DNA of 64,000 nt, taken from assembly GCF_011764445.1 (NCBI RefSeq), contig NZ_BLPG01000001.1:6341001-6405000 (forward strand), read 5' to 3'. The stretch comes from Phytohabitans rumicis. Lineage in GTDB: Bacteria > Actinomycetota > Actinomycetes > Mycobacteriales > Micromonosporaceae. Made by a program: the position numbers and the translations under genes. The notes beneath the pieces are model-generated. The model did not search any database and was not told the DNA's origin. It saw only the letters and a program-made list of their open reading frames with translations. Shown piece by piece: positions 1 to 64,000 of the stretch. The first letter of the stretch is position 1. Every line of letters begins with the position of its first letter.

Positions 1-187
1 GCCAGCACCCCGAGCTCCTCGCCGCCGCGCACCTTGACCGCGCCGACCTCGGTGATGCCGCCGCCGTCGGGGCGCCGCCGGTGGTCTCCAAGTCAAGTAC
101 CACGAAGGTGGTGTCCCGCAGGGAGAGCGCGCCAGGATCGTCGAGCAGCGTGTCAAGGGTGCCCTGGACGTACTCCACACTTGTCAC
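1..187 (-). CDS. DEDDh 3'-5' exonuclease (DnaQ/Pol III epsilon-like), partial, frameshifted
   Basis: N-terminal part of an exonuclease that runs off the left edge. Reading leftwards from GTG at 187 gives about 38 residues ending in VVLDLETTGG, the first DEDD exonuclease motif (Asp-x-Glu, metal binding). The natural continuation (GGGITEVGAVKVRGGEEL) is found only after adding one base in the G-run at 69-72, so the frame is broken there, like other breaks in this window. A TACTGT hexamer (195-200, read on the minus strand) lies just upstream of the GTG, which fits leaderless transcription; GTG at 178 is an alternative. Family knowledge: such proteins proofread DNA or trim nucleic acid 3' ends, some with a C-terminal GIY-YIG domain. 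That part is not visible here. Confidence 0.75.
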   Translation of the reverse strand, partial: MTSVEYVQGTLDTLLDDPGALSLRDTTFVVLDLETTGGAPTAAASPRSARSRCAAARSSGCW

Positions 188-287
188 GCCCGGCACAGTA
201 GGGCTCAGGTATGACACTTGTTTCCGTCCGGAAAAGATCGTCTGCGCAGCGGAGCGGCGATGGGGCAGGTGGTGGGATGCTTGACAG

Positions 288-1694
288 ATGTCAGTACCTG
301 TTCCGCCCGACGACCGCTCGCCTGGCGACGCGGCGCTCGACGGTACTGACTCGTCACACGCTGGGGATTTCGAGCCTTCGTTCGAGCCTTCGTTCGAGCC
401 CGAGCCGGTGCTGCCGGAGCCGGTCCGTCAGCGGGTCGTCGCCCTGACCGCGGCCGCCCTACCTGGCCTTCCCGGCGACGAGCTGCCCGCGCCGCTGCGC
501 CGGGTGGCGAAATTCGCGCCCAACCGGCGGGCCCGGCACGGCGGCCTCATGATCGCCACCCAGCTCGCCGGCGACCCCCTCTTCCGCCAGCGGATCACCA
601 GGCGGGTCCTGGAGGAGGCCGGTGACCTGGGCGCGGCCGTGATCGAGGGGATCTGCCCCGCCGCCGCCGACCCCGTCGAGGTGGCCGCGCTGGCCTACCT
701 TGCCCGGCCGGAAGGCTGGCGTGACCTCGTCGAAGCCGCCGGCGAGGCGGTCCGCGCCGAGGCCGACAGCGCCGCCGTGGCCGACCTGATGCGCGACGCC
801 GAGCACCGGGCCGCCCGCGCCGAGCACGATCGCGCCGTCGCCAAGGTCGAGGCCGAAAAGCTGCGCGACGAGCTGGCCCGGGTCCGCGAGGAGATGGGCC
901 AGCTGCGCGAAGAGGCCCGGCAGGCCACCCGCGCGCTGCGCGAGACCCAGGTGCGCGAGCGCAAGGCCACCGAGATGCTGGCCACCGAGCGGGGCCGGGT
1001 CGCGCGGGCCACCGCCGACCACGACGCGGAGCTTCGCCGGGTACGCGCCAAGCTGGCCGAAGCCGAGGCGCTGGCCGGCAACGCCCGGGCCACCGCCAAG
1101 GAGGCGCGTGCCGTCGACGACGCCCGGCTGTGGCTGCTCCTGGAGACCATCGGCCAGGCCGCCGTCGGGCTGCGCCGCGAGCTGGCCCTGGACCCGGCCG
1201 AGCGGCGCCCGGCAGACTTCGTGGCGGACGCCTTCGCCGACCGGCCCGGCGAGGTGTCCAGCACCCGCGCCCTGGACGCCGACGACCCGGCCCGCCTCGA
1301 CCAGCTCCTCGCCCTGCCGCGCGCCCACCTGGTCGTCGACGGATACAACGTCACCAAACGCGGGTTCGGCGAGATGTCCCTGGAGCAGCAGCGCAAACGC
1401 CTGATCACCGGGCTCGGCGGGATCGCGGCCCAGACCGGCGACGAGATCACGGTGGTCTTCGACGGGGCCGAGCGGGTGCACGGCCTGCCACCCGCCCCGC
1501 GTGGCGTACGCGTACTCTTCTCCCGCAAGGGCGAGACGGCCGACGATCTGATCCGGCGCCTGGTGCGCGCCGAGCCCTCCGGCCGCCCCGTCGTGGTGGT
1601 CTCCTCCGACCGCGAGGTGGCCGACGGCGTCCGCCGGCACGGCGCGTACCCCTTGGGCGCCGACGCCCTCCTCCGCCGCCTCTCCCGCTCCTAA
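288..1694 (+). CDS. NYN (PIN-like) domain RNA-binding protein with central coiled coil
   Basis: 468 residues. An acidic, low-complexity N-terminus is followed by a helical region, then a long charged coiled coil (about 165-270, rich in E, R, A and K), and a C-terminal NYN domain (about 345-465). The NYN domain shows HLVVDGYNV (Asp about 351), VVFDGAE and VVVVSSDREV, which supply the conserved acidic residues of PIN/NYN nuclease folds. Actinobacterial homologues are annotated as NYN domain or RNA-binding proteins; a role in RNA processing or decay is inferred. The gene is transcribed away from the exonuclease gene, with about 100 nt between them. The ATG at 288 is the first start that does not run into that gene's promoter region. 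Confidence 0.85.
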   Translation: MSVPVPPDDRSPGDAALDGTDSSHAGDFEPSFEPSFEPEPVLPEPVRQRVVALTAAALPGLPGDELPAPLRRVAKFAPNRRARHGGLMIATQLAGDPLFRQRITRRVLEEAGDLGAAVIEGICPAAADPVEVAALAYLARPEGWRDLVEAAGEAVRAEADSAAVADLMRDAEHRAARAEHDRAVAKVEAEKLRDELARVREEMGQLREEARQATRALRETQVRERKATEMLATERGRVARATADHDAELRRVRAKLAEAEALAGNARATAKEARAVDDARLWLLLETIGQAAVGLRRELALDPAERRPADFVADAFADRPGEVSSTRALDADDPARLDQLLALPRAHLVVDGYNVTKRGFGEMSLEQQRKRLITGLGGIAAQTGDEITVVFDGAERVHGLPPAPRGVRVLFSRKGETADDLIRRLVRAEPSGRPVVVVSSDREVADGVRRHGAYPLGADALLRRLSRS

Positions 1695-1736
1695 CCGCCC
1701 CGCCGCCGCCTCGCCAGCGCCCCCCTCGCGCCCACC

Positions 1737-1849
1737 CGCGGGCCCCGCGCCGACCGGCGGCCCTCGCGTCGACCCGCGGCCCTCGCGCCGACCCGCGGGC
1801 CCGCGCCGACCGGCGGCCCTCGCGTCGACCCGCGGGCCCCGCGCCGATC
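1737..1849. repeat. Imperfect GC-rich tandem repeat, about six 19-bp units
   Basis: Immediately after the NYN gene, a unit close to CGCGGGCCCCGCGCCGACC alternates with GGCGGCCCTCGCGTCGACC for about six copies. The last unit runs directly into the left arm of the palindromic repeat at 1844. No credible gene is seen in this stretch; open frames across it are low-complexity Arg/Pro/Ala strings. Confidence 0.7.
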
Positions 1850-1944
1850 AAGGACTTTTGCGTCGATCAAGGGCGAATGGTCGTGCTTTGATCTCCGATC
1901 CACGGCCGTTTGCCCTTGATCGGCGGGCAAGTCCTTGATCGACG
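1844..1944. repeat. Dispersed palindromic repeat, copy 1 (complete, both outer arms)
   Basis: A nested inverted repeat. Outer arms read CGATCAAGGAC and GTCCTTGATCG. Inner arms start with GTCGATCAAGGGC and end with GCCCTTGATCG, each continuing through a GGTCGTG/CACGGCC segment around a central CTTTGATCTCCGATC. It shares extended sequence with copies at 2071, 17511, 23119 and 23392. It lies in the non-coding gap downstream of the NYN gene, where it could form a long hairpin. Confidence 0.9.
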
Positions 1945-2070
1945 CGGCCCGCACCCTGCGAGCGCCGTCACGGCGCCGCCCCAAGCGCCGGGCGCCCGCG
2001 CGCACCGCACCGCGCGCGGCGCACCGCGCGGCGCCGCGCGGACGGCGCTGCGTGCCACGCCGGCGCGCAG

Positions 2071-2173
2071 CGTCGATCAAGGATTTCTGCGTCGATCAAG
2101 GGCGAATGGTCGTGCTTTGATATCCGATCCACGGCCGTATGCCCTTGATCGACGGAAAAGTCCTTGATCGACG
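2071..2173. repeat. Dispersed palindromic repeat, copy 2 (complete)
   Basis: Same architecture as copy 1, in the same gap 127 bases later and in the same orientation. The inner arm GTCGATCAAGGGC, the centre CTTTGATATCCGATC and the closing GCCCTTGATCGAC are present, flanked by outer arms GTCGATCAAGGA and TCCTTGATCGACG. The bases between copies 1 and 2 are GC-rich and show no gene. Confidence 0.9.
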
Positions 2174-2246
2174 CGGGGCGCCGCGGGCCGGCGCTGCGGG
2201 GCGGCGGTGTGCGCCTGCGGGTCGGTGCGGCGGGCGAGGGCGGGTT

Positions 2247-2269
2247 TTGTCGTACCCCTGTTCTAGCGT
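2247..2269 (+). promoter_or_regulatory. Candidate DNA-damage-type promoter (TTGTC...TAGCGT)
   Basis: TTGTCG is followed, after the spacing typical of actinobacterial RecA-NDp/PafBC promoters, by a -10 hexamer TAGCGT (2264-2269). The predicted start lies about 45 bases upstream of the ATG at 2320. The TTGTC and TAnnnT parts and their 23-nt span match what is known of PafBC-dependent promoters; the inner GTG part does not match. Regulation is inferred. Confidence 0.4.
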
Positions 2270-2319
2270 CTATGTCACAGACGGTGGCCGTGCCGCCGCA
2301 CTTTGAGGAGGGTCGACGC

Positions 2320-2547
2320 ATGCTGATCGACTGTGACCGTTGCGCCGTCCGTGGTGACGCCTGCCGCGGATGCCTGGTGACAGCCCTGCTCGACGCGCCA
2401 CCCCAGCACGGTCAGCTCACCGCGGACGAGCGGCGGGCCATCGAGGTTTTCGGCCGGGCCGGGTTCGATGTGGAGGTGATCGCGGAGTCGGAGCGTCCGC
2501 GGCTGCGGCTCATGCCGGGTGGACGGCGGCGCCGCCACGTGGCATAA
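2320..2547 (+). CDS. Small Cys-rich (zinc-ribbon-like) protein, 75 aa
   Basis: I chose ATG 2320 because GAGGAGG lies about 9 bases upstream; longer versions would run into the palindromic repeat. The protein begins MLIDCDRC and has four cysteines spaced CxxC-x6-CxxC (residues 5, 8, 15, 18), a plausible zinc knuckle, then a helical region and an Arg-rich C-terminus. Homologues of this type are conserved hypothetical proteins in actinomycetes. It lies 18 bases upstream of the M48 protease gene and probably shares its transcript. The function is unknown; a regulatory or nucleic-acid-binding role would be a guess. Confidence 0.75.
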   Translation: MLIDCDRCAVRGDACRGCLVTALLDAPPQHGQLTADERRAIEVFGRAGFDVEVIAESERPRLRLMPGGRRRRHVA

Positions 2548-2565
2548 GCACTACGATCTGCACGC

Positions 2566-3822
2566 ATGACCCCTAGGCTCTGGGCGGCCGTGGCGCTGGG
2601 CGGCCTCGTCGTCGCGCTGTTGGTCGCGGCGGCGGTGCTGGTGCCGTGGCACCGCCCGCCCGCACCGCGCGCCGATCAGCTCGCCGCCCTGCGCGATCTG
2701 CCAGCCCAGCAGGTCAGCCGGGGGCGGGCGTTCCACTCGGCGCTGCGCCCGGGGTCGTACGGCGGGCTGCTGGTCGGCCTGGCGGTGGCGCTGGTGCTCG
2801 GCCTCACCCCGCTCGGCAGCAAGCTGGTGACGTCGGTGGGCAAGCCGTTCGGGGACCACTGGGTGGCGCGCGCGGTGCTCGGCGGGCTGGCCGTGGTGCT
2901 GGTCGCCGAGCTGGTCACGTTGCCGTTCGCCGCGTGGCGGCACACGATCCTGGTGCGCTATGGGCTCTCCACCCAGACCTGGGGCGGGTGGGCGGTCGAC
3001 GTGCTCAAGTCGTACGCGGTGAGCGCCGTCATCGCGGCGGTCGCGCTGCTCGGCTTCTACACGGTGACGAGGCTCGCACCGCGGTGGTGGTGGGCGTTCG
3101 GCGCGGCGGGTGCGGCCGCTCTGGTCGTCCTGCTGTCGTTCATCGTGCCGGTGCTCGTCGAGCCGGTGTTCAACAAGTTCACGCCGATGGAGCCCGGTCC
3201 GCTGCGCACCGAGCTGATGAGCCTCGCCGAGCGCGACGGCGTACCGGTCCGCGACGTGCTGGTCGCGGACGCGTCCCGGCGCACGCGGGCGGTCAACGCG
3301 TACGTCTCGGGCCTGGGCCCCACCCGCCGCATCGTCGTGTACGACACGCTGCTGCGCGAGGCGCCGCCCGCCGAGGTGGCCAGCGTGGTCGCGCACGAGT
3401 TGGGGCACGCCAAGGACCGCGACGTCTTCACCGGCACGCTGATCGGCGCGCTGGGAGCCGCGGCCGCGGTGGTGGCGCTCTACCTGCTCGGCGGGTGGGG
3501 CTGGCTGCTGCGCGCCGCCGGGGTCGACTCGATGGGTGAGCCGCGGGCGCTCGCGCTGATGATCGCGGTGGTGAGCGTGGTGGGTCTGCTCTCGTCCCCG
3601 GTGCAGAGCCTGGTGTCCCGCCGGGTGGAGGCGCGGGCGGACGCGCACGCGCTCACGCTGACCGGCGACCCGGCGACGTTCGAGGCGATGCAGCGCCGGC
3701 TGTCCACTGTGAACCTCGGCGACCCTGACCCGCCCCGGTGGGAGTACCTGTACTCGGCGTCGCACCCGTCCACGGTGGAGCGGATGGCGGCCGCCCGCGC
3801 GTACGCCCGCGGGGCACGATGA
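2566..3822 (+). CDS. M48-family membrane zinc metalloprotease (Ste24/HtpX-like)
   Basis: 418 residues with an N-terminal signal-anchor and several membrane helices (about 5-25, 65-90, 105-125, 145-165, 180-200), then a protease domain. The zinc site VVAHELGHAKDRD (HELGH at about 277-281) and the downstream glutamate in RRVEARADAHAL (about 355) match the M48 catalytic set. Two further hydrophobic segments lie between them. Length and layout fit Ste24/CAAX-type M48A proteins more than short HtpX. It probably degrades or processes membrane proteins. Its last codons overlap the start of the mannosyltransferase gene (ATGA), so the two are translationally coupled. Confidence 0.9.
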   Translation: MTPRLWAAVALGGLVVALLVAAAVLVPWHRPPAPRADQLAALRDLPAQQVSRGRAFHSALRPGSYGGLLVGLAVALVLGLTPLGSKLVTSVGKPFGDHWVARAVLGGLAVVLVAELVTLPFAAWRHTILVRYGLSTQTWGGWAVDVLKSYAVSAVIAAVALLGFYTVTRLAPRWWWAFGAAGAAALVVLLSFIVPVLVEPVFNKFTPMEPGPLRTELMSLAERDGVPVRDVLVADASRRTRAVNAYVSGLGPTRRIVVYDTLLREAPPAEVASVVAHELGHAKDRDVFTGTLIGALGAAAAVVALYLLGGWGWLLRAAGVDSMGEPRALALMIAVVSVVGLLSSPVQSLVSRRVEARADAHALTLTGDPATFEAMQRRLSTVNLGDPDPPRWEYLYSASHPSTVERMAAARAYARGAR

Positions 3823-4936
3823 CCACCCTCCTGGTCACGAACGACTTTCCGCCGCGCCCCGGTGGCATCCAGTCGTTCGTGCACAACCTGGCCCTGCGGC
3901 AGCCGCCCGCGTCGCTGGTGGTCTACGCGTCCACCTGGAAGGGTGCGGCGAAGTTCGACGCCGACCAGCCGTTCGAGGTGGTCCGGGAACCCACAAAAGT
4001 GCTCCTGCCCACCCCACGGGCGGCTCGACGGTCGGCCGAGCTGGCCCGGGCGTACGGCTGCGAGGCGGTCTGGTTCGGTGCCGCCGCTCCGCTCGGCCTG
4101 CTCGCCGACGGGCTGCGCCGGCGTACCGGCATCGAGCGTGCCGTGGCGCAGACCCACGGCCACGAGGTCGGCTGGGCGGCGCTGCCGGGCGCGCGAGGGC
4201 TGCTGCGCCGGATCGGTCGCGGTGCCGACGTGGTCACCTACCTGGGGAGTACACCCGGGTACGGCTGGACCGCGCCCTGCACGGGCTGACCGATCTGCGC
4301 CGGCTGGCCCCGGGTGTCGACGTCGACGCGTACCACCCGGGGGTGGACGGCAGCGAGATCCGCGCGCGCCACGGCCTGGCCGACCGCCCGGTGGTGGTCT
4401 GCGTGTCGCGGCTGGTCCCGCGCAAGGGCCAGGACGCGCTGATCCGGGCGATGCCGGCGGTCCGGCGCCGGGTGCCCGACGCCGCCCTGCTGATCGTCGG
4501 CGGCGGCCCGCACCGGTCCACATTGGAACGGCTGGCCGGGCCGGTCGACGGCGTGGTGTTTACCGGGTCGGTGCCGGCGGCCGAGTTGCCGGCGCACTAC
4601 GCGGCCGGTGACGTGTTCGCGATGCCGTGCCGTACGCGCAACCGAGGGCTCGACGTCGAGGGGCTCGGCATCGTCTACCTGGAGGCGTCGGCCACCGGGC
4701 TGCCGGTGGTCGCCGGCGACTCGGGCGGCGCCCCGGACGCTGTGCGCGAGGGCGAGACCGGGTACGTCGTCAGCGGGCGGGACGTCGAGCAGATCGCCGA
4801 TCGGGTGGCCACGCTCCTGTCCGACCGCGAGCTGGCGAGCCGGATGGGCGCCGCCGGCCGTGCCTGGGTGGAGCGCGAGTGGCGCTGGGACACGCAAGCC
4901 GACCGGATGGCGGCTCTATTGAGTGGCACACCATAA
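3819..4936 (+). CDS. pimB: GT4 glycosyltransferase, PimB-like mannosyltransferase (apparent frameshift)
   Basis: The N-terminal part starts MTTLLVTNDFPPRPGGIQSF, the nucleotide-sugar binding start typical of PimB-type GT4 enzymes. The frame breaks in the G-run at 4244-4247: adding one G restores YLGEYTRVRL and joins the second half. That half carries PVVVCVSRLVPRKGQD, the GGGP loop and the GT4 signature EGLGIVYLEASATGLPVVAG, ending in TGYVV...EREWRWD. A restored protein of about 372 residues has normal family length. In mycobacteria and relatives PimB' adds the second mannose to phosphatidylinositol mannosides using GDP-mannose at the inner membrane. Overlap with the M48 gene supports envelope work. 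The symbol is by family resemblance; other GT4 donors remain possible. Confidence 0.75.
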
Positions 4937-4977
4937 ACGCGTAGACCCATCGGCCGCGCTGCCGTACCAAGGAATGC

Positions 4978-6873
4978 ATGGAACCGGCAGACGACGAGCT
5001 GAAGGTCCCGTACTGGTTGACGGCTACCGCAGAAGCCGCCAATGCCACATTTTGGCGGATGCTGCGCCGCCTACCGCATCTGCTCGCCCAGGCATGGCGG
5101 CTGGCGTGGCGGGCGAGTCCGCGCAACACCCTGGCCGTCGTCGGGTTCGAGCTGGCCGCGGGCGTGGCCAGCGCCGTCGGGCTGGTCAGCGTCGTCGGGG
5201 TGCTCGACGGGCTGCTGCGGGCCGGCCCGACGCCCGACCGGATCCGCGCCGCCGTACCGTCGCTGCTGCTCATGGTCGGGGCGACGGCGCTGCACACGCT
5301 GCTGCGCTCGGTGGCGACCGGGGCGCAGGGCCGGCTGTCGCCGCAGGTGAGCCAGACCGCGGAGATGGAGCTGCTGGATCTGACGACGCGGGTGGATCTG
5401 GCCACGTTCGACGATCCGGACTGGCGGGACGCGATGCAGCGGGCCCGCGACCGGGGCATCGACGCGGCGCAGCGGGTGGTCGACCACGGCATCGAGCTGG
5501 GCACCAACCTCGTGGGGCTGGTCGCGGCCGGCAGCGTGCTCGCGGTGCTGCATCCGGTGCTGCTGCCGCTGCTGGTCCTGGCGGTGCTGCCGACCGGGTG
5601 GGCGGCGGTGCGTTCGGCGCGGTTGGGCTACCGCCAGCAGCTGCGGCTGGTCGCGGTGTGGCGTCGCAAGTGGATGCTGTCGGACCTGCTCGCCGACCGC
5701 GAGCCGGCCCCGGAGGTCCGAGCCTTCACGGTACGGCGGTACCTGCTCGCCGAGGTGGCCCGGCTGCTGGACGTGGCGACCGGGGAGTACATGAAGGTGT
5801 CCACGCGGCAGGTGCGCACCAACCTGTTCGGCGCGGCGCTGGGCGGCGTGGCGACCGGCATGACGTACGCGGCGCTCATCGGGCTGCTCGTCACCGGCCG
5901 GATGGAGCTGGCCGTCGGCGGCGCGGCGGCGTACGCGATCAGCACCGGCATCGGCAAGCTCACCCAGCTCGCGTTCACCATCAACCACATCTACGAGCAG
6001 GGCCTGTACTTCAGCGACTACGAGGGTTTCTGCGCCCTCGCCCGCGAGCGGGCCGAGCCGGTGCCGGCCGCCCGTGCCCCGCTCGGCCCGGAGCTGATCG
6101 AGCTGCGCGGCGTCACGTTCGCGTACCCGGGTGCGGATCGTCCCGCGGTGCGCGACGTCACGCTGCGCCTGCGCCGCGGCGAGACCATCGCCCTGGTCGG
6201 CGAGAACGGCTCCGGCAAGTCGACGCTCGCCCGGCTGCTCGCCGGCCTCTACCACCCGGACCACGGCGCGGTCGCGTGGGACGGCGTCGACCTCGCCGGC
6301 GTCGACCCGGTCAGCGTCCGCGACCAGGTCGCGGTCGTCATGCAGGAGCCCACCCGGTGGCCGCTGTCCGCGCGCGACAACATCACCATCGGCCGGTACG
6401 AGCGACCGGCGCCCCAGCCCGACGTCGAGGTGGCCGCGCGGCAGGGCGACGCGCACGACTTCATCGTCGAGCTGACCCGCGGGTACGACACACTCCTGTC
6501 CCGCCACTTCACCGACGGCGCGGACCTGTCCGGCGGGCAGTGGCAGCGGCTGGCGGTCAGCCGGGCGTTCTTCCGCGACGCGGCGCTGCTCATCTGCGAC
6601 GAGCCGACCGCCAACCTGGACGCCCGCGCCGAGCACGACGTCTACGTGCGCCTGCGTGAGCTGGCCGCCGGCCGTACCGTCGTGCTGATCACCCACCGGC
6701 TGGCCAGCGTGCGCGAGGCCGACCGCATCTACGTGCTCGACCACGGCGCGGTGACCGAGGAGGGCGGGCACGTCGAGCTGATGGCGCTGGGCGGCACGTA
6801 CGCGACCCTGTTCACCCTGCAGGCCAGCGCCTACCAGGAGCAGCCTGGGCTAGAGGAGGGCGTCGACGTGTGA
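4978..6873 (+). CDS. ABC exporter, fused membrane and ATPase domains
   Basis: 631 residues: about 60 cytosolic residues, six membrane helices in the first 340 (ABC exporter fold), then an ATPase domain. Walker A is GENGSGKST (about 408), the Q-loop is VVMQEP, the signature is LSGGQWQR (about 516), Walker B is ALLICDEP (about 535) and the H-loop is ITHR (about 571). It is a half-transporter and would work as a homodimer. The ATG at 4978 has AAGGAA upstream. The substrate is unknown; relatives include lipid, peptide and drug exporters. The final 24 bases overlap the 3' end of the convergent GGDEF-EAL gene. Confidence 0.9.
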   Translation: MEPADDELKVPYWLTATAEAANATFWRMLRRLPHLLAQAWRLAWRASPRNTLAVVGFELAAGVASAVGLVSVVGVLDGLLRAGPTPDRIRAAVPSLLLMVGATALHTLLRSVATGAQGRLSPQVSQTAEMELLDLTTRVDLATFDDPDWRDAMQRARDRGIDAAQRVVDHGIELGTNLVGLVAAGSVLAVLHPVLLPLLVLAVLPTGWAAVRSARLGYRQQLRLVAVWRRKWMLSDLLADREPAPEVRAFTVRRYLLAEVARLLDVATGEYMKVSTRQVRTNLFGAALGGVATGMTYAALIGLLVTGRMELAVGGAAAYAISTGIGKLTQLAFTINHIYEQGLYFSDYEGFCALARERAEPVPAARAPLGPELIELRGVTFAYPGADRPAVRDVTLRLRRGETIALVGENGSGKSTLARLLAGLYHPDHGAVAWDGVDLAGVDPVSVRDQVAVVMQEPTRWPLSARDNITIGRYERPAPQPDVEVAARQGDAHDFIVELTRGYDTLLSRHFTDGADLSGGQWQRLAVSRAFFRDAALLICDEPTANLDARAEHDVYVRLRELAAGRTVVLITHRLASVREADRIYVLDHGAVTEEGGHVELMALGGTYATLFTLQASAYQEQPGLEEGVDV

Positions 6874-8616
6874 TGCCGGGTTGGGCTGGCCGAAGTGCCA
6901 CCCCTGCGCGGCGTCGCACCCGATGGCCCGCAGCCGGTCGGCCTGCGCGGCGGTCTCCACGCCCTCGGCGGTGACCGTGAGGTCGAGCGTGTGGGCCAGC
7001 GACACGAGCGTGGCCAGGATGCGCTCGTCGGTGATGCTCGCCGGGTCGGCGGCCGGGGCGCGCAGCCCTTCCACGAACGATCCGGCCACCTTGAGCTCGC
7101 ACACCGGCAGCGACCGCAGGTACGCCAGGTTGGAGTACCCGGTGCCGAAGTCGTCGATGGCGATCCGCACCCCGAGGTCGGCCAGCGAGCGCAGGTTGTG
7201 CACGGACTCGTCGGCGCTGTTCATCATCGCGCTCTCGGTGATCTCCAGCTGGAGCCGGTCGGGCGGCAGACTGTAGCGTTCGAGGATCGTGGTGACCTCG
7301 TCGACCAGCCCCGGCCCGCGCACCTGCCGTACGGCGAGGTTGACGCTCACGAACGGCGCCTGCGGGCTCAGGTCGATCCAGCGGCGGGCCTGGCGGCACG
7401 CCTCGGCGAGCACCCAGCCGCCCAGCCGTACGATCATGCCGGTCTCCTCGGCCAGCCCGATGAACCGGTCCGGCCGCAGCACGCCCAGCTTCGGGTGGCG
7501 CCAGCGGACGAGCGCCTCGACGCCGAGCAGCGATCCGTCGGAGAGCGAGACGAGCGGCTGGTAGTCCAGGCAGAACTCGCCCCGGTCCAGCGCGTCGGGC
7601 ATCGCGGACGACAGCGCGTACCGGGTGAGCTCGCGCTCGTTGCGTTCGGAGTCGAAGAGGGCCCAGCGGCCCTTGCCGGCGGTCTTGGCCCAGTGCAGCG
7701 TGATGTCCGCGGCCCGCATCACGTCGCTCGGCGTGGTGCCCTCGACCGGGCGCTCGACGATGCCGATGCTCGCCGAGACGCGGAGGTCCTGACCCTCCAC
7801 GGTGGTCGGTTCGCCGATGGCGGCGAGCGCCGCGTCGGCCACCTTGAGCGCGTCGTCGGTGCACGTGGTGTCCTCGACCAGGATCACGAACTCGTCGCCG
7901 CCCATCCGCGCGACGAGGTGGCCGCCGACCCCGCGGCGGAGCTTGTCGGCGACCGCCACCAGGAGCATGTCGCCGACGTGGTGGCCGAGCGTGTCGTTGA
8001 TCATCTTGAAGCCGTCGAGGTCGAGGAAGCACACCCCGATGCGCCGGTCCGCGGAGCTGCCGCGGGTGAAGGCGGCCCCGAGGCGTTCCGTGAAGAGGGT
8101 GCGGTTGGGCAGGTCGGTGAGCGGGTCGTGGGTGGCCTGATGCCGGAACCGCGCCTCGCTCTCCCGCAGCGCCTGCTCGGCCTGCTCCCGGGCGACCATC
8201 GCGGCCCGCCGGATCGACTCCTGCTCGTCGAGGGTGCGGTCGCGCAGGGCGCGGGCGTACCCGATCGCGACCGTGCCGAGCAGCCGGCCCATCCGGTCGC
8301 GCATGTCGTCGCCGGACAGGCCCAGGTCGCGCAGCAGGCGCAGGTCGATGACCTCGATCGTGCGGCCCAGCCCTTCGGCGGACGCGATGTGGGCGGCGAC
8401 CAGGTCGGCGCCGATCTGGTAGCCGCGGCGCAGGCTGAACGGCTCGGCGTACAGCGCCTCGACCAGGCGGAGGGTCAGGCCATCCAGGAAGCTCTCCAAC
8501 TCGGCCTGGGTCACCGGCATGTAGCTGGTGCCGGCGACCGCCTTGGCCCAGGCGCGGGCGAAGACAGCCAGGCCCGGCCCGTACGCGACGGGAACCGTGA
8601 CGTGCGGCTCGCCCAT
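6850..8616 (-). CDS. GGDEF-EAL protein (c-di-GMP cyclase/phosphodiesterase)
   Basis: 588 residues: about 150 N-terminal helical residues with no recognised sensor domain, then GGDEF (MGGDEF at about 237) and EAL (GVEALVRW at about 365) domains. GGDEF residues are intact, but the product-inhibition RxxD upstream of it is replaced by VGGH, so feedback inhibition is not expected. The EAL domain keeps the metal and catalytic set: SVNLAVRQ, LEITES, IDDFGTGYS, the Lys of ELKVAGSF and EGVET. Both activities are therefore possible. The start overlaps the methyltransferase stop (TGATG), which implies coupled translation. GTG 8619 is an alternative start. Confidence 0.9.
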   Translation of the reverse strand: MGEPHVTVPVAYGPGLAVFARAWAKAVAGTSYMPVTQAELESFLDGLTLRLVEALYAEPFSLRRGYQIGADLVAAHIASAEGLGRTIEVIDLRLLRDLGLSGDDMRDRMGRLLGTVAIGYARALRDRTLDEQESIRRAAMVAREQAEQALRESEARFRHQATHDPLTDLPNRTLFTERLGAAFTRGSSADRRIGVCFLDLDGFKMINDTLGHHVGDMLLVAVADKLRRGVGGHLVARMGGDEFVILVEDTTCTDDALKVADAALAAIGEPTTVEGQDLRVSASIGIVERPVEGTTPSDVMRAADITLHWAKTAGKGRWALFDSERNERELTRYALSSAMPDALDRGEFCLDYQPLVSLSDGSLLGVEALVRWRHPKLGVLRPDRFIGLAEETGMIVRLGGWVLAEACRQARRWIDLSPQAPFVSVNLAVRQVRGPGLVDEVTTILERYSLPPDRLQLEITESAMMNSADESVHNLRSLADLGVRIAIDDFGTGYSNLAYLRSLPVCELKVAGSFVEGLRAPAADPASITDERILATLVSLAHTLDLTVTAEGVETAAQADRLRAIGCDAAQGWHFGQPNPASHVDALL

Positions 8617-9421
8617 CACCGGAGCCGACCCACGCCGCCGATGTAGATGGCCCCTCGGCGCCTTCGCCGCTGCCGGGGGAGTCCGGCCGCCACTCGGGCA
8701 CCCAGACCACGCCCGGCTCGACCAGGTCGTACCCGTCGAAGAACCCGGCGATGGCGGCGCGCCCGCGCTGGGCGAGCGGGGTGCCGGCGCGGCGGTAGAT
8801 CTCGGCCGCGTCGCTCCGCTCCTGCTCGGGGCGGCCCTCGCCGGACGCCGCGGAAAGCACCAGGTAGCTGCCGGGCACGAGGGGTGCCCGCAGCGTGTCG
8901 AGGAGCTCGGCCGGGCCGTCCTCGTCGGGCACGAAGTGCATGACGCCGACGACCATCAGCGCGACCGGCTGGTTGAAGTCGATGAGCTTGAGCACGTCCG
9001 GGTGGTCGAGAATGCGCCCGGGACGCCGGATGTCCTCCTGGACGGCGGCGGCCTGGTGGTTGCCGCGCAGGATCTGCCGGCTGTGCGCCACCGCGACGGG
9101 GTCGATGTCCACGTACACGACGGTCGACTCGGGCGCGAGGCCCTGGGCGATCTCGTGCACGTTGCCGACCGTGGGGATGCCGGAGCCGATGTCCAGGAAC
9201 TGGCGCACGCCCGCCTCGACCAGGAAGCGCACCGCCCGGCGCAGGAACGCCCGGTTGGCCTGCGCGATCAGCGGAGACTCGGGCACTACGGAGATCATCG
9301 CCTGCGCCGCCGCGCGGTCAACCGCGAAGTTGTGCGACCCACCAAGGTAGTAGTCGTACATCCGGGCGGCGCTGGGCCGCTCGATGTCGATGGTCTCCGG
9401 TGCCCAGTCCGGGCGTCGCAT
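8616..9421 (-). CDS. PF04672-type SAM-dependent methyltransferase (apparent frameshift near its end)
   Basis: Begins MRRPDWAPETIDIERPSAAR and has MYDYYLGGSHNFAVDR, the hallmark of actinobacterial DUF574/PF04672 methyltransferases, then the SAM-binding loop FLDIGSGIPTVGN and VVYVDIDPVAV, and MVVGVMHFVPDE. The expected family C-terminus (IYIGGVGRLR) lies one frame over; one extra base in the run at 8651-8654 restores it and puts the stop at 8616-8618. Without the correction the frame would run on through the next gene. The methyl acceptor is unknown in this family. The physical coupling to a c-di-GMP enzyme is notable. Confidence 0.85.
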
Positions 9422-9564
9422 ACCCGTCCCCTCTGTCCTGTCCGGGGTGTTTGTGGCTCCCTTGGGTGGTCGCCGCCATTCTGCCCGTCACAGGGCCCGC
9501 CATCTAGACCGTCAGTGAAGACGCTGCCGTATCGGCAGCGTACGCCCAGCGGGGAGCTTAGAGA

Positions 9565-9620
9565 TGCAAGGAAGGGCCCCTTGCTATGCAAAAAGCGCTA
9601 ACAAGGTGCCCTTCCTTGCA
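9565..9620. terminator. Long hairpin terminator after the response regulator gene
   Basis: TGCAAGGAAGGGC...CCTTG pairs with CAAGG...GCCCTTCCTTGCA around the loop CTATGCAAAAAGCGCTAA. It lies 2 bases past the regulator stop (minus strand) and before the methyltransferase start. Its arms and loop are nearly the same as the hairpin at 40305-40353. Confidence 0.85.
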
Positions 9621-9621
9621 G

Positions 9622-10293
9622 TTAGAACTTGGGGGCGTCGGGCGCTTCCAGGAGGCCCAGGCGCAGGGCGGTCATGAGGGCCTGGGCGCGGTTGGCGGCG
9701 CCGAGCTTCTCGTAGAGCTTCGAGATGTGCGTCTTGGCCGTCGACTCGCTGACGAAGAGCTGCTTGGCGATGCCGGCCACGCTCATGCCGTCGGCGAGCA
9801 GCCGGAGCACCTGGCCCTCGCGCGGGGACAGCTGCGGCCCGGACGGGGCCAGCCGCCGCTTCATCGCCTCGGCCAGGTCGGCCGCGGTGAACGCGCTCGG
9901 CGACGACGCGGCGTGCCGGGCGGCCGCCACCACCTCGTCGGCCGGGGCGGTCTTCGGCACGAACGCGCTCGCGCCCGCCTCCAACGCCCCGAAGAGCTGG
10001 TCGTCGCCCGCGTACATGGTCAGCACGACGATGCCCATGGTGGAGCTGGCCTTGCGCAGCGCCCGGGTCGCCTCCAGGCCGCTGCCGTCGGGCAGCCGCA
10101 GGTCCATGATCACGACGTCGGGCTGCAGCGCGCCGGCCTGGCGTACCCCCTCGGCGGCCGTAGCGGCCTCACCGACGACCTCGAACTGGCGGTCGCGCTC
10201 GAACGCGTGCCGAAGACCCTTCCGGATCAGGTCGTGGTCATCGACAAGGAGGACCTTCGTACGCGTAGTCGGTGGCGTGGGGCTGGTGGTCAT
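9622..10293 (-). CDS. NarL/LuxR-family response regulator
   Basis: 223 residues. The receiver domain (about 13-125) has the acidic pair in LLVDDHD, the phosphoacceptor Asp64 in VIMDLRLPDG, the Thr in VLTMY and Lys114 in VPKTAP. The C-terminal LuxR HTH (about 153-215) has LSPREGQVLRLLADG and ESTAKTHISKLYEKLG. It follows the sensor kinase gene by 7 bases on the same strand and ends at a strong hairpin, so kinase and regulator form a two-component pair. Targets are not visible; the co-transcribed acyl-CoA synthetase suggests a lipid or envelope link. Confidence 0.93.
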   Translation of the reverse strand: MTTSPTPPTTRTKVLLVDDHDLIRKGLRHAFERDRQFEVVGEAATAAEGVRQAGALQPDVVIMDLRLPDGSGLEATRALRKASSTMGIVVLTMYAGDDQLFGALEAGASAFVPKTAPADEVVAAARHAASSPSAFTAADLAEAMKRRLAPSGPQLSPREGQVLRLLADGMSVAGIAKQLFVSESTAKTHISKLYEKLGAANRAQALMTALRLGLLEAPDAPKF

Positions 10294-10300
10294 GCTGGGC

Positions 10301-12026
10301 TTACTCCCCTTCTGGTGCTGTCACGCTATCGCGCACGCTATCGCGCCGGGGCGAGGTTCCCAGCACAACGGCGACCGTGGTGCCGCTGGGATTTCGTGGC
10401 CTGATCTCCAGCCGGCCCCGGATACGTTCCGCCCTCTCGGCCATGATCGCAAGACCATACCTCCCGTCCGGGCGCTGGTCAGCGATGCCCTGACCATCAT
10501 CCGACACTTCAATTTGGGCGTACGGGGGATCGACGGCACACGAGACCCACAGGTTCGAGGCGCCGGCGTGCTTGCGCGCGTTGGTGATCGCCTCCTGGGC
10601 GATGCGGAGCAACTCGGCCTCCGTGGCGGCCGGCAGCCGGGCGGTCGACTCGTCCAATGTGTAGTGCACGCGGAGCCCGGCGGAGGCGCCGACCTGCCGG
10701 GCGTACTCGGCGATCGCGGCCGCCAGCCCGCCGTGCCGGTCGACCTCGCTGCGCAGCTCGAAAAGACTAAGCCGCAGCTCAGTAATGACGCGGGTGACCT
10801 CGGCGCGCAGCGAGCGCAGCTCCTCGCTGGTCTCCTTGGCGTCCTCGGGGAGGGTGGCGAGGGCGTTGTCGATGCCGTACCCGACCATCACCAACTCCTG
10901 CGCGACGCCATCGTGGATTTCGCGCGCGAGGCGCTGCCGCTCCTCGTTCGTGGCGAGCGACCGGACCTCGTCGAAGAGCAGGGCTGCCTCCAGCCGTAGG
11001 GCCGCGGGACCGGTCAGGGCGGTCACCGTGGCGACGACCGCCGGGGGTACGCGTTGGCGACGTCGGCCTCGACAGTCACCAATCCGACAGTGCGGACGCC
11101 AGCCACGAGAGGGACGACTAGGGCCGAAACGTCCCCCTGCGGTGTGACCGCGCCTGCGACCGGTGGGCGGTCTGCGGCTGCTGGCTCGCCCACGCGTCGG
11201 CGATCGCCGAGTCGGCGTCCAGGGTGGTCTCCCAGTCGACCCGGTCGGCGCCGGACTGGGCCAGCACGACGAGCCGGCCACCGCCGCTGGCGGTCAGCAC
11301 CGCCGCCCGGTCGGCCGGGGCCACCGTGCGCAGGTCCTCCAGCAGGTGCTCGGCGATGCCGCCGGGGTCGAGCGTGGCCCCGGGCAGCTGGCGGGCCACG
11401 CTGCGCAGCTGGGTGAGCAGGCGGGTCGCCTCGGCGTACGGCTGGGGCTTGTTGCTCTCGCCGCGGGCCTGCAGCACGCGCTGGAGCGTGCCCGCGGCGG
11501 TGATCCCGATCCCGGCGAGGATCAGCCACTGGGCGCAGACCAGCAGGTAGCCGGCGTCGGTGATGAGCAGCTCGCCTTCGGACTCGGTGACCGCGCCGGC
11601 GAAGAGCAGCGTCGCCGCCGCGACGCCGAGCAGGGCCAGCACCTCCCGGGTACGCCGGTAGAGCGCGGCCACGGTGAGCGGCACCGCGAGGTACGGCAGT
11701 ACGGCCTCGGCGCCCAGCCCGTTGCCCAGCGTGCCCTTGATCTGCGCCTCGGCGGCGACGTCGCTGGCGGCCAGCCCGACGATGACCACCTCGGCGAGCC
11801 GGCCGAGCGGCCCGAGCACGCGGTGCCGGGGCGCGACCACCGCGGGGACGCTGGCCAGCGCGAGCAGGCCGATCCACTGGAGCTGGCCGACGTCCCTGGT
11901 GGTGATCAGGGTGAGCACCGCGACCAGGCCGAGCACGACCACCCGCGCCGCCACCGCGAGCGGGTGCGGGCGGGGCGGTCCGTGCGGCCGCGGGCGGGGC
12001 CGCACGGCGGTCGGGTACTCAAGCAC
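10301..12026 (-). CDS. HisKA_3 sensor histidine kinase (two apparent frameshifts)
   Basis: GTG 12026 starts 2 bases after the acyl-CoA synthetase stop. The first part has about six membrane helices, then a GAF-like region (LTASGGGRLVVLAQSG, SALVVPLVAGVRTVGLVTVEAD), then the kinase core: REIHDGVAQELVMVGYG (phosphoacceptor His), a histidine-kinase N-box LLRIAQEAITNARKHA, and DDGQGI. The three pieces lie in three frames. Adding one base in the run at 11165-11167 and another at 11043-11047 joins them without loss (TAPPVAGAVTP and VANAYPPAVV). About 576 residues once restored. It should phosphorylate the adjacent NarL-type regulator. Confidence 0.85.
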
Positions 12027-12028
12027 GC

Positions 12029-13816
12029 TCAGTCTCCGTAGATGTCGGCGATCTCGGCGGCGTACGTCTTGTGCACCACGTTGCGCTTGACCTTCAGCGA
12101 GGGGGTCAGCTCCCCGGTCGCCTCGGTGAAGTCGCGCGGGAGGATCCGGAACTCCTTGATGGCCTCCGCGTGCGACACCGCCTTGTTGGCCTCGTCGACG
12201 GCGCCCTGGATCTCGGCGCGCAGCTTCTGGTCGTCGCACATGTCGGCGATCGCGGCGGTCTCCGGGTGGCCGGCGCCCGCCAGCCACTTCGGCCACGCCT
12301 CCTCGTCGATGGTGACGAGCGCGGCGATGAACGGCTGCCGGTCGCCGACGACCACGGTCTGGCTGACCAGCGGATGGGCGCGCAGGCGGTCCTCGAGCAG
12401 CGCCGGGGCGACGTTCTTGCCGCCGGCGGTCACGATGATCTCCTTCTTGCGCCCGGTGATGGCCAGGTAGCCGTCGCCGTCAAGCTCTCCGATGTCGCCG
12501 CTGTGGAACCAGCGGTCCTCGTCGAGGACCTCGGCGGTCGCCTCCTCGTTGTTCCAGTACCGGTCGAAGATCAGGTCGCCCTTGATCAGGATCTCACCGT
12601 CGTCGGCGATCCGGACCGTCACCCCGGGCAGGGGCCGGCCGACCGTGCCGATGCGGATCCCGTTCTGCAGGTTGACGGCGACCGCCGGGGACGTCTCCGT
12701 CAGCCCGTACCCCTCGTAGACCGTGACACCGATGCCGCGGAAGAAGTGCGCGAGCCGCGTGCCCAGCGGCGCCCCGCCGGAGATCGCCTCGCGGCACTGG
12801 CCGCCGAGGGCGGCGCGCAGCTTGCCGTACACCAATCGGTCGAAGAGCGCGTGCTGCAGGCGCACGCTGAGGCCGGGGCCGCCGGGCTTGTCCAGCCCTT
12901 CGCTGTACGCGACGGCGACCTCCTCGGCCTGGTCGAAGATCTTGCCCTTGCCGTCGGCGTGGGCGCGCTGCTTCGCGGTGTTGTAGACCTTCTCGAACAC
13001 GCGCGGCACGGACAGCACGAACGTCGGGCGGAACGACTGCAGCTCGGCCACCAGGTTCTTGATGTCGGCGGTGTGGCCCATCTTGGCCCGGCCGGCGACC
13101 ACGCCGATCTGGATGAGCCGGGCGAACGAGTGCGCGAGCGGCAGGAAGAGCAGCGTGGACGCGCCCTCCTGGAAGATGTTGGGCAGGCCGGGGATCGCGT
13201 TGGCGATGTCCGCGTACATGTTGCGGTGGGTCAGCGTGCAGCCCTTGGGGCGGCCGGTGGTGCCACTGGTGTAGATGATGGTGGCGATGTCGTCGGCCTT
13301 CGTCGCCCGGCGGCGCAGCTCGATCTCGGCCGGGTCGACGGCGGCCCCGCGCTCGCGCAGCGCGTCCAGGTCGCCGACCTCGATCTGCCAGACCTTTTCC
13401 AGGTCGGGGGCGGCGCCCGCGACGGCCAGGGCGTGGGTGTTGGTCTCCACCACGCAGGCCACCGCGCCCGAGTCGGACAGGATCCAGCCCACCTGCTCGG
13501 CGCTCGACGTCTCGTAGATCGGCACGGTGACCGCGCCGACCGACCAGATGGCGTAGTCGACGAGCGTCCACTCGTAGCGGGTCTTGCTCATGAGCCCGAC
13601 CCGGTCGCCCGGCTCGATGCCGGCGGCGACCAGCCCTCGGGCCAGCGCCACGACCTCGTCCCGGAACTCGGCACAGGTCACGTCCACCCAGCCGGCGGAC
13701 GTACGCCGGGCGAACTGCACCGTGCCCGGGGCGCTCTCAGCGTTGTCCCAGACCGGGTCGGTCAGGTTGGCGGTGTCGCCGATGGTGACCACCGGCGGTA
13801 CGGCGAACTCGCGCAC
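12029..13816 (-). CDS. Long-chain acyl-CoA synthetase (FadD15-like)
   Basis: 595 residues of the AMP-forming ligase family. P-loop YTSGTTGRPKGCT (about 180), GYGLTETSP (about 367), the adenylate-binding HSGDIGELD and GRKKEIIVTAGGKNV hinge, and a C-terminal lysine in LTPSLKVKR. It activates fatty acids with ATP and CoA for lipid synthesis or oxidation. I chose GTG 13816 because GGAGGAG lies just upstream (13823-13829); longer frames would enter the promoter shared with the SRPBCC gene. It heads a tight minus-strand cluster with the sensor kinase (2-base gap). Confidence 0.93.
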   Translation of the reverse strand: MREFAVPPVVTIGDTANLTDPVWDNAESAPGTVQFARRTSAGWVDVTCAEFRDEVVALARGLVAAGIEPGDRVGLMSKTRYEWTLVDYAIWSVGAVTVPIYETSSAEQVGWILSDSGAVACVVETNTHALAVAGAAPDLEKVWQIEVGDLDALRERGAAVDPAEIELRRRATKADDIATIIYTSGTTGRPKGCTLTHRNMYADIANAIPGLPNIFQEGASTLLFLPLAHSFARLIQIGVVAGRAKMGHTADIKNLVAELQSFRPTFVLSVPRVFEKVYNTAKQRAHADGKGKIFDQAEEVAVAYSEGLDKPGGPGLSVRLQHALFDRLVYGKLRAALGGQCREAISGGAPLGTRLAHFFRGIGVTVYEGYGLTETSPAVAVNLQNGIRIGTVGRPLPGVTVRIADDGEILIKGDLIFDRYWNNEEATAEVLDEDRWFHSGDIGELDGDGYLAITGRKKEIIVTAGGKNVAPALLEDRLRAHPLVSQTVVVGDRQPFIAALVTIDEEAWPKWLAGAGHPETAAIADMCDDQKLRAEIQGAVDEANKAVSHAEAIKEFRILPRDFTEATGELTPSLKVKRNVVHKTYAAEIADIYGD

Positions 13817-13895
13817 GGCACTCCTCCTGCGGAAAACTAACCGCAACCTACCCGGCTCGGGGGCCGCTGCGCTTGTACGGGGTAACCTGCCGGGC

Positions 13896-14341
13896 ATGGC
13901 GGACTCCTCTACCCAGTCGATCGTCATCGCGGCGTCGCCCGAGCGCGTGGCGGCGGTCATCTGTGACTTCGCGAGCTACCCCGAGTGGACCGACGCGATG
14001 AAGCGGGTCGAGGTCATCGAGGAGTACGAGGACGGCTATGCCAGCCAGGTCCGCTTCGTGCTGGACGCCGGCGTGATAGCCGACGAGTACACCCTCGCAT
14101 ACGAGTACACCGAGGACATCTCCCGGATCGAGTGGCGCCTGGTCGGGCCGTCCAAGATGCAGAAGGCGCAGATCGGGTCGTACGACATCGCCGACAACGG
14201 CGACGGCACCACCACCGTGACGTACACCTTGGAGGTGGAGCTGTCGGTGGGGATGCTGGGAATGTTCCGGCGCAAGGCCGAGAAAATGATCATGGATACG
14301 GCGCTGAAGCAGCTCAAGCGCCGGGTTGAGGGGCATCGTGA
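13896..14341 (+). CDS. SRPBCC (START/cyclase-like) lipid-binding fold protein (apparent frameshift at the last codons)
   Basis: About 148 residues. The start MADSSTQSIVIAASPERVAA and the FASYPEWTDAMKRVEV motif are typical of the polyketide cyclase/dehydrase SRPBCC family, which binds hydrophobic ligands. The ORF would run on to 14711, but one more G in the run at 14330-14333 gives the natural stop TGA at 14339-14341, overlapping the GTG of the next gene. It is divergent from the acyl-CoA synthetase, a common arrangement in actinomycetes and consistent with acyl chain metabolism. Confidence 0.85.
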
Positions 14342-14711
14342 ACCCAACCGATCCGACCTCCGCCCGCGAGGAGGCCGAGCGCCTGGTGGCGACCGTGCTC
14401 GCGGCGATGTCCTCGGCCGCTCCGGGCTGGGGCTTCTCGGCCTTCCGGGGGTCGCCCACGGCAAGGTCGCCACCGGCGACGCCGAGTGCTGCGTGTGCCC
14501 GATCTGCCGGGTGATAGCCGCCATGCGCGACCCGGACCCCGCGTTCGCCGAGCGGGTGGCCACCGGCGCGGGTGACTTCGCCGCCGGCCTGGCGAGCCTG
14601 CTCCGCTCCCTCTCGGTGCCCGCGCCCGCCCCCGAGTCCAGTCCTCAGGACGATTCGGAGGACGTATGGCACGCCGCGACCAGGAAGGATAATGGTCCTT
14701 CTGCCGAGTGA
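14338..14711 (+). CDS. Conserved actinobacterial protein with CCVCPICR motif (apparent frameshift)
   Basis: Starts at GTG 14338 with VNPTDPTSAREEAERLVATV. The frame changes in the G-run at 14447-14451; adding one G joins it to VAHGKVATGDAECCVCPICR and the helical tail (RDPDPAFAERVATGAGDFAAGL), then an acidic end. About 124 residues. The cysteine cluster may bind metal. Similar proteins lie between SRPBCC and glucokinase genes in other actinomycetes and are of unknown function (possibly DUF5304-like; not verified). Confidence 0.7.
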
Positions 14712-14738
14712 TTCGGGGTAGCGAGAGGGGACCACTGC

Positions 14739-15686
14739 GTGACGCTGACCATCGGAGTTGACGTCGGCGGCACGAAGGTGGCCGCCGGCGTTGTCACCTC
14801 AGCGGGTGACGTGCTGGCGCAGACGCGCCACGACACCCCGGCCGACGACGTCGCCAAGACCCGTGACGTGATCGTCGAGGCGGTCGCCGAGATGGCAGCG
14901 GCGCACCCGGTCGAGGCGGTGGGCATCGGGGCCGCGGGTTGGATCGACGCCAGTCGCTCCACGGTGCTCTTCGCGCCCAACATCGCCTGGCGCGACGAGC
15001 CCCTGCGGGACTACGTCAGCGACGCGGTCGGCCTGCCGGTCATCGTGGAGAACGACGCGAACGCGGCGGCCTGGGCCGAGTTCCAGTTCGGGGCGGCCCG
15101 GCACGCCGAGGACTCGATGGTGATGTTCACCATCGGCACCGGCGTCGGCGGGGCCATCGTGCTGGGCGGTGAGCTGGTCCGCGGCACCCACGGCATCGCC
15201 GCTGAGCTCGGCCACATGCTCTCCGTCCCGGACGGCCACCTGTGCGGCTGCGGGCGGCACGGCTGCCTGGAGCAGTACGCCAGCGGCAACGCCCTGGTCC
15301 GGTTCGCCCGCGCCGGCGCCCGCCAGGAGCCGGGCCGCGCCGGCGAGCTGCTCGACCTGGCCGGCGGCGACGCCGAGGAGATCACCGGGCCGATGGTCAC
15401 CGCCGCGGCGCAGAGCGGCGACCAGGTGTCCCGCGAGGCGTTCGCGCAGATCGGCCGGTGGCTCGGCATCGCGCTCGCCGACATGGTGCAGATCCTCGAC
15501 CCGCAGGTGCTTGTCGTGGGCGGCGGTGTGGTCGACGCGGGGGAGCTGCTGCTCGGCCCCACCCGGCGTTCCTATGTGGACGCCTTGGCCCAGCGCGGCC
15601 GGATCCCGGTGGCCGAGCTGAAGGCCGCCGAGATGGGCAACGCGGCCGGCGTGGTTGGCGCGGGAGATCTCGCCCGCCGGCGTTAA
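14739..15686 (+). CDS. glk: ROK-family glucokinase
   Basis: 315 residues. ATP-binding motif GVDVGGTKVA at the N-terminus, the sugar and catalytic region ENDANAAAWAEF, TIGTGVGGAI and the ROK zinc site CGCGRHGCLEQYASG (about 169-183). It phosphorylates glucose with ATP and, in Streptomyces relatives, has a role in carbon repression. GTG 14739 follows a GAGAGGGG ribosome site. It lies 27 bases after the CCVCPICR gene and 9 bases before the EEP gene, probably one operon. Confidence 0.93.
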   Translation: MTLTIGVDVGGTKVAAGVVTSAGDVLAQTRHDTPADDVAKTRDVIVEAVAEMAAAHPVEAVGIGAAGWIDASRSTVLFAPNIAWRDEPLRDYVSDAVGLPVIVENDANAAAWAEFQFGAARHAEDSMVMFTIGTGVGGAIVLGGELVRGTHGIAAELGHMLSVPDGHLCGCGRHGCLEQYASGNALVRFARAGARQEPGRAGELLDLAGGDAEEITGPMVTAAAQSGDQVSREAFAQIGRWLGIALADMVQILDPQVLVVGGGVVDAGELLLGPTRRSYVDALAQRGRIPVAELKAAEMGNAAGVVGAGDLARRR

Positions 15687-15695
15687 TGTCACCTC

Positions 15696-16373
15696 GTGGA
15701 TCTACGCGTGGTGTCGTACAACGTGCACGGCCAGCGGGACGACACGGCCGCGCTGGCCGAGGTGGTCCGGGATCTGGCACCCGACGTCGTGGTCGTCCAG
15801 GAGGGTCCGCGCCGCTTCCGCTGGCGCGGCAAGGGCGCGGCGCTCGCGCACTCGTTCGGCATGGTGGTCGCGGCCGGCGGCCTGCCGTCGCTGGGCAACC
15901 TGGTGCTGACCACCTTCCGGGTACGCGTGCACGACGCGTGGTGCGTGCGCTTCCCGCTGACTCCGGGGCGGCACATGCGCGGGGCGGCGTTCGCGGCGTG
16001 CTCGGTCGGTCCGGTGCGCTTCGTGGTGGCCGGCGCGCACCTGTCCACCGATCCGGACGAGCGCCCGGCGCAGGCCCGCGAGCTGAAGGACGCCATGTCC
16101 AAGGTGGACGCGCCGGTGATCCTGGGCGCCGATCTCAACGAGGGTTCCGGCGGCGCCGCCTGGCGTACGGTGGCCGACGGCCTCACCGACGCGGCCGTGG
16201 CGCAGGACCGGGCCGGCGCGCCGACGTTCCCCTGCGCCAACCCGCGCAACCGCATCGACGCCATCTTCGTCGACCCGCGCGTCACGGTCACCGGCTACGA
16301 GGTCGTCGACACCGCCCTGGCGCGCCGGGCGAGTGACCACTTTCCGGTACGCGCGGACGTGGTCATCACCTGA
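15696..16373 (+). CDS. Endonuclease/exonuclease/phosphatase (EEP) family enzyme
   Basis: 225 residues with the EEP fold motifs in order: VVSYNVHG, VVVQEG (metal Glu), AGAHLSTD, LGADLNEG and the terminal ASDHFPVRADV (catalytic Asp-His). No signal peptide. Family members are Mg-dependent phosphodiesterases acting on nucleic acids or phospholipids; the substrate cannot be read from sequence. GTG 15696 is 9 bases after the glucokinase stop. Confidence 0.88.
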   Translation: MDLRVVSYNVHGQRDDTAALAEVVRDLAPDVVVVQEGPRRFRWRGKGAALAHSFGMVVAAGGLPSLGNLVLTTFRVRVHDAWCVRFPLTPGRHMRGAAFAACSVGPVRFVVAGAHLSTDPDERPAQARELKDAMSKVDAPVILGADLNEGSGGAAWRTVADGLTDAAVAQDRAGAPTFPCANPRNRIDAIFVDPRVTVTGYEVVDTALARRASDHFPVRADVVIT

Positions 16374-16389
16374 ATCCCTTGGGGCCGGG

Positions 16390-16415
16390 CCATAGATATT
16401 TATCAACGTCTATGG
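16390..16415 (+). promoter_or_regulatory. Inverted repeat CCATAGA-N12-TCTATGG (candidate operator)
   Basis: A perfect 7-bp inverted repeat with an AT-rich centre sits in the short gap before the membrane protein gene at 16423. AT-rich sequence is rare in this window, so this is a good place for a promoter with a repressor site. No regulator gene is adjacent. Confidence 0.45.
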
Positions 16416-16422
16416 TTGCGGC

Positions 16423-17028
16423 ATGCCGCCCGCTACGTTCACGCCCTCGTTAAGGTCCCTTGTGGACTTCTACCGCGATCCGGCGTCCCGCCTCGCACTC
16501 CTCGTCACCGCGTTGACGATGTGCTACATCGGCGGGATCGCGATGTTCTGGTTCCACGCGATCTACCTCGACGAGGGCGGCCCGGCCATCAGCTGGGTCG
16601 CCCACTGGCTGCTCGACTCGTCGTTCGCCTTCGTCGCACTCACCCCGGCGCTCGCGCTGATCATGCCGTTCGCGGCGTGGGTGGCGCGTGCGGTGCCGGC
16701 GTCGGCGAGCCTGGTCCCCTGGGTGTACGCGGCCGTGGGCGGCGCCGCGTTCGCCCTCGTGACCACCCCCGGCCCGATCGCCCACGACCTGGTCGTGGGC
16801 CGCGGCACCTGGGTTGCCGACCGCGCGACCGACCTGGTCGGCGACTCCTCGGCCACGCTTCCCCCGGTCGCCGACTACCCGCCGCTGGCCGCCATGGCCC
16901 AACAGTTGGGCGCCGGCGTCCCCCTCTACATCACCCTGATGGCCCTGACCGTGGTCCTGCTCCGCCTCCTCCTCCGCCCGCACCCACGGCCAGCTAGCCC
17001 GCGCCCCGCACGCCCGCGCCTTTCCTGA
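16423..17028 (+). CDS. Membrane protein of unknown function
   Basis: 201 residues with four to five predicted membrane helices (about 24-45, 62-85, 97-118 and 160-180) and a short Pro/Arg-rich cytosolic tail. The middle has a hydrophilic segment with His and Asp (PIAHDLVVGRGTWVADRATD). I recognise no family motif. It has its own short upstream region with a palindrome (16390-16415) and is followed by a hairpin, so it appears to be a single-gene unit. Confidence 0.7.
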   Translation: MPPATFTPSLRSLVDFYRDPASRLALLVTALTMCYIGGIAMFWFHAIYLDEGGPAISWVAHWLLDSSFAFVALTPALALIMPFAAWVARAVPASASLVPWVYAAVGGAAFALVTTPGPIAHDLVVGRGTWVADRATDLVGDSSATLPPVADYPPLAAMAQQLGAGVPLYITLMALTVVLLRLLLRPHPRPASPRPARPRLS

Positions 17029-17047
17029 GTCGTCACTGCGAGATTTG

Positions 17048-17090
17048 CGTGAAGGATTCGAGTCGCCCCAGCGACCCAAATTCTTCACGT
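17048..17090. terminator. Imperfect hairpin, probable terminator
   Basis: GTGAAGGATT...GTCGC pairs with GCGAC...AATTCTTCAC with two mismatches, 20 bases after the membrane protein stop. The GTGAAGGA arm resembles the perfect hairpin at 30497-30548. Confidence 0.55.
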
Positions 17091-17142
17091 TCATGCCGGC
17101 CCCGATATTGCCCGCGCCCGCGAGTACTGCTTGAATCGCGCG

Positions 17143-17505
17143 GTGTCCGAGACCCGCAAGGCACCCGCTTCGATACAGGTCTTTGTCATCCTGCTCTACA
17201 TCGGCGGCGGCCTGGTCGTACTCTCCGCTCTCACGCGTGTGTGGAGCACTCCGGTCTACGCGGCGTACGGGCTGCTGGGCCTTGGATATCTCCTGCTGGC
17301 GCGCATGGTGCAACTCGGGCGGCGGTGGGCGCGGACGGTGATGCTGGCGCTCTGCGGCGTCGGTGTCGCGCTGGCCGTCGCGCGGTTGGCGATGGGCGGC
17401 GACCTGGTGTCGGCGGTGTCGACGCTCGCCTGGCCCGTCGTATACGCGATCCTGCTCAACACGAAGGCGTCCCGCGCGTGGTTCCAGCCCGAGCCCGCCG
17501 CGTAG
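17143..17505 (+). CDS. Small four-helix membrane protein
   Basis: About 120 residues: short cytosolic N-terminus (SETRKAPASIQ), then four hydrophobic helices (about 12-30, 37-55, 62-80 and 84-105) and a short tail. GTG 17143 was chosen since the preceding TTG has no better ribosome site; the start is uncertain. No family is recognised. Its stop is 6 bases from palindromic repeat copy 3, so the repeat may serve as its 3' hairpin. Confidence 0.65.
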   Translation: MSETRKAPASIQVFVILLYIGGGLVVLSALTRVWSTPVYAAYGLLGLGYLLLARMVQLGRRWARTVMLALCGVGVALAVARLAMGGDLVSAVSTLAWPVVYAILLNTKASRAWFQPEPAA

Positions 17506-17510
17506 CCCGC

Positions 17511-17596
17511 GCCGATCAAGGACTTTCCCGTCGATCGAGGGCAAACGGTCGTGGATCAGAGATCCAAGCACGACCGTTTGCCCTTGATCGACGAAG
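17511..17596. repeat. Dispersed palindromic repeat, copy 3 (right outer arm missing)
   Basis: CCGATCAAGGAC outer arm, then an inner pair GTCGATCGAGGGC and GCCCTTGATCGAC around GGTCGTGGATCAGAGATCC. The right outer arm is replaced by GAAGACAGG. It lies between a membrane protein gene and the monooxygenase gene. Confidence 0.9.
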
Positions 17597-17704
17597 ACAG
17601 GGGTGGCGTGGCGCACGGACGGGGGAGTTTGGGCGCGGGGGTGGACAAAGGGTGCGCACAGCCGAGAGGATTTCGCAGCCACACCTACAAGGAAAGAAGC
17701 CTCG

Positions 17705-19099
17705 GTGACCACCTCCACCGACCATGACAGCGCTACCCTCTGGCGGGACGGGCGCCCGGTCTACGACCGGGGCGAGACCGTCTGCGTCATCGGCGCCGGG
17801 CCCAGCGGCCTGGTCGCCATCAAAAATCTCAAGGAGTACGGCTTCGGCGTCGACTGTTACGAGCGCGAGACCGGCGTCGGGGGCGCGTGGAACTGGCGCC
17901 ACGACCGCAGTCCCGTCTACGCGAGCACGCATCTGATCTCGTCGAAGCCGTTCACGCAGTACCCGGATTTTCCGATGCCGGACGACTGGCCCGACTACCC
18001 GCACCACGGCCAGGTGCTGGCCTATCTGGAGCGGTACGCCGATCATTTCGACCTGCGCCCGCACATCTGGTTCGGTACCGAGGTGGTCAAGGTCGAGCCG
18101 GCCGACGGGCTCAGGTGGGACGTGACCACCAAGAGTACGGGCGGCTACGGCGCGGAGCGCACCCACCGGTACACCGCCGTCGTGGTCGCCAACGGCCACA
18201 ACTGGTCGCCCAACCTGCCGTCGTACGAGGGGCTCGACGACTTCAAGGGCAAGGTGATCCACTCGTCGGCGTACAAGGATCCGGCCGAGTTGCGGGGCAA
18301 GCGGGTGCTGGTGGTCGGCGGCGGCAACACCGGCTGCGACATCGCCGTGGAGGCGGCCCAGCACGCGTCCCGGTGCTGGCACTCCACCCGGCGCGGCTAC
18401 TGGTACGCCCCGAAGTACGTCCTGGGTCGCCCCGCCGATCAGGTCAACGACGGCATCCTCGCGCTGCGGCTGCCGTTGTGGCTGCGGCAGTGGCTGCTGC
18501 ACCTGACGCTCCGGCTCACGGTGGGCGACCTGCGCCGGTTCGGCATGCGCAAGCCGGATCACAAGGTCTTCGAGACGCACCCGATCATCAACAGCCAACT
18601 CGTCTACCACGTCGGCCACGGTGGGATCGCCCCGGTGCCGGACATCGCCCGGTTCCGCCGGCACAGCGTCGAGCTGAGCGACGGCAGCGAGGTCGAGCCC
18701 GACGTGGTCGTCGTGGCGACCGGGTACCGGCCGCGCTTCGAGTTCCTGGCCCCGGACGCGCTCGCCGCCGACGCGGAGGGGCGCCCGCGGCTGCACCTGC
18801 ACGCGTTCTCCCGGCGGCACCCGACCCTGGCCGTGGCGGGGCTGCTGGAGTCCGACTCGGGCCTGTTCACGCTGGTGCACTGGCAGACCGTGGCGATCGC
18901 CCGGTGGCTGCGGCTGCATGAGGCGGCGCCGCAGCGGGCCGGCCAGTTCTGGACGGCTCGGGTGGCCAAGGAGCCCGACCGCCGGTGGGTCGGCGCCAAG
19001 GTGAAGGACACGCAGCGGCACTGGTTCGAGGTGGCACACGTGGACTACCTGCGCGCGCTGCAGAAGCTGATCGACGGTCTGGCGGGGGCGAAGGCATGA
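17705..19099 (+). CDS. Flavin-containing monooxygenase (FMO/BVMO-like)
   Basis: 464 residues from GTG 17705, preceded by AAGGAAAG. FAD site VIGAGPSGLVAIKNL; FMO-type fingerprint FKGKVIHSSAY (Phe-x-Gly-x3-His-x3-Tyr); NADPH site VVGGGNTGCDIAVEA; ATGYRP near the C-terminus. Such enzymes oxygenate nitrogen, sulfur or carbonyl groups of small molecules with NADPH and O2. The stop overlaps the start of the hydrolase-fold gene (ATGA), suggesting both act on one substrate path. Confidence 0.9.
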   Translation: MTTSTDHDSATLWRDGRPVYDRGETVCVIGAGPSGLVAIKNLKEYGFGVDCYERETGVGGAWNWRHDRSPVYASTHLISSKPFTQYPDFPMPDDWPDYPHHGQVLAYLERYADHFDLRPHIWFGTEVVKVEPADGLRWDVTTKSTGGYGAERTHRYTAVVVANGHNWSPNLPSYEGLDDFKGKVIHSSAYKDPAELRGKRVLVVGGGNTGCDIAVEAAQHASRCWHSTRRGYWYAPKYVLGRPADQVNDGILALRLPLWLRQWLLHLTLRLTVGDLRRFGMRKPDHKVFETHPIINSQLVYHVGHGGIAPVPDIARFRRHSVELSDGSEVEPDVVVVATGYRPRFEFLAPDALAADAEGRPRLHLHAFSRRHPTLAVAGLLESDSGLFTLVHWQTVAIARWLRLHEAAPQRAGQFWTARVAKEPDRRWVGAKVKDTQRHWFEVAHVDYLRALQKLIDGLAGAKA

Positions 19100-19893
19100 A
19101 GGTCATTCGCTTCCAGGACTGGGCCCGGCCGGTGCCGCCGGTACGGCGTGAGGTGCGCAGCGCCACCCCCGAGGTGGACGAGGGTAAGACGCCGCTGCTG
19201 TTCGTGCCCGGCTTCGGGCATGGGGCGTGGGCGTTCGCCGAGTTCTGGTTGGAGCACGCCGCCGGGCGGGGCTTTCCCGCACACGCGGTCAGCCCGCGCG
19301 GTCACGGCGGCAGCGGCGATTCGCCGGGTGCCACGCTCCGGGCGTACTCACATGATGTCGTGCAGGCGGCGGCGAGCTTGCCGCGGCAGGCGGTGCTGGT
19401 CGGGCATGGCGCCGGGGCCTTGGTGGTGGAGCGGGCCTTGGCCCGCTATCCGGCGCGGGCGGCGGTGCTGGCCGCGCCGGTGCTCGGCGGGTGGGCGACC
19501 TTCGCGAACGCGCTGCGCCGCAACCCGGCCGGGACGCTGCCGGCGGTCTTCGGCGGGCGGTTGCGGATGCGGCCCCGCCAGCTCTTCAGCCGCGAGGTGC
19601 CGCAGGCGGTGGCCCGGGAGTACGCGGGGCGGCTGGGCCGGGCGTCGGCGCGGGCGCAGTGGCAGCTGCTGCTGCACCGGGCGCCGGAGCCGGCCGTGGG
19701 CGACCCGCCGGTGCTGGTGGTGGGCAGCCCCGACGACCGGATCGTGCCGGCGTCGGCGCTGACCCGGGCGGCCCGGCGGTACGGCGGCGCGCCGCTGCTC
19801 TTCCCCGGCATGGGCCACGACATGATGCTCGACGCGCGATGGCGGGAGCCGATCGACGCGATCCTGGACTGGTTGGACAAAAGCGGCAGCTAG
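19096..19893 (+). CDS. Alpha/beta-hydrolase-fold protein lacking the nucleophile serine
   Basis: 265 residues with the fold landmarks: VPGFGHGAW (oxyanion region), VSPRGHGGSG, the nucleophile elbow LVGHGAGALV, an acidic DDRIVP turn and the catalytic His region GMGHDMM. At the elbow the usual G-x-S-x-G is G-H-G-A-G, so the serine is glycine. Either the enzyme is inactive or it uses another mechanism, as in hydrolase-fold lyases or dioxygenases. It overlaps the FMO gene by 4 bases and converges with otsA, sharing 4 bases at the stops. Confidence 0.88.
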   Translation: MKVIRFQDWARPVPPVRREVRSATPEVDEGKTPLLFVPGFGHGAWAFAEFWLEHAAGRGFPAHAVSPRGHGGSGDSPGATLRAYSHDVVQAAASLPRQAVLVGHGAGALVVERALARYPARAAVLAAPVLGGWATFANALRRNPAGTLPAVFGGRLRMRPRQLFSREVPQAVAREYAGRLGRASARAQWQLLLHRAPEPAVGDPPVLVVGSPDDRIVPASALTRAARRYGGAPLLFPGMGHDMMLDARWREPIDAILDWLDKSGS

Positions 19894-21302
19894 ACCGTCA
19901 GCTGGGCGGTTAGCGAGCCGGTCCGGTCCAGCGCGGTGATGTAGGAGCGGGCCCACGCCTGGATGTCGTGGCTGCGCAGGTGCTCGCGCATCGCGATCAT
20001 GCGGCTGCTCACGTCGACCGGGCCGGCCTCTTTGGCGTGCATGAGCGTCAGCTTCAGGCCGTCGAGGTCGTGCGGGTTCACCAGGTACGCCTGGGTCAGC
20101 TCCGCGGCCGCCCCGGCGAACTCGCTGAGCACCAGCGCGCCGCCGTGGTCGACGCGGGCGGCGACGTACTCCTTGGCGACCAGGTTCATCCCGTCGCGCA
20201 GCGGGGTGACGACCATGATGTCGGCCGCGCGGTACAGAGCGGCCAGCTCGGCGCGGTCGAACGGCTGGTTGAGGTAGTGGATCGCCGGCTCGCCCACCCG
20301 CCCGAACTCGCCGTTGATCCGGCCCACCTCGCGCTCGACCCGGTCGCGCAGCACCTGGTACTGCTCGACGCGCTCCCGGCTGGGCACGACCACCTGCACC
20401 ATCACCGTGTCGCGCACCTTGATGTGCCCGTCGGCGAGCAGCTCGCTGTACGCCTTGAGGCGGTGCTCGATGCCCTTCGTGTAGTCCATCCGGTCGACGC
20501 TCAGGATCACGTGCTGCGGGTCGCCGAGATCTTTTCTGAGTTGCTTCGCTCGGGCGACCACGTCGGTGCTGCCGGCCAGCGCCTCCATCTCGGCCATGTC
20601 GATCGAGACCGGGAACGCGCCGATCCGGACCACCCGGTCCTCGACGGCGATCCGCCGGTCGGTGGCCGGCACGTTGAGCACCTTCGTGCAGAGCTGGGCG
20701 AAGTTGTGCGCGGCCTGGGCCCGCTGGAAGCCGACCAGGTCCGCCCCGAGCATGCCCAGCAGCAGCTCGGCCCGGCGGGGGAGCTGCATGAAGAGCTCCG
20801 GCGGCGGGAACGGCACGTGCAGGAAGAACCCGATCCGCAGGTCCGGGCGCATCGCCCGGAGCATGCCCGGGACGAGCTGCAGGTGGTAGTCCTGGACCCA
20901 GACGACGGCCCCGGGCTCCGCGGCCTCCGCGGCCGCCTCCGCGAATCGCTGGTTCACCCGCTGGTACGACTCCCACCAGCGCCGGTGATAGACCGGCTGC
21001 TCGACGGCGTCGTGGTAGAGCGGCCACAGGGTCGCGTTGGCGAAGCCCTCATAGTGCTCGCGCACCTCGTTTTCGGACAGCGCGACGGTGTGCATGCGTA
21101 CGCCGTCGATGTCCGGGAGGGCCGGCGCCGAGTCGATGCCACCGGTCCAGCCCACCCACGTGGCCGGCGTGTGCTGCAGGATCGGGTGCAGGGCGCTGAC
21201 CAGGCCGCCTGGGCTACGTCGCCACTCGCAAGCGCCGTCCGGCGCCACGCTGTCGTCGACGGGCAGGCGGTTGGCCACCACTACGAGGGAACTCTGCCGC
21301 AT
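19890..21302 (-). CDS. otsA: Trehalose-6-phosphate synthase (GT20)
   Basis: 470 residues, full family length. N-terminal VVVANRLPVD, the donor loop RRSPGGLVSAL, VWVQDYHLQLVPGML, GFFLHVPFPPPELF, SVDRMDYTKGIEHRL and C-terminal DGMNLVAKEYVAA are all OtsA signatures. It makes trehalose 6-phosphate from UDP-glucose (or GDP-glucose) and glucose 6-phosphate, a stress solute and cell-envelope precursor. No trehalose phosphatase gene is adjacent. It starts at ATG 21302. Confidence 0.96.
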   Translation of the reverse strand: MRQSSLVVVANRLPVDDSVAPDGACEWRRSPGGLVSALHPILQHTPATWVGWTGGIDSAPALPDIDGVRMHTVALSENEVREHYEGFANATLWPLYHDAVEQPVYHRRWWESYQRVNQRFAEAAAEAAEPGAVVWVQDYHLQLVPGMLRAMRPDLRIGFFLHVPFPPPELFMQLPRRAELLLGMLGADLVGFQRAQAAHNFAQLCTKVLNVPATDRRIAVEDRVVRIGAFPVSIDMAEMEALAGSTDVVARAKQLRKDLGDPQHVILSVDRMDYTKGIEHRLKAYSELLADGHIKVRDTVMVQVVVPSRERVEQYQVLRDRVEREVGRINGEFGRVGEPAIHYLNQPFDRAELAALYRAADIMVVTPLRDGMNLVAKEYVAARVDHGGALVLSEFAGAAAELTQAYLVNPHDLDGLKLTLMHAKEAGPVDVSSRMIAMREHLRSHDIQAWARSYITALDRTGSLTAQLTV

Positions 21303-21366
21303 ACGGAAACCTCGTTTCGGCGGTGCGGCGAACCGCGCGTCTTACGAGTATTCCTACTGACAGGAA

Positions 21367-21382
21367 GTTACACAAGTGTTAC
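21367..21382. promoter_or_regulatory. Imperfect palindrome GTTACACAAGTGTTAC upstream of otsA
   Basis: ACAC-AA-GTGT core in an AT-rich stretch 65 bases upstream of the otsA start. The nearby TTCCT...AGGAA pair (about 21349-21365) adds a second small inverted repeat. It is a candidate regulator site for otsA; no regulator is known. Confidence 0.3.
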
Positions 21383-21429
21383 GCAGCGGATAAGGAGGTA
21401 GATGAATTTCTCTATCCGTATTTCTTTGT

Positions 21430-22163
21430 CTAGACCACTGCGCCGTCGTCGGGGTCGTCTTCCTCGTCGTCGCCCGAGCGCAGCCGCCAGATCAGCGTGA
21501 CGAAGCCGGCGAGGATCGCGGTGAACCCGAGCAGCGTGGTGATGCCCCGGTCGGCCGGCAATAGCGACGGGAAGAGGAAGAGCACGAAGCCGCCGATGAT
21601 CGCGAGCACGCCGAGCACCGCGTACTTGGAGATGCGCGGGAGCGGTGGGGGCGGCGGGGGCGTGTAACCGTCATCCTCCTCGTCCGGTAGATCCGCACCG
21701 AACGTGTCGAGACCGTCGAGAAGGGACGGCTCGTTTACCGTGATGCGGGTGACACTCGTGGCGTCGGGGAGTGGCTCTTTCTCCCCCTCGGCCGGGGTGG
21801 CGTGCGCTCCTCGACCTCGGCGTCGAAGCCGGCCACGATGCGAGCCCACTCGATCTCGACGTCCGGCTCGTTGCTTTCGTCCTCCGCCTCCGGCGGCGTC
21901 GCGAGCTTGGACAGGTAGTCGCGGGCCACCTCGAGGTGGGTCCGGTCGACGTACAGCCGGTCGGTGGGCCGGGCCGGGACCGTCGTCGTACGGGTCACCG
22001 GGTTGAGATCGGCGGAGGGTTGCAGGTACGCCGCGATGCCGCCGGCGGCGAGCACGTCGAGGAGGTGCTCGCCGACTCTGGGGTCGACGTCGCCGGCTAC
22101 CGCGTACTCGGTCGCGTCGAGCCCGTTGTCGCGCCGCCCACGCCGGGCGCCACCCGCTGACAC
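21430..22163 (-). CDS. DUF308-like actinobacterial membrane protein (apparent frameshift)
   Basis: GTG 22163 follows a GAGGAG site. The soluble N-terminal part (DATEYAVAGDVDPRVGEHLLDVLAAGGIAAYLQPS, shown in pieces: a putative-signal-transducing-protein-like region) includes TDRLYVDRTHLEVA. The frame shifts at the run 21794-21797; one added base joins PAEGEKEPLPDATSV and the C-terminal part: an acidic stretch, a poly-proline segment PPPPPPLPRISKY, two membrane helices and an acidic tail ending DDGAVV. About 244 residues when restored. Function is unknown. It is divergent from the acyltransferase gene. Confidence 0.75.
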
Positions 22164-22319
22164 CGCATACTCTCCTCGCTGTTGTGACCGTGCCCTGAAT
22201 CGTGACACGGCGAGGACTGGTTGCGGGAGTGCGTTGTGGCGCGGCGTACCTGCTTCGTAGGCTCATTGCCGATGGGTCCGCGCGGTTCCGCGCGCGGAGC
22301 TCTGCGGGGAAGGACGCCT

Positions 22320-23054
22320 GTGCTGTACTGGTTGCTCAAGTACATCCTGCTCGGGCCGTGGCTCAGGTTGATCTGGCGGCCGCGGGTCGAGGGTCGGGAG
22401 CACGTTCCGGACACTGGTCCGGCGATAATCGCTAGCAACCATCTGTCGTTTTCCGACTCGATCTTTATGCCGCTGATGGTGAAGCGGAAAGTCACTTTTG
22501 TCGCCAAAGCCGAGTATTTCACCGGCAAGGGGATCAAGGGCTGGCTGGTGAAGATGTTCTTCGTCGGCACCGGCACGATCCCGGTCGACCGGTCCGGCGG
22601 GCGCGCGGCGCAGGCCGCCCTCGACACCCAACTGCGCGTCCTGCGGCAGGGCAGGCTCGCGGGCATCTACCCGGAGGGCACCCGGTCGCCGGACGGCCGC
22701 CTCTACCGCGGCAAGACCGGGGTGGCCCGGCTGGCGCTGGAAAGCGGCGCCCGGGTGATCCCCGTGGTGATGCTCAACGCCGACGAGATCCAGCCGCCCG
22801 GCAAGATCATTCCGCGGATCCAGCGGGTGCACATCCGCTTCGGCGAGCCCCTGGACTTCAGCCGGTACGCGGGGATGGCCGGCGACCGCTTCGTCGAGCG
22901 CGCCATCACCGACGAGATCATGTACGAGCTGATGGAGCTCTCCGGCCGCGAGTACGTCGACATCTACGCCCAGAAGGTCAAGACCCAGCAGTCCAAGGCG
23001 ATGGCCTCCGCCGACGCCGGCGCCGAACCCCCACCCGCCCCCGTAGCCGCCTAA
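22320..23054 (+). CDS. 1-acylglycerol-3-phosphate acyltransferase (PlsC family)
   Basis: 244 residues from GTG 22320, with GGGGAAGGA just upstream. Acyltransferase block I is NHLSFSD (40-46, catalytic His-x4-Asp); block III is YPEGTRSPDG (Glu119 region); an N-terminal hydrophobic segment associates with the membrane. It transfers acyl groups to lysophosphatidic acid or related glycerolipids in phospholipid synthesis. The C-terminus is an Ala/Pro-rich tail. It is followed by two palindromic repeats. Confidence 0.9.
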   Translation: MLYWLLKYILLGPWLRLIWRPRVEGREHVPDTGPAIIASNHLSFSDSIFMPLMVKRKVTFVAKAEYFTGKGIKGWLVKMFFVGTGTIPVDRSGGRAAQAALDTQLRVLRQGRLAGIYPEGTRSPDGRLYRGKTGVARLALESGARVIPVVMLNADEIQPPGKIIPRIQRVHIRFGEPLDFSRYAGMAGDRFVERAITDEIMYELMELSGREYVDIYAQKVKTQQSKAMASADAGAEPPPAPVAA

Positions 23055-23118
23055 CCCTCCCCTCCCCTCGCCGCCTCCTCTCCTCGCCCTCCTCGCCCTC
23101 TCCTCGCCCCCTCTCCTC

Positions 23119-23202
23119 GTCGATCAAGGGCATATGGTCGTGGTTTGATCTCTTTTCCGCGACCATATGCCCTTGATCGACGTGAAAGTCCTTGATCGGC
23201 GT
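23119..23202. repeat. Dispersed palindromic repeat, copy 4 (left outer arm missing)
   Basis: Inner arms GTCGATCAAGGGC and GCCCTTGATCGAC pair through CATATGGTCGTG and GCGACCATATG, followed by the right outer arm GTCCTTGATCG. It lies 64 bases past the acyltransferase stop. Together with copy 5 it fills most of the gap 23055-23437, in which no gene is seen. Confidence 0.9.
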
Positions 23203-23391
23203 GGGGGTGGGGCGGGCGGGGTGGTGGGCGCGCGGTTCCGGGTTGCGGCGCCCGCGGTTGGTGCGGCACCCGGGTACCTGCCGATGTGAGGAGGCGTTGC
23301 GCCACGCGAGGCGTCCTCGGCGCGAGCCCGACACCCGCCACGGCACCGTTCACCGCCGCCGCCTCGATGCCCGCCGCCCACCACCCGGCCC

Positions 23392-23476
23392 CGTCGATCA
23401 AGGAAAAGCCCGTCGATCAAGGGCAAAGGGTCGTGGTTTAGAGATCAAAGCACGACCATATGCCCTTGATCGACGA
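23392..23476. repeat. Dispersed palindromic repeat, copy 5 (right outer arm missing; overlaps the cyclase gene end)
   Basis: Left outer arm GTCGATCAAGGA, inner arms GTCGATCAAGGGC and GCCCTTGATCGAC, centre GGTTTAGAGATCAAAGC. The minus-strand cyclase gene reads into it and stops inside at 23438. It is also 190 bases from copy 4. Confidence 0.9.
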
Positions 23477-26400
23477 AAAGAGGGCGGGCAGAGGGCGAGG
23501 GGAGGGGTTAGCCGGTTTGGGGGAGGGGGTTAGGCGGGTGTCTATGGGGGCGTGGGCTAGGTGGAGGAGGCCGGGGGCCTGGTTGCGGTGGGCGAAGGCG
23601 CGTACCTCCCGTAGGGCCGCGTCGGCTCCGGCCCGGTCGCCGGCCTTGCGGAGCTCTCCCGCCGCCAGCGCCAGCGCGAACACCCGGTCGGTCGCGTCCG
23701 GGATGGCCGCGTAGATCTTCGCCGCCGCGAGGTAGCCGGCACCCGCGCCGCCGGCCGCCGCGGTCACGGTGTGCAGCGCCGCCTCGGCCCAGGGCGTCCG
23801 GTGCTCGACCGCCTCCAGGGCCGTACGCAGCAGGGACGCCGACTCGGGGCCGGTGAGCGCGGCCGCGTACGCCGCTGCGGTGATCCACTCGCCGCTGGCC
23901 AGGGCCGGTACGGGGCGCCACGCATCGACCAGTTCGGTGAGGAGGGTGGCCGCCTCGCTCCGCCGGCCGGCGAGGGCCCGGCACAGGGCGCCCAGCCCGA
24001 GGGCGGTCCAGTGCAGGCGGTGGAAGCCGCTGCGCCGGGCCGTGTCGAGGGCGTCGTCCACGTCGTCCGGTGCCGGCCCCACCGGCTCGCTGCGGGCCAG
24101 CTCGCCGCGCAGGATGCGCAGGACCGAACGGAGGCCGCGTACCTGCATGTCCCAGCGGCCGGTCGGGGTGTGCAGGAACGCGTCGGCCGCGGCGAGCAGC
24201 TTGCCGAAGTCGCCGGCGAAGTACGCCCGCATCGCCTCGCCCGAGTAGCCGGTGGCGAGCACGGAGCCGGAGACCGAGCCCAGCAGCGCGTCGGAGGCGG
24301 CCCAGTCGCCCTCCTCACGGATGGCGTACGCGAGATTTTGCACCGCCCGGGGGAGGGCGAGCAGCCGGCGGTCGCGGCAGAGCTCGGTGATCGCGCGCAG
24401 TTCGGGCAGGCCGTCCGGGTCGCCGGCCTGGTAGCGGGCGGCGGCCACGGTGATTCTGGCGTTCGCGGTCACTTCGACCACGCCCAACCGGGAGGCCATC
24501 TCGGCCGCCGCCCCGGCCGCCTCGATCGCCGGCGCGCGTTCGTAGTTGAGCATGTGCAGCCGGCCCAGTTCGGCGTACGCGTCGGCCTTCTGCGCGCTGT
24601 CCGGCAGGCTGTCGAATAGCTCGACCGCGCGGTCCAGGCAGGACAGCGCGGCGGTGCGGTCGGCGCGCAGCCAGGCGGCCTGGCCGAGCAGGGTCCAGGC
24701 GCGGGCGGCCCCGGCGTGGTCGCCGGCGGCGAAGAGCCGGTCGGCGAGTGTGGTCAGCCGCCCGGTGTCCAGCTCGCCGGCGCGGTGAAACCCGATCTCG
24801 GCGGCCAGCAGTTCCAGGCCGGCGTCGGGTGCGCCGGGCAGTTCCAGGGCCCGCGAAGCGTGGGCGGCCGCCGCGTCGAGGACGTGCAGGGCGTACGCCC
24901 GCCGGGCGGCCCGGTGTAGCGCCTCGCGGGCCGCCGTGGCGTACCGCTGATGGGTGACGCCGAGCGCGACGGCGATCTCCTGCGCGGACCACCGGTGGTG
25001 GGCCAGGACCTCCGCGAGGTCGGTGTCCCGGGTACGGGACAGCGCGTCGAGCCAGTCGGCGGTGCGCTCGTGCCGGGCCATCCGTTCGGTGCGGGGCAGC
25101 CGGTGGTAGCAGACGTCCCGCACGAGCACGTGCCGGAACCGGAACTCGGACTGCCCGGCGATCGTCGACTGTGGGCGTTCGTGGACGAAGTCGCGCTGTT
25201 CGAGGCGGCGCAGCGAGCGCTCGACGGACTCGACCGGGTGGCCGAGCGCGGCGGCCACCGCCCCGGGCCAGAACGCCGTGCCGACCACCGAGGCGGCCAG
25301 CAGCACCTGCCGGTCGGCCACGTCGAGCAGGTCGATGCGGTTGGCGATGACCCCGTGCACGCTGTCCGGCATGGCCAGCTCCCGCCCGGACTCCAGCGAC
25401 CAGCCGCGCCCGGACTGGCGCAGCGCGCCCTGTTCGATGAGCATCCGGACGTACTCGTGGGCATAGAGCGGGTTGCCGTCGGCGACCTCGACCAGCGGGC
25501 CGAGCATGTCGGCGGAGACCGGCCCGCGGCCGAAGAGGTGGCTGTAGAGCGCGGCGATGCCGGTGTCCGGCAGCGGCGGCAGCGTGATCGTCAGGGAGGC
25601 GGTGCCCACCCAGGCCAGCTCCGGGCGGGCCGTGCACAGCACCAGCAGCGGCACGTCGCGCGCCGACGCGGCCAGCAGCTCCAGGAAGCGCAGCATCGTC
25701 TCGTCGGCCCAGTGCAGGTCTTCGAAGACCAGCGCGGTCGGCCGCCGGGCGGCGAGCGCGATCAGGAAGCGCCGCCACGCCGACTCGGCCTCCTCCGCGG
25801 GCAGCCGGCTGCCGCCGAGCCCGACCAGCGGCCGCAGCGCCTCCGCGAGCCGCCCGGCCTCCGCGGCCGGCACCAGGTCGGCCACCGCCTCCTCCAGGCG
25901 CCGGGCCGCGGCGGGCGCGGTGTCCGTGTCCAGGATCCCGGTCTCGGCCTTGACGATGTCGGCCAGCGCGGCGAAGGCGGCGTTTTCCCCGAACGGCGGG
26001 CAGCGCCCGGTACGCCAGGTCAGCTGCTCCTCGGCCGACGATGCGGCGGTGTGCCGGCGCAGTTCCCGTACCAGGCGGCTCTTGCCGATGCCGGCGTGCC
26101 CGAAGACGGTGACCAGTTGCGGCACGCGGTCGCGCTGGGCCCGGTGCAGTGCGCCGCGCAGCAGGCCCAACTCGTGCTCGCGGTCGACGAGCGGGGTCGC
26201 GTCCGGCTCGCGGTCGGGGCGTACCTCCTGCAGCGCCGCCTCGGCCAGCCACATCTCCGTCGGCGCCGAACGCCCGCGCAGCGTGACGGCGGGCTGCGCG
26301 GCGTAGCGGACCGCGGTACGGGTCAGCGCGTACGTGGCGCCGCACACGAGCACGCCGCCGGGCGGGGCGATCGCCTGCATCCGGGAGGCGGTGTTGACCA

Positions 26401-26938
26401 CGTCGCCGGCCACGATGGCCTGGCCGCCGTCGCGGGCCGCGGCGACGTCCACGATGGCCTCTCCGGTGGCCACCCCGACCCGGAAGCGCAGGTCGCCCGC
26501 GAAGCCGGTCAGCACCCGCTGCAGCTCCAGCCCGGCCCGTACGCAGCGCAGGGCGTCGCTCTCGGTGGCCACCGGCGCGCCGAAGAGCGCCATCACGGCG
26601 TCGCCGATGTACTTCTCCACCACCCCGCCGTACTGCCCGACGACCCGGCGGGCGGCCGAGAAGAACCCGGTCTGCATCCCGCGTACCAGCTCCGGGTCGG
26701 CGCGTTCGACGTACGGCGTGAAGTCGATGAGGTCGACGAAGAGCACGCTGATCCGGCGGCGATCTTCCTGAGGGTCGGCGGCGGCCAGCGCGGCACCGCA
26801 GCCCGTGCAGTACGCCGCCCCGGCGGCGTACTCCCGGCCACAGCGCACACAGGCCAGGGTGAGCTCGCCGCCGCACCCTCCGCAGAAACGGTCAGCGGCA
26901 GCGGCCGGCCGGGCGCACCGTGGGCATGGGGCGGTGAT
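23438..26938 (-). CDS. Class III adenylate/guanylate cyclase fused to an AAA ATPase and TPR region
   Basis: About 1166 residues. In order: a double zinc ribbon (CPRC...CGGCG, CVRCG...CTGCG), a class III cyclase domain (SVLFVDLIDFTPY and KYIGDAVMALFG give the metal aspartates and substrate Lys; GDVVNTASRM gives Asn and Arg), an ATPase with Walker A GHAGIGKS and Walker B LVFEDLHWAD, then a long TPR-like helical region. Cyclase residues look intact, so cAMP or cGMP synthesis is likely. In-frame sequence and the ribbon extend upstream of GTG 26848; a GGAGGA site then points to ATC 26938, a rare start, since TGA at 26951 blocks anything longer. The last 12 residues are encoded by repeat copy 5. 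Confidence 0.82.
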   Translation of the reverse strand: MTAPCPRCARPAAAADRFCGGCGGELTLACVRCGREYAAGAAYCTGCGAALAAADPQEDRRRISVLFVDLIDFTPYVERADPELVRGMQTGFFSAARRVVGQYGGVVEKYIGDAVMALFGAPVATESDALRCVRAGLELQRVLTGFAGDLRFRVGVATGEAIVDVAAARDGGQAIVAGDVVNTASRMQAIAPPGGVLVCGATYALTRTAVRYAAQPAVTLRGRSAPTEMWLAEAALQEVRPDREPDATPLVDREHELGLLRGALHRAQRDRVPQLVTVFGHAGIGKSRLVRELRRHTAASSAEEQLTWRTGRCPPFGENAAFAALADIVKAETGILDTDTAPAAARRLEEAVADLVPAAEAGRLAEALRPLVGLGGSRLPAEEAESAWRRFLIALAARRPTALVFEDLHWADETMLRFLELLAASARDVPLLVLCTARPELAWVGTASLTITLPPLPDTGIAALYSHLFGRGPVSADMLGPLVEVADGNPLYAHEYVRMLIEQGALRQSGRGWSLESGRELAMPDSVHGVIANRIDLLDVADRQVLLAASVVGTAFWPGAVAAALGHPVESVERSLRRLEQRDFVHERPQSTIAGQSEFRFRHVLVRDVCYHRLPRTERMARHERTADWLDALSRTRDTDLAEVLAHHRWSAQEIAVALGVTHQRYATAAREALHRAARRAYALHVLDAAAAHASRALELPGAPDAGLELLAAEIGFHRAGELDTGRLTTLADRLFAAGDHAGAARAWTLLGQAAWLRADRTAALSCLDRAVELFDSLPDSAQKADAYAELGRLHMLNYERAPAIEAAGAAAEMASRLGVVEVTANARITVAAARYQAGDPDGLPELRAITELCRDRRLLALPRAVQNLAYAIREEGDWAASDALLGSVSGSVLATGYSGEAMRAYFAGDFGKLLAAADAFLHTPTGRWDMQVRGLRSVLRILRGELARSEPVGPAPDDVDDALDTARRSGFHRLHWTALGLGALCRALAGRRSEAATLLTELVDAWRPVPALASGEWITAAAYAAALTGPESASLLRTALEAVEHRTPWAEAALHTVTAAAGGAGAGYLAAAKIYAAIPDATDRVFALALAAGELRKAGDRAGADAALREVRAFAHRNQAPGLLHLAHAPIDTRLTPSPKPANPSPRPLPALFSSIKGIWSCFDL

Positions 26939-27035
26939 GCCGTCCTCCAGTCAGGGGAGTGAGACAGAGCCGTCCCTGCCGAGTATCGCCATGTGCCGCC
27001 CCGCCCGGAAGCGGGCAGTCGGCCGAATCACCCTG

Positions 27036-27728
27036 TCAGCGCTCGGCCATGCCCGCCCGGCGGCGCAGGGCCGCCACGTCGGTGACCACAATCCGGCGAC
27101 CTTCGGTACGCAGCCAGCCGCGGCTGGCGAACGAGCCGATGGCTTGGTTGACGCTCTGCCGGGAGCCGCCGGCCATCTCGGCGAGCTGGCTCTGGTTGAG
27201 CTCAATAGTGATCATGGGAGCCTGGCTCTCGCCGGCGAGCCGGACCAGCGTCTTGGCCACCCGGCCGGGCAGGTCGAGGAAGACGTGGTCGGCGTTCTGC
27301 TCGGTGAGCCGCCGGATCAGCGCGCCCAGGGACCGCATCACGGCGTCGAGGATGCGCGGGTTGGAGTGCACGAGATCCATGAACGCCGGGCGGGACAGGG
27401 CCAGGGCCGTGCAGTCCTCGATGGCCTCTGCCGAGGCCGAGCGGGTCGAAGCGTCCAAGAGGGACACCTCCCCGAGCACGTCGGGAGGCCGCACCACGGA
27501 GAGCACCGCGCGCTCGCCGGTGGGGGAGGTCCGGAACACCGCCACGGCGCCGCGTTTGAGCACGATGAGAGAGTCGCCGGGGTCGCTCTCGACGAACAAG
27601 AGCTGGCCCTTGCGATAGGTACGCGGCACCGCTGCGGCGATGACCCGCTGTCGTACCTCAGGCTCGAGGCCGGCGAACATCTCTACACCCGTGAGTGCGT
27701 CGCCAGGATCCGGCAGGCGAACCTCCAC
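27036..27728 (-). CDS. crp: Crp/Fnr-family cyclic-nucleotide-responsive regulator
   Basis: 230 residues from GTG 27728 with GGAGGGG 7 bases upstream. The cNMP domain has FAGLEPEVRQRV, a jelly roll and the phosphate-binding segment LGEVSLLDASTRSASAEA, where Arg-Ser match the cAMP-contact pair. The Crp HTH recognition helix lies in SRQSVNQAIGSFASRG. It should bind cAMP and regulate many promoters. The cyclase gene lies 97 bases downstream on the same strand, which makes a signal-maker and receiver pair likely. The symbol is by family. Confidence 0.9.
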   Translation of the reverse strand: MEVRLPDPGDALTGVEMFAGLEPEVRQRVIAAAVPRTYRKGQLLFVESDPGDSLIVLKRGAVAVFRTSPTGERAVLSVVRPPDVLGEVSLLDASTRSASAEAIEDCTALALSRPAFMDLVHSNPRILDAVMRSLGALIRRLTEQNADHVFLDLPGRVAKTLVRLAGESQAPMITIELNQSQLAEMAGGSRQSVNQAIGSFASRGWLRTEGRRIVVTDVAALRRRAGMAER

Positions 27729-27803
27729 GGTCCAACCCCTCCCCGGTAAGGACCACGTTCCCGTTTCAGCCGCTAACGCGGCAGAAAGCAGGTCGAACAC
27801 ACA

Positions 27804-27832
27804 ACAATCACCGTCCGTCGCGGAGCTGTCAA
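27804..27832 (-). promoter_or_regulatory. Promoter for the Crp gene (TTGACA, 17 bp, GATTGT)
   Basis: Read on the minus strand: TTGACA (27832-27827), a 17-base spacer and GATTGT (27809-27804). It leaves a leader of about 70 bases before GTG 27728. A TCAC-CGAT-GTGA element lies upstream at about 27855 and could be an autoregulatory site, although it is not the standard TGTGA-N6-TCACA. Confidence 0.5.
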
Positions 27833-27983
27833 CTCCTCTACACCGCCGCAATCACATCGGTGACAGTGAGGTCTCCAGGATACGTGGCGGCTATGGATAG
27901 GAGCCGCGGCAGGTAGGGGAAAATACGTCGGGCGGTTCCCGCGTTTTCCCACCATGCCCGGTACGCCCGGCATAATCGCCGCC

Positions 27984-28850
27984 GTGGCGTTTGTCGATCC
28001 GGTCGGCGCGACGATCCGCGCGGTGTGGCACCGGACTCCCGACGAGATCACCCCGCTCTCCGGCGGCCTGCACGGCCGGGCCTGGCTGGTCCGGGCCGAG
28101 GGCGAGCGGTACGTCGCCAAGCTGGCCCCGCTGGCCGACCGGCCGCAGTTCGAGGCCGGGCTGGCCGCCGCCGACTTCCTGCGGCACCGCGGCGTCCTCG
28201 CGGGCACGCCGGTGCGGACGGCCGACGGTGCGCTCACCGCCGTCGTGGACGAGGGCGTGCTGGCGCTGCTGTACGGCGTGCCGGGCCGCCCGCTGGAGGG
28301 GGACGACCCGCTCGACCAGCAGTGGTGGGGCGATCTGCTCGGCCGGGTGCACCGCAAGTTGGACGGGTTCACCCATCCAGGGTTGGCGCCGTGGCACTGG
28401 CTGCGCGCCGACGCCAACCACCTCGGCGTCGAGCCCTGGCTGCGTCCCGCGGTCTGTGCCGCCGTCGCCGCGATGACCAAGCTCTGCGTCACCGACCGGC
28501 TCACGTACGGCGTACTCCATGGTGATCCGCATCCGCGGGCCTTTGCGATCGACGCGGACACCGGCCGGAGCGGCCTGGCGGATTGGGGCGCGGCCGCCGC
28601 GGGCCCGCTGGCCTACGACGTGGCTAGCGCGGTGCTCTACGCCGGCGGCCTGCCGGCGGCGGCCGAATTGCTCGACGGGTACGCGGCGGCGGGCCCGGTG
28701 CCGGCCGACGAACTGCACGCGGCCCTGCCGGTGATGGTGCGCTTCCGGTGGGCGGCGCGGGCGGATTGGCACGCCAGGCAGCTCGCCGAAGGCGACGAAA
28801 GCCATCATGCCGGTCTTCGCGCCGCCCAGGAAGCACTGACCACCGGGTAA
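27984..28850 (+). CDS. Phosphotransferase-like (APH/fructosamine-kinase fold) protein
   Basis: 288 residues from GTG 27984; CATAAT at 27971-27976 suggests a leaderless transcript (an in-frame ATG lies at 27954). The fold is shown by the N-terminal nucleotide lobe (ITPLSGGLHGRAWLVRA, VAKLAP), the Brenner-like VLHGDPHPRAFAID and LADWGAAAAGPLAYDVA. The usual HGDxxxxN has Phe in place of the metal-binding Asn, and the DxD-type site is reduced to LADW, so activity is uncertain. Actinobacterial relatives share this variant. No resistance role can be assigned. Confidence 0.75.
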   Translation: MAFVDPVGATIRAVWHRTPDEITPLSGGLHGRAWLVRAEGERYVAKLAPLADRPQFEAGLAAADFLRHRGVLAGTPVRTADGALTAVVDEGVLALLYGVPGRPLEGDDPLDQQWWGDLLGRVHRKLDGFTHPGLAPWHWLRADANHLGVEPWLRPAVCAAVAAMTKLCVTDRLTYGVLHGDPHPRAFAIDADTGRSGLADWGAAAAGPLAYDVASAVLYAGGLPAAAELLDGYAAAGPVPADELHAALPVMVRFRWAARADWHARQLAEGDESHHAGLRAAQEALTTG

Positions 28851-28869
28851 TGGGCAGGATTAGGCCCCG

Positions 28870-29361
28870 ATGGTCTATCGCTATTTCTATGACTGCGAGT
28901 TCATCGAAGACGGGCGCCTGGTCGACCTCGTCTCGATAGGTGTCGTCGACGAGTACGGGCGCGAGTTCTACGCGGTGTCCACGGAGTTCGACGACTCCCG
29001 CGCCGTGCCCTGGGTACGGCGCAACGTGCTCGACCGGCTGCCGTCGCCCGCCGACCGCGCCTGGCGTTCCCGGGAGCGGATCCGCGACGACCTGTACGAC
29101 TTCCTCATCGAGCCGGTGCGTGGCCGCCCGCAGGAGAAGCTGGAGCTGTGGGCCTGGTACGCGGCGTACGACCACGTGGTGCTCGCCCAGCTCTGGGGGC
29201 CGATGCCGGCGCTGCCCCGGGAGATCCCGCGGTTCACCAAGGACCTGCGGCAGCGCTGGGACGACCGCGGCCGCCCGCCGCTGCCGGACGCCGAGGCGGA
29301 CCGGCACGACGCCCTGGTCGACGCCCGGCACAACCTGGCCCGATGGCGGGCGATGGCATGA
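28870..29361 (+). CDS. 3'-5' exoribonuclease AS (DEDDh, Rv2179c-like)
   Basis: 163 residues. The DEDDh set is visible: FYDCEFIEDG (Asp, Glu), WAWYAAYDHVVL (second Asp) and DRHDALVDARHNLARW (His and last Asp). Length and motifs match the mycobacterial exoribonuclease AS family, which degrades adenylated single-stranded RNA. It starts at ATG 28870, 19 bases after the phosphotransferase gene. Confidence 0.9.
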   Translation: MVYRYFYDCEFIEDGRLVDLVSIGVVDEYGREFYAVSTEFDDSRAVPWVRRNVLDRLPSPADRAWRSRERIRDDLYDFLIEPVRGRPQEKLELWAWYAAYDHVVLAQLWGPMPALPREIPRFTKDLRQRWDDRGRPPLPDAEADRHDALVDARHNLARWRAMA

Positions 29362-29459
29362 GAGCGACTACAGTGCGCAATTGACGGCTCCTGCCCCGGG
29401 CCGGCAATGACGCCGACGGGCCAAATCTGCACTTCTTAGCCAGGAGGACTGAGGACATC

Positions 29460-30488
29460 ATGCGTATCGGCGTGCTCACCGGCGGCGGTGACTGCCCAGG
29501 TCTGAACGCGGTGATCCGAGCGGTGGTGCGCAAGGGCGTGGCCACGTACGGGCACGAGTTCGTCGGCTTCCGTGACGGGTGGCGTGGCCCCCTGGAGGGG
29601 CTGACCAAGCCGCTGGGCATCGCGGAGGTCCGCGGGATCCTGCCCCGCGGCGGCACCATCCTCGGCTCGTCCCGCACCAACCCGTTCAAGATCGACGGTG
29701 GTGTGGAGAAGATCAAGGAAAACCTGGCGACGCTCGGCGTCGACGCGCTCGTCGCCATCGGCGGCGAGGACACGCTCGGCGTGGCCACCAAGCTCGACGA
29801 GCTGGGCGTCAAGGTCGTCGGCGTGCCGAAGACGATCGACAACGACCTCAACGCGACCGACTACACGTTCGGCTTCGACACCGCCGTCAACATCGCGATG
29901 GAGGCGATCGACCGCCTGCACACCACGGCGGAGAGCCACCACCGCACGCTCGTGGTCGAGGTCATGGGCCGGCACGCCGGCTGGATCGCCCTGCACGCCG
30001 GCATCGCCGGTGGCGCCAACGTGATCCTGCTGCCCGAGCGGCCGTTCGACATCGACCAGGTCGCCCAGTACGTGGAGAAGCGCTTCCAGCACCAGTACTC
30101 GCCGATCATCGTGGTCGCCGAGGGCGCGCAGCCGCTGGAAGGCCAGATGGTGCTGCACAACCAGGAGCTGGACTCGTTCGGCCACGTGCGCCTGGGCGGC
30201 ATCGGCCAGTGGCTGGCCGAGCAGTTGGAGGCCAAGACCGGCAAGGAGGCCCGCACGGTCGTGCTCGGCCACATCCAGCGCGGCGGCACGCCGACCGCGT
30301 TCGACCGGGTGCTCTCGACGCGGTTCGGCCTGCAGGCGATCGACGCCGTGCACGAGAGCGACTTCGGCAAGATGATGGCCCTGCGCGGCACCGAGATCGT
30401 CCGGGTGCCGCTCAAGGAAGGCACGGGCGAGCTGAAGACCGTCCCGATCGAGCGCTACACCGAGGCCGAGGTCTTCTTCGGCAGCTGA
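29460..30488 (+). CDS. 6-phosphofructokinase, probably pyrophosphate-dependent
   Basis: 342 residues with GGDCPGLNAVIRA, GSSRTNPF, the catalytic PKTIDNDLNATDYTFGFDTA and EVMGRHAGWIAL. The loop that is GGDGS in ATP enzymes reads GGEDT; the Asp at that place (position 104 in family numbering), with Lys in PKTIDND, is the known mark of PPi-dependent enzymes such as the Amycolatopsis methanolica one. ATP enzymes of Streptomyces have Gly there. So it likely uses PPi and may work in both directions of glycolysis. It has a good ribosome site (AGGAGG) and a perfect terminator downstream. Confidence 0.9.
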   Translation: MRIGVLTGGGDCPGLNAVIRAVVRKGVATYGHEFVGFRDGWRGPLEGLTKPLGIAEVRGILPRGGTILGSSRTNPFKIDGGVEKIKENLATLGVDALVAIGGEDTLGVATKLDELGVKVVGVPKTIDNDLNATDYTFGFDTAVNIAMEAIDRLHTTAESHHRTLVVEVMGRHAGWIALHAGIAGGANVILLPERPFDIDQVAQYVEKRFQHQYSPIIVVAEGAQPLEGQMVLHNQELDSFGHVRLGGIGQWLAEQLEAKTGKEARTVVLGHIQRGGTPTAFDRVLSTRFGLQAIDAVHESDFGKMMALRGTEIVRVPLKEGTGELKTVPIERYTEAEVFFGS

Positions 30489-30496
30489 CGCTGTTG

Positions 30497-30548
30497 TGAT
30501 CAGGGCGTCCTTCACGTCGCTCCAGCAACGTGAAGGACGCCCTGATCA
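30497..30548. terminator. Perfect long hairpin between pfk and proC
   Basis: TGATCAGGGCGTCCTTCACGT (about 21 bp) pairs fully with its complement at 30528-30548 around the loop CGCTCCAGCA. It terminates the phosphofructokinase transcript and ends 16 bases before the proC start. Confidence 0.9.
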
Positions 30549-30564
30549 TGAAAGGATGGGGAGC

Positions 30565-31383
30565 ATGGCACCCGGCGTGCACGCCGTAGCCGTGATCGGA
30601 ACGGGCAAGATCGGGGAGCTGATGCTCTCCGGGCTGCTGCGCGCCGGCTGGCCGTCGGACAAGCTGATGGCCACCACCCGCCGGGCCGCGCGCGCCGAGG
30701 AGTTGGCCCAGCGGTACGGCGTACGGATGGTGGACAATCTCACCGCCGTCGCCGAGGCCGAGGTGCTCGCGATCGCCGTCAAGCCGCAGGACGCGGCCGT
30801 CCTCCTGGACGACATCGGCGCCAAGGTCCCCGCCGACAAGCTGGTCATCTCGCTGTGCGCCGGCCTGCCGACGAGCTTCTTCGCTAAGCGGCTGCCGGAA
30901 GGCACCCCGATCGTCCGGGTCATGACCAACACTCCGGCCCTGGTCGACGAGGCGATGACCGCGATCTCGGCCGGTCCGCACGCCACCGCCGCGCATCTGG
31001 GCCTGGCGGAGGAGATGTTCAAGCCGCTGGGCGCCACGATCCGGGTGCCGGAGACGCAACAGGACGCGGTGACCGCGCTGTCCGGCTCCGGCCCGGCGTA
31101 CTTCTACCTGTTGGTCGAGGCCATGATCGACGCGGGCATCCTGCTCGGCCTGCCGCGCCAGGTGGCCCACGAGTTGATCGTGCAGACCGCGATCGGCTCG
31201 GCCGTCATGCTGCGCGACTCGGGCGAGCACCCGGTCAAGCTGCGCGAGGCGGTCACGTCGCCGGCGGGCACCACCATCTCGGCCATCCGCGAGCTGGAAA
31301 ACCACGGCGTACGCGCCGCGCTGCTCGCCGCGCTCGAAGCGGCCCGCGACCGTGCGCGGGAAATCGCCCAACAGAGCGACTGA
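30565..31383 (+). CDS. proC: Pyrroline-5-carboxylate reductase
   Basis: 272 residues from ATG 30565, behind AAAGGATGGGGAG. NADPH site VAVIGTGKIGELML, VKPQDAAVLL, SLCAGLP, RVMTNTPALV and the signature SGSGPAYFYLLVEAMIDAGI...TSPAGTT...L are all ProC motifs. It catalyses the last step of proline synthesis. An earlier in-frame ATG at 30496 lies in the terminator stem and is not used. Confidence 0.95.
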   Translation: MAPGVHAVAVIGTGKIGELMLSGLLRAGWPSDKLMATTRRAARAEELAQRYGVRMVDNLTAVAEAEVLAIAVKPQDAAVLLDDIGAKVPADKLVISLCAGLPTSFFAKRLPEGTPIVRVMTNTPALVDEAMTAISAGPHATAAHLGLAEEMFKPLGATIRVPETQQDAVTALSGSGPAYFYLLVEAMIDAGILLGLPRQVAHELIVQTAIGSAVMLRDSGEHPVKLREAVTSPAGTTISAIRELENHGVRAALLAALEAARDRAREIAQQSD

Positions 31384-31479
31384 AGGATTCACTCACGCGC
31401 TCATCCCTTCCCGGCCTTGCCGCGCCACCCGTACCGTCATGACAGGGAGTAATGGCAACGGCACTCTGGGAGGTACGGC

Positions 31480-31842
31480 ATGCGACGTCTCGCGGTAGTT
31501 CTCGGCGGTGTTGCGGCGGCCCTCTGGGTCTCGGCGCCCGCGTCCGCTTTCGCACACGACAAGGTCGTCGACCCGTACCTGCACGCCGTGCTCGACGTGC
31601 TCGTGCTGGGCGTGGTGACCGCACCGCTGTGGACCGCGTACCTGTGGGGCGCCCGCCGTCGCGGGTTGCTGATCGCCCTCGTGGGGGTGGTCCAGGTGCC
31701 CGTCGCGGTGATCGCGTTCGTGCCCATCGTGCACCCGGTGGTGCACGCCGTGTCGTTCGTGACGGCGCTCGCCCTGACCGCCGCCTCCCTGCTGTACGTG
31801 CGCCGGTCCGCGCCTTCCCCCGCGCCGGCGCACAACACCTAA
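31480..31842 (+). CDS. Small exported or membrane protein, 120 aa
   Basis: Begins MRRLAVVLGGVAAALWVSAP with a likely signal peptide ending near ASAFAHD, then His/Asp-rich KVVDPYLHAVLD and three hydrophobic helices joined by a short Arg loop (GARRRG). The start follows GGGAGG. His residues near the membrane surface (FAHD, YLHAV, IVHPVVHAV) could bind metal; this is a guess. No family is recognised. Confidence 0.75.
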   Translation: MRRLAVVLGGVAAALWVSAPASAFAHDKVVDPYLHAVLDVLVLGVVTAPLWTAYLWGARRRGLLIALVGVVQVPVAVIAFVPIVHPVVHAVSFVTALALTAASLLYVRRSAPSPAPAHNT

Positions 31843-31918
31843 AACAACCGCATACCAGGGGCAGCGCCCCCGCTCAGGACCCGCTGTCGGCCGCGCATGC
31901 GGCCGGCGGCGGCCATGA

Positions 31919-32362
31919 TCAGGTACGTACTCCCGGCCCGCCGACCGCCGCGAGTACGGAGTCCGGGGCCGTGGCGCGTGCTCCACCCGGCGGCGGGCTG
32001 GTCACCGGCTCCGCGGGCAGGACGTGCCCGCCGAGCGTGAGGGCGGTGACCAGTCCGCCGTCGTGCACCCGGGTCACCGGCGGGCAGCCCGGTCGCGGCG
32101 GCTCCCACGTACCGTCGGGCCGGCGCACCGAGGTGAAGCGGCAGTGCGGTTCTCCGACGTACCCCCAGGCCATGAGGAGATCGACCCCGGCGAAGCGGTA
32201 GACGCCAACAGTCGAAATCCGTGAAGCGACAGCGTCATCCGAGGCGGCTTCGCCGCGGCGGCGGTGAAACGACCCGCGCAGGCCGGGCACGACGACGCCG
32301 TCGAGGTCGACGTTTTCGATCACCTTGTGTAGTCGGTATCCCGACAAATCGGGCAGGTCCAT
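31919..32362 (-). CDS. Hypothetical protein, 147 aa
   Basis: Begins MDLPDLSGYRLHKVIENVDL and contains AWGYVGEPHCRFTSVRRPDGTWEPP, which reads like real protein sequence with normal composition, whereas the C-terminal third is Gly/Pro/Ala-rich. The start is divergent from the DUF2203 gene and the 3' end faces the small membrane protein. No family is recognised; the C-terminal boundary is uncertain. Confidence 0.45.
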   Translation of the reverse strand: MDLPDLSGYRLHKVIENVDLDGVVVPGLRGSFHRRRGEAASDDAVASRISTVGVYRFAGVDLLMAWGYVGEPHCRFTSVRRPDGTWEPPRPGCPPVTRVHDGGLVTALTLGGHVLPAEPVTSPPPGGARATAPDSVLAAVGGPGVRT

Positions 32363-32394
32363 GCCCGGATAACGAATGCACCATACTGTCGGAC

Positions 32395-32745
32395 GTGTTC
32401 ACTCTGGCCCAAGCCCGCCACCTACTCGCGACGCTGCGCCCGCGCATCGACGAGCTGATCGTGCTCCGCGCCGACCTTGCCGAGCTGCACGCCGACATGG
32501 CGGACGGCAACAACAGCCCGCACGGCGGCCTGCCGGAGGTCAAGGCCCTGGAAGCGCGCATCTACGGCATTCTCGACGAGCTGGGCGAGCAGGACATACA
32601 GGTCAAAGGGTACGCGCCGGTGCTGCTCGACTTCGCCGGCGAGCGGGAGGGCCGGCCGGTGCTGTGGTGCTGGCTGGAGGGCGACCGGGACATCGGCTGG
32701 TACCACCGCCTGGAGTGTGGCTTCGCCGGACGGCGCAAGGTTTAG
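32395..32745 (+). CDS. DUF2203 family protein
   Basis: 116 residues from GTG 32395, with TACTGT 9 bases upstream (possible leaderless start). FTLAQARHLLATLRPRIDE, an alpha-helical centre, then KGYAPVLLDFAGEREGRPVLWCWLEGDRDIGWYHRLECGFAGRR, in parts the DUF2203 signature (LLDF, CW-x4-D-I-x-W-x-H, GFAGRR). Function is unknown; the family is widespread. It stops just before the sortase gene on the other strand. Confidence 0.85.
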   Translation: MFTLAQARHLLATLRPRIDELIVLRADLAELHADMADGNNSPHGGLPEVKALEARIYGILDELGEQDIQVKGYAPVLLDFAGEREGRPVLWCWLEGDRDIGWYHRLECGFAGRRKV

Positions 32746-32753
32746 GGCGTGTC

Positions 32754-33380
32754 CTAACCCGCGGCCGACTCCGGGATGACCACGGTCGGCTGCGTCACCG
32801 CGAAGACCACGATGTTGTCGCGGTACGAGCCGCGCCCCCGGTCGAACGTCCCACCGCACGTGACCAGCCGCAGCTCCGGGCCGGGGGTCGGGCCGTACAC
32901 GGCGGCGGTGGGGAACTTGTCCTTCGGATAGCGGGTCACGGATGTCACCCGGAACGCGACCCGGTCCGCGCCCCGGCTCACCTCGACGACGTCGCCCGCG
33001 CGCAGTTCGTGCAGCCGGTAGAAGACCGCCGGCCCGCTCTTGGAGTCGACGTGCCCGGCGAGCACGGCCGGCCCGACGTCACCCGGTGCCGGCCCGCCGC
33101 CGTACCAGCCGGCCTGGCCGTACTTGTCCGGCGGCCGCAGCGCCCCCGACGCCTCCAGCCCCAGCACGGCCAGCGACGAGTCGACGCCGATCCGCGGTAT
33201 GCGTACCCGCGTCGGCGGCCCGCGAAGGTCGCGCTCGGGCGCGGCGGTCGTGGTGGCCGGCGCCGGCTCCGCCGCGGTGCGCCACGTCGGCGCGACCGTC
33301 CGGGGAGGGAGGACGGCCGCGCCGACGATCGCCGCCGCCAAGCCCACGGCGGCCGCGGCGATCAGCACGAACGCGCGCAT
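32754..33380 (-). CDS. Class F sortase
   Basis: 208 residues: N-terminal membrane anchor (MRAFVLIAAAAVGLAAAIVG), a Pro/Thr stretch, then the sortase barrel. Catalytic His in AVLAGHVDS, Cys in LVTCGGTFDRGRG and the Arg in GSYRDNIVVFA. The TCGGT and short C-terminus fit class F sortases of actinobacteria. It probably attaches the protein of the adjacent DUF4397 gene, whose stop is 3 bases upstream. Both are read on the minus strand as one operon. Confidence 0.92.
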   Translation of the reverse strand: MRAFVLIAAAAVGLAAAIVGAAVLPPRTVAPTWRTAAEPAPATTTAAPERDLRGPPTRVRIPRIGVDSSLAVLGLEASGALRPPDKYGQAGWYGGGPAPGDVGPAVLAGHVDSKSGPAVFYRLHELRAGDVVEVSRGADRVAFRVTSVTRYPKDKFPTAAVYGPTPGPELRLVTCGGTFDRGRGSYRDNIVVFAVTQPTVVIPESAAG

Positions 33381-33383
33381 GCG

Positions 33384-34241
33384 CTAAGTGTGGCGCCGCC
33401 GCAGCACCACGAGGCCGGCCGCCGCCGAAGCGGCAAGCAGCACGCCGGCCAGGCCCGCGACGATCAAGGGGTACGGCGTACCGCCGACCGCCGCGCCGCC
33501 GCCACCGGTGTCGACCCCGCCCATGGGCACCACGACACCGCCCTTGGCATCGGTACGCAGCTCGGTGGTCAGGCCGCCCGACTTGGCATCCAGGATCAGC
33601 AGCGAATAGACGGTGCCCTCGGCGAGGCTGCACTCGGCGGTGGTCGGATCGCCGCCGCTCGGCTGGAGCTTCACCTGCCAATCGCCCGGCTGCACCTCGC
33701 GGTAGTCGGTCGTGGTGGCGAACTGCACGCCGTTCGCGATGGTGGGCCCGGAGGCGGCCGCGACGTCCAGCACCGGCGCGCGCACCGACGCCTGGACGAC
33801 CCGGACCTTGGCCTTGCCCGCGGCCGGCGCGCTCAGGTCGTCGTCGAGGATGCGCAGCCCCAGGTCGGCGTAGCGGCCCACCCCGGCCACCGTGTACGCG
33901 TCGCCGACCACCACGCTGACGTCGGTGGTCAGCACCGGCGGCGTCGACGCGGCGGCCCCCTCCTGGCGCATCGACACCGCGTACCGCCCGGCCGGCAGCG
34001 GCAGGTACGCCGACAAGACGCCGTACCCGACGCCCTTGAACACCTGGGTCTTCGCCGAGCCGGTCAGATCGTCGAGGTAGACGTCCACCTCAGGAGTGTC
34101 GGGCGACAGGTGCGCGAGCCGTACGTAGCCGACGCTCGCCGCGCTCGCCGGTGCCGCCGCGGCGGCGCTGAACCCGGCCCCGATCAAGATCGCTCCGGTC
34201 AAGGCGGCGGCGCGCCGGAGCGTACGAAGGTTGGAAGTCAC
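33384..34241 (-). CDS. DUF4397 cell-surface protein, likely sortase substrate
   Basis: 285 residues from GTG 34241 with GGGAGGGG just upstream. A signal peptide (ending ASAASVG), tandem Ig-like DUF4397 region (VRLAHLSPDTPEVDVYLDD, PAGRYAVSMR, VVGDAYTVAGVG, VRVVQASVRAPVLDV), then a Gly-rich VPMGGVDTGGGG, one membrane helix and the charged tail VLRRRHT. No LPxTG is present; the segment before the helix may be a non-standard sorting signal. It is immediately followed by the class F sortase gene, the natural partner. Confidence 0.88.
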   Translation of the reverse strand: MTSNLRTLRRAAALTGAILIGAGFSAAAAAPASAASVGYVRLAHLSPDTPEVDVYLDDLTGSAKTQVFKGVGYGVLSAYLPLPAGRYAVSMRQEGAAASTPPVLTTDVSVVVGDAYTVAGVGRYADLGLRILDDDLSAPAAGKAKVRVVQASVRAPVLDVAAASGPTIANGVQFATTTDYREVQPGDWQVKLQPSGGDPTTAECSLAEGTVYSLLILDAKSGGLTTELRTDAKGGVVVPMGGVDTGGGGAAVGGTPYPLIVAGLAGVLLAASAAAGLVVLRRRHT

Positions 34242-34384
34242 GGCCCCTCCCGTGCTGGTTTCCACGCCGCCGGTTCCCCCTCGACAACGCGGTACGGTGC
34301 ACACGATTCGCGCCCGCCCAGCGGATCGCAACCCCCTGATCTGTCAGCAATCCGTCACCAATACGGGCGGATTCGGGATGCGTA

Positions 34385-35536
34385 CTACTGATCTGACGGA
34401 TCGGGCAGGATCTGGAATCCGCTGGGCCTGGTCAGGTAGGAGCGGGTGCCACGCCGGACGATGTCGCCGCGGACCGACACCTGGAGCATCTCCTGGTGCG
34501 CGCGGACCGCCGTCTCGTAGTCCACGCCGGCCAGTTCCACCCAGATGCGGCGCAGGCGGTCATCGCCCTCCACGGTGCCGGCGATGCTGACCTCTCCGGT
34601 CGCGGACGCCTCCCGGTAGAGCCGGACGACGTTGCCAGCGACGACCGAGTCCTCCTCCGCCGAACGGGCCCGGAACTCGTGCGCGGCCGATTCGAGGACC
34701 GCCAGATGATCACGGCGGAACCGGACCGGAACAAAGCTCCGCGCGGTGGGGCGGGCGGCCGCGAGGGCCAGCCGCAGCTCAACCGGATGCCGCGCATCGC
34801 CGCCAAGACCGACCAGAGCCTCGCAGAGGTTGGCGCTGACCCCCCGCGTCACGCTGCGATTGAACACGTCGAGCCCGTCCGCTCCGGCTAGTGCGGCGGT
34901 GGCCGCCTCCTGCGCGGCCCGTGCCGCCTCGTAGATGCGCAGCGAGACCTGGCGCTCGAACGGCTCGGGGGTCGCGTCCTCGCCCGGTTCGGCGGTGAGA
35001 CGAGGCGGAACGGCGGTATGGACGGACAGGACAAAGCTCCCTTCGGCGCTCGGTCCGATCCGCACGCCGCGCAGATAGTGGAGTACGTCGGCCGGCTTCC
35101 GGGCTGGCTGCACGGCGCGCGGCTGCTTCGCGCTCACCGAGTACGCCGCCGCCACGACAAGGTTGCGCAGGTTTTCGTACGCCTGCACGCCGTCGTCGAG
35201 CCCGATCATGCCCGGATCCTCGTCCGCCGGGAACAAGCGGACGAGATGGACGTCGGTGGACACGCTGGAGATAGCCCGGAGGACGTCGAGCTCGGACCGG
35301 TCTTCGGCCAGGGCGAGTACCTGCACCACATCGCGGACCCGCGCCGCGTAGTCCCGTATGCCCGACTCGATCGGCTGGACCACCTCGTACTCGTCACCGC
35401 CGACGATCTTGACCCACCGCACCGCGGCATCGTCCTGCCGTACGGTCTGCCACCTCTGCGCCCGCAGGTACATGGCCAGCTCAGAGGGCGAGCGCGCGGC
35501 GAGCGCATCCAGGTCGTTGACGCTTGCCTTGATCAT
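34385..35536 (-). CDS. Unknown 383-aa protein paired with the DUF4365-like gene
   Basis: I recognise no family. It starts MIKASVNDLDALAARSPSEL and contains a short beta-rich segment (WVKIVGGDEYEVVQP) and long helices; no signal peptide or membrane segment. A central FERQVSLRIYEAARAAQEAA helix and a C-terminal part (EGDDRLRRIWVELAGVDYETAVRAHQ, given in pieces) look like adaptor or oligomerising regions. Its ATG overlaps the DUF4365-like stop (4 bases), so the two are co-translated. Context suggests a two-protein nuclease-type system; the role of this partner is inferred only. Confidence 0.75.
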   Translation of the reverse strand: MIKASVNDLDALAARSPSELAMYLRAQRWQTVRQDDAAVRWVKIVGGDEYEVVQPIESGIRDYAARVRDVVQVLALAEDRSELDVLRAISSVSTDVHLVRLFPADEDPGMIGLDDGVQAYENLRNLVVAAAYSVSAKQPRAVQPARKPADVLHYLRGVRIGPSAEGSFVLSVHTAVPPRLTAEPGEDATPEPFERQVSLRIYEAARAAQEAATAALAGADGLDVFNRSVTRGVSANLCEALVGLGGDARHPVELRLALAAARPTARSFVPVRFRRDHLAVLESAAHEFRARSAEEDSVVAGNVVRLYREASATGEVSIAGTVEGDDRLRRIWVELAGVDYETAVRAHQEMLQVSVRGDIVRRGTRSYLTRPSGFQILPDPSDQ

Positions 35537-36048
35537 ATGGTGGCACCCTTCAAGTCGCCGCTGACCAGCGCCGAGAGCGTCTCCACGGTGAGCAGGTTAC
35601 GCTTGGGGACCAAGATCGCAACGGTCTTCGGTGACTCGTCGTCCTCTGGCAGCACCTCATGGTCGGCCAGGGATAGCCAATAGCCGGCGTGGCTCAACAG
35701 CATGCTCTCCGGACCGCAATGCGCGTAGTGTTCCGCGCTTTCGGGGACGATCACCAGGGCGAGGTGGCGCGGCACCTGGAAGCCCGGCCCGGCCAGCAGG
35801 TTGTAATGCCGCACGAGCAGGCGGTACCGCCAGCAGTCGTCCCGCTCGACGGGAGCTGAGCAGGTCTTCACCTGAAGCTCTATCTTCGGCGAGCGGAGGG
35901 CGCCTTTGGGCCCCGGGTGCGCGATCTGCCAGTCGATGCCGTCGTAGTCCGGCGCGGGCCGGGCCGAGCAGAGGCCGGCAGCGCTGGCGAGGGCGTAGAT
36001 GAACGCCTCACCGTGCAAGCCCTGATGCACCCTGTTCTCCAGCGGCAT
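35533..36048 (-). CDS. DUF4365-like protein with PD-(D/E)xK-type nuclease residues
   Basis: 171 residues from ATG 36048. LHGEAFIYALASAAGL, then YDGIDWQI (Asp39) and KIELQVKTCS (Gln59-x-Lys61), the arrangement seen in DUF4365 proteins, which belong to the PD-(D/E)xK nuclease superfamily. A helical ALVIVPESAEHYAHC and a C-terminal KTVAILVPKRNLLT follow. It may cleave DNA, for example in defence against phages, although housekeeping roles cannot be ruled out. TAGCGT lies 8 bases upstream of the ATG, so the transcript could be leaderless. Confidence 0.75.
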   Translation of the reverse strand: MPLENRVHQGLHGEAFIYALASAAGLCSARPAPDYDGIDWQIAHPGPKGALRSPKIELQVKTCSAPVERDDCWRYRLLVRHYNLLAGPGFQVPRHLALVIVPESAEHYAHCGPESMLLSHAGYWLSLADHEVLPEDDESPKTVAILVPKRNLLTVETLSALVSGDLKGATI

Positions 36049-36111
36049 GGAGCGGACGCTATCGCGGGCGTACGACTGGCGGTGGCCCGCCAACGCATTG
36101 GCGTCAGTGGA

Positions 36112-37037
36112 TCATTTGGTCCGGTCGAGGCGGATGGTGGAGACGCCGGCCACCGCGTCGATGTCGTATCTGCTGGTGGCTTGGGCCCAACCGTTCGGGG
36201 TGAAGACGACACCCGGGGCGACACCGGACTGGTTCAGCTTGTCCAGGACGACGGTGGAGGCGCCGCTGCCGATCCGTACCCGGGTGAGCACGCCGGCGGG
36301 GGCGTGGATGAGGAACTGGTTGACGCCGCCGGTCATCCGGATCGGCACCGTGCCGGTCGGGCGGGGAGGGTCAGCTCGGCGCGGGCCGCGCCGCCGATCA
36401 GGTCGAGGCCGGTGAGGCGCCCGCCGCCCATGTCCACGACGTGGGTGGCCGCGCCGCCGGTCAGCCGGAGCTTCCAGGTCACCCGCGAGCTGAGCTGGAT
36501 GTCGACGGCGCCGGGGCCGGACTCGCCGCTCTGTACGAGGTGCAGGTTGACCTGGTCGCCCTCGTGGACCGGGCGGGGCAGCACGTCGCTGCCCTCGGCG
36601 GTGCTGATCCGGTAGAGGTCGCCGCCCAGGTCGGCGCTGCGCAGGTTGACCGTCGTCGTACCGGTCACCAGGTCGAATTGTGCCTCGGTGCGCTTGCCGA
36701 TCGGCGCGGACACGGTCCGTCCGGTGCCCGCTACCGCCGCCGGGCCGGCCGGCCGGTCCTCGAAGACCAGCCGGTACGCCGTGCCGGCCGCGACCACGGC
36801 GGCGCCGACCACGACGGCTACCAGGCCGACGACGACCGCGAGGAGCTTGCGGTTGCGCCGGCGGGGTCCCGGCTGGACCGGCGGTGGGGGTGGTGGTGGC
36901 GGCTCGAGCGCCGGTGGCAGGGGCAGCGGCTCCATGGAGATGAACGGCTCGTTGTCCCGTCCCGGGTCGTCCTCGTCGAGCCAGGACAGGGTCCGGTCGC
37001 TTGGCTCGGCCTCGCTGGCGGCCGCCGATGTTGCCAT
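36112..37037 (-). CDS. Single-pass membrane protein with acidic/proline-rich N-terminus (apparent frameshift)
   Basis: MATSAAASEAEPSDRTLSWL starts a cytosolic acidic and poly-proline segment, then RRRNRKLLAVVVGLVAVVVG anchors a beta-rich outer domain. The frame shifts at the run 36363-36366: adding one C joins LTLPRPTGTVPIRMTG to the ending VNQFLIHAPAGVLTRV...DIDAVAGVSTIRLDR. About 308 residues restored. GGAGGA lies upstream of the start. Function is unknown; the outer domain has repeated short strands like a beta-helix. Confidence 0.75.
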
Positions 37038-37171
37038 AGGGCGTCCTCCTCCCTTGAGAGCTCATATGTATCTACGTACGGCGGCCCGGGTCGGTTTGAC
37101 GATCGAGGGATCGACAAATTCGCATCTTGACGAGTTCACGTACGTGTGAGTAACGTCGCATCAACCTACAG

Positions 37172-37180
37172 GAAAGTTTC
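37172..37180 (+). promoter_or_regulatory. GAAAGTTTC palindrome upstream of the chitinase gene
   Basis: A perfect 9-base GAAA-G-TTTC palindrome lies 23 bases before the chitinase ATG in an AT-rich patch (CAGGAAAGTTTCTTAACAAT). Similar GAAAnTTTC sites are known before polysaccharide-degrading enzyme genes in Streptomyces. Possible sugar-responsive operator. Confidence 0.35.
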
Positions 37181-37202
37181 TTAACAATTTGGGGAGACGT
37201 CG

Positions 37203-38825
<1,623 letters not shown>

Positions 38826-38849
38826 GAGACCTGACGCGAGTCCCACACA

Positions 38850-38883
38850 GGGGCGGGGAGCCGTGGCAACGGCTCCCCGCCCC
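38850..38883 (+). terminator. Perfect hairpin terminator of the chitinase gene
   Basis: GGGGCGGGGAGCCGT pairs perfectly with ACGGCTCCCCGCCCC around GGCA, 25 bases after the stop. From here to the EF-Tu ATG (39101) I see no gene; the stretch presumably holds the EF-Tu promoter. Confidence 0.9.
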
Positions 38884-39100
38884 GCGTCTGTACCACGGAA
38901 ATACCGTTGGACGCATCGGCGTTGACCGCTACCGTGATCGTCATGTTCGCCCAGGTCGGCTTCGCGCGACCCGCAGGCACCAGCCTGCCGGCCGCAGCCG
39001 CCGCGTGCGCGACGACGGTCCGGCTGGATAGCTGACCCCGCTCTCGGGGTTGCTCCAGCGTTCCGTATTTTCGTTCCTTTTCTCCTTGTGGGGTTTCACC

Positions 39101-40287
39101 ATGGCCAAAAGCCAGTTCGTGCGTACCAAGCCGCACCTCAACATCGGCACGATGGGGCACGTCGACCACGGCAAGACCACGTTGACGGCCGCCATCACGA
39201 AGGTCCTCGCCGCGCAGGACCCGTCGGTCAACCGGTTCGTGTCGTTCGACGGCATCGACCGGGCGCCCGAGGAGGTCGCGCGGGCATCACCATCAACATC
39301 GCGCACGTCGAGTACGAGACGGCGACGCGGCACTACGCCCACGTCGACATGCCGGGGCACGCCGACTACGTGAAGAACATGATCACGGGGGCGGCGCAGG
39401 TGGATGCCGCGATCCTGGTCGTCTCGGCGCAGGACGGCGCGATGCCGCAGACCCGCGAGCACGTGCTGCTCGCCCGGCGGGTCGGCGTGCCGTACCTGGT
39501 GGTGGCGATGAACAAGGCCGACGCGGCGGACGACGAGGACCTGCTCGACCTGGTCGAGCTGGAGGTGCGCGAACTGCTGTCCGGGTACGGGTTCCCCGGC
39601 GACGAGGTCCCGGTCGTACGGGTCTCCGCCCTGCGCGCGCTGGAGGGTGACCCGCGGTGGACGCAGTCCATCGTGGACCTTCTCGACGCGGTCGACCGGT
39701 ACGTGCCGGTGCCGCCCCGGGAGCTCGGCGAGCCGTTCCTGATGCCGATCGAGAACGTGCTCACCATCTCCGGCCGCGGCACGGTCGTGACCGGCGCGGT
39801 CGAGCGGGGCGCCCTGAAGGTCGGCGAGCCGGTCGAGGTCGTCGGCCTCGGCCCGACCCTGTCCACTGTGGCCACCGGGCTGGAGACGTTCGGCAAGTCG
39901 CTGGACCGGGCCGAGGCGGGCGACAACGCCGCGGTGCTGCTGCGCGGGGTCAAGCGCGACCAGGTACAGCGCGGCCAGGTGGTCGCGCTGCCCGGGTCGG
40001 TGACGCCGCACAGCAGGTTCCGGGCGCGGCTGTACGCGCTGACGACCGCGGAAGGCGGGCGGCACACGCCGTTCCTCGCCAACTACCGGCCGCAGTTCTA
40101 CTTCCGTACCACGGACGTGCCGGGCTCGGTGGACCTCGGCGACGTCACGATGGTCATGCCGGGGGACACCGTCGACCTCGACGTGACGCTCGGCAAGGCC
40201 GTGGCGATGGAGGTCGGCCTCGGCTTCGCAGTCCGCGAAGGCGGCCGCACAGTCGCGGCCGGCACCGTAACGGAACTGCTCACCTGA
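39101..40287 (+). CDS. tuf: Elongation factor Tu, divergent paralogue (apparent frameshift)
   Basis: Begins [23 protein letters not shown] motifs [13 protein letters not shown] and NKAD, then domains 2 and 3 ([23 protein letters not shown]...[13 protein letters not shown]). The frame breaks at the G-run 39282-39284; one added G restores [16 protein letters not shown]. About 395 residues. It differs from standard EF-Tu (DMPGH instead of [14 protein letters not shown], a [13 protein letters not shown] segment) and is not next to rpsL or fusA, so it resembles the extra tuf genes (tuf2/tuf3 type) of streptomycetes, some of which confer elfamycin tolerance. Role here inferred. Confidence 0.85.
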
Positions 40288-40304
40288 GCAGCGGTAGGGA
40301 GGTT

Positions 40305-40353
40305 AGGAAGGGCCCCCTGTTATGCATAAAGCGCTAACAAGGGGCCCTTCCTT
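40305..40353. terminator. Bidirectional hairpin between tuf and the TetR gene
   Basis: AGGAAGGGCC...TGTTA pairs with TAACAAGGGGCCCTTCCT around TGCATAAAGCGC. It lies between convergent genes and serves both. The arms and loop match the hairpin at 9565-9620. Confidence 0.88.
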
Positions 40354-40357
40354 GCAC

Positions 40358-40960
40358 CTACGCCAGGTCGGGCGGCTCCAGGCCGACCTCGCGGGCCGCC
40401 GACTGGTGGATCCAGTCGGTGAGCTGGCGGCGGGTGATCACCCGTTCGTGGACGGTGACCTGGGCGGCGAGCCCGTCGATCACCGCGAGGATCCGCCAGG
40501 CCGCGCCGCTGGCGTCCTCGCACTTGAAGACGCCGTCCGCGACACCCGCGGCGATCACCTCGGTGAGCGCTTCTTTCCAGCGCAGGTCGAGGCGGCGCGA
40601 GACCTTTTCCAGCTCGGGTGCGCGCATCGACTCGGACCAGCCGTCGATCCACATTGCCCACGACTTGGAGCGCCCCTGCGGCGCGTACAACTTAATGATC
40701 TTTTTGAGCTTTTCCAGCGGCGTCGATGACGAGTCGACGACGGCCGCGAGGCGGGCGAGATCCTGCTCGGCCGCGTACGCGAACGCCCGCGCGAGCAGCC
40801 GCTCCTTCGTGGCGAAATGGTAGAAGACGAGGGCCTGGCTGACGCCCGCGGCGGTAGCCACGTCGGCGGTGCGGGTGTTGGCGAGCCCTCGTTCCACGAT
40901 CACTTCGCAGGCGGTGCGCAGCAATGCGTCCAGGCGTACTTCCGCGGATCGTCTCGTCAC
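40358..40960 (-). CDS. TetR-family regulator (BetI-like C-terminus)
   Basis: About 200 residues from GTG 40960; TACTGT (40973-40968) 7 bases upstream fits a leaderless start. The HTH is RTADVATAAGVSQALVFYHFATKERLL; the C-terminal helices (WAMWIDGWSESMRAPELEK) resemble BetI-type domains. Divergent from the TRAP transporter operon with about 163 bases between them, which contains an 8-bp inverted repeat TTCGATTT/AAATCGAA (40989-41036). It may regulate itself and the transporter. Confidence 0.88.
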   Translation of the reverse strand: MTRRSAEVRLDALLRTACEVIVERGLANTRTADVATAAGVSQALVFYHFATKERLLARAFAYAAEQDLARLAAVVDSSSTPLEKLKKIIKLYAPQGRSKSWAMWIDGWSESMRAPELEKVSRRLDLRWKEALTEVIAAGVADGVFKCEDASGAAWRILAVIDGLAAQVTVHERVITRRQLTDWIHQSAAREVGLEPPDLA

Positions 40961-41123
40961 AGCGCACACAGTAACTCATGAATGCCTCTTCGATTTTCGG
41001 CGTGATTCGCGCGCAATTTTCACGCACGAAATCGAATACCGGGGTAATCGTCGAAGATCACGAGAGGGAAACGATGGGGTTCGCCAATCGGTCGATGTCG
41101 CTGTCCTGTTGTATCGTCTCGTC

Positions 41124-43156
41124 ATGTCGGACAGCCAGGTCAGCATCGCCCGATCGGCCGACGCCAAGCCCGACATGCCGGATTCGGTCGCCCAGGACGG
41201 GGCGGCGCCGTCCACCGTCCACTTTGACGACGAGGAGCGGCCGGCCCGCGAGTTGACCGGGCGGATCGGCGGCGCGGTCGCGATCGCCGCGTTCGCGGTG
41301 GCGCTGCTCGTGCTGTGGCAGGTCTTCCGCCCGCTGGCCCAGGGCAGCCAGTTCTATCTGATCATTTTTCTCGCCGGCGTATTGCCGCTCGTCTTTCTGG
41401 CGTACCGATCGGGAATGCCCTGGATCGACCGGCGCGACGGGCCGGCGGTGGCCGACTGGATCCTCGCCGGCCTGGCCCTGGCCGTCTGCCTGTACCCGGT
41501 GCTGCCGCTGGCCGGCGGCTACAACGGCTTCCTCGACCGGCAGGGGCTGCTCGACCCGCTCGACGTGGCGATGGGCGCGCTGCTGCTGGTGCTGGTCCTG
41601 GAGGCGTGCCGGCGCACGACGGGTTGGGTGCTGCCGGCGGTGTGCCTGCTCTTCCTGGCGTACGGCTACTACGGCGGGCTGCTCCCGCAGACCTGGTCGA
41701 TCGCCCACGCCGGCCTCGACTTCAGCCAGATCGTCGACGCGCTCTACAACTCCGGCAGCGGCTTCTACGGCACGCCGCTCGACGTGGCCGCGACGTACAT
41801 CGTGCTCTTCACGATCTACGGCGCGGTGCTCGACCTGTCCGGCGCCGGGCGGTTCTTCGTGGACCTGTCGGTGGCCGCGTTTCGCCGCTCGCGCAGCGCG
41901 GCCGGGCGCACCGCCGTCGCCTCCGGCTTCCTGCTCGGCACGGTCTCCGGATCCGGCACGGCCACCGCCGTCAGCGTCGGGGCGGTCACCTGGCCGATCC
42001 TGCGCCGCGCCGGCTACCCGGCCGAGCAGGCGGGCGGGATGCTCGCCGCGGCCGGGGTCGGCGCGATCCTGTCGCCGCCCACGCTGGGCGCCGCGGCGTT
42101 CATCGTCGCCGAGTACCTCGAGGTGTCGTACCTGACCGTCCTCGGCTGGGCGATGATCCCCACGGTCCTGTACTACCTGGGCATCCTGCTCGCCGTCGAG
42201 ATCGACGCGCGCCGGTTCGGGATGCGCCAGATCGAGGTCGGCGCCCGGTCGCCGTGGCGGTTGCTGGCCCGCTTCGGCTACCACTTCTCCTCGCTGGTGG
42301 CCATCGTCGTGCTGCTCGCCGCCGGGGTCAGTGCCACCAAGACCGTCGTCTACGCCACAATCCTCGCGTTTGGACTGTCCTTCCTGGACCGTCGTGGCCG
42401 GCTGACGCCGAAGCGGTTGTTCGAGGCGCTCTCCGCCGGCGTACGCGGGGTCCTGCCGGTCGCCGCCGTCTGCGCCGCGGCCGGCGTCATCACGGCGACC
42501 ACCACCAAGACCGGCCTCGGCGCGCAGCTGGCCTCGCAGCTCGTACGCGGTGCCGAGGCCCTCGCCGACAACCGTACGGCCGTGCTCGCGCTCACCGTCG
42601 TCTTCGCGGCCGTCGCGCTCTCCCTGCTGGGCCTGGCGGTGCCGGTGACCGCGTCGTTCATCATCGGCTGGGTCATCATCGGGCCGGCGCTGCTCGCCCT
42701 CGACGTGCCCGCCCCGGCCGCCGCGATGTTCGTCTTCTACTACTCGGTGCTCTCCGAGGTGACGCCGCCGACCGCGCTCGCCGCCGTCGGCGCGTCCGCC
42801 ATCACCGGCGGGCGCACGCTGCCGACCATGTGGCAGGCCCTCAAGTACGCCCTGCCGGCTTTTCTCGCCCCGCTCGCGTTCGTCCTCACTGGACCGGGGA
42901 GTACCTGCTCGGGCGCGGGCCCGCCCTCGGTGTCCTGTGGGCCACCGCCGCCGCCTGCCTCGGCGTCGCCGGCCTCGCCGCCGCGACCGGCGGCTGGGTG
43001 CTCGGCGTCGGCCCGGCCGGCCCGCCCGCCCGCGTCCTCGCCGGCGCCGGTGGGCTCCTGCTGCTCTACCTGCACCCGGTCACCATCGCCGCCGGAGTGG
43101 TCCTGCTCCTCGCGACCGTCGGGACCACGCTCGCCGTCCAAAGGAGACAGTCATGA
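41124..43156 (+). CDS. TRAP transporter fused 4TM-12TM permease (TAXI type; apparent frameshift)
   Basis: About 677 residues from ATG 41124. After a hydrophilic start come about 17 membrane helices; TRAP-large signature segments include GGYNGFLDR, TLDVAATYIVLF-like, SGFLLGTVSGSGTATAVSVG, GAILSPPTLGAAAF and FYYSVLSEVTPPTALAA. The frame shifts at the G-run 42896-42899; adding one G gives TGPGEYLLGRGPAL and the last helices. It forms a secondary transporter for organic acids, driven by an ion gradient, with the TAXI protein encoded next (4-base overlap ATGA). Confidence 0.88.
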
Positions 43157-44157
43157 GGCGCACGTCCATCCTCGTCGTAGCCAGCGTTCTCGTGCTCGTC
43201 GCCGGGTGCGGCGGCCGGCAGGACACGGCCAGCACCGACACGGGTGGCGCGGTGACCTGCGAGGTCGCCACCGACACCCGGATCGGCATCGCCACCGGCA
43301 ACGCGACCGGGGTCTACTTCGCCCTCGGCAACGCGTACGCGGAGCAGATCGGCGCGGCCACGAGCGGCAAGGTCAAGGCGACCGCGGCCGAGACGGGCGC
43401 CTCGGTGCAGAACATCCAGCAACTCGTCGCCGGCACCTACACGGTGGCGTTCTCGCTCGCCGACACCGCGGCCGACGCCGTACGCGGCACCGGCAGTTTC
43501 GACGGGAAACAGCAGCCGGTGCGGGCGCTGTCCCGCATCTACACCAACTACACGCAGGTCATCGTGCGCACCGGGGCCGGCATCAACACGGTCGCCGATA
43601 TGAAGGGCAAGCGTGTCTCGACCGGCTCGCCCAAGTCCGGCACCGAGGTCATCGCCAACCGCCTGCTGCAGGCCGCCGGCCTCGATCCTGCCAAGGACGT
43701 CTCCGCCCAGCGCCTCGACCTGCCCAAGACCGTCGACGGCATGAAGGACGGCACGATCGACGCGATGTTCTGGTCCGGCGGGCTGCCGACGCCCGGCGTC
43801 ACCGACCTCTTCACCACCGCGAAGGGCAAGGTCGCGTTCATCGACATCACGCCGTTGCTGCCGGAGCTGCAAAAGATCAATCCGGTGTACGAGGAGGGCG
43901 CCGTCCCCGCGGCGACCTACGGCACCTCGGCCGACGTCAAGACCATCGTGGTGCCCAACCTGCTGCTGGTGAAGGACGACCTTGACGCCAACCTCGCCTG
44001 CGTCCTGACCAAGGCGCTCTTCGACCGTAAGACGCAGCTGGAGCAGGCGAACGCCGCCGCCAAGGCGATCAGCCTGGATATCGCCCGAAAGACGGAACCT
44101 GTGCAGCTGCACCGAGGCGCGACCGCCGCCCTCGACACGCTGAACGCTCCAAAGTGA
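43153..44157 (+). CDS. TAXI-family TRAP solute-binding lipoprotein (first of two)
   Basis: 334 residues. Lipoprotein signal MRRTSILVVASVLVLVAGCG with Cys as acylation site. TAXI hallmarks: IGIATGNATGVYFALGNAYAEQI, TAAETGASVQNIQQL, KRVSTGSPKSGTEVIANRLL, DGTIDAMFWSGGLPTPG. It captures an unknown ligand outside the membrane and delivers it to the fused permease, whose gene overlaps by 4 bases. A second TAXI protein with the same motifs lies at 46831. Confidence 0.93.
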   Translation: MRRTSILVVASVLVLVAGCGGRQDTASTDTGGAVTCEVATDTRIGIATGNATGVYFALGNAYAEQIGAATSGKVKATAAETGASVQNIQQLVAGTYTVAFSLADTAADAVRGTGSFDGKQQPVRALSRIYTNYTQVIVRTGAGINTVADMKGKRVSTGSPKSGTEVIANRLLQAAGLDPAKDVSAQRLDLPKTVDGMKDGTIDAMFWSGGLPTPGVTDLFTTAKGKVAFIDITPLLPELQKINPVYEEGAVPAATYGTSADVKTIVVPNLLLVKDDLDANLACVLTKALFDRKTQLEQANAAAKAISLDIARKTEPVQLHRGATAALDTLNAPK

Positions 44158-44235
44158 ACGGAGCGGCACGATCGGTTCGCGCGAGGTGACTGTGCAGGGA
44201 TGCCGTAGCGGGCCGAATGGGCCGATCGTGAGCGG

Positions 44236-46461
44236 GTGGTGTCTTCCGGCGAGGTCGCCCCGCACCAGCATCGCCTCCGTCCACTGCGCTCGATCGGCGT
44301 ACGCATCCTGCTGCCGGTGCTCGTGGCGACAGTCGGCCTGGTCACGCTGGGCGTGATCCAGACGCGTGCCGCGCTCACCGAGTCGACGCGGGCCGGTGAC
44401 GCGCGCGTCCTCGCCCGTACGGCCAACGCCGGCGTGGCCCTCGCGCACCAGGCCGAGCTGGAGTACGCCGAGACCAACGCGCTCCGGCTGCGCGGCGGTC
44501 AGGCCGGCAGCCAGCTCCTGACCGCCCAGCGGGTACGCACGGACGCCGCCCGGGTCCGGTTCGCCGACGCCGCCGACCAGGCCCGCGAGGCCGCGCCCAG
44601 CTTGGCGCCGATGCTCGACGCGGCCGACGCCGTGCTGGAGATCCTGCCCCGGGTACGCGCCATCGCGGTCAGCTCGCCGGACGGCTCGCCCGAGGTGTTC
44701 GACGCGTACAACGCGGTGACCCACGCCATGATCGGTATCGCCGACGCGGTGCCCAGCCAGCTCACCGAGCCGGCGCTGGTGGAGCGGGCCCGCGCGGTCG
44801 TCCTGGTCACCGAGCTGGAGCACCTGGCGTCCGAGCAGCTCGACCTGCTGCGGCGGGTGTTCACCCGGCAGGCGCTGCAGCCCGGCGAGCTGGTCCAGTT
44901 GGCCGGCTGGGCCGGCGCCGAAGAGCAGCAACTGGAGGTGATCGAGCGGCTGCCCGGCCCGGCCGCCCGGCGCTTCGAGGAGCTGGTGTCCGGCACCGAC
45001 GTCGCCCGCGCTCACCAGCTGCGCGACGCGGTCCTCACGTCCGGCGGGGCGCCCGCGTCGCTGCGCGTCGACCCCGACGTCTGGTACGTCGCCCAGAGCG
45101 GGCTGCTGCGCCGGCTCCGCCTCATGCAGTCCGAGCTGTCGGTCGGCATGGAGCGCGAGGCGTACGACATCCAGGTCGCCGCGCACACCCGCACCCTGGT
45201 CGTCGGCGTACTGACCGGGCTACTCGTCGGCCTGGCCCTGGCCGGGGCGATCATCCAGGCCGTACGCACCAGCCGCCGCCTGCGCCGGATGCGCGCCGCC
45301 GCCCTGACCGTCGCCCACCGGGAGTTGCCCGAGGCCGTCGCCCAGGTGTCCGGCGCCCGCGACGAGTCCGCCGTACGCGGCATGCTGTCCGAGTCCGGGT
45401 CCAGAGTGGACGGGATGCTGCCGGCCAGTACCGACGAGATCGGCGAGCTGGCCACGGCGTTCTCCACCGTGCACCGGCAGGCGCTGCGGCTGGCGGCCGA
45501 CCAGGCACTGCTGCGCATGGAGATGGCGGCCACGTTCACCGCGCTGTCCCGGCGCGGGCAGACGCTGGTGCAGCGGCAGCTCCACATGCTGGAGGAGTTC
45601 GCCCGCGCGGAGGCCGACCTAGGTGCCCAGGCGCGGCTGCTCGCCCTGGACCACCTGGCCGCCCGGATGCGCCGCAACGAGGAGAACCTGCTGGTCCTGG
45701 CCGGCGGCGACCCGGGGCGCCGGTTCGTCGAGGCGGTCTCCGTACGCGACGTGATCCGCCTCGCGGCCGCCGAGATCGAGGAGCCGGCGCGCATCGAGGC
45801 CGTGGCCACGCCCCTGGTGGCGGTCGCCGCGCACGTAGTCGGCGACGTGGTGCACCTGCTCGCCGAGCTGCTGGAGAACGCGACCAGCTTCTCGCCGCCC
45901 ACCACCCTGGTCCGGGTCGCCGCCCGGCAGGCCGTCGACCACGTGACGCTCACCATCTTCGACGAGGGCATCGGCCTGACCGCCGACAACCTCGCCGAGG
46001 CCAACGACCGGATCGCCCACCCGTCCGCGCTGACGAGCGCGCTGGTCGGCACGATGGGCCTGCTGGTCGTGGGCCGGCTGGCCGAGCGCCACGGCGTACA
46101 GGTCCGCCTCACCAGCGTCGCCGGCGGCGGCACCGCCGCCACCGTGACCCTCCCCGAACGCATGCTCGCCCCCTTGCCCCCACCGCCACGTACGGCACGG
46201 TCGATCAGTCGATCCTGGAGTGCGGCGTTGCCACGGCGGACGCCTACCCCGGCGTTGCCCAGCGGGCCTGTCGCGGGGCGTCCCATCCACGGGACGCCCG
46301 ATCCCGATGAAGTTCGGGCGCGGTTGTCGAGTCTGGCCAGTGGCATTGCGGCCGGGCGCCGTTCGGGACCACCAACCACACCCACACCTGAGGCACACAA
46401 CCCGGAGGACCTTCATGAAAAACGCTACGGACTCCCCTCCGGGCCTCGTCGACTACGGTGA
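44236..46461 (+). CDS. Conservon-type (CvnA-like) sensor kinase with nitrate-sensor-like outer domain
   Basis: 741 residues: first membrane helix (about 21-40), a helical outer domain (40-325) with NIT-like makeup, second helix (about 326-346), HAMP-like RRLRRMRA, helices with FTALSRRGQTLVQRQLHML, and a GHKL ATPase domain (LLAELLENATSFSPP at about 540, FDEGIGL, VGTMGLLVVGRLAERHGVQV). No clear HisKA phosphoacceptor is seen, as in CvnA proteins. C-terminal VRARLSSLASGIAAGRR is typical of these kinases. Its end overlaps the roadblock gene by 47 bases; a frame error there is possible. It lies between two TAXI genes, which is unusual. Confidence 0.85.
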   Translation: MVSSGEVAPHQHRLRPLRSIGVRILLPVLVATVGLVTLGVIQTRAALTESTRAGDARVLARTANAGVALAHQAELEYAETNALRLRGGQAGSQLLTAQRVRTDAARVRFADAADQAREAAPSLAPMLDAADAVLEILPRVRAIAVSSPDGSPEVFDAYNAVTHAMIGIADAVPSQLTEPALVERARAVVLVTELEHLASEQLDLLRRVFTRQALQPGELVQLAGWAGAEEQQLEVIERLPGPAARRFEELVSGTDVARAHQLRDAVLTSGGAPASLRVDPDVWYVAQSGLLRRLRLMQSELSVGMEREAYDIQVAAHTRTLVVGVLTGLLVGLALAGAIIQAVRTSRRLRRMRAAALTVAHRELPEAVAQVSGARDESAVRGMLSESGSRVDGMLPASTDEIGELATAFSTVHRQALRLAADQALLRMEMAATFTALSRRGQTLVQRQLHMLEEFARAEADLGAQARLLALDHLAARMRRNEENLLVLAGGDPGRRFVEAVSVRDVIRLAAAEIEEPARIEAVATPLVAVAAHVVGDVVHLLAELLENATSFSPPTTLVRVAARQAVDHVTLTIFDEGIGLTADNLAEANDRIAHPSALTSALVGTMGLLVVGRLAERHGVQVRLTSVAGGGTAATVTLPERMLAPLPPPPRTARSISRSWSAALPRRTPTPALPSGPVAGRPIHGTPDPDEVRARLSSLASGIAAGRRSGPPTTPTPEAHNPEDLHEKRYGLPSGPRRLR

Positions 46462-46834
46462 CCTGGGCTGGTTGCTGACCTCGTTCGCCCGCAAGGTGCC
46501 GGCGATCGTCTACGCGGTCGCGGTGTCGGTGGACGGGCTCGCGCTGGCTTCCTCCGATCAGATCGAGCCGGACCAGGCCGACCAACTCGCCGCGATCACG
46601 AGCGGGCTGGCCAGCCTCGCGACCGGCGCGGCGAAGTGCATGCAGACCGGGCAGATCCGCCAGTCCGTGCTGGACATGGACGGCGGCGTACTCCTGATCA
46701 TGTCGGTCGCCGACCGGGCGTACCTGGCCGTGTTCGCCGAGCCGGGCGCGGACCTCGGCCAGGTCGGCTACGAGACCGCGGTGCTGGCCCGGCGCGTCGC
46801 GGCGGCGCTGGAGCCCGCAACCCGGCCATCGTGA
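46415..46834 (+). CDS. Roadblock/LC7-domain protein (CvnB-like)
   Basis: 139 residues. DLGWLLTSFARKVPAIVYAVAVSVDGLALASS starts the roadblock fold (given in pieces: LGWLL, VPAIVYAVAVSVDG, LALASSD), followed by AITSGLASLATGAAKCM, GVLLIMSVADRAYLAVF. In conservons CvnB binds the GTPase CvnD. Here no DUF742 or GTPase gene follows; a TAXI lipoprotein gene starts at the overlapping GTGA. ATG 46415 has GGAGGA upstream. Confidence 0.9.
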   Translation: MKNATDSPPGLVDYGDLGWLLTSFARKVPAIVYAVAVSVDGLALASSDQIEPDQADQLAAITSGLASLATGAAKCMQTGQIRQSVLDMDGGVLLIMSVADRAYLAVFAEPGADLGQVGYETAVLARRVAAALEPATRPS

Positions 46835-47775
46835 GGCGGCTCCTCGGGGCGCTGGCGGTGCTGGCGCTGGCCGGCTGCGCCCCCGAGCCCCCGGGCGACC
46901 TGCGCGCGGGGCACCTGGTCGTGGGCACCGGCAACACGACCGGCGTCTTCTACCAGGTCGGCGGCGCGTACGCCGACGTGATCACCGCGCACCTGTCCGG
47001 CTTCGAGGCGATCGTCGCGCCCACCGCCGGCTCCGCGGACAACCTGCTGCGCCTCGGCCAGGGCGACGTGGACATCGCGCTGACGTTCGCCGACGTGGCG
47101 GCGGACGCCGTACGCGGGCGCGGCACCTTCGCGGAGAGCCCGCGCCAGCTGCGCGCCCTCGCCGTGGTCTACCAGAACTACACCCACCTCGTGGTGCGCG
47201 CCGACGCCCGCATCAAGTCGCCGGCCGACCTGCGCGGCAAGCGGGTGTCCACGGGGACGGTCAACTCCGGCACCGAGTTCCTGGCGCTGCGCCTGCTGCG
47301 GGCCGCCGGCCTCGACCCGGACCGGGACATCAGGCGGGTCAGCCTGTCGCTGTCGGCCACCACCCGAGGGCTGGAGGACGGCACGATCGACGCGACCTTC
47401 TGGTCCGGCGGGCTGCCCACGGTGGGCATCACCGAGCTGGTCGGCTCGGGGGCCCGGGTCAGCTTCCTGCCGCTCGACGGGCTGCTCCCGGAGCTGGACC
47501 GGCTCTTCCCGGCCACGTACGCGGCGGGGTCCATCCCGGCCAGCGCGTACGGGCTGCCCGGTGACATACCTACCGTCTCCGTCGGCAACCTGGTCGTCGT
47601 CGACGCGGCGATGCCCGAGTCGCTGGCGCACGACCTCACCGCGCTGATCTTCGAGCACCGGGAGGAGTTGGTGGCGGGCCACCCGGAGTGGGGCTCGATG
47701 CTGCGGGACAACGCCGGGCGTACCGGGGTGGTGCCGCTGCATCCGGGCGCCCAACGGTTCTACCAGGGCGGATAA
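46831..47775 (+). CDS. TAXI-family TRAP solute-binding lipoprotein (second)
   Basis: 314 residues from GTG 46831. Lipobox LALAGC within the first 18 residues; VVGTGNTTGVFYQVGGAYADVI, APTAGSADNLLRL, KRVSTGTVNSGTEFLALRLL and DGTIDATFWSGGLPTVG parallel the first TAXI protein motif by motif, so the two are paralogues. There is no second permease gene, so this copy may share the permease or feed a signal to the adjacent kinase rather than transport. Confidence 0.92.
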   Translation: MRRLLGALAVLALAGCAPEPPGDLRAGHLVVGTGNTTGVFYQVGGAYADVITAHLSGFEAIVAPTAGSADNLLRLGQGDVDIALTFADVAADAVRGRGTFAESPRQLRALAVVYQNYTHLVVRADARIKSPADLRGKRVSTGTVNSGTEFLALRLLRAAGLDPDRDIRRVSLSLSATTRGLEDGTIDATFWSGGLPTVGITELVGSGARVSFLPLDGLLPELDRLFPATYAAGSIPASAYGLPGDIPTVSVGNLVVVDAAMPESLAHDLTALIFEHREELVAGHPEWGSMLRDNAGRTGVVPLHPGAQRFYQGG

Positions 47776-47792
47776 GCCGTACCCTGATATGG

Positions 47793-48812
47793 GTGTTTTT
47801 GATCCGTACTGCCGGTGTTGTCCTGTGTGCGGCGCTGGCGGCCTGTACGCCTTCCGCCCGGCCCGGCGCGTGGGTGGCTCCGGCGCCCTCGTCGCCGCCC
47901 GCGGACGTCACCCTTGCCTTCGCGGGCGACGTGCACTTCGCCGGCCGCACGGCGGCCCTACTGGACCGCCCGGAGACGGCCTTCGGGCCCATCGCCGCCA
48001 CGCTCGCCGCCGCCGACGTCGCGATGGTCAACCTGGAGACCGCCGTCACGACCCGCGGCACCCCTGAGCCGAAGGAGTTCCTCTTCCGGGCGCCGGCCAG
48101 CGCGTACGCCGCCGTGAAAGCCGCCGGCGTCGACGTCGTCTCGCTGGCCAACAACCACGCGCTCGACTACGGCCGCACCGGCCTCGCCGACACCGTGGCC
48201 GCGGCGCGGTCGGCCGGCGTACCCGCGGTAGGAGCAGGCGCGGACGCCGCGGCCGCCTACGCCGCCTGGACCACGACGGTACGCGGGACGACAATCGCGT
48301 TCCTGGGCTTCAGCCAGGTGGGTGAGCTGTGGGAGCGGTGGCGGGCGACCGAGGCGCGAGCCGGCATCGCGATGGCCCACGAGCGGGCGCGCGCGGTCGC
48401 CGCCGTCCGCACGGCGAGCGCCGGCGCCGACGTGGTCGTCGTGTACGTGCACTGGGGCCAGGAAGGCAACGACTGCCCGACGGCGCAGATGCGCGGCTTC
48501 GCCACCGCCATGGCCCGCGCCGGCGCCGACGTGGTGATCGGCACCCACGCCCACCTCCTGCTCGGCGACGGCTGGCTGGACCGGACCTACGTGCAGTACG
48601 GCCTGGGAAACTTCCTGTGGTGGCGGGACGACGCGTACAGCAACGACACGGGCGTGCTGCGCGTGACCCTGCGCGGCGGCACAGTGGCCGCCACCGAGCT
48701 CGTGCCGGCGGTCATCTCCCGCCGCACCGGCCAGCCGGCACTGCCCGCCGCGCGGGAGAGTGCCCGGATACAGAGTAAATACGTGGATCTACGGGGGTGT
48801 ACGGGTCTATGA
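47793..48812 (+). CDS. CapA-family (metallophosphatase-fold) lipoprotein
   Basis: 339 residues from GTG 47793, 17 bases after the TAXI gene. Lipobox LAACT near residue 18. Metal-site motifs: AFAGDVHFAG, MVNLETAV, VSLANNHALDYG, VYVHWGQEG and IGTHAHLL, then YGLGNFLWW, all CapA/PgsA family marks. Some relatives act in poly-gamma-glutamate capsule formation; others are uncharacterised phosphoesterases. It may belong to the transporter cluster or be independent. Confidence 0.9.
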   Translation: MFLIRTAGVVLCAALAACTPSARPGAWVAPAPSSPPADVTLAFAGDVHFAGRTAALLDRPETAFGPIAATLAAADVAMVNLETAVTTRGTPEPKEFLFRAPASAYAAVKAAGVDVVSLANNHALDYGRTGLADTVAAARSAGVPAVGAGADAAAAYAAWTTTVRGTTIAFLGFSQVGELWERWRATEARAGIAMAHERARAVAAVRTASAGADVVVVYVHWGQEGNDCPTAQMRGFATAMARAGADVVIGTHAHLLLGDGWLDRTYVQYGLGNFLWWRDDAYSNDTGVLRVTLRGGTVAATELVPAVISRRTGQPALPAARESARIQSKYVDLRGCTGL

Positions 48813-48926
48813 GGTGAAATGGGGCTTATGTCGCACGACGCGCCGGTGCGGGAACCGAGTTGGCAGTTGGTTCGGGACTGGGTTAAAGTTCTCATCCGTC
48901 GCCCGGAAACGTTGGTGGCAGGCAGT

Positions 48927-48999
48927 GCGGACGTAGCGCAGTTGGTAGCGCATCACCTTGCCAAGGTGAGGGTCGCGGGTTCGAGTCCCGTCGTCCGCT
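48927..48999 (+). tRNA. tRNA-Gly (GCC)
   Basis: Acceptor GCGGACG pairs with CGTCCGC; anticodon loop CTTGCCAAG gives GCC; T-arm GGGTTCGAGTCCC. CCA is not encoded. First of three tRNA genes in a row. Confidence 0.95.
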
Positions 49000-49037
49000 C
49001 GGAGTGAGGCCGCGACACAAGACGTCGGGGTCACCTC

Positions 49038-49108
49038 GGTGGAGTGGCCGAGAGGCGAGGCAACGGCCTGCAAAGCCGTGTACACGGGTTCAAATCCCGT
49101 CTCCACCT
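49038..49108 (+). tRNA. tRNA-Cys (GCA)
   Basis: Acceptor GGTGGAG pairs with CTCCACC; the anticodon loop CCTGCAAAG gives GCA; T-arm GGGTTCAAATCCC. CCA not encoded. 38 bases after tRNA-Gly. Confidence 0.95.
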
Positions 49109-49121
49109 CGGCACCATATAC

Positions 49122-49196
49122 GGGCGATTGGCGCAGTGGGAGCGCGCTTCCTTGACACGGAAGAGGTCACTGGTTCAAACCCAGTATCGCCCACCA
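49122..49196 (+). tRNA. tRNA-Val (GAC), CCA encoded
   Basis: Acceptor GGGCGAT pairs with ATCGCCC; the anticodon loop TTGACAC gives GAC; T-arm TGGTTCAAACCCA. The 3' end carries A-CCA in the DNA, unlike the other two tRNA genes. Confidence 0.95.
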
Positions 49197-49215
49197 TCTA
49201 TTTACGCAGGTCACG

Positions 49216-49255
49216 GGCTCGTTACCGATCTTGAGGTAGCGAGCCGTTTTGCTTT
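49216..49255 (+). terminator. Hairpin plus T-rich tail after tRNA-Val
   Basis: GGCTCGTTACC pairs with GGTAGCGAGCC (one G-T wobble) around GATCTTGA, followed by GTTTTGCTTTT. Terminates the tRNA transcript. Direct repeats GGGAGCA at 49269 and 49279 follow. Confidence 0.85.
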
Positions 49256-49301
49256 TAGCGCTTCCGCTGGGAGCAAAAGGGAGCAGAGATCATCTAGCTC
49301 C

Positions 49302-49522
49302 CGCAGGCGGGCCTGGCGCTGCTCGACGAGCTGGCCGACGAGCCGTTGCTGCGCGGCTACCATCCCTACCCCACCGCCCGGGGCGACCTGTTGCACCGCC
49401 TCGGCCGCCACGCCGAGGCCGCGTCCGCCTACCGCGAGGCGATCGACCTGGCCGGCACCGAGCCAGAACGCGCCCTGCTACGACGCCGGCTCGACATGAT
49501 CGAACGGCCCGGATCGCGATGA
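49302..49522 (+). pseudogene. C-terminal fragment of an ECF-type sigma factor
   Basis: In one frame: AGLALLDELADEPLLRGYHP, YPTARGDLLHRLGRHAEAAS, AYREAIDLAGTEPERALLRR, then stop at 49520-49522. This is the conserved C-terminal helical tail of large actinobacterial ECF sigma factors. An in-frame TAG at 49295 precedes it and no sigma core is present, so it is a remnant of about 72 residues. It sits directly downstream of the tRNA genes, as expected where an integration or deletion has replaced the rest. Confidence 0.75.
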
Positions 49523-49540
49523 CTCGCCCAATTGGGCCGC

Positions 49541-50179
49541 TCAGTCGCTGTCGGGAGTCGCGGTTGCCCAACGCGACGAACGGGGCGCGGTTCCGTTGTC
49601 CGCCTCATCGCGGCGATGAATCTCGATCAGTTCCTCGCGGTACCGATGATCCGCCGAAGGTATTTCATCGCGCACTTGAGCGCCGTTCTCCCACCACTGC
49701 GTCAGACCGCGTCCCAGCTGTTGGCCGGCACGTGTGTGCACGCAATGGGCGTAGTCCGGGACCTCGACCAGCGCCTCTCCGAGAGCGGCCTTCGTAGCGA
49801 CCCAACCGGCGTGCTCGGAACTGGTCCGGTCCTTGGGTGCGGAAGCGAGCAAACGAACGGCGTGGCACGCCATCATCCAGGCTCCATCCGGGCTGGCGTT
49901 GAAGTTGCGATGGAGTACGTCGATCAGAACAGGTCCCATGGGCAGACCCATGCCCACGTCTTCGACCGCGATGAGCCGTAGACGCATCCACAGGTGCTGG
50001 GCGACATCCGGCGAGGTTATGAACATCTCGTAGGCGGCGAGAACGGCGTTGTCGATGTGACCGCGCCTGATCTCCTTCTGGAGGACAGAGACGAGGTCGT
50101 CCACAGGAATGCCATGTGGCGAAACGATTTGTGAATAGGGGTCTTCGGTGAAGTGGCCGGGACCATAGAGACGTGGCAT
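49541..50179 (-). CDS. RarA/MgsA C-terminal-domain-like stand-alone protein
   Basis: 212 residues from ATG 50179 with GGAGGGAG upstream. VLQKEIRRGHIDNAVLAAYEM, LWMRLRLIAVEDVGMGLP and WMMACHAVRLLASAPKDRTS resemble the C-terminal (tetramerisation and clamp-loader-like) part of RarA/MgsA ATPases, which works at stalled replication forks, but no AAA ATPase domain is encoded. The C-terminal 60 residues are hydrophilic. It could be a partner or decoy of RarA, or an accessory-element protein. The assignment is by motif likeness and is moderate. Confidence 0.6.
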   Translation of the reverse strand: MPRLYGPGHFTEDPYSQIVSPHGIPVDDLVSVLQKEIRRGHIDNAVLAAYEMFITSPDVAQHLWMRLRLIAVEDVGMGLPMGPVLIDVLHRNFNASPDGAWMMACHAVRLLASAPKDRTSSEHAGWVATKAALGEALVEVPDYAHCVHTRAGQQLGRGLTQWWENGAQVRDEIPSADHRYREELIEIHRRDEADNGTAPRSSRWATATPDSD

Positions 50180-50286
50180 GATTTAGCGCTCCCTCCGCGT
50201 CGCAACGACAGACACGTCCGACACATGCGGAAGGGGTCTCTAGCACGTGCACCATAGCAAGAGTCCACGCCCGGCCGCGGACGAGA

Positions 50287-50457
50287 CCTGGGGCGTGTCT
50301 GGTGGATCTTTGTGGGGCTGCGGCGGGCCCAGACGACGACCAGCGGCACCGGTCGAAAGGCCGCATACAACACCGGTATGCGACCTTCCGCCCGGCACCA
50401 CCGGACGCCGCCTGGACCTCGCCTCGCACCCACAAGATCCACCAGACACGCCCCAGG
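50287..50457. repeat. 171-bp inverted-repeat element (MITE-like), no coding content
   Basis: Two arms of 81 bases (50287-50367 and 50377-50457). The outer 24 bases are identical when read from each end (start CCTGGGGCGTGTCTGGTGG); the inner parts match in about three quarters of positions, closing at CGCATA/TATGCG around a 9-base centre. It fills most of the gap 50180-50508, in which I see no gene. It could be a non-autonomous transposable element or a two-fold hairpin. Confidence 0.8.
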
Positions 50458-50508
50458 CGGTATGCCCGGGCCCCGTCCGCGGTGCCGAGGGGTCAGACCT
50501 GGCGACGG

Positions 50509-51318
50509 TCAGTAGCCGCGCGCGGCCAGCTCGAGCAGCGCCTTCTCGGCGAGCTCGTCGGCGGTGCCGTCCATCGTCTGACCGGCGATGATCTCGCGGT
50601 CGTATTCCCCCGGGAGCCACACGTTGGCTGGAGAGCCGTCGCCGACGTGCGTGTACTCCCACTGACCGTCCGCCCTGAGCCGCTGGTAGCCCGCGACGGT
50701 CCGGCCGTTGAACGTGCAGCTGTAGGCGTAGAAGTTGGGGTGCTCGCCGGGTAGGGACTCCTCGCAGTGCGGTTCCAACTGGCGCCGGAGCTCCTCCAGC
50801 GCTGCGCGGTAGTCGGCGTACCGCGTGTTCGGGTTGAGGACGCCGGTCTTCGCCTCGGCCACCAGCAGCGCCGAGTAGAGGGTGATCATGGCGCGTCCGA
50901 CGGCGTCCTTCGCCGCGTCCGACTCGACCAACGCGAGGTACTCCTTGGCCTGGTGCGCCGCCGGGTTGACGATTCCCAGGTACGTCGCGGCCGTGTGCGG
51001 GTACCGCAGGTAGTTGACGCTGGTCGTCGCGGTCGCCGTCTTCGCCCGGAGGTCGGCGACCGCCTGGGCGTCCAGCCGCGCCAACAGGTCCACCTTGACG
51101 TCGGTGATCGCGCCGATCGCCTCGAGGACCAGGGACGCGACCTCGTCCGGCGAGAGTCTGCCGTCGCCGCCCTTGTCCAGCAGGCTCCGGAGCAGGTCGA
51201 TCGTGACCCTTCCGTAGTCCTGGTCGGCGCTCGCCGGGCGGGCGGTGGCCGGCAGTACCACGGCCACCCCCAGGACGGCCGCCAGGATCAGCCGGAGCGG
51301 TCCAGTTCTTCTTTTCAC
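50509..51318 (-). CDS. Secreted protein with an EF-hand-like loop
   Basis: 269 residues from GTG 51318, after GAGAGGAG. Signal peptide (about 1-31, ending ARPASA). An EF-hand-type calcium loop at 48-59 (DKGGDGRLSPDE: Asp at 1 and 5, Gly at 6, Leu at 8, Glu at 12). A helical middle (VKVDLLARLDAQAVADLRAK in part) and a C-terminal part with two Cys (PHCEES, YSCTFNGRT), probably disulfide-bonded. It resembles the next gene (51399) in layout, so they look like distant paralogues. Function is unknown; possible calcium-dependent secreted factor. Confidence 0.8.
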   Translation of the reverse strand: MKRRTGPLRLILAAVLGVAVVLPATARPASADQDYGRVTIDLLRSLLDKGGDGRLSPDEVASLVLEAIGAITDVKVDLLARLDAQAVADLRAKTATATTSVNYLRYPHTAATYLGIVNPAAHQAKEYLALVESDAAKDAVGRAMITLYSALLVAEAKTGVLNPNTRYADYRAALEELRRQLEPHCEESLPGEHPNFYAYSCTFNGRTVAGYQRLRADGQWEYTHVGDGSPANVWLPGEYDREIIAGQTMDGTADELAEKALLELAARGY

Positions 51319-51356
51319 ATCCACTCCTCTCAAGAGCGATATCGACGTACGGGGTT

Positions 51357-51385
51357 GGGGGCTCCGGACGGCGTCCGGAGCCCCC
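51357..51385 (-). terminator. Hairpin terminator between the two secreted-protein genes
   Basis: GGGGGCTCCGGAC pairs perfectly with GTCCGGAGCCCCC around GGC. It lies 14 bases past the stop of the 51399 gene (minus strand), separating the two genes. Confidence 0.9.
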
Positions 51386-51398
51386 TTCGGGTGTCGCG

Positions 51399-52178
51399 TC
51401 AGACCTGCAGAGCGCGCAGTTGCGGAAGCGCGGCCATGGCCACGGCCCGGCTGGTGTTCCTGGTGGCGTCCGCGCTGACCTGGGCGCGGTCCAGCGGCGG
51501 CGTGACCAGCCGGGCGAGGTAGTACAGCTCGGAGCCGAAGGCCGAGTCGCCGTTGTACGCGACGCACGTGTACTGGATCTCGACGGTCACGAGGCGTCCC
51601 CTGTCGTCGTACTCGCGGAGGACGTTCTCGGTGCAGGTCGGCGCGAGCTTCACGACCACCGCCTCGTACCCGCGGATGAGCTGGGCCAGCAGGTCGGTGG
51701 CCGGGAAGCCCATCTTCCGGAAGCCGACCATCGCGATCGCGAAGATCTGGCCCATCAGCTTGCCGATACGGTCGGCCTCCGCCTTGTTCGCGACGGCGTC
51801 GAAGTACGCCGTAGACCGGCTGGCGCACTCCACCGCGTTCAACGCGAACACCGACAGCGTGAAGTCGTCCATCAGGTCGATCTGGTTGACGAGCGTCGTC
51901 GCGGCCTCGGTGCACGCCCGTACGTCCGCGCTGGCGATCCTGTCGATCTCGGTGATGATCGCGTCCCGCGAGGCGTTGATCGCCGCGATGATCTCCTGCT
52001 TGGCACGCTCCAGGTCGCTGCCGCCTCCCCCGCTATTCGAGAAGAGGTACGAGGCGACCGCGACGGCGATCTGTGTCCACGGGACAGCGGCCGCCGCTGG
52101 CGCCGGCCGTACGGTCACGCCCGCCGCCACCACCAGCGACATCGTCGCGGCGACGAGACCCTTACGCAGTCTTCTCAC
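51399..52178 (-). CDS. Secreted helical protein, distant paralogue of the 50509 gene
   Basis: 259 residues from GTG 52178, with GGGAGGG upstream. Signal peptide (ending APAAAAV). Then Gly-rich SNSGGGGSD, long amphipathic helices (ERAKQEIIAAINASRDAIIT), Cys pairs (DVRACTEA, VECASRS, APTCTEN, YTCVAYNG). The helix order, the late C-x-E motif and Y-x-C/NG segment parallel the neighbouring secreted protein; no EF-hand here. No family is recognised. It is divergent from the secreted/regulator pair at 52461. Confidence 0.78.
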   Translation of the reverse strand: MRRLRKGLVAATMSLVVAAGVTVRPAPAAAAVPWTQIAVAVASYLFSNSGGGGSDLERAKQEIIAAINASRDAIITEIDRIASADVRACTEAATTLVNQIDLMDDFTLSVFALNAVECASRSTAYFDAVANKAEADRIGKLMGQIFAIAMVGFRKMGFPATDLLAQLIRGYEAVVVKLAPTCTENVLREYDDRGRLVTVEIQYTCVAYNGDSAFGSELYYLARLVTPPLDRAQVSADATRNTSRAVAMAALPQLRALQV

Positions 52179-52348
52179 ATGCACCCTCCCGGAGTCGGTA
52201 CCGATCCATCGGCAGGTGTGATGCTCTGATCGAGGCTCGCGGATGGTCAACGGAAACCGCGTCACGCGTCGCCGGCCGGCGGTATTTCGCGCAATCACGT
52301 GGCGGGTGGCCCGCGCGATCACGCAACCCGCGGCCGGGCCGGGGGCCG

Positions 52349-52364
52349 CTGCGTAAATACGCAG
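52349..52364. promoter_or_regulatory. 16-bp palindrome CTGCGTA-AA-TACGCAG
   Basis: Perfect 7-bp arms around AA in the 282-base gap between divergent secreted-protein genes. Candidate operator, perhaps for the two-HTH regulator encoded at 52994. Confidence 0.45.
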
Positions 52365-52385
52365 CCTTGGACACGAATCGGCAAC

Positions 52386-52395
52386 GTCACGTGAC
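52386..52395. promoter_or_regulatory. 10-bp palindrome GTCACGTGAC
   Basis: A perfect palindrome 22 bases past the previous one in the same divergent gap. Short enough to arise by chance, so it is listed as a candidate only. Confidence 0.25.
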
Positions 52396-52460
52396 TGCGT
52401 CGCCGACGCTTGGTTGCATGATGACGCAGTTGACCATGCGGGTACTGGGGAGGCGACGCG

Positions 52461-52997
52461 ATGGCTGGTTACCGCCGCGCCGGATTGGCGGTGCTCGGGG
52501 CGATCGCGCTCGTCCTCGCGTTCGCCGCGCCGGCCTCGGCCGACGGGGTGCCGCCGGATTGGTCACCGGCCCCCTGCGCCACCGGGGCGATCACCGAGGT
52601 CCGCCACGACGTGGACGGGCTCGACAATCCGACGCTCTGGATATCCGGTTGGATCCAGCCGTGCGCCGGCAACGAGCTCACCGACGGGTTCGCCATCGTC
52701 CGGTACTACCCTGAGCGCGGCATCCGCAGCCGGCTCGTGCCGTACGAGACCGTGTCCTCGCCGACGTCGTTCACCTTCCATATCGACGGTCTTCGCCGCG
52801 TCCTGATGCCCACCATGACGGCGCTCTGCGTCGCGTACGCCTACGACGGCCGGGCGGCGTGTATCGGCGTCGACGTCGGCGGCCCGGGGGAGCAGCCGGT
52901 CGTCGGACCCATTTCCACCGGGGATCCACGATTCCTGGTCGGGGTGAGACGGGAATCGGTGGACTCCGAGGGCCCGACCTGCGGGACCTGCCTGTGA
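52461..52997 (+). CDS. Secreted protein of unknown family, 178 aa
   Basis: Starts at ATG 52461 with GGGGAGG upstream. Signal peptide (about 1-27, ending APASA), then a beta-rich body with Cys residues at APCATG, QPCAGN, ALCVAY, AACIGV and GPTCGTC that may form disulfides. TLWISGWIQPC and SPTSFTFHID look like Ig-like strands. No family recognised. The stop overlaps the regulator's start (GTGA), so the two are coupled. Confidence 0.75.
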   Translation: MAGYRRAGLAVLGAIALVLAFAAPASADGVPPDWSPAPCATGAITEVRHDVDGLDNPTLWISGWIQPCAGNELTDGFAIVRYYPERGIRSRLVPYETVSSPTSFTFHIDGLRRVLMPTMTALCVAYAYDGRAACIGVDVGGPGEQPVVGPISTGDPRFLVGVRRESVDSEGPTCGTCL

Positions 52998-53983
52998 CAG
53001 CGCACGCTGCACCGGCGGTCTCGGTGATCGGGCGCGGCCCCTCGCCGGATGCCGACCTGGTCAACCGCCGGCTCGCCACGCTCAGCCGGGCCACCGCCGG
53101 TGAGCTCTCCCGCGAGTTGGGCATGCCGCGCCGCCGGGTCGACCAGGCCGTCGACCGGCTGGCCGCCCTCGGGTTGGCCACGCCCCGCCGGTTCGCCGGC
53201 GAGCGGGGCGTCTTCTGGGTGTCCCGCTCGCCCAAGGAGGCGGCTCAGGCCACGGGTGAGGCGCGCCGGGAGACCCCGGCGGCGGCCGGCGAGCCCGTAC
53301 CGGAGGTGGTCGCGCACGCGACCGACCTCGGCGAGGGGCTGCGGCACCTACGGACGCGGGCGGCGAGCCGCGCCCGGTTGGTCGAGCTCGTCGCGCTCGC
53401 CCGCCACGAGCATCTGGCCATGAATCCGGAGCCACGGTTCGACGCCGAGGCGGCGCGGCCGGCCGTCGCCATGGACCGCGCGCTCCTCGACCGCGGGGTC
53501 TCGATGCGGGTGCTCGGCGTCCAGCCGACCACACCGGATCCGATGTCGCCGTTCGGGCGCCCCTCAACCGACCCTCGACCGGCGTACCGGGAGATGGCGG
53601 CCGTGCCGATGAAGCTCTTCGTGGTGGACCGCAAGGTCGCGCTCTTCCCGGTGGCGCCGACCGACGTCAGCCGCGGTTACCTGGAGGTCACGCAGCCGTC
53701 GGTGGTGGCCGCGCTCGTGGAGCACTTCGAGCGGCACTGGGCGGCCGGCCACACCGCGCCGGTGCATCCCCGCATCGAGCTCACCCCACGCGAGCACGCC
53801 CTCACCGCGCTGCTGGCCCGCGGGCACACCGATGCCTCGGCGGCCCGTGAGCTGCGGATCAGCATGCGCACCGTGACCACGGTCATCCGTTCCCTGATGG
53901 ACCGGCTCGGCGTGGAAAACCGGTTTCAGCTCGGCCTGGCCCTTGGCGTACGGCGCCTGGTCGCCCCTCCCCACACCCAATGA
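52994..53983 (+). CDS. Transcription regulator with N-terminal winged HTH and C-terminal LuxR HTH
   Basis: 329 residues from GTG 52994. N-terminal RATAGELSRELGMPRRRVDQAVDRL is a TrmB/MarR-like winged HTH; a middle domain of unknown ligand follows (RLVELVALARHEHLAMN, VPMKLFVVDRKVALFPV), then the LuxR HTH LTPREHALTALLARGHTDAS...ISMRTVTTVIRSLMDRLG. This layout (TrmB-like plus LuxR) is typical of actinomycete regulators near specialised or secreted functions. Coupled to the secreted protein gene; it may control the secreted cluster around it. Confidence 0.85.
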   Translation: MTAHAAPAVSVIGRGPSPDADLVNRRLATLSRATAGELSRELGMPRRRVDQAVDRLAALGLATPRRFAGERGVFWVSRSPKEAAQATGEARRETPAAAGEPVPEVVAHATDLGEGLRHLRTRAASRARLVELVALARHEHLAMNPEPRFDAEAARPAVAMDRALLDRGVSMRVLGVQPTTPDPMSPFGRPSTDPRPAYREMAAVPMKLFVVDRKVALFPVAPTDVSRGYLEVTQPSVVAALVEHFERHWAAGHTAPVHPRIELTPREHALTALLARGHTDASAARELRISMRTVTTVIRSLMDRLGVENRFQLGLALGVRRLVAPPHTQ

Positions 53984-53989
53984 CGGCGG

Positions 53990-54700
53990 TCACGGAGTTC
54001 GGGCGAGGCGGGCGAGCAGCGCGGGGTCGTCGGTGCAGATCCCGTCCACGCGCAGCCGCAGCAGGTGGGCGAGTACCTGCGGCCGTTCCTCGTGCCAGGT
54101 GATCACACCGAGGCTGTGCGTGCGTACGGCGGCGAGCCAGGGGTCGTCGATCAGCTTGTCTGGCCGCGGCTGGTCCTCCCAGCACGGGTGGACGAACGCC
54201 GCATCGGCCTCGCGCGCCAGCGCGACCGGGTCCTGCGATACCGAACGGAACAGTACCGACCGGGGTACCCGTGGCGCGCTCGTGGCGCACAGGCGCAGCA
54301 GTGTCGGGTCGGCCGAGGCGAGGATGGCGCGCGTGGACATGTCCTCGGCGGCCAGCAGCGCCGCGAGGTCGTCCGCCGTGGCCGGGGTGAGGTCCTTGAT
54401 GTCGAGATAAACCCCGAGTCCGGCGTGTCGGGCGGCGCGGATGACCAGCGCCGCGGGCGGGGCGGCGGGCGGGGGTTGGGGATCGTGATGCACCACCAGA
54501 GCCCCCTCGGCGCCGACCCGCACGTCGACCTCGACCAGATGGCATCCCCAGGCGGCGATGCGGGCGAGGTGCTCGGGCCGGTAGTCGTCGGCTCCGCCGT
54601 TGCCGCCACGGTGGGCGATCTGCAGTACCTCATCGGCGCCGCGCACGGCGGTCGGCCCCAGTGGTGGCAACCGCCGGTCGGACCATCGTCCGGAGGTCAT
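53990..54700 (-). CDS. Glycerophosphodiester phosphodiesterase
   Basis: 236 residues. LQIAHRGGN (catalytic His-Arg), CHLVEVDVR (metal Glu and Asp), VVHHDP (second His) and the C-terminal DGICTDDP are GDPD marks. No signal peptide. It hydrolyses glycerophosphodiesters to glycerol 3-phosphate and an alcohol in phospholipid turnover. The N-terminus could start earlier; ATG 54700 fits the spacing. Divergent from the toroid gene by 43 bases. Confidence 0.9.
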   Translation of the reverse strand: MTSGRWSDRRLPPLGPTAVRGADEVLQIAHRGGNGGADDYRPEHLARIAAWGCHLVEVDVRVGAEGALVVHHDPQPPPAAPPAALVIRAARHAGLGVYLDIKDLTPATADDLAALLAAEDMSTRAILASADPTLLRLCATSAPRVPRSVLFRSVSQDPVALAREADAAFVHPCWEDQPRPDKLIDDPWLAAVRTHSLGVITWHEERPQVLAHLLRLRVDGICTDDPALLARLARTP

Positions 54701-54743
54701 AGCGTTCCTTCCGCTCGTCGGGTTCTGCCCCTACCGTATCGAT

Positions 54744-56339
54744 GTGCCTGTAGTCCAAACTGGCGCGTTGACCTCACCGGTTCCCGGGCTGTGGCGGCGG
54801 TTGAGCCTGATCAGCTCGGACGGCTCCATCACTGGCCTTAGCGACGCCCAGCTTGTTGGCCAGCTTGAGGAGCTGGGCATCCCCCGCCACCAGCTCGGCA
54901 TCGCTCACCTGCTGCAGAGCTGGCAACGGGTCCGCGTCCCGCCGGTGGTGGCGTTCGCGCTGTGGCAGCTACGCGACCGGGTGGACGAGCGTGGCTGCAT
55001 CTACCGCCGGCCCAGCATCCCGGTGGAGGAGAGCAGCCCGGCGATCCGGTACATCCAGCTTGCCGCCGAGCTCGGCGAGACTCGGCGGTCGGATCCGACG
55101 CTGCGTCGGGTGGTGGACTGGCTGTTGGACCGGCAGTTGCCCGATGGCAGCATCCCGCTGATCGTGTCAGCCGGGTACGGCGAGACCGGCCAGACCTCGC
55201 GCACGCTGCGCGCCTTGGGCCTGCTGGGGGATCCGGCGCTGTCCGCTCGCCTCGACGCGATGCGGGAGTACCTGGTCGATACCGCGATCTCGCAGCCGGT
55301 AGGCGCCGCCTGGGCGTACTCCACGATCGAACGGACGGTGGTCACCGGCTCGACCAGCCACGTCGTCACCTGCTTGATCGGTGCCGGCGGGCCCGCCGAG
55401 GTCATCGCGCAGGGTGTGCGGTTCCTGCTAGCCGTGCAGGAACCCAACGGCGGCTGGGCCGAGGTGCCGGGCCACCAGCCGGCCGTACACAACTGCTTCA
55501 ACGCGGTACGCGCCCTGCGTACCGCGCAGGGCGCGGGGATCGCCGGCGCGGACGAGGTCACGGCCGCGCTCGACCGGGCCCGACACTGGTTCCGCAACGC
55601 CCTCCAGGGCGTCGCGCCGCGTACGGTGATCGACCACGCCTTCGCGGTACGTACCGCGATGCAGCTCGACCTGCTCCACCTGCCGCGGTACGAGCGGCTG
55701 ACCCACCGGCTCTCCCGCCGGCAACGGCAGTTCCTCGCCCCGACGGCCGATGCGTACGCCGAGACCGAGATCGCCGCCATCGCACTGGCGGAGACCTCCC
55801 GGCACGTCGACGCCGCTCCCGAGGACCATCCGGGCTGGCAGTGGCGCTGGCGGCTGCCGGCCGTGTCACCGCCGTTCCTCGCCCGCGGCACCTACTTCTA
55901 CGACCTGCTGTACAGCGCGGTGAACGCGCGCTGGTGGGTGCGCGTGGTCGACGCGCTCATGGATCGAGACGTGGTCGACCGCACCGCCGGGCTGGTTCTC
56001 GGCACCATCACCGCCCTGGCCGTGATCAACCCGGACGTCGCCAACATACTCGCGCAGGTCGATGGCGCCCGGCTGACCGTGACGCTGGCCGGCATCGCGG
56101 CTCTGCTCCTGCTCTGGTTCGGCGTCAAGACCGCTGCCCAGACGTCCCTGCTCAAGGCGCTGACCTCCAGCGTCAGCGCGCTGGTCCCGGCGGCCGTGCT
56201 CACCTGGGTGCTGGACTCACCCACGCCCGACGCGCCGGCCCTGATTTCGCTGCTCGGCCTGCGGCTCCTGGTGATCGACGTGGTGGCCTTCACCGCCGAC
56301 TCCACCGGCCTGCTGGATCGGCTCCTGCCCAAGCAGTGA
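54744..56339 (+). CDS. Membrane-anchored alpha/alpha-toroid (terpenoid cyclase/prenyltransferase-like) protein
   Basis: 531 residues from GTG 54744 (start uncertain). Residues about 60-370 show repeats of the toroid fold: VDWLLDRQLPDGSIPLIVSA, GVRFLLAVQEPNGGWAEVPG, HNCFNAVRALRTAQG, and paired helices. Neither the DxDD acid motif of class II cyclases nor the DDxxD motif is present, so cyclase chemistry is unlikely or altered. The last third has three membrane helices (NPDVANIL..., GIAALLLLWFG, LVPAAVLTWVLD, LLVIDVVAFTA). It could bind an isoprenoid or a protein at the membrane. No close named family known to me. Confidence 0.7.
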   Translation: MPVVQTGALTSPVPGLWRRLSLISSDGSITGLSDAQLVGQLEELGIPRHQLGIAHLLQSWQRVRVPPVVAFALWQLRDRVDERGCIYRRPSIPVEESSPAIRYIQLAAELGETRRSDPTLRRVVDWLLDRQLPDGSIPLIVSAGYGETGQTSRTLRALGLLGDPALSARLDAMREYLVDTAISQPVGAAWAYSTIERTVVTGSTSHVVTCLIGAGGPAEVIAQGVRFLLAVQEPNGGWAEVPGHQPAVHNCFNAVRALRTAQGAGIAGADEVTAALDRARHWFRNALQGVAPRTVIDHAFAVRTAMQLDLLHLPRYERLTHRLSRRQRQFLAPTADAYAETEIAAIALAETSRHVDAAPEDHPGWQWRWRLPAVSPPFLARGTYFYDLLYSAVNARWWVRVVDALMDRDVVDRTAGLVLGTITALAVINPDVANILAQVDGARLTVTLAGIAALLLLWFGVKTAAQTSLLKALTSSVSALVPAAVLTWVLDSPTPDAPALISLLGLRLLVIDVVAFTADSTGLLDRLLPKQ

Positions 56340-56392
56340 GTCGATTTACCCCGGTCCGCGTCACCTGCGGGCCGCATGCTCCCGCGGGCACC

Positions 56393-56439
56393 GCGCAGGT
56401 CGGCGGCTCGCAGAGCGAGCCGAAATCCCCGACCTGCGC
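56393..56439 (+). terminator. Nested hairpin, probable terminator of the toroid gene
   Basis: GCGCAGGTCGG pairs with CCGACCTGCGC, enclosing CGGCTCGCAGAGCGAGCCG which forms a second stem. 54 bases past the stop. Confidence 0.7.
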
Positions 56440-56486
56440 TGCCAGGTCCGCGAGACAAGCCCGCCGGAGTCCAACATGGACACCGC

Positions 56487-57071
56487 TTACGCGTGCAGGG
56501 TGGGCCGGTAGATGAGTTCTTGGATGCGGCCGTCGAGCGTGTGGCTCTCGAGTAGTTCGAGGTCGAAGTCGGCGGCGCCCTGGAAGACCGGGTCGGTTCC
56601 GGTCTGACCGGAGATCACCGGGAAGATTGTCAGCTGGACGCGGTCGACCAGGCCCGCGGCCATCAGTGCCCGGTTCAGCGACAGGCTGCCGTGCGAGCGC
56701 AATGGCACGGTGGACTCTGCCTTGAGCCGGGCGACGATGTCGACGGCGTCGCCGCTGAGCACGGTCGCGTCGGGCCAGTCCAGGGGTCCGTGCAGTGTGG
56801 CCGACACGACCGTGGTCGGCATGTTCTTCATCCGGGTGTTGATCGGGTCGTCCATCGTGGAATCCTGGGTGCCCGGGCCGAGGAAGTGCACGAACTCCCG
56901 GAAGGTGGTGGCACCGAGGACCAGCCGTTGCTCCTGGCTGTACTGGGCCAGGCGGCGGTCGAGGAACTCGGGGCCTTGCTTGCCCCAGTAGCCGCCCCAG
57001 TCGCCGCTGCTGTTGTAGGAGCCGAAGCCGTCGAGGGTGGAAAAGACGTCGAAGGTGTAGGTGGCGGTCAT
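56487..57071 (-). CDS. Dihydrofolate-reductase-family (RibD C-terminal-like) reductase
   Basis: 194 residues from ATG 57071, with AGGAGAGC upstream. VFSTLDGFGSYNSSGDWGGYWG, LVLGATTFREF, TTVVSATLHGP and RALMAAGLVDRVQLTIFPVISG are the family motifs (Asp near residue 10, NADPH-binding GATTF). These proteins reduce unknown small substrates with NADPH; many annotated as deaminase/reductase of riboflavin-like type. It precedes the MFS gene in a minus-strand run but has a gap of 117 bases. Confidence 0.88.
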   Translation of the reverse strand: MTATYTFDVFSTLDGFGSYNSSGDWGGYWGKQGPEFLDRRLAQYSQEQRLVLGATTFREFVHFLGPGTQDSTMDDPINTRMKNMPTTVVSATLHGPLDWPDATVLSGDAVDIVARLKAESTVPLRSHGSLSLNRALMAAGLVDRVQLTIFPVISGQTGTDPVFQGAADFDLELLESHTLDGRIQELIYRPTLHA

Positions 57072-57188
57072 GATGCTCTCCTGCGTGAGTGCCGTGGGCG
57101 CCCCTCGGTGGGTGGCCCTCACCCCTGCAACGAACGCCACGGCCCCGATCCGACACCCGCTCCCGGACTTCTTTCGATGGGGTTCGTT

Positions 57189-58307
57189 TCAGGGGTAACG
57201 AGGCGTCGGTGTCACAGCGGTAGCGGCCACGACGGCGCCGATGCCGCATAGCGTGGCGGTCCAGCCGAGGGTGGCGTCGGCGGTGGTGTGGTCGGCCAGG
57301 GCCCCGGCGAGCCATGGGCCGGCCATCTGCCCGGCGGCGAAGATGACGGTGAAGGTCGACAACGCGTCGGTCAGTCGTTCGGGCGGCGTGGCACCGCGGA
57401 CGAGGGCGGTGACCGCGGCCGGCACGGCCATGAAAGTCGCGCCGTAGGCGAGAGCGGAGACGATCACGACCGCGGGGATCGGTACGAGCAATACGAGCGC
57501 GGCGGCGCCGGCGATGATGCCCAGCAGCACGGCAAGGATTCGGCCGCCCGGCCAGTGTCTGATCGGGCGTTGCCACACGGTGGGCGCGGTCATGACGGCC
57601 AGGCCGAGCAGGATCCAGGTGAGTGCCGTCTGCGCCGTCGAGGCGTGCCGGCCGGCGAGGTAGGCCGACAGGAAGGTGATGTAGGCGATGTAGCCGGCCG
57701 CGAACAGGAGGTAGACCGCCGCGACCGGCCACAGTCGACGGACCGGGCGGACCAGCCGGTCGCTGGCGGCGGCGGTCGTCGTAGGTCGGGCGGCGGTCCA
57801 ACTCGCCGCAGCGGCCAACCCGGAGGCGACCGCGAGCACCGCCCAGGCCAGCGGCCAGTGCTGTGGATGGTGGCCCACGAGCGGCGGGATGGCCGCGCCG
57901 GCGAGCACGATCCCGAGCCCGGTACCGGCGAAGTAGACCGTGGTCGGGGCGAGGACAGCCCCGGCGACGAACACCAACGCCCCGGCGAACCCGGCCAACG
58001 CCCTACTGGCGAGCAGCGCGGGATAGCGCGTGGTTGTGGCGGTCGCGGCGAGGGCGACGGTGCACAGCACCATGCCGAGTCGAAACGTCGCCACGATGCC
58101 CAGCCTGCGGGTCACCGCCGCGGTGGCCATCGCCCCGGCAAGGTAGCCCAGCCCGTTCGCGGTGGTCATCGCGCCGGCGCGGGTCAGATCCCACCGCAGC
58201 CGCTCGGCCATGGCGGGCAGCACCAGCCCGTAGGCGAAGCGGCCGAGCCCGAGCGCGGACGCCGTGCCCAGCGCGAGGCGAGCCGACTGCCACCGCGGCA
58301 CCGTCAC
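57189..58307 (-). CDS. MFS transporter (YbfB/YjiJ-like)
   Basis: 372 residues from GTG 58307, about 12 hydrophobic helices. LALGTASALGLGRFAYGLVLPAM and LGYLAGAMATAAVTRRLG show the YbfB/YjiJ pattern. It exports or imports small molecules with an ion gradient. The start overlaps the alpha/beta hydrolase stop (GTGA), so the two genes are one operon under TetR control (operators at 59155-59226). Confidence 0.9.
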   Translation of the reverse strand: MTVPRWQSARLALGTASALGLGRFAYGLVLPAMAERLRWDLTRAGAMTTANGLGYLAGAMATAAVTRRLGIVATFRLGMVLCTVALAATATTTRYPALLASRALAGFAGALVFVAGAVLAPTTVYFAGTGLGIVLAGAAIPPLVGHHPQHWPLAWAVLAVASGLAAAASWTAARPTTTAAASDRLVRPVRRLWPVAAVYLLFAAGYIAYITFLSAYLAGRHASTAQTALTWILLGLAVMTAPTVWQRPIRHWPGGRILAVLLGIIAGAAALVLLVPIPAVVIVSALAYGATFMAVPAAVTALVRGATPPERLTDALSTFTVIFAAGQMAGPWLAGALADHTTADATLGWTATLCGIGAVVAATAVTPTPRYP

Positions 58308-59146
58308 GCTGGCGTCCGCAGGTGCCGGTCGAGAAAGTCCACGATCGTGCGGGCCAACGCCACCCGGTGGTCGGACAATGCGTGATCGGTGGGCAAGAGC
58401 CGGTGGTCCAGTCGGCTTACCGGATACGCCTGATATTCCTCGACCAGCGGCCAGTGGTGCACCTCGGCGGGAGTGACCATGTCCCGGCCGGTCCCGACAA
58501 GCAACACCGGCCGATCCGCCAGGTTCGGTGCGAGCCGGGCCAAGCTCCACGCCTGGCCGGCAGCTTCCATCTCGGCGACGAGCGCCTCGCCACTGGTGCC
58601 CCGTAGCGGCAGCAACTCTTCATCCCACGACTCGACGTACGCCGCCCGGACGGAACGGTCGGCCCGGCAAGCCGCAGACGCCGTGCCGAAGTCGAACCCG
58701 GCCACCGAGACGACCGCACCGACCCCTTCGTCCGCCGCGGCGGTCATCAGCGCGGCGAACCCCCCGAGACTGTGACCGACCACCGCCACGCGCCGCGGGT
58801 CCAGCCGGTAGGCGGCGGAAACGGCCTCCTCGCGGACGGCTGCCACCACGCGCGCGGCGTCGTCGAGCACGTTGCGCCACGACCAGGAACCACCGACCCC
58901 CCACGAGCCGCGGTAGTGGAACACCAGGGCCGCGTACCCGGCGCGCCGTAGCGCCTGGGCCAGGTCGAAGTTTCGCTCGTTGCCCGGAAATCCGTGCAAG
59001 AGCACAACGATCGGATGAGGCCCGGCACCCGCCGGCACATGCAGCACACCCAGCAACGCCTCGCCGCCGCTGGCGAACGTCACCGCCGGCGTGCTAGCCG
59101 GAATGGCGGCATTCAGCGGGTCGGTCGCAAAGAAGTCGGTCGCCAT
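58304..59146 (-). CDS. Alpha/beta hydrolase (esterase/lipase type)
   Basis: 280 residues from ATG 59146 with GAGAGG upstream. LLHGFPGNERNFDLA (oxyanion His-Gly), VVGHSLGGFAALM (nucleophile Ser), GTGRDMVTPAEVH (acid) and TDHALSDH (catalytic His). No signal peptide. The acyl substrate is unknown. Its 5' end is 9 bases from a TetR twin operator, and it leads the operon with the MFS transporter, perhaps a detoxification pair. Confidence 0.9.
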   Translation of the reverse strand: MATDFFATDPLNAAIPASTPAVTFASGGEALLGVLHVPAGAGPHPIVVLLHGFPGNERNFDLAQALRRAGYAALVFHYRGSWGVGGSWSWRNVLDDAARVVAAVREEAVSAAYRLDPRRVAVVGHSLGGFAALMTAAADEGVGAVVSVAGFDFGTASAACRADRSVRAAYVESWDEELLPLRGTSGEALVAEMEAAGQAWSLARLAPNLADRPVLLVGTGRDMVTPAEVHHWPLVEEYQAYPVSRLDHRLLPTDHALSDHRVALARTIVDFLDRHLRTPA

Positions 59147-59154
59147 GATCACCT

Positions 59155-59226
59155 CTCAGATGGTACCGATCGGTTCGATAAGGCACGAGGCTAGCAGACG
59201 CTTCGAACCGATCGGTACCATCTGAG
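59155..59226. promoter_or_regulatory. Twin TetR operators in a perfect 24-bp inverted repeat
   Basis: Arms 59155-59178 and 59203-59226 are exact reverse complements, separated by 24 bases. Each arm holds the palindrome ACCGATCGGT (59165-59174 and 59207-59216), a typical TetR half-site pair. The gap lies between the divergent TetR and hydrolase genes, so both promoters are covered. The right arm ends 2 bases before the TetR ATG. Confidence 0.85.
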
Positions 59227-59228
59227 GC

Positions 59229-59819
59229 ATGCCTGTTGCCAAGGGCGCGACCCTCGATCCCGCCCAAACCCGCGCCGGCATCCTGCGCGCGGCCACCCGC
59301 CTGCTCTACCAGCGCGGCCTCGACGGCATCGGAGTGGCCGAGCTGTGCGCGACGATGGGCGTCTCCAAAGAGACGCTCTACCGCCACTTCGGCTCCAAGG
59401 ATGGCCTCGTACGGGCCGTTCTAGAGACCCGCAGCGACCGCATCATGAGCTGGGTGCACGACACCGTCGCCGCAGCCGGCGAAGACCCTGTGGACCAGCT
59501 CGCCGCGGTCTTCGACGCCCTCGCGCAATGGCATGACGAACCCACCTTCCGGGGCTGCGCCATCCTCAACGCCGCCACCCAACACCACGACGGCCCGGCC
59601 CGCGACGTGGCCCGTCAGCACCTGGAACGCCAGCTCGGCGTGCTGACCGGCATCGCCCGCCGTGCCGGAGCCTCCGACCCTGTCAACCTCGCCAAACAGA
59701 TCCTGGCCCTCCGGGTGGGCGCCACCGTCCTCGCCGACCATCACGCCGACGCCGACGCCGCCCGGCTCGCCAAACACGCGGCCCTCGCCCTACTCGAATC
59801 GCAAGGACGCAGGAAATGA
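59229..59819 (+). CDS. TetR-family repressor
   Basis: 196 residues from ATG 59229. N-terminal HTH RGLDGIGVAELCATMGVSKETLYRHFGSKDGL (in parts); C-terminal helices with RGCAILNAATQHHDGPARD match the TetR_C_33-like/YezE group. It is expected to repress itself and the divergent hydrolase-MFS operon by binding the two ACCGATCGGT operators; the effector is probably the compound handled by these proteins. Confidence 0.92.
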   Translation: MPVAKGATLDPAQTRAGILRAATRLLYQRGLDGIGVAELCATMGVSKETLYRHFGSKDGLVRAVLETRSDRIMSWVHDTVAAAGEDPVDQLAAVFDALAQWHDEPTFRGCAILNAATQHHDGPARDVARQHLERQLGVLTGIARRAGASDPVNLAKQILALRVGATVLADHHADADAARLAKHAALALLESQGRRK

Positions 59820-59865
59820 CTGCACCCTCACTGGTCACCCGCACCGCGAGGGTCGCGTTTCGCGC

Positions 59866-61995
59866 TCACGCCAGTTCGATGTAGTCGAGCTCGACGGATC
59901 CGGTGCCGCCCGCGAAGCGCGGGGCACCCTTCGCCAGGCGGATGACGTTGTATCCGGCGTTCAGGCTGACCGTCGCGGTGACGGAACCGAACTGGCCCGA
60001 GCCGGCGGTGGCCGGGTAGCTGACGACGTTCCAGGCGCCGCCGTTGACGGCGAGGCCCTGGGTCGCGGTGCTACCGCCGCCGTTGGCGTACCGCGCGGTC
60101 ATCGTGTACGACCGGGCGGACGGCACGTTGACGACGAAGTCCACGTAGCTGCCGCTGCGCGCGTCGCAACAGTTGGCGATGCCGCCGACATAGCCGCCGT
60201 TGGACGCGGCGGAGTTGGTGAGCGTGGCGGCGCGGAACACCGACCCGTTTTCGGCCTCGTAGCGCTGCTGGTAGGCCGGCACGCCGCTCGTCGGCTGGAC
60301 GACCACGTGGTACGCGCTGCCGGCGACCATGTTGGGGATGACGACCACGAGTTCGCCGTTCGAGATCTGGTAGGTGCCCGTGGAGACGGCGGTGGGGGCG
60401 GTGACGGCGGTGAAGCGGCCGTTGGCCGGCGTGGACTCGACCGTGACCCGGGCGGTGGCACCGAGCGCGCCGAGTCCGGTCAGGCGCACGCTGTTGGTGC
60501 CGGACTCGTCGCCGAGGGCCACGTGGACGATCCTGCGGGTGCTGTCGTATGCGGCGAAGCCGTCCAGCCCGCTCTGGCTCGGCGGTGTGGTCGCGACCAT
60601 GTTGCCGGCCATCTCGCCGTACCACTTGTAGAGCCACCAGGTGCCGGTCGGCTGGTTGTTGTTGACGACCAGACCGTTGACCGTGCCGTACTCGTACCAG
60701 AAGGCGCGTTCGGCGTCGGCGACGCCGGCGCGCTCGAGCTTGGCGATGTAGTTGGTGACCCGGCCCGGCACGTCCACCTCGTCGGTCCACGCGTACTCGT
60801 TGATGGAGATGGGCCGCGGGCTGATCCCCAGCGATGCCTCCATCTGCCGGTAGGCGGCCACGTTCGCGGCGATACTCGCGGAGGTGCGGTTCAGCTCGTG
60901 CCAGACCACCACGTCGGGCAGGGCGTTGTTGGCCTTGGCGTAGCTGAGGAAGGACTGCATGTAGGAGGGCTGCCAGCCGGCCGTACCGGGTCCGACGATC
61001 GGTGTCACCGTGTCGCGGGCGCGGATCTGCCGGTACGTGCGCACCCAGCCCTCGTTGAAGCTGCCGGCGGCGCTGGTGTTCCAGGTCCAGTCGGGCTCGT
61101 TCCAGATCTCCCACCCGGCGATGTTGCTGACGTTCGTGGCGTTCAGCCGGGCGGTCACCATCGTGTCCACCTTGGACAGCCAGTCGGACCAACTCACCCA
61201 CTGGTACGGGAAGTTCGGGTAGATGTCTGGCATGCGGATGTACTGCCCGGCGCCGACCCGGTCGGCCTGCGGCGCGATCAGCAACGAATCACCGCCGGGC
61301 GGCTGCCCGTTCGGCTGTTGCCCCACGCCGGGTGCCGGCTGGACCAGCTTGTTCAGGCGCAGCGGCAGCAGCATCGAGTCGGCCGGCCGGTTGTTCTCGG
61401 CCAGGGCGTAGAGGCCGCCGGCGGCGGCGTGGGTGACGGGGCGGAACGGCGAGCCGACAGCGACCGTGAGTACCCTCCCGACCGGTTGCTGCGGCGGCGT
61501 CCCGGTCGCGGTCGGCACCACGGTCGGGCTCGCTGTGGGGCTCGCGGTCGGGGTGGTGCCCGTCGTCGGGCCCGCGGTCGGGGTCGTCGGGCTGCCGGTG
61601 CACACCGTGCCGTTCATCGCGAAGGACGCGGGCGGCGGGTTCGTGCTGTTGTTCCACGAGCCGTTGAAGCCGACGCCGACGGTGGCGCCGGTGCCCAGCG
61701 AGCCGTTCCAGCTCACGTTGACGACGGTCACGTCGGCGCCGGACTGGGTGAACGTGCCGTTCCAGCCCTGGGTGACCGCCTGTCCGGCCGGGAACGACCA
61801 GGTGAGCCGCCAGCTGGTGACCGGGTCGCCGAGGTTGGTCAGGTTCACGCTCGCGCCGAACCCGCCCGGCCACTGGCTCGTCACCGCGTACGTCGCGCGG
61901 CAGCCGGCGGCGGCCTGCGCCTGCCCGATGACGAGGACGGGCAGCGAGACGGTGACCAGCCCGGTCACCGCCAAGGCAATCGTTTGCCGTCTCAT
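59866..61995 (-). CDS. Secreted CBM2 glycoside hydrolase (GH-A clan, GH39-like) with C-terminal CBM35/CBM6-like domain
   Basis: 709 residues from ATG 61995 (AGGAAA upstream). Signal peptide (about 1-27, ending AQA), CBM2 (about 30-130; GWNGTFTQSG, FNGSWNN), a Thr/Pro linker (TPTASPTASPTVV), then an (alpha/beta)8 domain with acid/base GWEIWNEPDW and nucleophile ISINEYAW. A C-terminal beta-sandwich (YEAENGSVFRAATL, GGYVGGIAN, VELDYIELA) is a carbohydrate-binding module. It probably cuts plant or fungal polysaccharide; the exact substrate is unknown. Confidence 0.88.
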   Translation of the reverse strand: MRRQTIALAVTGLVTVSLPVLVIGQAQAAAGCRATYAVTSQWPGGFGASVNLTNLGDPVTSWRLTWSFPAGQAVTQGWNGTFTQSGADVTVVNVSWNGSLGTGATVGVGFNGSWNNSTNPPPASFAMNGTVCTGSPTTPTAGPTTGTTPTASPTASPTVVPTATGTPPQQPVGRVLTVAVGSPFRPVTHAAAGGLYALAENNRPADSMLLPLRLNKLVQPAPGVGQQPNGQPPGGDSLLIAPQADRVGAGQYIRMPDIYPNFPYQWVSWSDWLSKVDTMVTARLNATNVSNIAGWEIWNEPDWTWNTSAAGSFNEGWVRTYRQIRARDTVTPIVGPGTAGWQPSYMQSFLSYAKANNALPDVVVWHELNRTSASIAANVAAYRQMEASLGISPRPISINEYAWTDEVDVPGRVTNYIAKLERAGVADAERAFWYEYGTVNGLVVNNNQPTGTWWLYKWYGEMAGNMVATTPPSQSGLDGFAAYDSTRRIVHVALGDESGTNSVRLTGLGALGATARVTVESTPANGRFTAVTAPTAVSTGTYQISNGELVVVIPNMVAGSAYHVVVQPTSGVPAYQQRYEAENGSVFRAATLTNSAASNGGYVGGIANCCDARSGSYVDFVVNVPSARSYTMTARYANGGGSTATQGLAVNGGAWNVVSYPATAGSGQFGSVTATVSLNAGYNVIRLAKGAPRFAGGTGSVELDYIELA

Positions 61996-62292
61996 TTTCC
62001 TGCCTGCCCTCCTATTACTGGCGGTCGCGCGACGTAGACTCGGCAACCGGTTTCCGAGTCGTCAGCGTAGCCGCTGCATCTATGATGGTCAATGCAACGA
62101 GGTTCGCTGTGGGCGGTAGGGACAGGGCTCGGCTATTTGGGCTCGGCGTGGAAGGCCGTTGGGCGGCCCTGCGGGCCGGGGCGGGTTGTGGACCGCGGAG
62201 GGTGAGGCCGCGGGAGCGACGGCTTGGACCGCGACGGGCGTCGCGGCAGCTCAACATCTTTTGATTTTCCTCGCCCTCACCGCGAGACGTCT

Positions 62293-63504
62293 CTAGCTGG
62301 TCAGGATCGGGCGTAGCCGCTGGTTGACGTTCGCGTCGGGCGACCCGTCGTAGTTGCTCAGGCCGACCACCGTCCAGCCGGCCCCCGGGTACCAGTCGAC
62401 GCCGGTGGACACGCCGGGCGCGCCGCCGCCGTGTCCCGCGACCCACCGGCCGTTGATGAGCGAGTTGGCCGCTGCGTAACTGACGAACGGGGTGACCGCC
62501 GGCAGCCCGGGCTTGGCCGCCTGCGGCGGCCTCGGCAGCTTCGGGGTGAGGAAGATCTCCCGGTACGCGGCGTCCAGCAGCGTGTCGCCACGCAGCGCCA
62601 GGGCGAAACGGACCAGGTCGGGAGCGGTGGCGAAGGCGTTGCCGGCCGGGTTGCCGATGTAGGAGAAGGCGTCCCCGTCGAGGGCGTCGTTCCGCGTCCC
62701 CGACCGGTCGGTGGGGTACGGGTGCGCGTAGCGGCTTCCGCTCTTCCACTGCGGCAGCGTGGTGAAGTCCGAGTCGGTCATGCCGGCCGGCCGGAAGACG
62801 TGCTCGCGAACGTAGTCGTAGTACGACTGGCCGGAGACCTTCTGGATGATGCAGCCGAGCACGTGAAAGCCGGAGTTGCTGTACTGCTCGCCGGCGCCGG
62901 GCGCGAAGAGTAGCGACTCGGTGCGGACGTAGCGCAGGGTGCCGTCCATCATCTGCTCCGGCGTCGTCCAGGTGGCCGACTCCTCGAAATACCCCGAGGC
63001 CCGGGTGAAGTCGAACAGGCCGGAGGTGTGGGTGAGCAGATGGTGGATGGTGACCTTGTCGGCGACCTCGGCGGCGAACCCGCTCAGGTGCTTGCCGATC
63101 GGGTCGACCAGTGTCAGCGAGCCGCGCTGGGCGAGCTGGGCGACGGCGATCGCGGTGAACAGCTTCGTCACCGAGCCGAGGCAGTAGATGGTGTCGGCCC
63201 GATTGCGGATGCCCTTCTTCTTGTCGGCGTAGCCGAACGAGCGCGACAGCACCGGATGACCGTCGCGGCTCACCAGGACGGTGCCGGAGAACTGGTCCGC
63301 GGCCACGAGTTGGCCCAGGTACTGGTCGATCTCCCCGCCCGGACGCAGCGCCGCCGGTATCGGCGTGGCGTGCGTCGGCGTCGCGCCGGTCGATCCGGTG
63401 CCGGTGGCGTTGGCCGCGCTCGGCAGCGCCCAGGCGCCGCCGACGACCGCCGGGGCGGCGGCCAGACCGGCCCGCAGAAACGCGCGCCTGTTCTCGTATG
63501 CCAA
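62293..63504 (-). CDS. Tat-exported serine hydrolase (beta-lactamase/PBP4* fold)
   Basis: 403 residues from TTG 63504, chosen because GAGGAG lies 7 bases upstream (GTG 63519 lies within or before that site). MAYENRRAFLRAGLAAAPAV is a Tat signal (Arg-Arg-x-Phe-Leu). Active site: GSVTKLF (Ser-x-x-Lys), YSNSGFH (Tyr-x-Asn) and GHGGGAPG (His-Gly-Gly). Class C beta-lactamase-like D-aminopeptidase/esterase family; antibiotic resistance is not implied. The gap 61996-62292 before it holds no clear gene. Confidence 0.92.
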   Translation of the reverse strand: MAYENRRAFLRAGLAAAPAVVGGAWALPSAANATGTGSTGATPTHATPIPAALRPGGEIDQYLGQLVAADQFSGTVLVSRDGHPVLSRSFGYADKKKGIRNRADTIYCLGSVTKLFTAIAVAQLAQRGSLTLVDPIGKHLSGFAAEVADKVTIHHLLTHTSGLFDFTRASGYFEESATWTTPEQMMDGTLRYVRTESLLFAPGAGEQYSNSGFHVLGCIIQKVSGQSYYDYVREHVFRPAGMTDSDFTTLPQWKSGSRYAHPYPTDRSGTRNDALDGDAFSYIGNPAGNAFATAPDLVRFALALRGDTLLDAAYREIFLTPKLPRPPQAAKPGLPAVTPFVSYAAANSLINGRWVAGHGGGAPGVSTGVDWYPGAGWTVVGLSNYDGSPDANVNQRLRPILTS

Positions 63505-63615
63505 GGGAGTGCTCCTCACATGACGGCCGGGTGTCGCACCGGATCGGATCCGGCCGGCCAGTGGGGATACAACACGCCAGCGTGTTTTCCTGGCGTTACC
63601 ACTAGGCTCGGCAAC

Positions 63616-64000
63616 GTGTCGCATTGGGCCCGCGTGGTCAAGTACAGCGATGTGTCCACGGCGTTGGCCCTACTCAGCGATCACCAGCTTGGTCAGCTCG
63701 TCGACGCGGCACCGGCCATCGGGTCCGGCATCGGGGGCACCTCGGCGCTGCTGGATATCGCCGATGCCTTCGTCTTCGTGAAGCGGATCCCGCTGACCGA
63801 CCTGGAGCGCGAGCCGGACAACGTCATGTCCACCGCGAACCTCTTCGGGCTTCCACCTTCTTGCCAGTACGGCCTCGGCGGCCACCCTGGATTCGGAGCG
63901 TGGCGGGAACTGGCCGCCAACGTGCTGACGACCAACTGGGTACTGGCTCGGCGGACCGAGGCGTTCCCGTTGCTCTACCACTGGCGGGTGCTGCCCGGGG
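63616..64000 (+). CDS. Kinase-fold protein of actinobacteria, partial
   Basis: From GTG 63616 the frame is open to the right edge: VSHWARVVKYSDVSTALALL, GSGIGGTSALLDI, FVFVKRIPLTDLE, STANLFGLPPSCQYGLGG, FGAWRELAANVLTTNWVLA and YHWRVLP. These match the N-terminal half of an uncharacterised actinobacterial serine/threonine-kinase-like family (VFVKR the nucleotide-binding Lys). At least 128 residues are present; the catalytic loop lies outside the window. Confidence 0.7.
   Translation, partial: MSHWARVVKYSDVSTALALLSDHQLGQLVDAAPAIGSGIGGTSALLDIADAFVFVKRIPLTDLEREPDNVMSTANLFGLPPSCQYGLGGHPGFGAWRELAANVLTTNWVLARRTEAFPLLYHWRVLPG

Follow-up and report, generated by a model that had tools for sequence, protein, structure and literature searches.

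Phytohabitans rumicis encodes, directly behind a CvnA-like kinase and a roadblock protein, a second solute-binding lipoprotein of the TAXI family (TAXI 2), which probably is an extracytoplasmic ligand receptor serving the kinase and not a transporter. The locus lies in a window of 64,000 nucleotides (the whole stretch of DNA analysed) and is made up of two modules side by side, TRAP-TAXI 1 and kinase-roadblock-TAXI 2. As judged from the compared sequences, the latter is a conserved operon of the Micromonosporaceae.

Gene organization of the locus

The genes at the locus and its borders are as follows (window positions):

40358..40969, minus strand: divergent TetR regulator (PF00440, PF13977)
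41124..43156, plus strand: fused TRAP permease of the DctQM type (TIGR02123, 395 bits; DctM, PF06808)
43153..44157, plus strand: TAXI 1, the permease's solute-binding lipoprotein (TIGR02122, 252 bits; placed in the TRAP-linked TAXI clade)
44236..46461, plus strand: CvnA-like kinase (Pfam NIT, 86 bits, residues 69-303; HATPase_c, residues 538-642)
46415..46834, plus strand: roadblock/LC7 protein, CvnB-like (PF03259, 68 bits)
46831..47775, plus strand: TAXI 2, solute-binding lipoprotein, proposed outer sensor of the kinase (TIGR02122, 243 bits)
47688..48812, plus strand: downstream PGA_cap (CapA-like) gene (PF09587)

All five genes from the permease to TAXI 2 that an earlier, sequence-only reading had named were recovered in the claimed order and on the claimed strand by Pfam or NCBIfam-type profile matches. 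The coordinates likewise bear out the overlaps it described (permease/TAXI 1 4 bases, kinase/roadblock 47 bases, roadblock/TAXI 2 4 bases) and the spacing of 78 bases between TAXI 1 and the kinase. The identity of the permease stands as well, but its description as a single open frame does not: the frame starting at 41124 follows the permease of a relative up to about 42920, the last approximately 85 residues lie in a different frame ending at 43156, and the TIGR02123 match ends at 531 of 615. The C-terminal part of the permease is thus read in another frame, because the frame changes near 42900. With a fused DctQM permease adjoining TAXI 1 the locus contains a TAXI-TRAP system, in which this permease copy, given its frame change, is only putatively functional.

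Regarding the flanking genes, the TetR regulator is kept at the locus in five other Phytohabitans genomes, where it adjoins the kinase in four and the permease in one. Relatives of it also flank TRAP-TAXI 1 alone, with no kinase, in seven stretches from other genera, so the transporter may be under TetR control. The CapA-like gene probably belongs outside the system; a PGA_cap match was present in only one (L032) of the relatives' stretches compared. The genes of these stretches were called with a codon model, which misses membrane proteins, and these were added by homology. A search of plasmid records with the kinase matched 35 records, every match being below 60% identity.

Conservation of the kinase-roadblock-TAXI 2 order

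Among the best 80 relatives of TAXI 2 from named genomes, a list led by TAXI 2 itself, the gene preceding the TAXI gene was a roadblock gene in 48 cases, a TRAP permease in 31 cases, these from other groups, and a contig end in one. Micromonosporaceae account by title for 47 of the 48 roadblock-linked relatives, and in all 47 titled Micromonosporaceae among the best 80 the preceding gene is a roadblock gene and never a permease gene. The 4-base roadblock/TAXI overlap was predicted in 30 of the 48 roadblock-linked loci, and the order kinase-roadblock-TAXI is kept across many genera, which excludes a gene order unique to this genome. A TRAP permease is located upstream, within the fetched stretch, in 24 of the 48 roadblock-linked loci of named genomes. 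The fused TRAP permease (TIGR02123) is absent from 15 of 26 operon-bearing genomes, and GltS (PF03616) gave no match in any of the 26, so that dependence of TAXI 2 on either transporter is excluded.

The two observations that the sequence-only reading had named as speaking against it, a gene order confined to this genome and a second TAXI protein always accompanied by its own permease, were accordingly not borne out. The TAXI 2 gene is stably linked to the kinase gene and independent of a transporter, as in binding-protein-coupled kinases. The single transporter cluster built around the kinase, as that reading had pictured the locus, gives way to two separable modules.

TAXI 2 and its ligand pocket

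The lipoprotein Cys16 of TAXI 2 is conserved in 16 of 16 aligned relatives. The structural model (pLDDT 90.6) has solved TAXI proteins as its nearest folds, and ArrX (6x8w) is among the fold matches. TAXI 1 and TAXI 2 share 44% identity and lie on separate tree branches, which excludes a recent duplication of TAXI 1 as the source of TAXI 2. The 36 TRAP-linked TAXI rows form one side of a tree branch (support 99/90), with the TAXI 2 proteins branching apart. Kinase-linked TAXI proteins do not form a single well-supported clade (3 changes); a common origin would still be compatible with the tree.

The positions of Tyr45 and Gln93, the key residues of L-glutamate-binding TAXI proteins of the VcGluP type, were mapped via Q78 of TtGluBP (PMC11574862) and correspond to Phe40 and Phe86 in TAXI 2 and to Tyr55 and Leu102 in TAXI 1; neither protein has the Tyr-Gln pair. 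In VcGluP, Gln93 is the most important glutamine (PMC11574862). As its equivalent is Phe in TAXI 2, and Gln occurs at this position in 0 of 25 roadblock-linked TAXI rows, binding of glutamate in a VcGluP-like mode is unlikely, and we rejected binding exactly as in VcGluP for both TAXI 1 and TAXI 2 on these key-residue differences.

The kinase, its NIT domain and the roadblock protein

Two hydrophobic segments, judged by eye, flank the NIT domain of the kinase and are followed by a conserved LDHLA motif and HATPase_c. In the kinase model (pLDDT 77) the NIT domain is all-helical, and NasR (4akk) and histidine kinases were found as fold matches. The domain is supported by profile (PF08376) and by the NasR fold, nitrate binding itself being only putative. 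The sequence-only reading had left this sensor domain unnamed. NIT was found in 18 of 18 TAXI-linked kinases examined. It also matched over the cut-off in 6 of 9 kinases of the same roadblock clade that have no adjoining TAXI gene (L106, L108-L110, L118 and L131), and NIT can thus act alone.

Across 54 loci, pairwise distances of TAXI 2 and the NIT domain showed a partial r of 0.80 with the kinase core and the roadblock as covariates, a value which, like all distance correlations given here, is drawn from non-independent pairs and carries no significance test. In the 23 loci that also contain TAXI 1 the correlation with NIT was 0.67 for TAXI 2 and 0.09 for TAXI 1, each given the other TAXI, core and roadblock; when TAXI 2 was left out as covariate, TAXI 1 reached 0.62 in the same loci versus 0.81 for TAXI 2. 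The correlations fell when only the Micromonospora-like loci were considered (0.48 against 0.085). These data suggest a link between TAXI 2 and NIT, in that the divergence of TAXI 2 seems to follow the outer domain of the kinase, and that of TAXI 1 much less so. In a single genome (G032) NIT and TAXI were lost jointly: the roadblock (79% identical) and the kinase core are kept, the NIT domain is absent, and no TAXI match was obtained at E 1e-20.

The Asp-Gly pair of the roadblock protein (residues 40-41) is conserved in 16 of 16 aligned members. A preprint on MfpD ties its Asp33-Gly34 spot to GTPase action (PMC13015309), and in our reading the two spots would correspond to each other.

Relation to conservons

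A CvnA-like kinase with NIT and HATPase_c and an adjoining roadblock gene (PF03259, 47-base overlap) represent the first two components of a conservon. As the sequence-only reading had claimed, the other two were not matched beside the kinase and roadblock genes: no DUF742 protein (CvnC) was found at the locus and no Ras-like GTPase (CvnD) beside the five genes. Genome-wide, five DUF742 matches exceeded the cut-off, all of them away from the locus, and each was preceded by a roadblock-like and followed by a GTPase-like gene, as judged by eye. Among the compared stretches a CvnC match was obtained in L125 only; CvnD matches were confined to complete conservons, those of L125, L202 and L212. Lacking both DUF742 protein and GTPase the system is by definition not a conservon, and the proposed term "solute-binding-protein-coupled conservon" does not apply. 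Roadblock proteins without these two partners group in one old clade, which rules out a recent local loss of DUF742 protein and GTPase. In Nonomuraea indica the kinase and roadblock are naturally fused and are followed by a response regulator and TAXI, adjoining TRAP-TAXI.

TAXI-kinase pairing across the class

In a survey of the class, 43 of 63 TAXI genes adjoin a histidine kinase and a response regulator. In the controls, which counted only kinases resembling queries drawn from TAXI loci, this held for 0 of 131 genes lying farther away in these stretches and for 0 of 708 genes from other places. Since these are ordinary two-component systems, the coupling of TAXI proteins to kinases is wider than thought. 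The third-TAXI loci of the genus carry kinase and regulator in 8 of 8 cases. In 13 of 60 survey stretches, TAXI-kinase-regulator genes adjoin amino-acid ABC genes, an arrangement that resembles, by gene order and not by sequence, the GluK/GluR locus of Streptomyces. Trk-like genes were present in locus L113 and absent from L108. The genes that we presume to be TctA-like and TctC-like had no NCBIfam recognition.

Proposed mechanism and alternatives

We infer that TAXI 2 closes on a small ligand, which is probably an amino acid or a carboxylate, and would then directly touch the outer NIT domain of the kinase. Across the membrane, the signal would reach the conserved histidine/ATPase core and then the roadblock protein. 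As the operon encodes no GTPase, the roadblock protein would most likely act on the GTPase of a complete conservon at another place in the genome; alternatively, the kinase might drive a response regulator. Where TRAP-TAXI 1 adjoins, the likely role would be to turn on uptake of the sensed solute.

TAXI 2 could instead be a second binding protein of the neighboring TRAP permease that broadens its range of substrates, with kinase and roadblock genes placed between by chance or as transporter regulators. The retained TAXI fold and profile and the upstream permease in 24 of 48 named loci agree with this, but it is very unlikely in view of the 15 of 26 operon genomes without a fused TRAP permease match, the 47 of 47 titled Micromonosporaceae among the best 80 relatives that follow a roadblock gene and never a permease, and the separate clade of TRAP-linked TAXI proteins. 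Even less probable is that TAXI 2 feeds another, unlinked transporter and is co-transcribed with its regulator, comparable to TAXI-GltS in Bordetella: TAXI proteins are known to serve non-TRAP transporters, as one report states (PMC12344293), but GltS occurs in 0 of 26 genomes, the interval from kinase to TAXI 2 contains no transporter gene, and the distances of TAXI 2 appear to follow the NIT domain.

A model in which NIT alone senses, for example nitrate, with TAXI 2 as a passenger target gene of the operon or a non-sensing solute scavenger, would be in line with the nitrate/nitrite sensing by NIT domains of some proteins, as given in a conservon study (PMC13343842), and with NIT in 6 of 9 same-clade kinases without adjoining TAXI. 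The kinase-roadblock-TAXI order kept in many genera, often with no permease, the absence of both NIT and TAXI in G032 and the pairing across the class (43/63) argue against it and make this reading improbable to about the same degree as a second binding protein. Sensing by TAXI 2 on behalf of the kinase, as proposed in the sequence-only reading, thus has good comparative support from linkage, permease independence and NIT tracking, while the transporter-cluster and conservon framing around it falls away.

Implications and comparison with known systems

Our literature search on conservons with TRAP transporters and on TAXI with histidine kinases or response regulators returned no description of a TAXI protein as receptor of a conservon kinase. 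The workings of conservon kinases and their possible partners remain largely unexplored (PMC13343842), and the question of what these kinases sense gains a candidate receptor in TAXI 2. It should be easily purified and screened for ligands, so that the question can be put to the test in Micromonospora and Dactylosporangium species that are in culture. We give about an even chance to the wider view that a branch of the conservon family long ago lost the DUF742 protein and GTPase and gained a TAXI outer receptor as input of a kinase-roadblock relay, possibly feeding the GTPases of other conservons in trans, and that most actinomycete TAXI proteins are sensor-kinase receptors and not transport proteins. 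For many actinomycete proteins, annotation as "TAXI family TRAP transporter solute-binding subunit" may be misleading, including the TAXI protein seemingly located, by gene order alone, next to the Streptomyces GluK/GluR system for glutamate sensing.

Binding-protein-coupled sensor kinases such as ArrX-ArrS, AioX-AioS, LuxP-LuxQ, TorT-TorS and BctC-BctE likewise combine a periplasmic-type binding protein, acting as receptor, with a sensor kinase encoded together with it. The kinases of these pairs are known to signal to response regulators or phosphorelays, whereas the one described here is a conservon-type kinase whose gene is followed by that of a roadblock protein. The GluK/GluR system, which the TAXI-kinase-regulator genes of the 13 survey stretches resemble by gene order, has a HisKA-type kinase and an OmpR-type regulator in place of NIT kinase and roadblock; the available part of a review that covers it does not mention TAXI (PMC9739842).

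The TAXI-TRAP systems VcGluP/VcGluQM (PMC11574862) and that of T. thermophilus (1us4) share the binding-protein fold and profile and the permease-TAXI 1 pair, and differ in that 15 of the 26 operon-bearing genomes carry TAXI 2 but no fused permease and that TAXI 2 has Phe at VcGluP Q93. TAXI-GltS systems (PMC12344293) similarly have a TAXI protein set free from the TRAP permease; the partner here is a kinase, GltS being unmatched in 26 of 26 genomes. In contrast to conservons, including Cvn8 with its accessory CvnF8 (AGPS, PMC13343842), the DUF742 protein and GTPase are missing here, the accessory is an outer TAXI lipoprotein instead of a GAF or P450 protein, and the kinase retains NIT, while published accessory genes overwhelmingly accompany NIT-less kinases and accessory sensors are described as partners of CvnA proteins without NIT (PMC13343842). 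Common to both are the CvnA-like kinase with NIT and HATPase_c, the overlapping roadblock gene that follows it and an accessory gene with a possible role in kinase input.

Organization of the locus in Phytohabitans

The actinomycete genome under study (10.7 Mb; genus Phytohabitans, family Micromonosporaceae) carries all five genes named by the sequence-only reading, in the order permease, TAXI 1, kinase, roadblock, TAXI 2 and on the same strand:

41124-43156, plus strand: fused TRAP permease, first gene of the five-gene run 41124-47775
between permease and kinase, same strand as the other four genes: TAXI 1
within the run: kinase, 741 residues, with NIT domain and HATPase_c
between kinase and TAXI 2: roadblock protein, 139 residues
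last gene of the run, same strand: TAXI 2
divergent from the run: TetR gene
39101-40281, beyond the TetR gene: EF-Tu-like paralogue

The two TAXI proteins share 44% identity. The permease frame from 41124 aligns with a relative up to about position 42920 and its terminal part, ending at 43156, lies in another frame; the shift falls at about 42900, and the related permease in stretch L032 is a single open frame. Because the EF-Tu-like gene also shifts frame, near 39285, we consider sequencing errors and decay equally likely causes of these two shifts within 4 kb.

All five other Phytohabitans genomes have the TetR and EF-Tu-like genes at this locus too (L032, L036-L039), and in four of these (G001, G002, G003, G005) TetR directly adjoins kinase-roadblock-TAXI 2 with no permease between. 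G002 and G003 carry the TRAP-TAXI 1 pair at a separate place (L033, L034). The fifth genome, G004 (L032), has TetR-TRAP-TAXI 1 and, after it, a broken remnant of the kinase; this stretch gave no roadblock match, and its sole TAXI 2 hit is the TAXI 1 gene. TRAP-TAXI 1 and kinase-roadblock-TAXI 2 are two modules.

Distribution and independence from transporters

The sequence-only reading recommended a search for TAXI genes next to kinase and roadblock genes. With TAXI 2 as the sole criterion, 165 relatives were confirmed in named genomes; of the best 80, 48 come directly after a roadblock gene, in records titled with Micromonosporaceae genera or the family in 47 cases and in an unplaced MAG in one (L192). 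A TRAP permease precedes the TAXI gene in 31, from genera of Streptosporangiaceae and Geodermatophilaceae and from one unplaced MAG; one further relative lies at a contig end. The predicted roadblock-TAXI 2 overlap is 4 bases in 30 of the 48 loci. A TRAP permease is found upstream within the stretch in 24 and is absent within about 7.5 kb in 18 (one of which, L217, has a TAXI 1 fragment), while 6 end too early to judge. L174 and L176 lie at different places of the same contig and score equally. One Micromonosporaceae MAG (L202:2-8960) carries a complete conservon and, shortly after it, kinase-roadblock-TAXI 2.

Among 250 Micromonosporaceae genomes, 210 gave a TAXI match (E 1e-20) and 248 a roadblock match (E 1e-35). 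Sixty stretches were picked from the matches listed, and among the TAXI rows then compared, the window's included, a roadblock gene directly precedes the TAXI gene in 36, corresponding to 35 places (L096 and L124 being a single place); these were selected partly by roadblock score, and the set chosen by TAXI 2 gives the better figure. TRAP-TAXI 1 lies directly upstream of the operon in the window, L077-L079, L094, L096, L114, L119, L121 and L126-L129 and divergent to it in L111, with none nearby at other places. It was also found alone, beside a TetR homologue in seven stretches (L080, L081, L083, L084, L086, L091, L092).

The fused permease profile TIGR02123 matched in 11 of 32 genomes searched. 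The operon locus was read in 26 of these, 11 with a fused permease and 15 without; the 6 genomes with an unread locus gave no match. The 15 permease-less genomes span groups g1, g4, g8, g10, g17, g22, g23, g27, g33, g39, g43 and g44 and include G001, a single contig that is 89% complete. A DctM profile found no match in G001; in G005 it hit a single place, split into two pieces and not of the fused type. GltS (PF03616) matched in none of the 26 operon genomes. The operon is linked, old and independent of fused TRAP permeases and GltS.

A kinase-roadblock branch without DUF742 protein and GTPase

Of the 38 rows in a roadblock tree, 30 lack DUF742 and GTPase genes and form one side of a branch (support 100/98), and all 8 roadblocks of complete conservons fall outside it; the loss is therefore old. 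Eighteen of the 30 are TAXI-linked, 7 lie beside ctaD (six also by Trk-like potassium genes), 2 combine Trk-like, ctaD and TAXI genes, and 3 stand alone. The loci near ctaD are L105, L106, L108-L110, L112, L113, L131 and L132, with Trk-like genes adjoining in all except L108; in L112 and L113 the roadblock gene is followed by a TAXI gene. The histidine of the LDHLA motif, H473, is kept in 18/18 kinases and W19, F24, D40 and G41 in 16/16 roadblock proteins. CvnA8 is reported to autophosphorylate on a histidine, H183 (PMC13343842). Five complete-looking conservons are present elsewhere in the window's genome.

Two further loci indicate that kinases of the conservon type meet TAXI or TRAP genes more than once. 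In Nonomuraea indica (L152:2-5578) the gene for a NIT-HATPase-roadblock fusion precedes that for an OmpR-type regulator, and a TAXI gene comes next, the unit adjoining a divergent TRAP-TAXI pair and lying opposite a HisKA kinase. In a groundwater Actinomycetota MAG (L212:1012-8936), TRAP-TAXI comes directly after a complete conservon that comprises a NIT kinase, a roadblock, DUF742 and a PF03029 GTPase-type protein.

TAXI 2 and the NIT domain

Evolutionary distances were compared at 79 loci with all three proteins (kinases of up to 600 residues left out), 54 after removal of near-duplicates; as pairs are non-independent, all correlations are given without significance. The TAXI 2-NIT correlation was 0.94, and the partial values for TAXI 2, each given the other two, were 0.80 with NIT, 0.37 with the kinase core and -0.28 with the roadblock. 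At the 38 loci that have TAXI 1 as well (23 after near-duplicate removal), TAXI 2-NIT reached 0.67 versus 0.09 for TAXI 1-NIT, each given the other TAXI, and in 18 Micromonospora-like loci 0.48 versus 0.085; without the other TAXI as covariate the 23 loci gave 0.81 and 0.62, respectively.

NIT is present in all 18 TAXI-linked kinases tested. One genome, G032, has no TAXI match and no NIT match in its kinase, which aligns in one frame on either side of window residues 49-296, with the roadblock kept (L097:7705-9667). Against a link counts that 6 of 9 TAXI-less branch kinases have NIT over the cut-off (L106 43 bits, L108 60, L109 47, L110 85, L118 115, L131 79; none in L097, L105, L132), so NIT does not always depend on an adjoining TAXI. 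On balance we regard TAXI 2 as a likely receptor for the kinase. It would bind a ligand and contact the kinase, and the roadblock protein might then signal either to a regulator or, in trans, to a GTPase. The novelty of the TAXI 2-kinase pairing was judged against the open-licence literature.

TAXI genes and kinases across the class, and comparison with known systems

TAXI matches (E 1e-15) occurred in 43 of 148 genomes of the class. Sixty stretches around most of the 72 matches listed were read, and 57 yielded 63 TAXI genes. In 39 a histidine kinase lies no more than two genes away and a response regulator no more than three; 4 combine both with a TRAP permease, 13 have a TRAP permease only, and 7, six of them weak matches, have neither permease nor kinase-regulator. 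Such a kinase was near none of 131 genes at a distance of six genes or more within these stretches and near none of 708 genes in 58 other stretches, a lenient control since only kinases resembling queries from TAXI loci were counted. Kinase and regulator likewise adjoin the third TAXI in the window's own genome and at seven loci of relatives (8/8). Genes which we take to be TctA/TctC-like occur in 6 of the 60 stretches. In other families (L231, L235, L237, L248, L252), a TAXI-kinase-regulator unit, further TAXIs and low-scoring TRAP permeases lie side by side.

In a 92-row tree, built without class-survey TAXI frames longer than 420 residues, TAXIs linked to two-component systems (TCS), TRAP or roadblock group by context. 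Those linked to a roadblock are placed close to the TRAP-linked clade, with 3 changes, and a single origin would be compatible with this tree.

Amino-acid ABC genes resembling the ones at L223 accompany TAXI, histidine kinase and response regulator in 13 of the 60 stretches (L223, L225, L232, L238, L239, L242, L243, L246, L247, L250, L253-L255), an order that resembles the glutamate-sensing GluK/GluR locus of Streptomyces (PMC9739842). The predicted structure of TAXI 2 is good and its closest matches are solved TAXI proteins. Gln at the position of VcGluP Q93 is absent from all 25 roadblock-linked and all 15 family TRAP-linked rows; it occurs in 2 of the 17 other TRAP-linked rows and in 5 of the 32 that are TCS-linked. 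The VcGluP residues most important for glutamate are Y45 and Q93 (PMC11574862); because F40 and F86 replace them in TAXI 2, its ligand is probably not glutamate bound in the VcGluP manner.
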